Positions 1 to 37,846 of a stretch of DNA of 37,846 nt are shown here, piece by piece; position 1 is the first letter of the stretch; each line of letters begins with the position of its first letter. The stretch is from Nitrososphaerota archaeon (GTDB lineage: Archaea; Thermoproteota; Nitrososphaeria; Nitrososphaerales; Nitrosopumilaceae): the NCBI GenBank assembly GCA_018668425.1, contig JABJDB010000098.1:1-37846 (forward strand), read 5' to 3'. The notes below the pieces were generated by a model. It worked only from the letters and a program-made list of their open reading frames with translations, did not search any database and was not told the origin of the DNA. Made by a program: the position numbers and the translations under genes.

Positions 1-1
1 T

Positions 2-88
2 AAATTGTATGCTTTAAAAGATAAGCTAGATGAATTTGCAAAAGAAAAAGCAAATCCTAAGAAAAGATGGTGGCAGTCTCGTTTTTAA
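2..88 (+). CDS. C-terminal fragment of a hypothetical protein (KLYALKDKLDEFAKEKANPKKRWWQSRF*), truncated by the window edge
   Basis: Open frame from base 2 to TAA at 86-88; start lies outside the window. Confidence 0.55.
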   Translation, partial: KLYALKDKLDEFAKEKANPKKRWWQSRF

Positions 89-463
89 CAGGGTTTTTTT
101 AATAATTCTAAACTCCAATATTCTAAAAATAACAGAATAATATCCCATTACAAGTATTTTATTCGTAAATCTGTTGTCTACTACAGGTTTTCTAAAAATA
201 ATCATTTCACCCACACTTTTAGGCTCAAAAAAAGAATCAATCGACCGAACAAGTTAATAGATCGCAAATATAACAATCAATGAAGGTTAGAGATTCCCTG
301 AAAGTGTACACAAAACAGGCACATCTTGATCTTCTTAATTATAATTATCAAGCATAAACTATTACTTTTTTTGAGTTTCTTATCCACTACAAGTTTTCTA
401 AAAAATAAAAAATATCACATAATGCAGTTTTGGAAATTTTCTACAATACTTTTAACATGAATT

Positions 464-685
464 ATGAGTAATTTCAACATGAGTTATCCCGATTCTCTAA
501 TCAAAAAGATGAATCAAGTTATAGAGAAATCCAAAGGAGATGAGGGAAGAAATCAGTATTTGTTGGAAAGAATTTAAAAAGGTAGAGAGTTAATCAATTC
601 AGATAAACTATATCTAGAAAAAATATTAGAAATTAAAATTCCCAACATAATAGAAAAAGAATTTCAACATATTCCAAAAAAAGAC
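464..685 (+). pseudogene. In-frame upstream extension of the GT2 ORF interrupted by one TAA (575-577): MSNFNMSYPDSLIKKMNQVIEKSKGDEGRNQYLLERI*KGRELINSDKLYLEKILEIKIPNIIEKEFQHIPKKD-M
   Basis: ATG at 464 is in frame with ATG 686 (222 nt = 74 codons); the only in-frame stop is TAA 575-577; both sides read as protein-like sequence. Confidence 0.45.
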
Positions 686-2302
686 ATGTCAATTTTTCTA
701 AATCCAAATTTGATAAAATGCACCACTTGTGATAAAGAAATTAAATTAGAGGAAAAATCAATTAGACATGAAAGTTATTGGCACCATGCATCTTGTTATA
801 AAATAAACTCAAAACAAGAACAAAGAAAACCAAGTGAAAACAAAGAGAAGAAAATTAAACCAAAAAAAGATCCAATAATGTTTGTACTAGTTGGTCTAAT
901 CTTTGTATTTTTGATAGGTTCTGTATATTTTATTTTAGGACCAATTAGCATGGTGGCAATGGGATTAGGTGGAGGATTAACAGTGTATCATATGATTGGA
1001 GCTACAGGAAAACTATATTCTAGAAATAAACCAGGAGTTCGAGCACCATCAGTGTTCTTGTTATTTTTACTAGGATCTCCATTTGTAATTGGGGCAATGA
1101 TTGCATACGAAGGTTATTCTTTACTAGAATCACCTACAAGAATTATCCTATTATGGGCCATGACTATCTCGTTTTGGTCAACAATGTTATTTGTGCCAAT
1201 GGCAGCATTAAGCAAGTACAGAGAAGACATTCAACCAGACGTAAAATCATACCCCAAAGTTTCAGTAATTATTCCCGCATATAATGAAGAGAAAGTTATT
1301 GCAAATACAATTGAGGCGCTTTTAGAAACAAAATATCCAAAAAAAGAAATTATTTTTGTTGATGATGGTAGTAAAGATAACACGTTAAACATAGCTACAC
1401 GATACAAAGACAAAATCAAAGTGTTAAGTAAAGAAAATGGAGGTAAGGCTACTGCATTAAACTATGGGATTCAATACACCACAGGAGAAATTATAGTAAT
1501 TGTTGATGCCGATACAATAATTGGACGACAGTCATTAAAAGAGATTGTAAAAGGGTTTGAAGTAAATGACCATGTCGCAGCAGTAGCTGGTAACATCAAA
1601 GTGCGAAATGCAAGTAATTGGATTACAAAATGTCAAGCACTAGAATACATTACAGGAATTCAAATTGTAAGACGTGCATTTGATGTATTTGGTTCAATCA
1701 CAATAGTTCCAGGGGCATTAGGTGCTTTTAAAAAATCATATCTTATTGAAGCAGGGGCATATGGAAAAGATACCATTGTGGAAGATTTTGATCAAACCAT
1801 AAAACTACTAAAAGCAGGATTAATCACACAGGGAAGCTCAAAAGCTACAGCGTACACTGAAGCACCAAATACAATACGAGACTTTGTAGCACAAAGAAAG
1901 CGATGGTATCGTGGAAATATGCAAGTACTCAAAAGACATGCAGATGGATTAACAAATCCAAGATATGGTTATTTACAAAAATTATCCTTACCGTACTTAT
2001 TCCTAGGAATGGTAATTACACCAATTATTGGATTTACTGCTACGATAAATGCAATTTTAGGCGTGATTATGGGGGACGGATGGTATGTTTTACAAGTTTT
2101 ACTAATATTTACAACAGTTCATTATTTGATGACAGCATTGGCATTAAGAATTGATGGTGAGGATCAAAAATTGTTATGGCATGCGGGGTATTTGGTATTT
2201 GGATTTAAACAAATTGTAGATATATTATTGCTAAAAGCAATTATAGAACAATTAAGAAACACAAAAGCTACTTGGACCAGTGCAAAAAGGATAGGAGTAT
2301 GA
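686..2302 (+). CDS. Membrane GT2-family glycosyltransferase (processive, poly-N-acetylglucosamine/cellulose synthase-like) with an N-terminal Cys/His putative zinc motif
   Basis: PKVSVIIPAYNEEKVIANTIEALL, VDDGSKDNT, DADTIIG, VEDFD, QRKRWYRGN motifs; several TM segments; N-term CTTCDKEI..HESYWHHASCY. Confidence 0.93.
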   Translation: MSIFLNPNLIKCTTCDKEIKLEEKSIRHESYWHHASCYKINSKQEQRKPSENKEKKIKPKKDPIMFVLVGLIFVFLIGSVYFILGPISMVAMGLGGGLTVYHMIGATGKLYSRNKPGVRAPSVFLLFLLGSPFVIGAMIAYEGYSLLESPTRIILLWAMTISFWSTMLFVPMAALSKYREDIQPDVKSYPKVSVIIPAYNEEKVIANTIEALLETKYPKKEIIFVDDGSKDNTLNIATRYKDKIKVLSKENGGKATALNYGIQYTTGEIIVIVDADTIIGRQSLKEIVKGFEVNDHVAAVAGNIKVRNASNWITKCQALEYITGIQIVRRAFDVFGSITIVPGALGAFKKSYLIEAGAYGKDTIVEDFDQTIKLLKAGLITQGSSKATAYTEAPNTIRDFVAQRKRWYRGNMQVLKRHADGLTNPRYGYLQKLSLPYLFLGMVITPIIGFTATINAILGVIMGDGWYVLQVLLIFTTVHYLMTALALRIDGEDQKLLWHAGYLVFGFKQIVDILLLKAIIEQLRNTKATWTSAKRIGV

Positions 2303-4215
2303 AATTAAATAAAATAATCATACCATTTGTGTTAATAGGATTTGTCCTAATGATTTCATTTGATAATGTATATGCTGATGAAACAATTCAAGTAGAAATA
2401 AAATATACCAATGGAGATAGAGCAGACTTTAATGGAATGAAATTATTAGTGTATCAAGATTTTGAAAAATCAGTATTTCTTGAAAAACAATTAGAAAATA
2501 ATCCAGACACCATAACAGTTCCTGAAAATCATAGATACAAAATTGAAGTCTATGCTAATGGAATGTATGCAGATGTAGAATATGTGCAAGTAAATAATAA
2601 TTCAGAAGAAATAGTAATCAATATCCCTTTATCTGGAGGGCTTAAGTTTGATGTATTTTATGAAGACGGTCAAACACCTATGGAGGGTGCAAGAGTAGTA
2701 ATAAAATCAAATGACAATACAGAATGGCGTCAAGGAATTACAAACAAACTTGGTGAAACAGTGCGATATTGGATTCAATCAACTACAAATCAAAATGATC
2801 ACTATATTGCAGATGTTTTTCTAGGGGAATTATTTTTAAAATCACAATATCCAATAAAGTTACAGCCAGGGATATCCACTGATGAAAAAATTATCATAAA
2901 CATTCCAGAAATAGTGGATGATTTGATTACAATTAATGCATACAAAGATGCTACAACAAAAATTTCTGCATCTGATGAAAAAATAGAAGTTACATTGACT
3001 AATTTACATGGAGGAGAAGTCATATCAAATGAGGTTAATTTTAGAGGACAAGCACAGTTTTCAAACCTAAAATCAGGAACATATGTAGCAAAAGTTACTC
3101 CAAATGAAGATAATTTATGGCCAGAATTGAATTTACAAATTATTGGTAGCCTTAATGAATTCAACATATTCAAAATACAAAATGAGAAAATAGATGAACA
3201 AGATGTAATTCCTAATGAAATTGAATCTTGTAATTGTGTTGCTTTTAGATTTGATGATGTACAAGATTATTGGTTAAATGATGTTCAAATCCAATTCATG
3301 AACGTTTTCGTAGAAAGGGAAATACCATTGACGATCGGGATAATCGGTGATTCGTTTGGAAATGATGTTAAATTATTAGATTTCATTAATGAAAATCATA
3401 AAAATAGTTTTGAAATTGCAAGTCACGGGATAGGAAATACACCATTTACTGAATTTTCAAAAGAAGAACAAGATATCAAATTAAAACAATCAGTACAAAG
3501 TATCGAAGATAAATTAAAAATTACACCAAAAGTCTTTGTGCCACCACAAAATAGATTCAATGAAGATACAAAACAAATTCTTGTAGATAATGGGTTTACA
3601 CATATCAGCGCAAGTATACTACATGGGGATTCTCCGCCATTTCCATTAAAAAATGAAGAATTGTATAGATTTCCAGAGATAGGAACAACAGGAACATTTG
3701 ATCCAGAAAATAATGTATTTGTAGGAGTTTCACATGATGAAACGTTATCAGATACACTTGAAGGATTAGAAAGGTATGGTTTTGCAGTTATAGTATCACA
3801 TCCACAAGAATTCTCAAAAACCATTAATGGTACATATGTTAATGAAGCAAATATTTCTCAAATATCAGAATTAGAAAAACTGGTTGATAAAATACAAGAA
3901 AGTAAAATCAAAATTGTATCAATTAATCAAATAAACATAGATTCACAAAATACCATACCGCCATGGATTAAAAATAATGCAGGATGGTGGGCAGAAGGAA
4001 CAATTAATGATGAAACATTTGTTCAAGGAATTCAGTATTTGGTCCAAGAAAGAATCATCATAGTTTCAGAAGAGTCCCAAATAGGCTCAAATGAGCAGAT
4101 TGTACCATCATGGATTAAAAATAATGCAGGATGGTGGGCAGAAGGAACAATTAATGATGAAACATTTGTTCAAGGAATTGAATTTTTAGTCAAAAATGGA
4201 ATAATCATATACTAA
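2299..4215 (+). CDS. Secreted polysaccharide deacetylase (NodB-like) with N-terminal signal peptide/Ig-like region and two C-terminal PxWIKNNAGWWAEG repeats
   Basis: ATG 2299 overlaps the upstream TGA (ATGA); MKLNKIIIPFVLIGFVLMISFDNVYA signal; CVAFRFDDVQ, EIASHGIG, FVPPQNRFN; two WIKNNAGWWAEGTINDETFVQGI repeats. Confidence 0.85.
   Translation: MKLNKIIIPFVLIGFVLMISFDNVYADETIQVEIKYTNGDRADFNGMKLLVYQDFEKSVFLEKQLENNPDTITVPENHRYKIEVYANGMYADVEYVQVNNNSEEIVINIPLSGGLKFDVFYEDGQTPMEGARVVIKSNDNTEWRQGITNKLGETVRYWIQSTTNQNDHYIADVFLGELFLKSQYPIKLQPGISTDEKIIINIPEIVDDLITINAYKDATTKISASDEKIEVTLTNLHGGEVISNEVNFRGQAQFSNLKSGTYVAKVTPNEDNLWPELNLQIIGSLNEFNIFKIQNEKIDEQDVIPNEIESCNCVAFRFDDVQDYWLNDVQIQFMNVFVEREIPLTIGIIGDSFGNDVKLLDFINENHKNSFEIASHGIGNTPFTEFSKEEQDIKLKQSVQSIEDKLKITPKVFVPPQNRFNEDTKQILVDNGFTHISASILHGDSPPFPLKNEELYRFPEIGTTGTFDPENNVFVGVSHDETLSDTLEGLERYGFAVIVSHPQEFSKTINGTYVNEANISQISELEKLVDKIQESKIKIVSINQINIDSQNTIPPWIKNNAGWWAEGTINDETFVQGIQYLVQERIIIVSEESQIGSNEQIVPSWIKNNAGWWAEGTINDETFVQGIEFLVKNGIIIY
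3962..4032 (+). repeat. Intragenic direct repeat, copy 1 (71 bp)
   Basis: catggattaaaaataatgcagg...gttcaaggaatt reads identical to 4109-4179, offset 147 nt (49 codons). Confidence 0.92.
4109..4179 (+). repeat. Intragenic direct repeat, copy 2 (71 bp)
   Basis: Reads identical to 3962-4032. Confidence 0.92.
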
Positions 4216-5161
4216 CTACTTTGTAGTTTGTGCTTGTTTTCCACCTAGCATCATCTAAATCAAATCTATTTTCACATTTCAAACAAAGATATTCAATTGA
4301 AATTTCAGGGAAAAAGTCCTTACAGTCATTACAAATGTAGTGATTTTTCATAATTCTATAATCAACACCTAATGCCTTTATCTCTTTTTTACAATTAGGG
4401 CATTGATCATTTTCATAAGTATTTTCTTCAGTGATATTTCCACAATCATAATGTTCAATTAATTTACCTAGTTTGAAGTTTGAGCTTTTACAATTAGGGC
4501 AGAAAAATATCTGGGATGTTTTAACTGAATTACATTGATTACAGCCAATTTCCTTTTTTTCATCTAGTTTAATGATTTTTCCATCTTGTTCTAATTCTTT
4601 CAAATATGTGCCAACAAAATCATCTTCAAATCCAAGAATATCCATAATTTTATTTAGACTAATTTGATTGGTAGATTTTAAAATAAAATTAACATGATCA
4701 ATTGTTTTTTCTTCAGATATTTTTACAGCTTCTTGTAACATTTGTTCTTGTTCTGATTCTTTTACAAAGAAAGATTGTTCTTTTTCAATTGTTTCAACAA
4801 TATCTTTTAGACTTTCAAATCTTATTGGTTTTTCTAAATATTGATAAACACCTAACTGTATCAATTCTTTAATTCCTGCATCATCTTTTTCAGTAGCAGT
4901 TTCTAAAATTACCTTAACATCAGGTCTTATCTCAAGCATTTGTGTTAAAATAGAACGAGCATCCATGTCAGGTAACATAAAATCAAGAAATACTATGGGA
5001 AGTATACTTTGAGACATCAAGTCATTGAAGGTACTAATTGCTGCACCTCCAGTAACACAAGTATGAATTTCAGAATAGCCTAATTTTTCTAAATAACTCT
5101 TAAAAAGCAGTCCAACAGCAGGGCTATCCTCAACGATTAGAATAGTACTTTTAGAATTCAT
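4205..5161 (-). CDS. Response regulator: REC domain plus middle helical region plus C-terminal multi-zinc-ribbon output region (TackOD1-like)
   Basis: N-term ILIVEDSPAVGLLFKSYLEKLGY..VFLDFMLPDMD..ILETATEK..YLEKPIRFE; C-term CNQC, CPNC, CPNCKKE, CNDC, CLKC pairs. Confidence 0.9.
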   Translation of the reverse strand: MNSKSTILIVEDSPAVGLLFKSYLEKLGYSEIHTCVTGGAAISTFNDLMSQSILPIVFLDFMLPDMDARSILTQMLEIRPDVKVILETATEKDDAGIKELIQLGVYQYLEKPIRFESLKDIVETIEKEQSFFVKESEQEQMLQEAVKISEEKTIDHVNFILKSTNQISLNKIMDILGFEDDFVGTYLKELEQDGKIIKLDEKKEIGCNQCNSVKTSQIFFCPNCKSSNFKLGKLIEHYDCGNITEENTYENDQCPNCKKEIKALGVDYRIMKNHYICNDCKDFFPEISIEYLCLKCENRFDLDDARWKTSTNYKVVSI

Positions 5162-5354
5162 AATAACCTGTACAGATTAACGAAAAGAGATCGTCTATAA
5201 AAGATTCTCATACAATCAAGTCAGAATTTAGAGAATTGACAAAAAATACAAGCCCAACACGTCAACTTTATTGATCGTCTAAAAATCATGGAGGTAATTG
5301 CAATATCAGAAAAAGTTCAATCTAGTTTAATATCTAGTAGTGATAATTACCAGT

Positions 5355-5672
5355 ATGGAATTACTAGAAGATAAAATGAGAGTTTGGTTGGAAAATGCCA
5401 AATTTGTAAAGCCAGTTCCAGGAGTTTATGTTCTGTATAACAGAAAGAAAGATCCAATTTACATTGGTTATTCAAAAAATCTTGAAACAACCTTTTCAAA
5501 ATATGTGGATTCCGAATTTGAAGAAAATGAATGTAAACAAAAAACACAGTACTATCAAAGAGAGTTTATGGAAGATCCAGAAAGTCGTCAAGAGCAATTA
5601 ATTGAAGAATTCAAGAGGAATACAGGTAATCCGCCTACATGTAATTCTGAGATCAAAGTACAGACTACATAG
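5355..5672 (+). CDS. Short GIY-YIG-like domain protein
   Basis: PGVYVLYNRKKDPIYIGYSKNLETTFSKY matches the GVY..iYIGys GIY-YIG N-terminal pattern; alternative GTG start at 5340. Confidence 0.6.
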   Translation: MELLEDKMRVWLENAKFVKPVPGVYVLYNRKKDPIYIGYSKNLETTFSKYVDSEFEENECKQKTQYYQREFMEDPESRQEQLIEEFKRNTGNPPTCNSEIKVQTT

Positions 5673-5736
5673 AGTAGTTCAGTGCATTGCAGTGAAGTGC
5701 TGTCAATATTAATACGAAAAAAGTGAAAATTCAATC

Positions 5737-5991
5737 ATGTCAAACGCAATGATTTACGTAGGAATTGCAGTAGGCGTCATTGCAATGGCAGGAGCTATTG
5801 CTTATGGTACTGCAAATCAACAAAACTATGTCCAAGAAGGCGCAGTTTTGTCCCAAGCAGCAGAACAAGGATTGCTCCCAAAAACAGGCGGTCTAGGTGC
5901 TGATTTGAATAAGGAACAATGGCACGCTGATCCTTATGCAGATGAAGCAGCAAAAGTTAGAGCTGAATGGGAAAAAAATAACGGTCAATAA
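5737..5991 (+). CDS. Small single-TM protein with hydrophilic C-terminal tail, unknown function
   Basis: MSNAMIYVGIAVGVIAMAGAIAYGTANQQNY... hydrophobic N-terminus, acidic soluble tail. Confidence 0.8.
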   Translation: MSNAMIYVGIAVGVIAMAGAIAYGTANQQNYVQEGAVLSQAAEQGLLPKTGGLGADLNKEQWHADPYADEAAKVRAEWEKNNGQ

Positions 5992-6131
5992 TCTGTCATA
6001 GATTATTTTTCCATTTTATTTTATTCTATTTTTTTAAAACAAAGTTTAGAACATTTCAATTTGATTAAAAATTGAGGATTTTTGTCAATTATTGGGGAAA
6101 ATGATTAATTCAAGTTTTGTGTAATTAGATA

Positions 6132-6263
6132 ATGCATCAATGCTATTACTGTGAACAAATTTTTGACTCAAAAGAGGCATTATACGACCATGTCGAAGTC
6201 CATTCAGATATAGAAAGAAACAAAGAAATCATGAATAGAAAAAAACAAGCACAAAAAAAGTAA
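6132..6263 (+). CDS. 43-aa single C2H2 zinc-finger microprotein
   Basis: MHQCYYCEQIFDSKEALYDHVEVHSDIERNKEIMNRKKQAQKK*; canonical C-x2-C-x12-H-x3-H; absent from the ORF track. Confidence 0.72.
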   Translation: MHQCYYCEQIFDSKEALYDHVEVHSDIERNKEIMNRKKQAQKK

Positions 6264-6351
6264 TCAATTCAGACTAAATTAAAAAAAATAGAGTAAAGGT
6301 CAGACTTTATCGAATTCAGGACCAGATATAATAATTCAGAAAGAAAGTTTC

Positions 6352-6615
6352 ATGGATTGGGTTGAAACAATGTTAAAAAAATCATGTGAGAAAACACTAA
6401 CAAAAGGAGAAGTACTTCACAGTCTTTTTCACATGATAGAAATTAATGAAAAAACGATGGACCAAATTCAAAATGATAAAAATGATTTTGGACCAGAACT
6501 TGAAGAATTAAAACAAACAGAAATCAGAGATTTAGATTTTCATTTGAAATACTATAGAGGATTGGTAAACTACATCAATTCAATTACAGAAAATAGTATG
6601 ATTAAAAATAGATAA
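6352..6615 (+). CDS. Hypothetical helical protein (87 aa)
   Basis: Complete ORF with protein-like composition. Confidence 0.65.
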   Translation: MDWVETMLKKSCEKTLTKGEVLHSLFHMIEINEKTMDQIQNDKNDFGPELEELKQTEIRDLDFHLKYYRGLVNYINSITENSMIKNR

Positions 6616-6628
6616 AATAATTTTTGAA

Positions 6629-7162
6629 TTAACGTAATTCATTGAAAATTAAATCAAATTCTTTTTGTTTTTCTTGATTTTGACCAAAATCAGTTTGTAT
6701 ATCATATTCTTCACTACGTTTTTGTAGTAAATCAGACAATTTTTCAATTTCAGATACGATCATTTTTCCAGAATCTTCTTTTGCAAATTGTTTTCGTTGT
6801 TCTTCATTTTTACCTCTTGTTGGAAATATTTGATTATAGAATTTTTTATGGAATTGTTCTAAATTTTCATTTTTTACTAATTCAGCTAGATCAAAATGAC
6901 CTTGTTCATGTTTTAATAATTCATCAGTATCACAAGATACCCTTACTGAAGATAATAGAGGATGGAATTCAACAAATAACAAAATATCTTCAATTAAAAA
7001 TACGATTTTCCCATCTTTGCTATCAGAGTTTAGTGTCCAAGTAAACCTATACTGAATAGTACTACGGGAATCCTCAAAAATTGAAGCGTTGTGTTCTGCT
7101 TTAAAGTCAGACCAATTTAAAAAAGATTTTTCAGACCATGCAATTACCTCATTTTCAACCAT
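6629..7162 (-). CDS. DUF922-like putative zinc-dependent protease
   Basis: LLKHEQGHFDLAEL contains HExxH in the DUF922-type context; LNWSDFKAEHNASIFEDSRSTIQYRFTW N-terminus. Confidence 0.75.
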   Translation of the reverse strand: MVENEVIAWSEKSFLNWSDFKAEHNASIFEDSRSTIQYRFTWTLNSDSKDGKIVFLIEDILLFVEFHPLLSSVRVSCDTDELLKHEQGHFDLAELVKNENLEQFHKKFYNQIFPTRGKNEEQRKQFAKEDSGKMIVSEIEKLSDLLQKRSEEYDIQTDFGQNQEKQKEFDLIFNELR

Positions 7163-7193
7163 GATAATTTATTTTCTCTATGGTTGATCTTAA

Positions 7194-7397
7194 TTAATTT
7201 CTCTTTCCATCACGACCACTAAATTTCCCAAAGGATTGTGAAACATCAAATCCAAGCCAAAAACAATTTTTACTCTCCAAAGAATCATGAAGTTTTTGAT
7301 GATTAACTAATTCAACGTCACCCCAATCACCATCACATAGAAATGGGCATTTTTCCAACATGGAATTTTTTTTACTTCCCTTACACTGAATTAACAA
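7194..7397 (-). CDS. Hypothetical 67-aa protein with non-canonical C-x3-C-x11-H-x3-H motif
   Basis: CPFLCDGDWGDVELVNHQKLH; start codon uncertain. Confidence 0.5.
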   Translation of the reverse strand: MLIQCKGSKKNSMLEKCPFLCDGDWGDVELVNHQKLHDSLESKNCFWLGFDVSQSFGKFSGRDGKRN

Positions 7398-7446
7398 TAT
7401 GATTACTAGGTGAACAGAATTGAAAAATTTTATGATTAAAAATAGT

Positions 7447-7507
7447 GTTTGACGGCTAAAAATTCTAGGGTATGGGTCGGGTTAAGGCAAACGTAAGGCC
7501 GTCAAAC
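7447..7507. ncRNA. Candidate structured RNA/hairpin: GTTTGACGGC...GCCGTCAAAC
   Basis: Perfect 10-bp inverted arms (7447-7456 and 7498-7507) with a 41-nt G-rich loop in an AT-rich intergenic gap. Confidence 0.45.
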
Positions 7508-7698
7508 GAATGACTTGACAATACTAGAACAAATTGCATTAAAAGAAATTGTGTGTATTTTTTGAACACATATTTCTATAAAGTTAATTTTTACACAAAA
7601 GCTAGGCTCAGTTCAAAACAAAAGATAGTTTTTTCAACCCATTTTAGTTAAATTTCAAGACATGTTTTATTTTAAGAATTTTCGAAAATACAAATTAA

Positions 7699-7796
7699 GA
7701 AATTTGGAGGCAGGAATGTTTGCGGGTTTGATATTGGTACGTAACTCCCAAAGAGTCGATGCAATATAATATCAGACTTGCCTGTCTTTCAAATTC
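7699..7796 (+). ncRNA. Candidate structured RNA or 5' leader with two stacked long stems
   Basis: GAAATTTGGAGGCAGG (7699-7714) pairs with CCTGTCTTTCAAATTC (7781-7796) with bulges/GU pairs; inside, GTTTGATATT (7726-7735) pairs with AATATCAGAC (7768-7777). Confidence 0.5.
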
Positions 7797-7831
7797 TAAA
7801 CTATTAATTTTGGATTAATTTTAAGAAAACT

Positions 7832-7915
7832 ATGAATACAAAATTTTACGTTACAATGGGAATTTCAGTTGCAGCCTTGGCTGTAGGATTCATACTTTTG
7901 TTTGGTGATTTTTGA
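7832..7915 (+). CDS. 27-aa single-transmembrane microprotein
   Basis: MNTKFYVTMGISVAALAVGFILLFGDF*; continuous hydrophobic helix; about 35 nt downstream of the 7699-7796 structure. Confidence 0.5.
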   Translation: MNTKFYVTMGISVAALAVGFILLFGDF

Positions 7916-8064
7916 TCAAATTTTTTGACAAATAAAATCAATTTTTACACACTTTTTTCATTTTAAAAGAAAAATCACATCAATAGTATTGCCGTAGATT
8001 GATCTGGTTGTTGGTAATCACATAGACGACATTGATTACCAACTTTATCTGTGGCCACAAAATT

Positions 8065-8319
8065 TTAGTTCGGATGTGAATTTAAAATATAATCAGATTG
8101 TTCAGTTTTAGAAAATAATGTGTCATTGTTTTTTAATAACTTCTCAATACTTTGAAAAGCAGGGCATTTTTTGTCAACAGAGAATAATTCTTCACAATTA
8201 GGACATTGAATGACAATATGATTTCCCCAATCACATTCGATATTATCAATAATCTCAAAAATTACATCACCATTACAGATGCATTTTAGTTTATTTTTGA
8301 ATTTTTTAGCAATATCCAT
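8065..8319 (-). CDS. 84-aa Cys-rich hypothetical protein
   Basis: MDIAKKFKNKLKCICNGDVIFEIIDNIECDWGNHIVIQCPNCEELFSVDKKCPAF...; internal ATG (8319) preferred because the longer ORF overlaps divergent gene 8379-8585. Confidence 0.65.
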   Translation of the reverse strand: MDIAKKFKNKLKCICNGDVIFEIIDNIECDWGNHIVIQCPNCEELFSVDKKCPAFQSIEKLLKNNDTLFSKTEQSDYILNSHPN

Positions 8320-8378
8320 TAGATTAATTTCAATAAAAATTAAATATAATTTATTAGGATAGAAATTACGACAAATAC

Positions 8379-8585
8379 ATGACAGAATGCCCAACTTGTA
8401 AACTTGCAATGGAGTCACATTCCACATCAGAACTTATGGAATGTTGTATGAAGCAAGTAGGAGATGAATTCTCAGAAGAGCAAACAGGGGTATGTCCTAA
8501 TTGTAAACATGAAATAAAAAAACATACAGACAAGGAATTAGCTGAATGTACAATAGAATTTTTAAAATCAGGAATCAATAATTGA
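8379..8585 (+). CDS. 68-aa protein with two copies of a CPxCK-x5-H-x5-L-x-EC module
   Basis: CPTCKLAMESHSTSELMEC and CPNCKHEIKKHTDKELAEC align without gaps. Confidence 0.8.
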   Translation: MTECPTCKLAMESHSTSELMECCMKQVGDEFSEEQTGVCPNCKHEIKKHTDKELAECTIEFLKSGINN

Positions 8586-8625
8586 TTAGACAAAGATTAA
8601 ACGCTGGCAAAATGAGGAAAATTCA

Positions 8626-9216
8626 TTGAATCAAACAACACGTAAACTAATTGAACAGTATTCTCCAATGTGGACAAACAAACAGGTTTGGGAATTTGAT
8701 CAGTTAAATGAAGAATTGTTATTTGATACAACATACGTAGAACCTGGAGAATTTAGCTCAAATTCATGGAAGTCAAAAACATCTAATCCGGATTCAGATA
8801 TTCGAGAAATGGTAGTTAGAACTTTTGATCACATGATAGATGGGGAAGAATTATGGATTGCAAATACTGGAAAAGGCAATCTAGAAGACAAATACACACC
8901 ATACCTCATGGCTGTAATGGTAGATGTGATGATAGAAGAGGAGGTCTGCCTTGATTTTAGAATAGAAAATGATTGTTTGGTAGTTTCAGTAGATAGAAAA
9001 GCAGACGTAATTGATTGTAAAGACTTTTTTGAAGAATTTTATCATTTGGCAACTGGATTCAATTACGATGTAGATACTGGAATTCCAGAAGATGAGACAG
9101 AAGCTGAGATGTATCTTACAAGATTACAAGAAGATTTTGATGAGAAAATGAAAAATAAACTAGGAGATCTGTATTTACCAGGAAACAATGATCCAGATAC
9201 GTTAAATGCAGAATGA
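8626..9216 (+). CDS. Hypothetical acidic protein (196 aa)
   Basis: Complete ORF, non-ATG (TTG) start. Confidence 0.75.
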   Translation: MNQTTRKLIEQYSPMWTNKQVWEFDQLNEELLFDTTYVEPGEFSSNSWKSKTSNPDSDIREMVVRTFDHMIDGEELWIANTGKGNLEDKYTPYLMAVMVDVMIEEEVCLDFRIENDCLVVSVDRKADVIDCKDFFEEFYHLATGFNYDVDTGIPEDETEAEMYLTRLQEDFDEKMKNKLGDLYLPGNNDPDTLNAE

Positions 9217-9243
9217 ATTGATAAAAAATAGGAAATAACAAAC

Positions 9244-9609
9244 ATGTCAGAAAGAAAACCATTTAGACGATTCAAAAAAAGAGAACCATCTTTAACTGCT
9301 GAAGAGAAAATCAAACAATTTGTTTTAAGAAATTCAGATAATGGTTATTTTACCAAAGTTTCAACTTTAACATACAAATTTGAAATTCCAGAAAGTAGAG
9401 TTTGGGATATTGTAGGGGAGTTTTTAGCTGATGGAACACTAGAATCAACTCATGATCAAAATACAGGAGACATGAAATTGTGCAAAACAGGAAAAACATA
9501 TGCAATAATGGACAATGAGAAAAAAAGAAAATATGAAAAATATAAAACAAATTCAAAATCAAATAAACCAAAATTCGCCAAGTCAAAACCAAAACAACAA
9601 AAATCTTAA
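9244..9609 (+). CDS. Small winged-helix-like protein with Lys-rich C-terminal tail
   Basis: EEKIKQFVLRNSDNGYFTKVSTLTYKFEIPESRVWDIVGEFLADGTLES resembles wHTH; basic tail KPKFAKSKPKQQKS. Confidence 0.7.
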   Translation: MSERKPFRRFKKREPSLTAEEKIKQFVLRNSDNGYFTKVSTLTYKFEIPESRVWDIVGEFLADGTLESTHDQNTGDMKLCKTGKTYAIMDNEKKRKYEKYKTNSKSNKPKFAKSKPKQQKS

Positions 9610-9636
9610 TTTTGAGTTATATTATATAGAATTATT

Positions 9637-9717
9637 ATGAGTGATGATGAAAATTTACCTTCACAATGTCATCCAATCATAAAAAAGAAAAAGGATGTAA
9701 AAATTGAAACAGTGTAA
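9637..9717 (+). CDS. Possible 26-aa micro-ORF overlapping the next zinc-finger ORF
   Basis: MSDDENLPSQCHPIIKKKKDVKIETV*; overlaps ORF 9704-9853. Confidence 0.3.
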   Translation: MSDDENLPSQCHPIIKKKKDVKIETV

Positions 9718-9853
9718 AATTTGTGGAACACCACTAGGCAAAGAGCCAACTACTAAAGAATTAGAAAATCATTGGAAAAAACATCATCAATGGCATTGGG
9801 AATCAAACAAAGAAAAAACCCCAGAAGATGCACTACTAAAGAAACGAGATTAA
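9704..9853 (+). CDS. 49-aa C2H2-like zinc microprotein
   Basis: (M)KQCKICGTPLGKEPTTKELENHWKKHHQWHWESNKEKTPEDALLKKRD*, TTG start; CxxC followed by HxxxHH. Confidence 0.55.
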   Translation: MKQCKICGTPLGKEPTTKELENHWKKHHQWHWESNKEKTPEDALLKKRD

Positions 9854-10049
9854 TAGACGTCGTGGAGCAGTCATCATGATGCCATTCAAGAGAATAATAA
9901 GTATAAAATTTACAATTATTGTTCATCCATTATGAATTTAAAATTTTTATTTTTTACTTCTAAATATACGAATTATTTTAGAATTACAAAATACAGATCA
10001 TTTAAAAAATAAGAGAAACCATTAATTTGATAATTTTTTAACATATTTC

Positions 10050-10511
10050 GTGTCTTTTGAGATTAATTGGCATAGAGATTTTTTTGGTATTTCATGGGCA
10101 CATGAAAAAGACAAGCTAGTAATTTCAACTGTTTTTGAGGATAAAAAAATAGCATTAGAGATTGCAAAAGAGATTGAACAGTGGAGTGATAAATTTACTC
10201 GGTTAACTATTATTGAAAAAGATGAGGATGAATTTGCAATTTGTTGTTATCAAGATCCTCAAATCTCAAAAAGTAGTAAAAACATAGGATTGTTTCGAAC
10301 AGGGATGAGACAAAGTAGTGGATACGAACAAGTAAAACCAATAATTGAAGAAAAATCACCTCTTTTACAAATAGCATATGCAGCAGATGTCAGAGACATT
10401 AGAACATATGAAGAAATCTCAAAATTAGTTCCATTAAGAAAATGTAGAATAATTTCTGAAAAAAATCTAAAAAAACAAGAATACTATTATGAAAAAACTG
10501 CTAATCAATAA
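10050..10511 (+). CDS. Hypothetical protein (153 aa)
   Basis: Complete ORF, GTG start. Confidence 0.7.
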   Translation: MSFEINWHRDFFGISWAHEKDKLVISTVFEDKKIALEIAKEIEQWSDKFTRLTIIEKDEDEFAICCYQDPQISKSSKNIGLFRTGMRQSSGYEQVKPIIEEKSPLLQIAYAADVRDIRTYEEISKLVPLRKCRIISEKNLKKQEYYYEKTANQ

Positions 10512-10673
10512 AAAAAATGATGAGATTCAAAAAAAAGAGAATCGTTCACCATTCATGGTCGGGTATCAATAATAGTTAAAATTCAATATAAAGAATCACT
10601 ACCAAATGATTCATAGAATTCATACTGACAAATCATTCATGTTTGTTAAATAGAGATTTTACTTTTACAAAGT

Positions 10674-10745
10674 ATGAAAAATAACAATTACCAATCAACA
10701 TGGGAAGAAGCAATCGGAGTTTCCTGGCTTATTTCTGAGGAATAA
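10674..10745 (+). CDS. Possible 23-aa micro-ORF
   Basis: MKNNNYQSTWEEAIGVSWLISEE*. Confidence 0.25.
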   Translation: MKNNNYQSTWEEAIGVSWLISEE

Positions 10746-10746
10746 A

Positions 10747-10821
10747 ATGCCTCAACCAGATACATGTAGTCCAAACTGTTGGTGTAAACTAAAAACAAAA
10801 ACAGTTAATGAAACCACATAA
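10747..10821 (+). CDS. 24-aa Cys-rich micropeptide
   Basis: MPQPDTCSPNCWCKLKTKTVNETT*; CxxxCxC motif. Confidence 0.4.
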   Translation: MPQPDTCSPNCWCKLKTKTVNETT

Positions 10822-10874
10822 TAGGCTCACAGACAAAATATTTCAATAATGCAGAATTGGGATGAAGAGTAAAA

Positions 10875-11006
10875 ATGTCATTAATCGCACATACAAAAGA
10901 GTGCAGGTATAGAAACGATAACGATATGCCGCATACAAATTGTTATTGCAAATGTCACAAAATCATCATGGCAGAATCAAATGGATTAGAATCAAGAACT
11001 TTTTGA
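10875..11006 (+). CDS. 43-aa Cys/His-rich micropeptide, convergent with 10992-11222
   Basis: MSLIAHTKECRYRNDNDMPHTNCYCKCHKIIMAESNGLESRTF*; shares NC[WY]CK with 10747-10821. Confidence 0.45.
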   Translation: MSLIAHTKECRYRNDNDMPHTNCYCKCHKIIMAESNGLESRTF

Positions 11007-11222
11007 TTTTTTAGGATCAAAATTATCTATAATTTCAGTAACATTTGAAATGATTTTTTCTTTAATTTGGGTTTTTGACATTCCAGAGGTAGACATTAGT
11101 TTCATTTGATCAAGTAGTGCAAAATGAACCCGTCCTTGAAGATAATCAACTATACCATAGTCATTTTTTGGGAACTCTGTGACAAATAATTCATCTTCAA
11201 TAGGATCTTTTGTTTTATCCAT
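10992..11222 (-). CDS. Hypothetical protein (76 aa)
   Basis: Complete ORF. Confidence 0.65.
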   Translation of the reverse strand: MDKTKDPIEDELFVTEFPKNDYGIVDYLQGRVHFALLDQMKLMSTSGMSKTQIKEKIISNVTEIIDNFDPKKSKSS

Positions 11223-11292
11223 AAAAACAGAATTAAGAAAACCAGTTATAAGATTTCCAAATCTTCATTAAACTCTAAAAAAACAAATCCAC

Positions 11293-11643
11293 ATGACAGA
11301 ATTTCTCCATAAACCATATGACAAAATCTACGTTAGAGATATGATCAAATTAAGCCTAGATGATCTTGTTGGAATGATGTCATCATTAGAATCAGCTCAT
11401 GCATATTGGGTAGATGGTGTATTGTTTGCAAGTTTTGCCATGACGGAATCTGAAGAATTGGCAAAAAAAGAGATGCAAAATGAAATGTATTTAGATAAAA
11501 TAATTTTTGCAAAATACGAAAAACACACTAAAACAGTAAAATCATCAACTAACCTTGAGATAGGAGTACTAAACATGCAAAAAAGTCAATTATACAAAGA
11601 TTTGATTTTGTGGCTAAAAACTCAACCTGTGTGGAATAATTAA
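11293..11643 (+). CDS. Hypothetical protein (116 aa)
   Basis: Complete ORF with protein-like composition. Confidence 0.7.
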   Translation: MTEFLHKPYDKIYVRDMIKLSLDDLVGMMSSLESAHAYWVDGVLFASFAMTESEELAKKEMQNEMYLDKIIFAKYEKHTKTVKSSTNLEIGVLNMQKSQLYKDLILWLKTQPVWNN

Positions 11644-11677
11644 GATAATTACAAAGTAGATTTATTTTTAAAAAAAA

Positions 11678-11854
11678 TTAGCTAGTTACAACTAATTTCT
11701 TTTCATTCTTTTTCATTATACATTTAAAATGAATTTGTTCATCAGTTAAAGAACCACAGCCATGACAGGAAAACTGTATGGCCTGATTACAGATTTCACA
11801 TTTTTTATTTTCTTCTAATTCTGTTCCGCAATGTCGGCATGAATCTTGTTTCAT
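11678..11854 (-). CDS. 58-aa zinc-ribbon-type microprotein
   Basis: MKQDSCRHCGTELEENKKCEICNQAIQFSCHGCGSLTDEQIHFKCIMKKNEKKLVVTS*; three CxxC pairs; absent from ORF track. Confidence 0.7.
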   Translation of the reverse strand: MKQDSCRHCGTELEENKKCEICNQAIQFSCHGCGSLTDEQIHFKCIMKKNEKKLVVTS

Positions 11855-11902
11855 GTAATTAATGATACAACAATTAATTTAAACCATTTTAAAATTAGAT
11901 TG

Positions 11903-11980
11903 AACTAATTAGGAAATACTAACAAAAATAATTTTTATCATTACTTGTTACGCACAGAAATTAGTTTTTCCTAATTAGTT
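11903..11980. repeat. Inverted repeat, 14-bp perfect arms
   Basis: AACTAATTAGGAAA (11903-11916) / TTTCCTAATTAGTT (11967-11980), 50-nt spacer. Confidence 0.85.
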
Positions 11981-12025
11981 ACAGCTACTGGATTTTACAA
12001 ATTGAATTTAGAAAATAATTTTTAT

Positions 12026-12041
12026 TTCCCATTAATGGGAA
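12026..12041. repeat. 16-bp perfect palindrome TTCCCATTAATGGGAA
   Basis: Read directly. Confidence 0.9.
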
Positions 12042-12071
12042 TGGGATTTTATTTAAAAATCTAAAAAAATA

Positions 12072-12281
12072 ATGTTTGCAGTAAATAATGAAAATACAAT
12101 AGTGAGGATATTAAAAAAAATAAAATATATCAAAAATGGATCAATACAAAATGAACCAACAGTATCAAGACATACTCATAGAAGACATGGTATTTCAACA
12201 GAATAAACAGATCAGATTTTAGATAAACTCTCAAAAAATTTAATTTTAAAAATAAAATACAGAAAAATCATCAATCCTTGA
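12072..12281 (+). pseudogene. Short ORF with one internal in-frame TAA (12204-12206)
   Basis: MFAVNNENTIVRILKKIKYIKNGSIQNEPTVSRHTHRRHGISTE*TDQILDKLSKNLILKIKYRKIINP*; frame stays open after the stop and reads as HTH-like. Confidence 0.4.
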
Positions 12282-12470
12282 ATGTATAAAAAACAAGATT
12301 GGTCTATTGCTTAGGATAGCCCAACCTCTAGCCATTGGATTAGTCAGTTTGATGACTATTTCAACACCCGTTGGATGGGATGAATCTTTTTGAATCCTAT
12401 ATGAGTGGTTCAAAAGAGGTAAAATTACACCGAAATGAACATACACTAGTGAATTACATCTCAAATCGAA

Positions 12471-12770
12471 ATGATTTCTTTTGAACATAGAATTCTTAGT
12501 GAATATAGATTAAAAATTGCAAAAATTGAGACCCTGGTAAAGTCAATCATGGCCCATAGAGAACCTAAAGGTGAGGAAGCCAAAGGAGCATCAGAATTTC
12601 TCGAAGTATTAATTTCTGAGACAGATAATTACTACAAAAATAATAGTGAAATTCTATCAAATAATGGAAAAAGACCTCATGCCCGCTCACGTCTTCCAGA
12701 AACAAAATCATGGAATGAAAATGTTGAAAAATTCTATGAAAAAAATCCCCGTAGAAGACCAAGAAAATAA
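12471..12770 (+). CDS. Hypothetical protein with very basic C-terminus (99 aa)
   Basis: ORF ends in NPRRRPRK. Confidence 0.6.
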   Translation: MISFEHRILSEYRLKIAKIETLVKSIMAHREPKGEEAKGASEFLEVLISETDNYYKNNSEILSNNGKRPHARSRLPETKSWNENVEKFYEKNPRRRPRK

Positions 12771-12813
12771 CTAATCAAGAAATGATCAAATATATGAAAA
12801 ATTTAGAAAAAAT

Positions 12814-13236
12814 ATGATTGCAACAAAATCAAAAGAACTCAAAGAATTAGAAAAAAAGCTCAGCAGGCAAACAAAAGAGAAATCAGAAAATAAAATCAAA
12901 GAACTTCTTGCAAAAAAAAATATAGATTATGATACAATTACAATGATTTTGAATGTTTTTAAAAAATCTAAATTTAAATGGTTAGATGAACATTTTGAAA
13001 TATTTGATTCAAGACCTGAAGAATTTAGAGGTAAAGAATTACCAAATAACAATAGAGAGTGTTTAATGCTTGGGATGAGGTTAGGGACCATGAGAAGTAA
13101 AGTCATACTTAATCTAAAAGGAATGCAACTAACAGAAAAACATCGTCATACCATAGATGAATTAATTTGGAATCTTATATGGTATCAATGGAAAGAGGCA
13201 AAAGAGATCAATAATTTTTTGTTAAAAGAAAAATGA
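12814..13236 (+). CDS. Hypothetical helical protein (140 aa)
   Basis: Complete ORF; overlaps next start by 4 nt (ATGA). Confidence 0.75.
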   Translation: MIATKSKELKELEKKLSRQTKEKSENKIKELLAKKNIDYDTITMILNVFKKSKFKWLDEHFEIFDSRPEEFRGKELPNNNRECLMLGMRLGTMRSKVILNLKGMQLTEKHRHTIDELIWNLIWYQWKEAKEINNFLLKEK

Positions 13237-13616
13237 CTAACGAAGAACTAGTAAAAAAATTCTACATTGCATTTAAAGAAAATAACATCAAAGAATGTTT
13301 AGAAATATGTGATGATGAAATTGAATGGATAACTGCTGAAGGAATGCCAGAAGGTGGAATGATTAAAGGAGTAAAACAAGTGTTTGAGAATTATTTCCCA
13401 AAAATGTTATCAAATTTTCAAGAATTTCATGCAATCCCAGAACAAATCACAGCATTACAAGATCACATCATGGTTAATGGAAAATATCAAGGAATATCAA
13501 AAATAGGAAAAAAATTCAATGTTGAATTTTCACACATCTATTTGATTAAAAATAACAAAATTATTCAATTTAGACAATTCACAGATACAAAAATTATTCA
13601 AGAGTCATTAAAGTAA
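13233..13616 (+). CDS. SnoaL/NTF2-fold protein (nuclear-transport-factor-2-like)
   Basis: MTNEELVKKFYIAFKENNIKECLEICDDEIEWITAEG...IYLIKNNKIIQFRQFTDT typical of SnoaL-like. Confidence 0.82.
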   Translation: MTNEELVKKFYIAFKENNIKECLEICDDEIEWITAEGMPEGGMIKGVKQVFENYFPKMLSNFQEFHAIPEQITALQDHIMVNGKYQGISKIGKKFNVEFSHIYLIKNNKIIQFRQFTDTKIIQESLK

Positions 13617-13628
13617 TAATTTATTAAA

Positions 13629-13778
13629 TTATTCTAATGGTGTAAATGAATTTTTGTAACAATTAGCATTTGCTTTAAGTTGAGCATCAACTATTGTTTT
13701 TGAGAAATTATGAACTTTCATCATATGTTCTGGAATATCATCACATTCTGTTTTACAAGTTCTACACATGTATTTCAT
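13629..13778 (-). CDS. 49-aa zinc-finger-like microprotein
   Basis: MKYMCRTCKTECDDIPEHMMKVHNFSKTIVDAQLKANANCYKNSFTPLE*; C-x2-C-x9-H-x4-H; absent from ORF track. Confidence 0.65.
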   Translation of the reverse strand: MKYMCRTCKTECDDIPEHMMKVHNFSKTIVDAQLKANANCYKNSFTPLE

Positions 13779-13850
13779 ATCTATGCCTGTAAATTTTAGA
13801 CCATATACAAGGGTTTGTTTAAAAAATGACTAATTGGTTGAATATTTTTT

Positions 13851-14516
13851 CTAGGCTAGATTGTTCAAATAGTACTTTTCAATTCGCTCTTGCATAGGCT
13901 CAACATAGTCATCACAGTTTTTGATGAATTCCTGCCTAGTGTTTTTTTCACTACTAACAAGGATAACCACCTGGTTGATTTTTTGTCCAGTGACTTCATG
14001 AAACATTTGAGCATAACAAGTGGTTTGTAGATAATACTCATACATGTAATCATCAATTTGGGGTTTTCTTTTTGTTTTATAATCAATGATAGATAATTCA
14101 CCATTGTAATATGCAATCAAATCACTAGTACCAGCCACTTTTAATTTATCAGAATACATTCTTTGTTCAATGCTGGTAACATCAGAAATATTTTCTAAAA
14201 AGGGTTTAAGATTATGAAAATGTGCAATTGGTAGTAAATCAAATTCCTCCAAGGATAGTTTAGCACTCAAATAATCTTCGATGATTTTATGTGATTGAGT
14301 ACCAATATGTTGAGATTGTTCTGTGATATATTGGTGAGCAGGTTCATTTGCTTTCCAATTTTTTAGACCGTTTTTTTTATCTTCAGATGAAGTTGCAGAT
14401 AAAATAGTACTAATTGAAGGATAGACATCATCAAATTTTGTTTGATACCAATGACCATCTTCCCTATCAAGCAGTGTTGGTTCTCGAGTCTTTAGCATTT
14501 GAGTAAAATTTACCAT
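13851..14516 (-). CDS. PD-(D/E)XK-family exonuclease (MGME1/RecB/Cas4-like)
   Basis: GTQSHKIIEDYL, GTSDLIAYYNGELSIIDYKTKRKPQ (GxxD...DYKT), YYLQTTCYAQMF. Confidence 0.82.
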   Translation of the reverse strand: MVNFTQMLKTREPTLLDREDGHWYQTKFDDVYPSISTILSATSSEDKKNGLKNWKANEPAHQYITEQSQHIGTQSHKIIEDYLSAKLSLEEFDLLPIAHFHNLKPFLENISDVTSIEQRMYSDKLKVAGTSDLIAYYNGELSIIDYKTKRKPQIDDYMYEYYLQTTCYAQMFHEVTGQKINQVVILVSSEKNTRQEFIKNCDDYVEPMQERIEKYYLNNLA

Positions 14517-14561
14517 ATGTATGATTCTAAATTAACAGTAATTTAATGATTATAGAAAAAA

Positions 14562-14978
14562 TTATTTTAACATTTTTTGAAATTTTTCAAATTCCGATCT
14601 AGTTTTAACAAATTGATCAGTCATTATTGTTTGCAATAAAAACAAATTCTCTAATTTGTTATTTATCATAGCAATTGATTCAGTGAAAATTACAGCATCA
14701 ATGAATTCATCATTAGGATATACAGTGTATTCAAAACGATCATCATCTGTTTGAATTTTTAATTTAAAACCCAGAAATAATCCTAATTCATCATCCTTGT
14801 TTAGAAATCCCACCAAACTCGCTCGTAATGATGAATTTTTTTGAAGTGAATCATATCGTGATTGGTTTTGAATATTTTCATCAATAATACATGCTACAGG
14901 CGTCCCATCAACATGTAAAACAGTAGATTTGTGAGTCGGGATGAATTCTTCTGAATCAGGCATTTTGTCTAAAGGCAA
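14562..14978 (-). CDS. Hypothetical protein (138 aa)
   Basis: Complete ORF, same strand as and just upstream of the nuclease gene. Confidence 0.7.
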   Translation of the reverse strand: MPLDKMPDSEEFIPTHKSTVLHVDGTPVACIIDENIQNQSRYDSLQKNSSLRASLVGFLNKDDELGLFLGFKLKIQTDDDRFEYTVYPNDEFIDAVIFTESIAMINNKLENLFLLQTIMTDQFVKTRSEFEKFQKMLK

Positions 14979-14988
14979 TTTTTCTCAC

Positions 14989-15066
14989 CTATATCAAACC
15001 GCCAATCAAAGCAAGACCTACAAGGATCGCACTAACCCCAATTGCAATTTCAACAAACTTTGACAT
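14989..15066 (-). CDS. 25-aa single-transmembrane microprotein
   Basis: MSKFVEIAIGVSAILVGLALIGGLI*; one hydrophobic helix. Confidence 0.5.
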   Translation of the reverse strand: MSKFVEIAIGVSAILVGLALIGGLI

Positions 15067-15278
15067 TAATTTTAGAGAAAAGATAGTTGTAATAAAGATC
15101 TAGTTTTGAAAATGTGTAGTAATGAATAGCAGATTACATCAAATCAGCTAACACAGTTCATTGCATTTTTCTGAATAGTGTATTGCAATGTGATGGAATT
15201 GATATCTATATTTTGAAGCACTTTGATTGACTTTTGATTTATACAAAAAGAAATTCAGTTTGTTTGAGTTAGATGTGT

Positions 15279-15455
15279 TCATTGGTTTAACTCTACAAAC
15301 TTAGTTTTGATTTTGTGATCCCATTCATTCAGTTTTTCTTGCAAAGCTTCTTCTGATAGTTGATGCATCTCTATTGCTCTAAGAATTGCATCTCGTGCTT
15401 CGCACAAATCATCAAAATCAGGGTTTGTTTCTCTCAAGGTGACAAAATCAGTCAT
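15279..15455 (-). CDS. 58-aa acidic helical microprotein
   Basis: MTDFVTLRETNPDFDDLCEARDAILRAIEMHQLSEEALQEKLNEWDHKIKTKFVELNQ*; absent from ORF track. Confidence 0.55.
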   Translation of the reverse strand: MTDFVTLRETNPDFDDLCEARDAILRAIEMHQLSEEALQEKLNEWDHKIKTKFVELNQ

Positions 15456-15615
15456 TGGAAGAATTAGGGTTATCTTATTGTAATAATATCTAGTAAACTA
15501 ATTTGATCAAATTGAGTAAATCTAAGGTCAATTTTGCAGTTATGATTTAAGATTTTATTGTAAATTTTTCACTATCTTTAATTCATTAATGGTTAGTTAG
15601 CTAAAATCAACAACA

Positions 15616-18234
15616 ATGAAATTTTGTTCTAAATGTAATACAAAACTTACACAAAATTTAGGCGATGTAGGAGCTCCTGGAATTTGTCCCAAATGTACCC
15701 CAGAGTTGATAATTCCAAAAAAACCAACATACGGAGTAAATTATTCAGGAAGAACAAAACAATGCTCCAAAGGATGTGGGGCCGAAATCTATTGGGATGA
15801 GGAGTTCAAATCAGATAGCGGTAAATTTATTCCAATTGATGCAAGGACAGATGAACCCCACAGATGTGATGGGCCAACTGCTTCAACTGAGTCATATTAT
15901 CCAGATGAAATAAAAAAAGCCAAGAAAATAATTCCACCAAAACCCAAAATTTTCTTACCGCCTGAAATTCTCTTTGATATTAATAAAATCCCAAAATCAT
16001 TAATTGAAAACGATAAAATTTTTGAGCAAATCATTCAAGGACACAAAGAAGAGACGTTAGGGATTATTCATTATGAAAGGCGGGTTGCACCAGAACCTGA
16101 GAAAATCCCAGTAGAGGAATTACATGATGTGTTATCAGAGAAAATTATTTCAGGATTAAAAAAATACGGGTTTACAGGGTTATTACCATTTCAAAATGAG
16201 TCAGTATACTCTATTCTTGAAGGCAAAAATACAATAATTTCAGCACCTACGGGTTCAGGAAAAACAGAAGCGTTTAGTATTCCAATTTTAGAAATGATTT
16301 CAAAAAATCATGAAGTAGGTGTTTTTGCATTATTTGTATATCCACTTAATGCATTAATTGATGATCAAGTATCAAAAATTTCAGATTTAGTTTACAAATG
16401 TGGATTACACGACAAAATTGCAGTATATTCAATTCATGGAGGTCAAAGTACAGAATACAAAAACATGATACTAGAAGAGGCTACCAAAAAAGCAGTAATT
16501 ATTGCTACAAATTTTGATTTTATCAATTACCATTTAATTTTACAAGATAAAAAATGGAATGAATTATTCAAAAATGCAAAAATCATTGTAATGGATGAAG
16601 CTCATTCATACACCAGTTTTCATGGTTCAAACGTCTACTATGTTTTAAAAAGAATGAAAAGATATATGAAAAAAATTCAATTCATAGGATCTTCTGCAAC
16701 TTTGGATAATTCTAAAGAGTTTTTTTCAAATATGTTTGATTTACCTCAAGATTCATTTTCATATATCAAAAGCAAATACAGACGAAAACAAAACATGCAC
16801 ATGTTTTTTATCATGCCAAGAAAGTATGGGCAAAGAACTACAATGGAGTTATTATCATCAATTTGTTACAAAAATAAGTCAACACAACTAATCTTTAGTA
16901 ATTCACATAATGATGCAGAATTTCTTGCATCAAATGTAGAGGAATCAAATCAAGATATTAGGATTCAGATACATCGTGGAGGTCTTGATCAAAATGATAG
17001 AAAACTCTATGAGACACAAATGAAAAGTGGTGAGTTAGATGCACTTTCATGTACTCCAACATTAGAACTTGGAATAGATATTGGACATGTGGATGTGGTA
17101 ATTTCAGCATTCAAAAGTGAATTTGATTCATTTGTTCAAAGAATAGGACGTGCTGGAAGAAAAGGACAAAAATCCTATGCCATATGCGTATTTGACCCAG
17201 AAGATGCAACATGTCATTACTTTGCCAGGCACATTGATGAGTATCTATCACAAAATCACATAATTCCAATTAACAAAGAAAATGCAATAATTTCAGACAA
17301 ACATATTGAATCAATTGAAGTTGAAAAAGAATCAGCTAATGAATCAGATAAATCACAGTATTTTGATTTTGCAGAAAGTGTAAATCTTCGAGGAACATCA
17401 GGAGAAATTACAATTTATTATAATTCAAGAAAAATTGGTACCCGCAGTGTACCCATCGGATATTATCAACTACATCAAAAGGCAATTTATCATTTTAACA
17501 AAAATAATTATGAAGTAACTTCACTGATTAAATCACAAAATGGTGCTAGAGCATATCTTACTAGAACTACAGAAAAACAAAAAAGGACAATACCAATTGT
17601 TCGTACAACAATTATCCAAACATCAAAAAGAAATGAAATAAACAAAAAAGTTATTTTAAAAAATAAAAAAATTTCATTAAGATATGGAGTTATAGATTTA
17701 GATAGAACAATTTCAGGTTATCTCAAAGGAAACTATAATGAATCTACAGATAAATTTGAAACACATAATGGAAATACAGTATCTGGTTGGAGAAATTTTC
17801 ATTGGAAATCAAAGCATTCATCAGTTAGTATTGAATTACCACCAGAAATCACATCAAAAGTATCTGCTGATGGAAAAAGTCCAATTACATCAGACTCTAG
17901 AGTTCATACCATTACACATGTTTTACTTAATGCAAGTAAAATTTTAACAAAATCAGAATCAAATGACATTGATGCATATTATGAAAAAGGAGTAATCTAT
18001 CTGTATGACAATTCATCTGATGGATATAATGGATGTAGTAAAATAATTTATGATAAATTCACAGAAATTCTAAAGGCATGTTTTTCTCTCATAAATGATT
18101 GTGATTGTTCCAAAGATAAAGATGAAGAATGGGGAGGATGTCCAAAATGTACATTTACTACAAACTATTGCCAGACAAAAAATCGCCAACTCTCAAAAGA
18201 TAAAGCAAAAAAGTTCTTCTCAGAAATTATTTAG
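15616..18234 (+). CDS. Superfamily 2 DEAH helicase, YprA/MrfA/Hrq1-like, with N-terminal zinc-ribbon and C-terminal Cys cluster
   Basis: SAPTGSGKTEAF (Walker A), VMDEAH, IGSSATL, QRIGRAGRKG; N-term CSKCNTKL..CPKC; C-term CDCSKDKDEEWGGCPKCTFTTNYC. Confidence 0.9.
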   Translation: MKFCSKCNTKLTQNLGDVGAPGICPKCTPELIIPKKPTYGVNYSGRTKQCSKGCGAEIYWDEEFKSDSGKFIPIDARTDEPHRCDGPTASTESYYPDEIKKAKKIIPPKPKIFLPPEILFDINKIPKSLIENDKIFEQIIQGHKEETLGIIHYERRVAPEPEKIPVEELHDVLSEKIISGLKKYGFTGLLPFQNESVYSILEGKNTIISAPTGSGKTEAFSIPILEMISKNHEVGVFALFVYPLNALIDDQVSKISDLVYKCGLHDKIAVYSIHGGQSTEYKNMILEEATKKAVIIATNFDFINYHLILQDKKWNELFKNAKIIVMDEAHSYTSFHGSNVYYVLKRMKRYMKKIQFIGSSATLDNSKEFFSNMFDLPQDSFSYIKSKYRRKQNMHMFFIMPRKYGQRTTMELLSSICYKNKSTQLIFSNSHNDAEFLASNVEESNQDIRIQIHRGGLDQNDRKLYETQMKSGELDALSCTPTLELGIDIGHVDVVISAFKSEFDSFVQRIGRAGRKGQKSYAICVFDPEDATCHYFARHIDEYLSQNHIIPINKENAIISDKHIESIEVEKESANESDKSQYFDFAESVNLRGTSGEITIYYNSRKIGTRSVPIGYYQLHQKAIYHFNKNNYEVTSLIKSQNGARAYLTRTTEKQKRTIPIVRTTIIQTSKRNEINKKVILKNKKISLRYGVIDLDRTISGYLKGNYNESTDKFETHNGNTVSGWRNFHWKSKHSSVSIELPPEITSKVSADGKSPITSDSRVHTITHVLLNASKILTKSESNDIDAYYEKGVIYLYDNSSDGYNGCSKIIYDKFTEILKACFSLINDCDCSKDKDEEWGGCPKCTFTTNYCQTKNRQLSKDKAKKFFSEII

Positions 18235-18250
18235 GCATAAAATTTTAGAA

Positions 18251-18448
18251 TCATTGTTCATCGATTTTTTTATTATAATCATCTATTTTCTGATTATACT
18301 CATCAATTTCGATATTTTCAGCATCAGTTGAGTCAAATAATTCAGGATTTTCATCTTGTGCTTTTTTCATTAATTTTTTAAAAGTATCAGGATCATCTTT
18401 TTGCAAGTCTAAGAGGATTTTTCCAATAGAATCATCAAGATTACTCAT
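18251..18448 (-). CDS. 65-aa acidic hypothetical protein
   Basis: MSNLDDSIGKILLDLQKDDPDTFKKLMKKAQDENPELF...; internal ATG preferred over longer ORF. Confidence 0.6.
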   Translation of the reverse strand: MSNLDDSIGKILLDLQKDDPDTFKKLMKKAQDENPELFDSTDAENIEIDEYNQKIDDYNKKIDEQ

Positions 18449-18502
18449 AAACCATCTAGAAACTAATGTTATTTTTATTATACTAAAATAACAAGAGTAC
18501 AA

Positions 18503-18660
18503 GGAAAACACGCTTACACAGACGTAGCATAACATGATTGTGTTTTCCAAACCAATTATTCTACGACGCAGAACATCTGGCTTCTTGTTATTACTACTAC
18601 AACAATATGATATTTAACAATGATCCTGATTATTACAGGAAACAATCAAGCGTGTTTTCC
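18503..18660. repeat. Inverted repeat with 13-bp perfect arms enclosing 132 bp
   Basis: GGAAAACACGCTT (18503-18515) / AAGCGTGTTTTCC (18648-18660); a partial third copy GTGTTTTCC at 18540-18548. Confidence 0.85.
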
Positions 18661-18831
18661 AGTAAAACAATTTTTACAGATTCTGCTACCAAGCCTTGTT
18701 TTAATAAATTTTATTTGTTCTTCAGTTAATCGTCCATGTTGTACTAAATTTAACAAATCATCAGATTGAATTATTTTAAAATTATCATTACAATTACAAA
18801 CTGTGCATTGGCAATCAGTTTTTTCACCCAT
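18646..18831 (-). CDS. 61-aa Cys-rich zinc-binding-like protein
   Basis: MGEKTDCQCTVCNCNDNF...LGSRICKNCFTGKHA*. Confidence 0.7.
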   Translation of the reverse strand: MGEKTDCQCTVCNCNDNFKIIQSDDLLNLVQHGRLTEEQIKFIKTRLGSRICKNCFTGKHA

Positions 18832-18880
18832 GAATATAATTTTATTAAAACGGAGTTAAAAACAACTCTACATCAAAATA

Positions 18881-19291
18881 TTATTTCATAGTAAATGCAG
18901 ACATCCAGAATTGTATTATTTTTTTATTTGATTCTTCAAAAGATTTTGCATGATCATTCCAAGTTTTTGCATTTTTCTTGCTTGCCTCTATTGTAGATAC
19001 AACAATTTTGTTGCATACATCTCTGTATTTTGTAGCTTCTTCATGAAGATTAGATATTATAGAATTCAAAGGAGCAGATGCAGAATAATCATATTTTGAT
19101 TTTGATGTAAATTCTTTGAACAATGAAAGATTCGAGTTGAAGGAATTTTTCCAAATTTTATAGTATTCATTTTGTAAATCAAACAAAATTTGTTGAAAAT
19201 GGTGAATATTATGTTCAATTTCTGAGAAATGTTGAGATGTAATTTTATCAATTAATTGAAAATTATTATTTTTTTCAGTATTTTCACTCAT
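18881..19291 (-). CDS. Helical protein, possibly phasin/PhaE-like
   Basis: NAKTWNDHAKSFEESNKKIIQFWMSAF amphipathic helical pattern; similarity is impressionistic. Confidence 0.6.
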   Translation of the reverse strand: MSENTEKNNNFQLIDKITSQHFSEIEHNIHHFQQILFDLQNEYYKIWKNSFNSNLSLFKEFTSKSKYDYSASAPLNSIISNLHEEATKYRDVCNKIVVSTIEASKKNAKTWNDHAKSFEESNKKIIQFWMSAFTMK

Positions 19292-19398
19292 AGTATAAAG
19301 TTGGATTTATCTAATTAAAATAAATTGCCTATACACAACTAACTAAGATATCAATTTTCAATGAAAAGATAAGAACAGAAAATGCAGGCACAGAAATA

Positions 19399-19608
19399 TC
19401 ACGGGTTTAGATTTCTCAAATCTAAACATTTTGAATCGTATTCACCAAGGTATTGTTTACCGCCAATTTGTGCATCTTTGATGTATAATTCACATGTTTG
19501 AGTGTCTATCAGAGTAGTTGATTGTTGATTTCCCATAAATTGTACTATCAATACAACAACAAGGATAATTATCAAAATTATAGGTAATCTTTTTTGAGAT
19601 ATATCCAC
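19399..19608 (-). CDS. Small single-TM protein
   Basis: MDISQKRLPIILIIILVVVLIVQFMG then a soluble Cys-containing tail. Confidence 0.65.
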   Translation of the reverse strand: MDISQKRLPIILIIILVVVLIVQFMGNQQSTTLIDTQTCELYIKDAQIGGKQYLGEYDSKCLDLRNLNP

Positions 19609-19669
19609 AAATTTGCAAGATCAGATTTTAACATAAAAGTATTGATCAAAACAAGTAAGAACTCTAAAA

Positions 19670-20155
19670 TTAGATTTTAGATAAGATTTTCTTTTTCTTT
19701 TCTTGGAATTCTTGAGTAGTAAGAATGCCTGCTTTTTTTAGTTGGCCTAATTTTTCAAGTAATTCCAAATTTTGTGCGATTTTGGCACTTGATTTTTTAT
19801 TTAACTTTGATTTTAGTCTGGTACTTTTTTTTACGATTCTTTGAGAAATCTCAAATCCTTTCTTTTTTGCATGGCGAATAATTTCTTCTGATTTTTCTCG
19901 AGTAACATCATCAACTAATTTGTGGTTTTTTGCCATTTTACCAAGCTCACTTGTTTTCTTTTTTGCAAGATTTGCCTGAATTTTGAGATCTTTTACTAGT
20001 TCATTTTTTGATTTTTGTTTGAATCGTCTAGTGTACTCTTCAATAATTAATACAGGAAATGGAGTAAATTCAACATCAGAATAGTATTTGATAACAGTAT
20101 CATCAGGTAATGTTTTGAGATATTCTTTAATGGATTTTTCAGATTTCAAATTCAT
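19670..20155 (-). CDS. Coiled-coil protein with C-terminal SHOCT domain
   Basis: LELLEKLGQLKKAGILTTQEFQEKKKKILSKI is a SHOCT consensus. Confidence 0.8.
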   Translation of the reverse strand: MNLKSEKSIKEYLKTLPDDTVIKYYSDVEFTPFPVLIIEEYTRRFKQKSKNELVKDLKIQANLAKKKTSELGKMAKNHKLVDDVTREKSEEIIRHAKKKGFEISQRIVKKSTRLKSKLNKKSSAKIAQNLELLEKLGQLKKAGILTTQEFQEKKKKILSKI

Positions 20156-20197
20156 AAATTAACTCAACAATAATACTCTTAAAAAGATTCAACTAAC

Positions 20198-20695
20198 CTA
20201 CCAAAGATTGCCTTGTTGCTCCAAAAGGGACTGATATTTTTTGGATACAGTCTCAAAAGTTTGAGAATCATAATTCGCACCTTGAAAGTTAACTGAATCT
20301 AAAAGTGCACCATCAAAATTAGCATGCCTGAGATTAACACCCCCCAAATTGGCATTACTCAAATCTGTATTTCTTAAATCAGAATAAAACAAATCAGATG
20401 ATTGTAAATCAGCATCTTGAAGCATTGCACCATATAGTTCGGCATCCCATAATTTTGCATTAGACAAATTGATGTGTCTCAAATCAGAACCTCTCAATTT
20501 TACATAAAACAAAATTGTATGACTCAGATTGGCATTACTCAAATCACAGCAACTCAGGTCTGCATCATGAATATCCCGATTTGAAAGATCAACTCCACTC
20601 AGATTAGAATCAGACAAATCCCTTCCAATCAAGTCTTCATACTCAAAATTTACTTTGGTGAGGTTTCGTTTTCGAAATACGTCATCAGGCTTCAT
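20198..20695 (-). CDS. Pentapeptide-repeat protein
   Basis: Repeated A(D/N)LxxxxL pentapeptides: DLSNANLSHT...DADLQSSDLFYSDLRNTDLSNANLGGVNLRHANFDGALL. Confidence 0.93.
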   Translation of the reverse strand: MKPDDVFRKRNLTKVNFEYEDLIGRDLSDSNLSGVDLSNRDIHDADLSCCDLSNANLSHTILFYVKLRGSDLRHINLSNAKLWDAELYGAMLQDADLQSSDLFYSDLRNTDLSNANLGGVNLRHANFDGALLDSVNFQGANYDSQTFETVSKKYQSLLEQQGNLW

Positions 20696-20770
20696 AAATT
20701 ATTGGGAAATTATCTAGTATCTAATTTCTGCTATAGATAGTCTTAAGTTTAGAATCAAAATCAACAATGC

Positions 20771-21064
20771 ATGGTTAAATCACTAGGTGATTTCAACAAG
20801 AAATTATCGTCATCAAATGATCTAAATAATATCAAATGGTCATTTAAAAATACAGAGTCTCAGAGGGTAAAAAAGAAAAAGAAAGAAAATACAACTGCTA
20901 CAAATATTATTTATACAGAAACAGAAACAAAACAAGTTGAAAAATTATTCATAGTAGAAGAAAATGAAAATGTGCAATCAAATAAAACTACAGGGAAAAA
21001 GCATCAACATTCAGATATAACAAATTGTAAAATTGAGCAAGGCTGGAAACGAAAAGCAAGATAA
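20771..21064 (+). CDS. Hypothetical Lys/Glu-rich protein (97 aa)
   Basis: Complete ORF, low-complexity polar composition. Confidence 0.5.
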   Translation: MVKSLGDFNKKLSSSNDLNNIKWSFKNTESQRVKKKKKENTTATNIIYTETETKQVEKLFIVEENENVQSNKTTGKKHQHSDITNCKIEQGWKRKAR

Positions 21065-21065
21065 A

Positions 21066-21458
21066 TCAAAAACCATAATATTCAGACCATTGATGATCTA
21101 GTTTGTAAATAATTTTCCATGCCAGTCTATCAATATTCACAGAAGGTTCTGCAATAACTAGTAAAATGTATCTTCCAATTGGAAAACTAATCATTACAAC
21201 TTTTTCTCGTCTTGATGAAGAATACTTTACTCTTCCAAAATTTGCATCAAAGCCAGATCTGTTTGCAGCTCTGTGAGCTAATTGGGAATATATTTTTCGT
21301 CTATCTTTATCAGTTTCAAGCGGGATGACACCAGGTTTCATATCTCCTGCAAGTAATTCCCCTTCTGAATCAATTAATCCACAAAATCTAATTTCAGGTT
21401 CTACCAAAATGTCTTGAATCTTTACTTTAGTGTCTTCAAGTGGAAATGATTCATCCAT
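21066..21458 (-). CDS. Conserved-looking hypothetical, profilin/roadblock-like
   Basis: RFCGLIDSEGELLAGDMKPGVIPL ... EKVVMISFPIGRYILLVIAEPSVNIDRLAWKI resembles a roadblock/PAS-like beta meander. Confidence 0.7.
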   Translation of the reverse strand: MDESFPLEDTKVKIQDILVEPEIRFCGLIDSEGELLAGDMKPGVIPLETDKDRRKIYSQLAHRAANRSGFDANFGRVKYSSSRREKVVMISFPIGRYILLVIAEPSVNIDRLAWKIIYKLDHQWSEYYGF

Positions 21459-21546
21459 AGAAAATAAGGGTAGGTTTCTACTAAAATAGGTTGTAAATTA
21501 TTTTATAACAAATCCAATAGCATTCAAATTTTAAAATAAGAGACGG

Positions 21547-21560
21547 GAGCCATATGGCTC
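21547..21560. repeat. 14-bp perfect palindrome GAGCCATATGGCTC
   Basis: Read directly; at the 3' end of the DUF1059-like gene. Confidence 0.9.
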
Positions 21561-21744
21561 AAATATTAGTGTGAACTTGTTTTGGAAGTTTTTTCATCAC
21601 AGTTTTACAAAGAGTCTCAGATGAATAATCAATCCCATGTTCATCAGTCATATGCGATTGGTAGCCATAAACTACTGAATCCACATCCCCATCTAGAGAA
21701 TAATCGCAATCAAAGCCATAATCCTCACATCTGATATTGACCAT
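21559..21744 (-). CDS. DUF1059-like small protein
   Basis: RCEDYGFDCDYSLDGDVDSVVYGYQSHMTDEHG matches the DUF1059 pattern (C-D-x-GxDC...H...HG). Confidence 0.75.
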   Translation of the reverse strand: MVNIRCEDYGFDCDYSLDGDVDSVVYGYQSHMTDEHGIDYSSETLCKTVMKKLPKQVHTNI

Positions 21745-21850
21745 ATTATGAGGATAGTATTATATGATAAAAGTATGATCAAATCAGAAAAAAATCGATG
21801 TGGATATTACAAGAAATTTCATTCAATATTGAAAAATTTTCAAAAAAAGT

Positions 21851-22261
21851 CTAGTAGCCTTCTTCTCCAGGGAAAAGAAGACACCAATAATTTGCACTAG
21901 TTTTTGCAGATATTTTTTGTCCAATTTTACATGGACCAAATACCTTTCCTGCAGCCAACTCTGACTGATAGTTTGGTACTCTTTGAATCTGTTTGACTAT
22001 TGCTGGTGTTACAAAAAAAGAACTCACCATTTGTCCATTTACATCAAAAGATTCCACAGTATCTATGACATTGTAATCAGTCATGCCATCTTCTCCAATT
22101 GACTCTTTTGGAGTATACGGAGATGGTTTTCCTCTGTTTGTTTTAAAATCTTTGATGTTGACTATTTTGCCCAGTATTTTTCCAATACCTACGGCTTTGG
22201 ATTGTTCTTGTGGTTTGTTGTAATCACCCAAGTTGATTTGAGTTTGTGTCGTTTCGTTCAT
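21851..22261 (-). CDS. Hypothetical protein (136 aa)
   Basis: Complete ORF with globular composition. Confidence 0.7.
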   Translation of the reverse strand: MNETTQTQINLGDYNKPQEQSKAVGIGKILGKIVNIKDFKTNRGKPSPYTPKESIGEDGMTDYNVIDTVESFDVNGQMVSSFFVTPAIVKQIQRVPNYQSELAAGKVFGPCKIGQKISAKTSANYWCLLFPGEEGY

Positions 22262-22416
22262 TTGTGATTATTGTAATTAGTAATGAATTTCTAAAGAATC
22301 ATTTGTTTTGAATGATGGTAAGTAATAGTCAACAGTATTTCCAAAATTAAATGGGATTAAATGGTACAAAATAATTTTTTGCAAATTCAAAAAAAATGAA
22401 AAAAGAAAAAAATAGG

Positions 22417-22599
22417 CTACTGTAATGGATAATGAACATCACAAAACAAGGCAGTTCCATGAGGAAGAGTTTTTGCAGTTATGCTGTGACCATCTTCTAG
22501 ACCCTTGCCACAGACATAGCATTCTACTTTAGATACAGTACTCTTTGATTCAAGAATTTGTAAATTCTGAAATATTGGTTGAGTTATTCGCTGCATCAT
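22417..22599 (-). CDS. 60-aa putative zinc-binding microprotein
   Basis: ECYVCGKGLEDGHSITAKTLPHGTALFCDVHYPLQ: CxxC...CxxH. Confidence 0.65.
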   Translation of the reverse strand: MMQRITQPIFQNLQILESKSTVSKVECYVCGKGLEDGHSITAKTLPHGTALFCDVHYPLQ

Positions 22600-22630
22600 A
22601 GAGTAATATCGATCAACTTGACTATAAAGG

Positions 22631-22647
22631 TACCGTACTATACGGTA
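22631..22647. promoter_or_regulatory. Operator-like palindrome TACCGTA-CTA-TACGGTA between divergent gene 22417-22599 and trpE
   Basis: Perfect 7-bp arms, 3-nt spacer; immediately upstream (minus-strand sense) of a TATA-like CTTTATAGT. Confidence 0.55.
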
Positions 22648-22747
22648 ACCAACTCACGCCTGATAAATCAACTATTTTGAAGTAATAAAGAGAGGATCAA
22701 ATCTTCTTACCAATTTAAATAATAAACCTACAAAATTTCTTTCATGG

Positions 22748-24094
22748 GTGGACACCTTTGGAAAGACATCAGCAAAAGTAATACCCCTAGATTTATCTGA
22801 AAATCAATTTCAAATTTACAATAAAATTTCTCGTAATTATTCACATTCATTTCTCTTTGAATCATTAACAGGTCCAGAAGTTCTAGCTGAAACATCAGTG
22901 ATGGGTTTTGATCCAAAAATAATCCTCAAAGGGTATACAGATAGAGTAGAAATTATTCAAAACGGGAAAACTCAAACTATCCAAACATCAGACCCATTTG
23001 CTGAATTAAAAAAACTACTTGGAAAATCAGATGATCAAAGTTACAGGTATCTTGGAGGGGCAGTAGGTGTTGTAAACTATGATGCAATAAGATTGGTAGA
23101 AGATATTACTGATAAGCATAATTCATCTCAACCATTAATGGAATTTGGAATTTATGATGATGGGATAATTTATGATAATCTACACAAAAAACTATTTTAT
23201 TTTTATCATGAGGAAAATAGATTTGATAAAATTATTATGAATGATGATACATTTGGTGAATTTCAATCAAGTGAAGTAACGCCAAACATGGATAAGTCAA
23301 AGTTTTCAGAGATTGTCAACAAGGCAAAAAAATACATCCATGATGGAGATATTTTTCAAGTTGTATTGTCTCGTAAATTTGCATTTGATGTTACAGGAGA
23401 TAATTTAACACTATACAAAACATTACGAAAACTAAATCCATCACCTTACATGTATCATCTAAAACAAGATACAAAAACAATCATTGGGGCATCCCCTGAA
23501 ATGCTAGTTAGAATTACAGGAGATAAAGTAGAGACATTTCCAATTGCAGGAACTAGAAAGGTTACAGATAATGAAGAAAAAAACAAACAACTTTCTGAGG
23601 AATTAATTAATGATGAAAAAGAATTAGCAGAACACACCATGCTTGTAGATTTGGGTAGAAATGATATTGGTAGAGTGTGCAGATATGGGACAGTTCATCC
23701 AGAATCTTTAATGCAAATAAAACGATTCAGTCATGTTCAACACATAGTTAGTCATGTAGTAGGTAATTTAGATACGAAAAATGACATGTTTGATGCGTTT
23801 CAAGCAGTATTTCCTGCAGGAACAGTTTCAGGGGCACCAAAGGTTAGAGCCATGCAAATTATTGATGAATTAGAAACAGAGTCTCGCGGACCATATGCAG
23901 GAGCTGTAGGATATTTTTCAAATAATGGATGTTGTGACTTTGCAATTGCAATTAGAAGTATATTCATTGAAAACAACAAGGGATTTGTACAATCAGGAGC
24001 AGGAATTGTATCAGATTCTATTGCAGAAAATGAATTCAAAGAAACAGAACACAAAGCAGGAGCAATGCTTCAGGCATTAAAGGAGGCAAATTGA
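22748..24094 (+). CDS. trpE: Anthranilate synthase component I
   Basis: GGAVGVVNYD, FQVVLSRKF, SPEMLVRI, PIAGTRKV, VSGAPKVRAMQIIDELE; GTG start. Confidence 0.96.
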   Translation: MDTFGKTSAKVIPLDLSENQFQIYNKISRNYSHSFLFESLTGPEVLAETSVMGFDPKIILKGYTDRVEIIQNGKTQTIQTSDPFAELKKLLGKSDDQSYRYLGGAVGVVNYDAIRLVEDITDKHNSSQPLMEFGIYDDGIIYDNLHKKLFYFYHEENRFDKIIMNDDTFGEFQSSEVTPNMDKSKFSEIVNKAKKYIHDGDIFQVVLSRKFAFDVTGDNLTLYKTLRKLNPSPYMYHLKQDTKTIIGASPEMLVRITGDKVETFPIAGTRKVTDNEEKNKQLSEELINDEKELAEHTMLVDLGRNDIGRVCRYGTVHPESLMQIKRFSHVQHIVSHVVGNLDTKNDMFDAFQAVFPAGTVSGAPKVRAMQIIDELETESRGPYAGAVGYFSNNGCCDFAIAIRSIFIENNKGFVQSGAGIVSDSIAENEFKETEHKAGAMLQALKEAN

Positions 24095-24684
24095 AATTCC
24101 TAATTATTGATAATTATGATTCATTTGTGTACAACATTGCACAGTATTTGGGAGAATTAGGAGTTAATTGCGATGTTATTAGAAATGACAAAATTACAAT
24201 ATCACAAATAAAAGAGAAAAATTATGATGCGATAATAATTTCACCAGGTCCTGGAACTCCTGAAGAGAAAAAATATTTTGGAGTCTGTTCAGAAGTTATT
24301 GCAGATATGGGAAGTAGTACTCCAATTTTGGGAGTGTGTTTGGGACATCAGGGAATCATTGCAGCGTTTGGAGGCAAAGTGACAAATGCAGGATGTGTCA
24401 GACATGGAAAGACAAGCCCTGTAAATCATACAGATTCAAAATTATTTTCTAATGTAAAAAACCCATTTAGAGCAACTAGATATCATAGTTTGGTTGGAGA
24501 CAAAACAGTAATTCCAGATGTGTTAGAGGTAACTGCAACAGCTGGAGATGATGGGGAAATAATGGCTATTCAGCACAAAGATTATCTAATTCAAGGTGTA
24601 CAATTTCATCCAGAATCAATAATGACTGAAGATGGAAAAAAAATCCTAGGAAATTTTGTAAAACAAGTTGAGGAAAGAAAATGA
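24091..24684 (+). CDS. trpG: Anthranilate synthase component II (glutamine amidotransferase)
   Basis: IIDNYDSFVYNI, ISPGPGTPEE, GVCLGHQGI, VQFHPESI. Confidence 0.96.
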   Translation: MKFLIIDNYDSFVYNIAQYLGELGVNCDVIRNDKITISQIKEKNYDAIIISPGPGTPEEKKYFGVCSEVIADMGSSTPILGVCLGHQGIIAAFGGKVTNAGCVRHGKTSPVNHTDSKLFSNVKNPFRATRYHSLVGDKTVIPDVLEVTATAGDDGEIMAIQHKDYLIQGVQFHPESIMTEDGKKILGNFVKQVEERK

Positions 24685-25727
24685 TTTCAGATTTGATTTT
24701 AAAATTACAAGAAAAAACAGATCTGGCATACGATGAAGTAAATAACATCATGACAGATATATTATCAGGAAAAACTACCGATATTGAAAATATAGATTTT
24801 CTATCAAAACTTGCAGTAAAGGGAGAAACAGATGATGAGTTATTGGGAATGCTAGACAAGATGCAAGAGTTTTCCCTCAAAGTTGATACAAAAAATTCAG
24901 GAACTGTAATTGATATGTGCGGTACTGGAGGAGATGCATTACAGACATTCAACGTTTCAACTACAGCATCATTTGTAGTTGCAGCAGCTGGAGGAATTGT
25001 TGCAAAGCATGGTAACCGTTCAAGTTCAGGAATATCAGGTAGTGCAGATATTTTTGAGTATTTTGGGTATGATTTAGGCACAAATCCTGATCAAATTGCA
25101 ACAATTTTGCAAAAACATAACATCTGTTTTATGTTTGCACAAAAATTTCATCCAGCAATGAAGTATGTGTCTGCTGCAAGAAAACAGCTAAAAACAAGAA
25201 CTGCATTTAATTTACTTGGACCATTATCAAATCCTGCAAATGTAAAAAATCAACTAGTAGGAGTTTTTTCAATAGAATATCTTGATAGATTACCATTACT
25301 TCTAAAAAGAAAAGGCGCAAAAAATGTCATGACAGTTCGTTCTGATGATGGAATGGATGAATTCTCAACATCTGCAACAAACCGTGTATGTATACTGCGT
25401 AATGATAAAGTGTTGATGAATGCAATTGACCCCGAAGTTGTAGGATTGCATAAATCAAAATTATCAGATATTCAAATTAGTACCAAACAAGATGCAATAG
25501 AATCATTTGTTGGAGTACTAAATAATACTGCAAATCAAGCAATGATTGAAACTACAGTACTTAATGCAGCAGGAGGGTTAATTGTTGGAAATATTGTAGA
25601 TAATTTTGAAGAAGGTGTGGAATTAGCACTAAAGACAATTAAAGATGGCAAAGCCATCGCACTACTGGAGAAGTTTGTTGCAGACACTGGAGATAGTACA
25701 AAACTAAAGGAGATTAATAATGGCTGA
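24681..25727 (+). CDS. trpD: Anthranilate phosphoribosyltransferase
   Basis: CGTGGDALQTFNVSTTASFVVAAAGG, KHGNRSSSG, NLLGPLSNP. Confidence 0.96.
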   Translation: MISDLILKLQEKTDLAYDEVNNIMTDILSGKTTDIENIDFLSKLAVKGETDDELLGMLDKMQEFSLKVDTKNSGTVIDMCGTGGDALQTFNVSTTASFVVAAAGGIVAKHGNRSSSGISGSADIFEYFGYDLGTNPDQIATILQKHNICFMFAQKFHPAMKYVSAARKQLKTRTAFNLLGPLSNPANVKNQLVGVFSIEYLDRLPLLLKRKGAKNVMTVRSDDGMDEFSTSATNRVCILRNDKVLMNAIDPEVVGLHKSKLSDIQISTKQDAIESFVGVLNNTANQAMIETTVLNAAGGLIVGNIVDNFEEGVELALKTIKDGKAIALLEKFVADTGDSTKLKEINNG

Positions 25728-26496
25728 AAATATTTTGAGAAAACTAGTAAACAATTCACAAATGGCAATTGATGATGGAGTGTATGATGTTGAGGCAGAT
25801 TTAGAAAAATCTACAAAAGATTTCAAACAAATCATAAAATCAAATACACATGCAACACTGCTAACTGAGATAAAATTTGCATCCCCGTCTCTAGGTAAAA
25901 TTAGAACTCAAAGTGATCCTGCAAGTATCGCAAAAAAGATGATTTCAGGAGGCTCAAAAGCACTGTCAGTATTGACTCAACCACACCTGTTTCACGGCTC
26001 ACCAGAATATTTCATGAAAGTCAGGAGTGCAGTAGATGTGCCATTACTAATGAAAGACATCATGATTGATAAAATCCAAATTGATGCTGCAAAAAAAATT
26101 GGCGCAGATTACATGTTGGTAATTCAGTCACTTTTTGACCAAAATTTCCTATCAGATATTGATGAGTTTATCGCATATGGACACAAACAAGGATTAGAAA
26201 TTTTACTTGAAGTACACACAAAACAAGAATTTGAAAATGCACAAAAAACAGAAGCAGACATTATTGGGATTAATAATAGAAATCTAGATACTTTGGATAT
26301 AGATCTTAAAACAACAGAAACGGTTCTTTCAGGATTTGAAAAATCAAGAATAATCTTATCAGAAAGTGGGATTGAAACACCTGAAGACATTCAATATCTA
26401 AAAAAATGCGGAGCTGATGCATTTCTGATAGGTTCAAGCATTATGAAAAGTGATAACATTGAAGAACAAGTAAAAAAATTGGTGAATGCATATTGA
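25720..26496 (+). CDS. trpC: Indole-3-glycerol phosphate synthase (no TrpF domain)
   Basis: [40 protein letters not shown]; 258 aa only. Confidence 0.95.
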
Positions 26497-27683
26497 AATA
26501 TCCAAAAGATGGTAAATTCGGAGAATTTGGTGGGAAATACATCCCAGAAACACTAGTTCCAGCAATTGAAGAGTTGGAAGAAAATTATCTCAAATTCAAA
26601 AATGACAAAAAATTCAAAAAAGAGTTAGATTACTATCTTACAGTATATGCTGGAAGACCAACTCCACTATACTATGCAAAAAATTTGTCAGAAAAAATTG
26701 GTGGTGGAAAAATCTATCTCAAAAGAGAGGATTTGCTACATGGGGGAGCTCACAAAATAAACAATACACTAGGTCAAGCATTACTTGCAAAAAAAATGAA
26801 TAAAAAAAGAATCATTGCTGAAACTGGTGCAGGACAACATGGTGTTGCAACAGCAATGGCATGTGCTGCTTTAGGATTAAAAGCAGAGGTATACATGGGA
26901 TACAAGGATACAATTCGTCAAAAACTCAACGTATTTCGAATGAATTTACTAGGTTGTAAAGTACATCCAGTGAAATCAGGTTCTAAAACCCTCAAGGATG
27001 CAATCAATGAGGCAATCAGAGACTGGATTACAAATGTTGAAAATACATACTATTTGTTAGGCTCAGCAGTTGGCCCCCACCCATATCCAGTAATGGTTAG
27101 GGATTTTCAAAGTGTAATCGGAAATGAGATAAAATCACAAATGAAAAAAATTAACAATAAAACACCAGACAGCGTCATTGCATGTGTTGGTGGAGGATCA
27201 AATGCCATTGGAACTTTTTATCCTCTAGCTGATACAAATTCTGAAATTATTGGAGTCGAAGCTGCAGGTCATGGACTAAAGTCATCAAAACATTCAGCAA
27301 CATTGTCAGCTGGTTCCAAGGGCGTAATCCATGGAATGATGACATATCTGTTACAAGACAAAGAAGGACAAGTTACAGAAACTCATAGTATTTCAGCAGG
27401 GTTAGATTATCCAGGAGTAGGACCTGAACATGCATACTATAAAGATACAAAACGAGTAAAATATCATTCAGCAACAGACGTTGAAGTCATTGATGCATTT
27501 TTGTTATTAACAAGAACTGAAGGAATTATCCCAGCATTAGAATCAGCTCATGCAATTGCAGAAGCTGTAAAAGTTGCAAGAAAATCAAAACCATCTGAAT
27601 CAATTGTGGTTACATTATCAGGAAGAGGAGATAAAGACGTTGAAGAAGTGCAAAATTATTTGAATAAACATGACAAGAATTAA
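26493..27683 (+). CDS. trpB: Tryptophan synthase beta chain
   Basis: [54 protein letters not shown]. Confidence 0.97.
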
Positions 27684-28473
27684 AGAAAAATTTTCAGCAC
27701 TTGAATCACAAAATGAAAAAGCTCTAATTGCATATATCATGGCAGGATTCCCAAATGAAAAAGCAACCATAACAACAGTAAGAGGGTTAGTTAAAGGAGG
27801 TGCAGATATTATTGAATTAGGTTTCCCATTTTCAGACCCATTAGCTGATGGTCCAGTTATTCAAAATGCAAGTACTATCTCATTACAAAAAGGAACTAAA
27901 ATTGCAAAGTTTTTTGCACTAGTCAAAAAAATCAGAAAAGAAACAGATATTCCAATTATACTTATGACATATACCAATATTCTATACCACAAAGGATATG
28001 ACAAATTCATTTTTGAGGCTAAAAAAGCAGGTATTGACGGATTTATCTTACCTGATATGTCAGTTGAAGAATCAAAAGAATATCTAAAATCTGCAAAAAA
28101 TAAAGCAGATACAATATTTCTGATATCTCCAAATACAAGTAAAAAGAGAATTGAAAAAATATCAAAAGTTTCATCAGGGTTTTTGTATCTTGTAGCAGTT
28201 TATGGAACAACAGGAGTCAAAACAGGAGTAAAATCATATACAATTAATGCAATTAAAAACGTCAAAAAACAAACCAAAGGAAAAATTCCAATAGGAGTAG
28301 GATTTGGCGTATCAACACCAGAAGATGTAAAAAAATACATCAAGGCAGGAGCTGATGCAGTAATTGTTGGAAGTGCATATCTAAAATTAATTGAAAAAAC
28401 ATCTCAAAATCAACTTGAGGCAAAAATTACAGCATTTACAAAATCACTAAAAAAACAAACTAGAGCCACCTAA
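27670..28473 (+). CDS. trpA: Tryptophan synthase alpha chain
   Basis: [50 protein letters not shown]. Confidence 0.97.
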
Positions 28474-28589
28474 GTATAATGTACAAAAAAATACTCAAAA
28501 AAATTCTCTAAAACTTTTTTGAAATAAATTAAATTAATTTACAAATGTACAGATCAATAAAATAAAAATAATTAAAAAATTCTAAACTA

Positions 28590-28841
28590 TTAAAAAATTT
28601 GCTCAGAACGTTTTGTTCCCCTATTGTAAATAATTACCTTAGACGATTGAAATGATTCAAGTTTAGGCAATTTTGTTATCCACAAAGATCTAGTACCTCT
28701 TGATGAAGTGATTCTAGGACCATTTCTGTCTTGAGAGATTCGGGATTGTGTAGTTTTATCCTGAACAAACCGATTAGATGAATTTAGTTCCATATTCATG
28801 GTTTTTGTGCCTTTATTGCAACAAATTCTCATACTTGTCAT
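28590..28841 (-). CDS. Basic hypothetical protein (83 aa)
   Basis: Complete ORF rich in Arg/Lys/Ser/Thr. Confidence 0.5.
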   Translation of the reverse strand: MTSMRICCNKGTKTMNMELNSSNRFVQDKTTQSRISQDRNGPRITSSRGTRSLWITKLPKLESFQSSKVIIYNRGTKRSEQIF

Positions 28842-28946
28842 ATACTCATACTTTCATTTTTAAATATAATCTTATGGTAGTATTTTATGTTGAGCAATAG
28901 GTAAAATATTTTTTCGAGTAACGAATGAAGAATCTAGGCTCAATAA

Positions 28947-29786
28947 TTAAAATCTAAAAAGATTCAAAGGTTTACTTCGAATCAAAAACAAAACAGAAAA
29001 CAACCCAGCACTCAAAATACCCATTGCTAAAAATCCAAATTCAGGAATTACATATGCACCCATAATTTTGATTTCTTTTGAATGAGGGGCTATTGGAATA
29101 ATTAATTTAATTCCAGTAGAGGTTTCTTCAGAATCAAAGTCAGTCATTTGTCCATCAACCCAAACAGTGTTTGGATTTTTAATTAATTCTGAAGGTAAAA
29201 TGAATGTGATTTGTTCATTTTCAGTATCACCTGAAATTGTAAATGTCAATGTTTTTTCATCAGGATTAACATAAACAGCATTTTGTAAATTAGTATCCAA
29301 GATGTATTTTACCTCAAAACCTAATCCATCATCAGAGTATCCGGATGCAATTTTATCAATTGCCTGAACACTTCCAGGATTTTTTATTACATGTACTACA
29401 CCATTCATCCAAGGATGAAGGTTACAATAATAATAGAAGTCACCTAAATTATCAAATTGTTGAGTGTATGACTCACCAGCGGTAAAAAAACCACTATCAA
29501 AAACACCGTTTTCATCATCCATTGTTAGACTAGTGGTTTCACCTGAACGAGAAACAGATGTTATGGTGTGAAATGCAGAATCAGCATTATGCCAAGTAAT
29601 TGAATTTCCAGGAAATACAGTTACCTCACCAGTAGTTATTCCTGTAGATTGTTCTGTCCAAAAATAAGCAGCATTAGGGTCAGATGCACCAGAAGGTATT
29701 TTGATCTCAGATGTAACTTCAGCAAATACAGTGTTAGTAGCACCAAACATGACAAGTAATACAGGTAAAATAAAAAGCAATTTCAT
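28947..29786 (-). CDS. Secreted plastocyanin-like (type 1 copper) protein with PEFG-CTERM-type C-terminus
   Basis: Signal peptide; SITWHNADSAFHTITS..YYYCNLHPWMNGVVHV Cu ligands; C-term VIPEFGFLAMGILSAGLFSVLFLIRSK. Confidence 0.9.
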   Translation of the reverse strand: MKLLFILPVLLVMFGATNTVFAEVTSEIKIPSGASDPNAAYFWTEQSTGITTGEVTVFPGNSITWHNADSAFHTITSVSRSGETTSLTMDDENGVFDSGFFTAGESYTQQFDNLGDFYYYCNLHPWMNGVVHVIKNPGSVQAIDKIASGYSDDGLGFEVKYILDTNLQNAVYVNPDEKTLTFTISGDTENEQITFILPSELIKNPNTVWVDGQMTDFDSEETSTGIKLIIPIAPHSKEIKIMGAYVIPEFGFLAMGILSAGLFSVLFLIRSKPLNLFRF

Positions 29787-29866
29787 AAATCAAATGTAAT
29801 CAAACAGGTATTTCAACTGTTCCCATACATCAAAACATACAAAAACTAGATGTGCGTTTCATTAAT

Positions 29867-31465
29867 GTGCAGACGAAGTTTATTTTTGTCACAGGTGGTG
29901 TGATGTCTGGCCTTGGTAAAGGCGTAACAACTTCCTCTATTGCAAAATTATTACAATTAGCAGATCAAAAAGTATCATGTATCAAAATAGATCCATATCT
30001 GAATTATGATGCAGGAACAATGAATCCAGTAGCTCATGGAGAAGTCTTTGTCACCGATGATGGAGGCGAATGTGATATGGACATAGGAAATTATGAGAGA
30101 TTTCTAAATCAAGATATTCCAAAAAGTCACAACATTACAACGGCTCAAGTTTATTCATCTGTAATTGAAGCAGAAAGAAAAGGAGATTATTTGGGAGCAT
30201 GTGTTCAGATAATTCCACACATTACAGATGAGATAAAAAACAGAATCAGGAAAATTGCTGAAGATGAAAAATTAGATTTTCTGATTGTAGAATGTGGAGG
30301 AACAGTTGGAGATATTGAATCATTACCATTTCTTGAAGCATTAAGACAAATGAAAGTCGAAGAAGGCCCACAGGGAGTAATTTTTGTTCATGTCACATTG
30401 GCACCATCACTTGATGTTGTAGGAGAGCAGAAAACAAAACCAACTCAGCATAGTGCCCAAGAATTAAGAAGAATAGGTATTCAGCCAGACTTTTTGGCAG
30501 TAAGGTGTTCATTACCATTAGAAGAAAAAACAAAAAAGAAAATTGCAATGTTTACAAATGTCACAGCAAGTGATGTACTATCATGTCATGATGCAAAATC
30601 AATTTTTGAAGTACCACAAATGTTGTATGACCAAGGGATAATGGATTCAATATTTACAAAGTTTGGTAAAGTTGGAATGCTTAACGCATCATCTAATTGG
30701 GATAAATGGAATACTATTGCACAAAATATGGTAAACCATGAAGACAACAAAGTCAAAATCGCAATGGTTGGAAAATATGTTACATTAACGGATAGTTATG
30801 TTAGTGTGAATCATGCATTAAAACATGCAGGGGCAGAAATTGGAAAATCAATTGATATTGATTGGATTGATTCAGAAACAATTACAGATTATTCTACATT
30901 ATCAAAGTATGATGGAATTCTAGTTCCAGGAGGATTTGGAACACGTGGTTCTGAAGGAATTATTGAAACTGCAAATTATGCACGAGAAAATAATATCCCA
31001 TATCTTGGAATATGTTTTGGATTCCAATTAGCAGCAATTGCATTTGGTAGAAATGTTATGAAGCTAGAAGATAGTAATTCAACTGAAATTAAACCAGATG
31101 CAAAAAATCCAATCATAGATTTACTTCCAGAACAAAAAGATGTTTCAGATATGGGAGGATCATTAAGGTTAGGAGCAAATCAAGTATTAATCAAAGAAAA
31201 TACAAATGCACAAAAAATTTACAGTACACAAACAATTAGCAAAAGACACAGACATAGATATGAAATTAACAAACAATACATTCCAGAATTTGAAAAAAAT
31301 GGATTGGTATTTTCAGCAGATAGTGATCATGGGAAAAGAATGGAAATGTTAGAAATTCCATCACATAAATTCTATCTAGGTGTACAATTTCATCCAGAGT
31401 TTAACAGTAGACCAGGATTTCCTGAAGAATCATTTTCAGCATTTATCAAAGCTGCATCCGAATAA
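29867..31465 (+). CDS. pyrG: CTP synthase
   Basis: KFIFVTGGVMSGLGKGVTTSSIAKLL, IDPYLNYDAGTMNP, GICFGFQLA, VQFHPEF; GTG start (29852 also possible). Confidence 0.97.
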   Translation: MQTKFIFVTGGVMSGLGKGVTTSSIAKLLQLADQKVSCIKIDPYLNYDAGTMNPVAHGEVFVTDDGGECDMDIGNYERFLNQDIPKSHNITTAQVYSSVIEAERKGDYLGACVQIIPHITDEIKNRIRKIAEDEKLDFLIVECGGTVGDIESLPFLEALRQMKVEEGPQGVIFVHVTLAPSLDVVGEQKTKPTQHSAQELRRIGIQPDFLAVRCSLPLEEKTKKKIAMFTNVTASDVLSCHDAKSIFEVPQMLYDQGIMDSIFTKFGKVGMLNASSNWDKWNTIAQNMVNHEDNKVKIAMVGKYVTLTDSYVSVNHALKHAGAEIGKSIDIDWIDSETITDYSTLSKYDGILVPGGFGTRGSEGIIETANYARENNIPYLGICFGFQLAAIAFGRNVMKLEDSNSTEIKPDAKNPIIDLLPEQKDVSDMGGSLRLGANQVLIKENTNAQKIYSTQTISKRHRHRYEINKQYIPEFEKNGLVFSADSDHGKRMEMLEIPSHKFYLGVQFHPEFNSRPGFPEESFSAFIKAASE

Positions 31466-31546
31466 TTCTAGTCATAAAACAAATTCCCAATCATGGGTTT
31501 TTCGATGTGGGGTTATTAGTCAAGATGAAGGTAGTAAATTAAGAAA

Positions 31547-31699
31547 TTGGCAAAATGTGTTGAATGTTCAGTAGAGTACAAAGTAGGTGTGAATGCATTT
31601 TGTTCAGATGATTGTTTTAAAAAAAATATTCAAAAAAGAGTCAATGAAGCTACAAAAAACGACCCATCACACACATCAAGAATTTCAAACCCCCAATAA
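31547..31699 (+). CDS. 50-aa zinc-ribbon-like microprotein
   Basis: (M)AKCVECSVEYKVGVNAFCSDDCFKKNIQKRVNEATKNDPSHTSRISNPQ*; TTG start; CxxC...CxxxC. Confidence 0.55.
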   Translation: MAKCVECSVEYKVGVNAFCSDDCFKKNIQKRVNEATKNDPSHTSRISNPQ

Positions 31700-31708
31700 G
31701 TAAAAACA

Positions 31709-32707
31709 CTATTCTATTTTTGAGATTTCATAAATTTTCTGTCTTGCATCTCTAATGGAAACTTTCTTTTTGACATAACCTTTCTTTAGTAAATGACTCA
31801 AAGCGAGTCTAACAGTTCTATCAGGAAGTAATGTTTTGTTTGCCAAATCTTTTTGAGTTAAAGATCCTTCATATTCTAAAGTTTTTAATAATAATTTTGA
31901 ACTTGGAGGCATGCTAAGTAATTCTTCAGCCAAATGAACTTTTTTTGCCAATGCAGAAATTGCAGTAGAATCTTTTTTGAGTCGAATAATTTTTGCTGGA
32001 GGAAAAAATTGCGTACATTCTACGGTTTTGTTTACCTTGTATCTATCCAATCCATCCAATACAACTTCACAATGCAATCGTGCAGAGATATCATCAATTT
32101 CTATAGAACTATCATTAGATACAATGATTGGTCGTCTTGTAACATCCAAAGAGTTTACAGAAATAATTTCAAAGACTGCAGAATCCTGAAACAATACAGG
32201 ACCACCAGCAGACATTGAATAAGCTGATGAACCAATTGGTGTAGATACAATAATTCCATCACTGTTATCGTGCCATACTTCTTCTCCATTAACTCGCAAA
32301 GTATGTTCCATGAGAATTGCACTTTTTGATGAAAACACTGCAACATCATTTAGTACAGGATATACATTACGTCCATCAATTTTTACTCCTAATCTTGGAA
32401 CTTCCTCTACAGTGTACTTTTGTTTTTTTAATACACCAACATAACTTGAAAATTCTTTGATATCAATTTGAGCCAAAAAACCACTTGCTTCACCCTCACT
32501 AATCCCTAAAATAGGCAAAGTAGAATCAAAAGTTCTATGAAAATAATTTCTGACGCCCTTATCGCCACCAACTACAATGACACAATCAGCTTGTTTTCCC
32601 TTTGATTGTTTCATAGAAAATGACGTAATATCAGAGTCATCTAAAATTTTTTTTAATGCCTTTGCAGCAGTGTCATTTGATTGTGAACTGTAAATTCCTA
32701 TTTGCAC
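31709..32707 (-). CDS. nadK: NAD kinase with C-terminal winged-helix domain
   Basis: IVVGGDKGVRN, LNDVAV, DGIIVSTPIGSSAYSMSAGGPV; C-term LLKTLEYEGSLTQKDLANKTLLPDRTVRLALSHLLKKGYVKKK. Confidence 0.9.
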   Translation of the reverse strand: MQIGIYSSQSNDTAAKALKKILDDSDITSFSMKQSKGKQADCVIVVGGDKGVRNYFHRTFDSTLPILGISEGEASGFLAQIDIKEFSSYVGVLKKQKYTVEEVPRLGVKIDGRNVYPVLNDVAVFSSKSAILMEHTLRVNGEEVWHDNSDGIIVSTPIGSSAYSMSAGGPVLFQDSAVFEIISVNSLDVTRRPIIVSNDSSIEIDDISARLHCEVVLDGLDRYKVNKTVECTQFFPPAKIIRLKKDSTAISALAKKVHLAEELLSMPPSSKLLLKTLEYEGSLTQKDLANKTLLPDRTVRLALSHLLKKGYVKKKVSIRDARQKIYEISKIE

Positions 32708-32759
32708 AGATCAAATAATTCATCAAGTGTAATAAAAGAATAATGACAGTTCCTGTGTA

Positions 32760-33629
32760 TTATAAATCTCGGAATTTTACTAAATTGTAAAAATATGAGG
32801 CATTATTTTGAATTGTTCCTTTTTTAGGGATTTTCTGCAAACCTATATTTTTTGAATCAAGTGCAGCTTGTGCTGCACCACCTGCAAAACACAATGCCCA
32901 CAAAAAATCTTTTTCCTTAAGCATAGTACAACAAAATGCAGAACAAAAGATATCGCCAATTCCAGTAGTATCATGAATTTGTTTATTGGGTAAAGTAATA
33001 GAGTAAACTTTGTCTTTTACCAGTAAAGATACTTCAGATTTGTTTGTCAATAATACATGTTCTACTCCTTTTTTCTGTAGTGCAACCATCATTTCATCAT
33101 GAGTTCCATTAACAATACATTGTGCTTCTTCAGGATTTACCTTAATTGCATTAATGCCAGATAAGTCAAGATCATTTTTTTCTAAATAGACGTTATTTTG
33201 AGAATCTTTTTGTCTCAAAAATCCTTGAGGATCAACAAAAATAAAATTAGAATCTTTTTTGATTTGTCCCAAAACATCATCATTAATTTCATGAAAAATT
33301 GGACTTACAAGATGACCATCAGCATTCACATTGGAGTATTCAATTGGATCACATTGATTTTCAAGTTTTAAGGTTCTATCAGAACCTGTAATAGATATTG
33401 CAAATTTTGTGGTATCTTTTTGAGATTCAGAATTTATACAATTAATTTTGTGTTCATCAAAGTATTGTTTTGGAAAATTAGGACCAAATTTGGTAAATAC
33501 ATCAACGTCAAATTTGAATTGCCTAGCAGTTATCCCACAATAACAAGCAGAACCACCAATTTGTTCATAATTTGTATCATCAATAGTTATTGTATCAACG
33601 GCACAATGGGCAAATACTGCTAATTTCAT
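32760..33629 (-). CDS. PfkB/ribokinase-family sugar kinase
   Basis: GGSACYCGITARQF, DTTGIGDIFCSAFC (anion hole DTxGxGD). Confidence 0.88.
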   Translation of the reverse strand: MKLAVFAHCAVDTITIDDTNYEQIGGSACYCGITARQFKFDVDVFTKFGPNFPKQYFDEHKINCINSESQKDTTKFAISITGSDRTLKLENQCDPIEYSNVNADGHLVSPIFHEINDDVLGQIKKDSNFIFVDPQGFLRQKDSQNNVYLEKNDLDLSGINAIKVNPEEAQCIVNGTHDEMMVALQKKGVEHVLLTNKSEVSLLVKDKVYSITLPNKQIHDTTGIGDIFCSAFCCTMLKEKDFLWALCFAGGAAQAALDSKNIGLQKIPKKGTIQNNASYFYNLVKFRDL

Positions 33630-33655
33630 TTCTATTGATTTGAAATATTACAGAT

Positions 33656-33766
33656 TTAGTTTTTTGCATTAGGTATATCATCATAGCAATCTTTACACAA
33701 GGATTCACCTTTTGAAAGAAAAATATCCACACCGGATCTAAAACAATGATGACATAGACCACGCAT
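33656..33766 (-). CDS. 36-aa zinc-ribbon-like microprotein
   Basis: MRGLCHHCFRSGVDIFLSKGESLCKDCYDDIPNAKN*; CxxC-x16-CxxC. Confidence 0.6.
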   Translation of the reverse strand: MRGLCHHCFRSGVDIFLSKGESLCKDCYDDIPNAKN

Positions 33767-33891
33767 TACAGATTACATTAGTACGATCTAGAATTAAAAG
33801 ATAAAGCATTTTTGGATGTTTTTTAGGCATAAATTCAGGTTTTTTTATTAATTATCCGCAAGAATATAAGTAGGCAAATCAGTTTACGTAC

Positions 33892-34179
33892 ATGCCACTT
33901 AAGCGTGCAAGTAGAGGACGAACCAAGGGAGGAAAAGGATCTTCAGGTGTTGTACAATGTACAAACTGCGGACAAACAGTTCCTAAAGACAAGGCAAAAA
34001 AAGTAACATCCAAACTAAATCTAGTTGAACATACATTGGCAAAAGAATTACGAGCACAAGGTGCATACATTGCATCACCAACAGTTCTAAAACACTATTG
34101 TATTTCATGTGCAATTCATTTCAAAATTCTAAAAATCAGATCAGCTGATAATAGAAGAAAACGTGGAAAACTTCGTTAG
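33892..34179 (+). CDS. rps26e: 30S ribosomal protein S26e
   Basis: MPLKRASRGRTKGGKGSSGVVQCTNCGQTVPKDKAKK...YCISCAIH..RSADNRRKR. Confidence 0.93.
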   Translation: MPLKRASRGRTKGGKGSSGVVQCTNCGQTVPKDKAKKVTSKLNLVEHTLAKELRAQGAYIASPTVLKHYCISCAIHFKILKIRSADNRRKRGKLR

Positions 34180-34275
34180 TTATTCCATAAGCTCAAACTT
34201 TCGACATTAAACTAGCCTAATTTTACATAGAAAAATAAAAAATTACCAACCTTTTGGCATCAGTATGCAAGTTCT

Positions 34276-34332
34276 ATGAAGATATTTCGTTGTAGTGGTT
34301 GTGGAAAGTATGCTAACTACGGATTAGTGTAG
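34276..34332 (+). CDS. Possible 18-aa CxxC micropeptide (or gene remnant)
   Basis: MKIFRCSGCGKYANYGLV*. Confidence 0.25.
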   Translation: MKIFRCSGCGKYANYGLV

Positions 34333-34394
34333 AATAAAGTTTAGAATACGACATATCAATTAGTATAACTTAGAAAAAAGTATAGCCAACTAGA

Positions 34395-34538
34395 CTATTT
34401 TCTTTTTTCCGTGCCCCACTTAAGGGCAAATTCTTCTTTGGTAAGTTTGATTAAAGATTTGCATTTTAGACATCTACGTGTTTTATTGTTCTTAGAATAT
34501 CTCCAAAGATGTGGTTCACTTTTTTGATGGCAGTTCAT
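34395..34538 (-). CDS. 47-aa CxxC basic microprotein
   Basis: MNCHQKSEPHLWRYSKNNKTRRCLKCKSLIKLTKEEFALKWGTEKRK*. Confidence 0.6.
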   Translation of the reverse strand: MNCHQKSEPHLWRYSKNNKTRRCLKCKSLIKLTKEEFALKWGTEKRK

Positions 34539-34556
34539 GTATTTCTAAATTCTGTG

Positions 34557-34593
34557 TTAACTTAAGCGTATTGAATTTATGTGTAAAATTTAG
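34557..34593. repeat. 37-bp direct repeat, copy A
   Basis: TTAACTTAAGCGTATTGAATTTATGTGTAAAATTTAG; one mismatch to copy B. Confidence 0.92.
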
Positions 34594-34659
34594 CCCATAA
34601 TGTTTCTTCCAAGGGACATGAGAGTTTTGAAATTAAGATGAAATCATCCTTTTTTGTTT

Positions 34660-34806
34660 TTAATGTGATGCCTTACATTTTTTGCAAATAAGTTGAGGTA
34701 TAGGCTCCTTGTTTAATTTTGCAAGCGAAACTGAATGGTGATGTGCTCTGAATGTAAGGTAGTCTACTTTTTCTTCACAATTACATTTACAGGTACATTT
34801 TTTCAT
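34660..34806 (-). CDS. 48-aa Cys/His-rich microprotein
   Basis: MKKCTCKCNCEEKVDYLTFRAHHHSVSLAKLNKEPIPQLICKKCKASH*; CxCxCxC and CxxC. Confidence 0.6.
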   Translation of the reverse strand: MKKCTCKCNCEEKVDYLTFRAHHHSVSLAKLNKEPIPQLICKKCKASH

Positions 34807-34833
34807 AATTACTCTTTTCTTCTTTTTATTTTT

Positions 34834-34870
34834 TTAACTTAAGCGTATTGAATTTATGTATAAAATTTAG
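34834..34870. repeat. 37-bp direct repeat, copy B
   Basis: TTAACTTAAGCGTATTGAATTTATGTATAAAATTTAG; overlaps the 3' end of ORF 34854-35066. Confidence 0.92.
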
Positions 34871-35066
34871 GCCGTAGTCTTTCCCAAAAATACGCTTGTA
34901 GATTATCGTCTTTAGTTATTCTCTCTATGGAATCTTTCATTGATGGAATAATGGGAGCTCCAGCTTGTACCCATCTGAATATCAAATCCTCAATGTGTAG
35001 TTGCATTGTTTCTAGTTCCATATTCCCACTATCTTTTACAGGTAGGATGTTTACAGGCTGCATCAA
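34854..35066 (-). CDS. 70-aa hypothetical protein
   Basis: MMQPVNILPVKDSGNMELETMQLHIEDLIFRWVQAG...WERLRPKFYT*. Confidence 0.5.
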   Translation of the reverse strand: MMQPVNILPVKDSGNMELETMQLHIEDLIFRWVQAGAPIIPSMKDSIERITKDDNLQAYFWERLRPKFYT

Positions 35067-35121
35067 TATCCTATGTGAATGAGATTAAAGACAAATGGTT
35101 ATTGTGGAATAAAATTTAGAA

Positions 35122-35238
35122 TTACTTGAAGCTCTCTTTCTGTCTTATTCTGTTACATCGTTCACAAAGATTAAAGTTTTTACCAACACCTCTTGAACTT
35201 CTACAACTACATCCACATCTTTTACAAAGGTAATCCAT
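35122..35238 (-). CDS. 38-aa zinc-ribbon-like microprotein
   Basis: MDYLCKRCGCSCRSSRGVGKNFNLCERCNRIRQKESFK*; CxxCxCxC...CxxC. Confidence 0.6.
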   Translation of the reverse strand: MDYLCKRCGCSCRSSRGVGKNFNLCERCNRIRQKESFK

Positions 35239-35267
35239 GTATAGATGATTTAGATTACAAACTTAAA

Positions 35268-35861
35268 TTATTCTTTAATATTTTTTGTAGTTACAATCAT
35301 TCTTTGAACTAGTGTTATTGCTGCAATTATCACTACAATAATTACAGCATATTCCATAAAACCAATTATTCCAATAAATGCAATGACCAGTAATCGTTCT
35401 GCTCTTTCACCAATTCCGATGCCTTGGAGTTTTACTTTAATGATATCAGATTTTGCACGGGCGTAACTTACTAGTAATGATAAAGTGATTGCAAGAAATA
35501 CCAAATAAGGTTCAGCGTATCCACCAACTAAAATTCCTAAAAATATTGCAACTTCGGCAATCTTGTCAAACATTGAATCAATGTATTCACCTTTTTGGGA
35601 AGTTTTCCCAGTAACTCGGGCGACTTGCCCATCAACCATATCAAAGAATCCTGAAACTAGTAACAAAACACCACCGATAATTAATCCAAATTCCATTCCC
35701 AATCCATATACAACTGCAGAAAGTAATGCAAACCCTAATCCAACTGATGTCCAAAAATTAGGAGATAACCCTGTTGCTGCAAATCCTTTACCCATTTTTT
35801 CCAAAGCAGGTTTTAGAGTATCTCGAAGATTGTTTAACACGAGATACCCCCAAAACACCAT
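35268..35861 (-). CDS. CDP-alcohol phosphatidyltransferase (PgsA/archaetidylinositol phosphate synthase-like)
   Basis: DMVDGQVARVTGKTSQKGEYIDSMFDK fits DGx2ARx8Gx3Dx3D. Confidence 0.92.
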   Translation of the reverse strand: MVFWGYLVLNNLRDTLKPALEKMGKGFAATGLSPNFWTSVGLGFALLSAVVYGLGMEFGLIIGGVLLLVSGFFDMVDGQVARVTGKTSQKGEYIDSMFDKIAEVAIFLGILVGGYAEPYLVFLAITLSLLVSYARAKSDIIKVKLQGIGIGERAERLLVIAFIGIIGFMEYAVIIVVIIAAITLVQRMIVTTKNIKE

Positions 35862-35981
35862 CTAATAAAGTCACCAGAACAAAATAGATACAAATCAGAA
35901 TTTTTTAGATAATAATCATCAGCATGTTTAAGTCAATTATTATGTTAAAAAATTTATGGGGTTATCAGGGGAAAAGGAAAA

Positions 35982-36455
35982 TTGGTTAGTAAAAATTTAA
36001 TAAAAAATATTCTAGTTCCACATGATGATTCAAAATATGCAAAAAAAGCATTAGAATATGCTATAGATATTGCCAAGAAAGGAAATACAAAAATTTTCTT
36101 ACTTAGAATAGTTGATGAGCATGAATATCTTCATGGAGTGTTATTAGCAGAAATGGAAGGAGATTATACAATTAAAGATACACTGCATAAATTTATCAAA
36201 TCCGAAGTAATTAATGAAAAAAAGAAATTAGAAAAAATTACACATGCAAATGAAACTAAAATCATCAAAATTAATCATCATGTGATTAAAGGGAACCCAA
36301 TTGAGGCAATTTTAGAATATGCCAAAGCAAAAAAAATAGATCTAATAATTATTGGAAGTCAAGGACTCAAAGGAATTGAGAAACTCAAAGCAATAGGAAG
36401 TACTAGTAGAAAAGTTTCAGAGTTGTCAAAATGTCCAGTAATGATAATTCATTAG
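35982..36455 (+). CDS. Universal stress protein (UspA family)
   Basis: ILVPHDDSKYAKKALEYAIDIAKK...IIIGSQGLKGIEKLKAIGSTSRKVSELSKCPVMIIH; TTG start. Confidence 0.92.
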   Translation: MVSKNLIKNILVPHDDSKYAKKALEYAIDIAKKGNTKIFLLRIVDEHEYLHGVLLAEMEGDYTIKDTLHKFIKSEVINEKKKLEKITHANETKIIKINHHVIKGNPIEAILEYAKAKKIDLIIIGSQGLKGIEKLKAIGSTSRKVSELSKCPVMIIH

Positions 36456-36459
36456 TATT

Positions 36460-37332
36460 TTATTTTTGAGATAAATTCATAGCAATTAATGTAGACATTA
36501 TTTTTGCTGCAAGAGATGCTGTTGCCCCATTATCATGGTATGGGTTTAATTCCACAATATCAACGCCTGTAACTTTTGTCTCATTAAATGATGAAATCAA
36601 ATCAAAAAGTTCTCTAGATGTGATTCCAACTGCCTCAGGATTTCCAACACCAGGGGCAAATGCAGGATCTAACACATCCAGATCAAAACTAGAATAAATT
36701 GAATCAAATGACGATACATGATCACGTAACAACTGAGGCCCTTTTCCTTCCCTGATTTCTCTATCAGAAATTGTTTTGATGTTATGTTCTTTTAGAAATT
36801 CTAATTCTTCAGCAACAAATGCTCTTGCACCAACATGTAAAATATTATCTGCACCTCTATCCTCAACTATACGTCTAAGATAAGATGCATGGCTTAGTTT
36901 AGTATCTGCAAATTCATCACGTAAATCATAATGTGCATCAAATACAACATAACCAGTTTCTTTTGGAAAACTGGGATATGTTCCATATGTGATAGAGTGT
37001 TCTCCACCTAAAATGAAAAGTTGTCTTTGTTTTGCAACAAGTTCTGTTGTAATTTTTTTTACCATATCGACCATTTCAGAAGCCACCACAGTATGTCGAG
37101 TATTTCCCAAATCCTCAATATTTGCAGTTTCTAAATCGACACCAAGTTCAGGATGAAAAACTTCAATGTTGTTAAAAGAATCACGAATAACATCAGGACC
37201 AAATCTACATCCAGGTTTGTACGAGTGTGTTGCATCGAATGGAATTCCAAAAACAGTTGCCACAGGTTCTGAATCATCATCAGATGAAGTGATTAGGGGA
37301 TTTTTGTTCATGTATAAATCAAGGAAACTCAT
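36460..37332 (-). CDS. Agmatinase/arginase-family ureohydrolase
   Basis: GGEHSITYG, FDAHYDLRDE, SFDLDVLDPAFAPGVGNPE. Confidence 0.92.
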   Translation of the reverse strand: MSFLDLYMNKNPLITSSDDDSEPVATVFGIPFDATHSYKPGCRFGPDVIRDSFNNIEVFHPELGVDLETANIEDLGNTRHTVVASEMVDMVKKITTELVAKQRQLFILGGEHSITYGTYPSFPKETGYVVFDAHYDLRDEFADTKLSHASYLRRIVEDRGADNILHVGARAFVAEELEFLKEHNIKTISDREIREGKGPQLLRDHVSSFDSIYSSFDLDVLDPAFAPGVGNPEAVGITSRELFDLISSFNETKVTGVDIVELNPYHDNGATASLAAKIMSTLIAMNLSQK

Positions 37333-37335
37333 AAT

Positions 37336-37846
37336 CTACACCATCAATTGAGGTCTCTTTGAGAGATATTTTGGCAAATTTAATCCAGTGAAAGGTTTTC
37401 CTGTTGTTTGTTTTTTGATTTCATTAATGAAATCATCAAAAGATATTTCTCGAACATCACCTGTTTGTCTATCTCGAATACTTAGATTTTCAGAATTTTT
37501 TTCTTTTTCACCAATTACCAAAATGTAACGAATCCACTCTTTTTCTGCTTCACGAATTCTTTTCCCAATACTCTCATTTCTATCATCAATGTCCACTCGA
37601 ACATCATTTCCTGAAATTTTATCAGCCAAATTTTCACTAAAATCATAAAATTCATCTTTGAGAGGTATAATTCTCACCTGAGTAGGGGCAAGCCATAATG
37701 GGAATTGTGGTTTTCTGCCTTCTTTGGAATCTTTTGCAGCTTTTTCTAATAACGCATAGATAATTCTCTCAATTGCACCGCTAGGAGAGTTGTGTAAAAT
37801 TATAGGGTGTTGTTTTTTATTTTCTTCATCAACAAATTCAATTCCA
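37336..37846 (-). CDS. thrS: Threonyl-tRNA synthetase, C-terminal part (truncated by window edge)
   Basis: Minus-strand frame GIEFVDEENKKQHPIILHNSPSGAIERIIYALLE...PLWLAPTQVRIIPL...RIREAEKEWIRYILVIGEKE. Confidence 0.93.
   Translation of the reverse strand, partial: GIEFVDEENKKQHPIILHNSPSGAIERIIYALLEKAAKDSKEGRKPQFPLWLAPTQVRIIPLKDEFYDFSENLADKISGNDVRVDIDDRNESIGKRIREAEKEWIRYILVIGEKEKNSENLSIRDRQTGDVREISFDDFINEIKKQTTGKPFTGLNLPKYLSKRPQLMV

Follow-up and report, generated by a model that had tools for sequence, protein, structure and literature searches.

A structured RNA of the Nitrosopumilaceae as a candidate independent small non-coding RNA gene with a proposed loop-recognition mechanism

The window, that is the whole stretch of 37,846 nt that was analysed, belongs to an archaeal draft genome of 1.27 Mb. 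Its plus strand carries at positions 7699–7796 a structured RNA element of about 98 nt, recognised from its fold z-score, covariation, a tree-based test and the direction of its wobble pairs. Upstream lie promoter elements and a second conserved hairpin. Downstream, positions 7832–7915 of the plus strand code for a 27-aa membrane microprotein (MNTKFYVTMGISVAALAVGFILLFGDF), a separate gene with no confident Pfam match, whose ATG at 7832 lies 35 nt past the element, as the preliminary description of the locus had stated. The 16-nt arms GAAATTTGGAGGCAGG (7699–7714) and CCTGTCTTTCAAATTC (7781–7796) and the inner stem formed by GTTTGATATT (7726–7735) and AATATCAGAC (7768–7777) were also located where that description had quoted them, and the G+C rise that it had noted in the element is genuine (0.38–0.40 as compared with about 0.25 in the surroundings).

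The plus strand of the element gave a folding energy of −32.4 kcal/mol, as compared with −20.1 ± 3.0 kcal/mol for dinucleotide shuffles (z −4.1), and none of 200 shuffles was as low. The fold of the minus strand was unexceptional (z −0.2). The overall architecture consists of two helices with a one-sided loop between them and an apical hairpin with a near-invariant CCAAA loop on top. In helix 1, positions 7706–7714 pair with 7781–7789 on the plus strand, 99.3% of the alignment cells being paired, with double changes in five of the nine pairs. Only this inner part of the long 16-nt arms is conserved; the outermost pairs are not, since the outer GAAATTT/AAATTC pairs are lost in relatives, about half of which have TACAA opposite TTCTA. 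In helix 2, formed by the two strands of the inner stem, double changes occurred in 12 of 13 pairs. The first three pairs of this upper helix (7723–7725 with 7778–7780) are weaker and partly belong to the internal loop, being unpaired in up to 39 of the 81 homologues at one position. The loop of 32 nt described inside the inner stem was correctly positioned but is not unstructured, as it holds the conserved hairpin ACTC-CCAAA-GAGT (7744–7756, plus strand; ACUC-CCAAA-GAGU in the RNA). All four pairs of this apical hairpin showed double changes, and its CCAAA loop was 96–100% conserved.

The one-sided internal loop occupies positions 7715–7722 of the plus strand, where the window has AATGTTTG and the consensus is AUG-W-UUG followed by C. 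Several of its positions were 91–95% conserved among the 81 sequences, and the loop differs between genera. An alternative pairing of GCAA with the UUGC of this side loop was considered and rejected, the pairing being uncompensated where GCAA is changed to ACAG; this alignment, like several others, was judged by eye. Besides CCAAA and the side loop AUG-W-UUGC, the near-fixed nucleotides are those flanking the apical hairpin (UA and C-GA-UG). The entropy of the CCAAA loop was 0.11 bits, as compared with 0.80 bits for helix 2.

Compensatory changes in both stems, named in the preliminary description as the evidence that would support the fold, were found in abundance. In an alignment of 29 sequences made by MAFFT only, double changes were present in 19 of 29 pairs, a number equalled by none of 500 shuffles. 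With 81 sequences double changes were present in 23 of the 29 pairs, and 223 double-change cells were counted, as compared with 61 ± 11 in shuffled and 13–30 in slid controls. The main alignment of 81 sequences had been fitted to the structure, and for this reason a MAFFT-only alignment of all 81 was analysed as well; 91.7% of its cells were paired, and it contained 194 double-change cells as compared with 18–43 in slid controls. A tree-based simulation on the structure-fitted alignment of the 81 homologues, which keeps the tree and the number of substitutions per branch, gave 2.4 ± 1.5 double changes that keep the pair and 130 single changes that break it, whereas the real sequences show 57 and 52, respectively; none of 300 replicates was as extreme. 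In a pair-by-pair phylogeny-aware test under a similar null only one pair was individually significant, so that the support for the structure is collective. The structure-wide tree statistic was chosen after the pairwise result had been seen, and both are reported here. The wobble pairs point to the plus strand (114 G-U as compared with 30 A-C). Taken as a whole, these data leave hardly any doubt that positions 7699–7796 encode a structured RNA read from the plus strand.

The intergenic DNA was matched in 31 of 61 genomes searched, all of the same genus. With a covariance model the element was detected in 104 of the 250 genomes analysed from the family Nitrosopumilaceae, distributed over four of its 22 genera, and the model gave no match outside this family in a class-wide sample of 200 genomes. 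In genome G202 the element lies at 782960–783075 of the plus strand. A second model, applied to 28 genomes without a hit, yielded no convincing homologue beyond the four genera. In the GC-rich genome G021, of the same genus as the window, a diverged copy was detected (L196, 1501–1591; E 1e-4, the E-values being from a shortened calibration), which is syntenic and has kept CCAAA with swapped closing pairs. No viral copy was found with two exact loop patterns. The element is present in one copy per genome with the exceptions of G009, which has 9% contamination, and G154, where the second match is weak, and this near-universal single copy rules out a mobile or repeated element. The homologues range from 75 to 89 nt in length, and every reading frame is interrupted in at least one of them; the variable length and the interrupted frames count against a protein-coding reading.

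Three plus-strand promoter elements precede the RNA. The AGGC box TAGGCTCA (7603–7610) is the upstream one; TAGGC or CAGGC was found upstream of the dyad, at variable spacing, in 66 of 86 loci, as compared with two of the 86 for a control segment lying farther upstream. The dyad-like element GATAGTTTTTTCAACCCATTTTAGTT (7624–7649), with the family consensus GATCA-TTTTTTCAACCCATTT-TGATC, is a proposed activator site, many of its columns being 93–100% conserved in the 86 loci. The TATA box TTTTATTTTA (7665–7674) was aligned and found conserved in 30 Nitrosopumilus loci. The dyad lies at a fixed distance from the TATA box, and both are present in all 86 loci, where they move together, 80–88 and 39–48 nt from the lower helix, respectively. 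When six genomes were searched for the full dyad pattern with up to three mismatches, one match per genome was obtained in five. The window's own dyad has diverged beyond this limit, and in its genome a mismatch-free match to the dyad core occurs only at this site. From the usual archaeal spacing between TATA box and start, transcription is predicted to begin near 7697.

The second conserved hairpin, GUUUGACGGC...GCCGUCAAAC (7447–7507, minus strand), is separate from the RNA at 7699–7796. Its core is ACGUUUGCCUUAAC-GACCAU-CCCUAGAAUUC, and it was present in 47 of the 86 loci, other genera included. The z-score of its fold was −2.2 on the minus strand and −1.6 on the plus strand, and one-sided changes make sense as G-U chiefly when the minus strand is taken as the RNA, the strand to which the hairpin probably belongs. 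It may be an RNA opposite to that at 7699–7796, or the leader of the minus-strand gene at 7194–7397. Further sequences that had looked like additional copies of the upstream element turned out, once aligned, to be unrelated.

The explanation that we favour, with moderate confidence and from comparative sequence data, is that positions 7699–7796 of the plus strand form, in Nitrosopumilaceae, an independent gene for a small non-coding RNA, which would be recognised through its loops. A transcription factor would bind the dyad, RNA polymerase would start near the predicted site, and the product would be a transcript of about 100 nt folded into a stable hairpin. Counting against this explanation, no intrinsic terminator-like site marks the 3′ end, and the T-runs behind the hairpin are mostly of 3–5 nt. 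Helix 2 drifts while the loops stay fixed, which suggests the loops as recognition points. In this proposal the helices would provide a scaffold tolerant of sequence drift, and recognition would take place at the CCAAA loop, at the nucleotides below that loop (UA... / C-GA-UG) and at AUG-W-UUGC in the side loop. The recogniser would most likely be a protein, the RNA acting in an sRNP or by protein titration, possibly together with a loop-loop contact with another RNA. Judged by where the conservation is located, recognition by a protein as the main mode is put forward tentatively, at somewhat less than even chances.

The CCAAA loop could also, after widening by the opening of the apical hairpin, pair with target mRNAs, which would make the RNA a trans-acting antisense sRNA. 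Such a role would fit an RNA that has a promoter of its own and presents a single-stranded, nearly invariant loop at the end of a stable stem, but the invariant stretch is just about 5–7 nt long, the adjoining apical stem covaries, which means that no target holds the stem sequence constant, and the side loop changes between genera. We regard antisense action as rather unlikely; the shortness of the fixed stretches and the covariation of the apical stem make recognition by a protein somewhat likelier.

The preliminary description had left two possibilities for the element, a cis-regulatory, riboswitch-like leader and an independent sRNA. In favour of a leader or a riboswitch controlling the 27-aa peptide gene, the peptide starts shortly behind the RNA, directly and on the same strand, in 57 of the 86 loci. 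However, the peptide gene has a TATA-like box of its own, CTATTAATTT (7801–7810, plus strand), which lies outside the RNA. It was found behind the RNA in 55 of the 57 loci with an adjacent peptide, as compared with none of seven whose peptide has moved to another place in the locus, and a TATA-like box precedes the displaced peptide in five of six displaced copies examined. The peptide is displaced in G031, G016, G008, G018 and G015, being about 2 kb away in the first two, and lies on the opposite strand in G034. In genus g41 none of the eight loci shows the peptide in the sequence that was read; in the three of these inspected (L169, L171 and L177) the RNA is followed on the same strand by a gene for a TFB-type (TFIIB-type) initiation factor, checked against Pfam in L169. 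The reverse situation occurs in G092, where the peptide is present and the RNA is absent from the syntenic site. The separate TATA-like box, the displaced and inverted peptides, the RNA-only genus and the peptide-only genome together indicate two neighbouring genes. With no constant link to a downstream gene, the leader reading is very improbable. The independent reading gains from a conserved promoter at near-fixed spacing that belongs to the RNA and from the separability of RNA and peptide; the arrangement of these elements argues that the RNA is very probably an independent gene rather than a leader. Where the two genes are adjacent (57 of 86 loci), coupling by read-through is possible.

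Homologues of the peptide were found in 55 loci, with a dN/dS of about 0.18, which corresponds to purifying selection, and the peptide mRNA is probably leaderless. The microprotein, of about 25 aa, follows the pattern FYxxMGISxxALxVGxxLLFG and gave weak Pfam hits to DUF3098 and Microp_archaea.

A strong intergenic hairpin might instead be a processing site or a termination hairpin of a longer transcript. This is highly improbable, as the hairpin begins immediately behind a conserved promoter, the upstream gene is on the other strand and a terminator would have no need of a near-invariant loop sequence. In addition, no terminator-like site was found.

A scan of Rfam 15 at the gathering threshold, which the preliminary description had suggested, gave no match for the window and five homologous loci, and nothing above chance appeared in a permissive scan. 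The models for RNase P RNA (RF00373) and SRP RNA (RF01857) had no match in the window; elsewhere, RNase P RNA was found in genomes G000 and G142 and SRP RNA in G142 only. G202 gave no hit to the archaeal RNase P model, and neither G202 nor G000 gave one to the archaeal SRP model, although these RNAs are expected there; a limit of the fast first look is the probable cause. Archaea have many H/ACA and C/D box guide RNAs, and the hairpin with an internal loop could recall one of them, but this reading is largely refuted and hardly credible, given the lack of an Rfam match, the one-sided loop, which belongs to the 5′ strand, faces no more than three weakly paired nucleotides and forms no two-sided pseudouridylation pocket, the finding of ACA no farther than 12 nt from the stem in just six of 81 sequences and at no fixed place, and the presence of box C (RUGAUGA) in two and of CUGA in 27 of the 81. 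No tandem G-A pairs, as are typical of a K-turn, were seen in the upper stem when the alignment was inspected by eye.

To return to the independent RNA gene, no description of this RNA, or of any regulatory RNA in these archaea, was found in the open-access literature. It is conceivable, though we hold it with less than even confidence, that the gene specifies the RNA of an undescribed RNA-protein particle of Nitrosopumilaceae, which would have a dedicated regulator of its own, be recognised at CCAAA and possibly share its intergenic region with a second structured RNA on the opposite strand. The ammonia oxidizers in this family rank among the most abundant marine microbes. Being conserved, present in single copy and preceded by a promoter block of its own, the RNA is a concrete target for experiments in a cultured strain, and the covariance models can be used for the screening of metatranscriptomes.

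Among known systems, archaeal H/ACA guide RNAs resemble this RNA in being hairpins with an internal loop, whereas here the two-sided pocket and the ACA box are absent and no K-turn was seen by eye. With riboswitches and leader RNAs it has in common a covarying structure, invariant unpaired nucleotides and an ORF downstream; it differs from them in that the downstream gene is inconstant and has its own promoter-like box. The independently transcribed sRNAs of archaea are likewise small, structured and intergenic with a TATA promoter of their own, the present RNA being set apart from them by the lack of an Rfam match, the single copy, the dyad promoter and the restriction to few genera. Tan1, an abundant non-coding RNA of 229 nt from marine Thalassoarchaea (PMC5069720), belongs to another phylum and has another length; compared by description, it is, like the RNA at 7699–7796, an orphan structured non-coding RNA of an uncultured marine archaeal group (PMC5069720).
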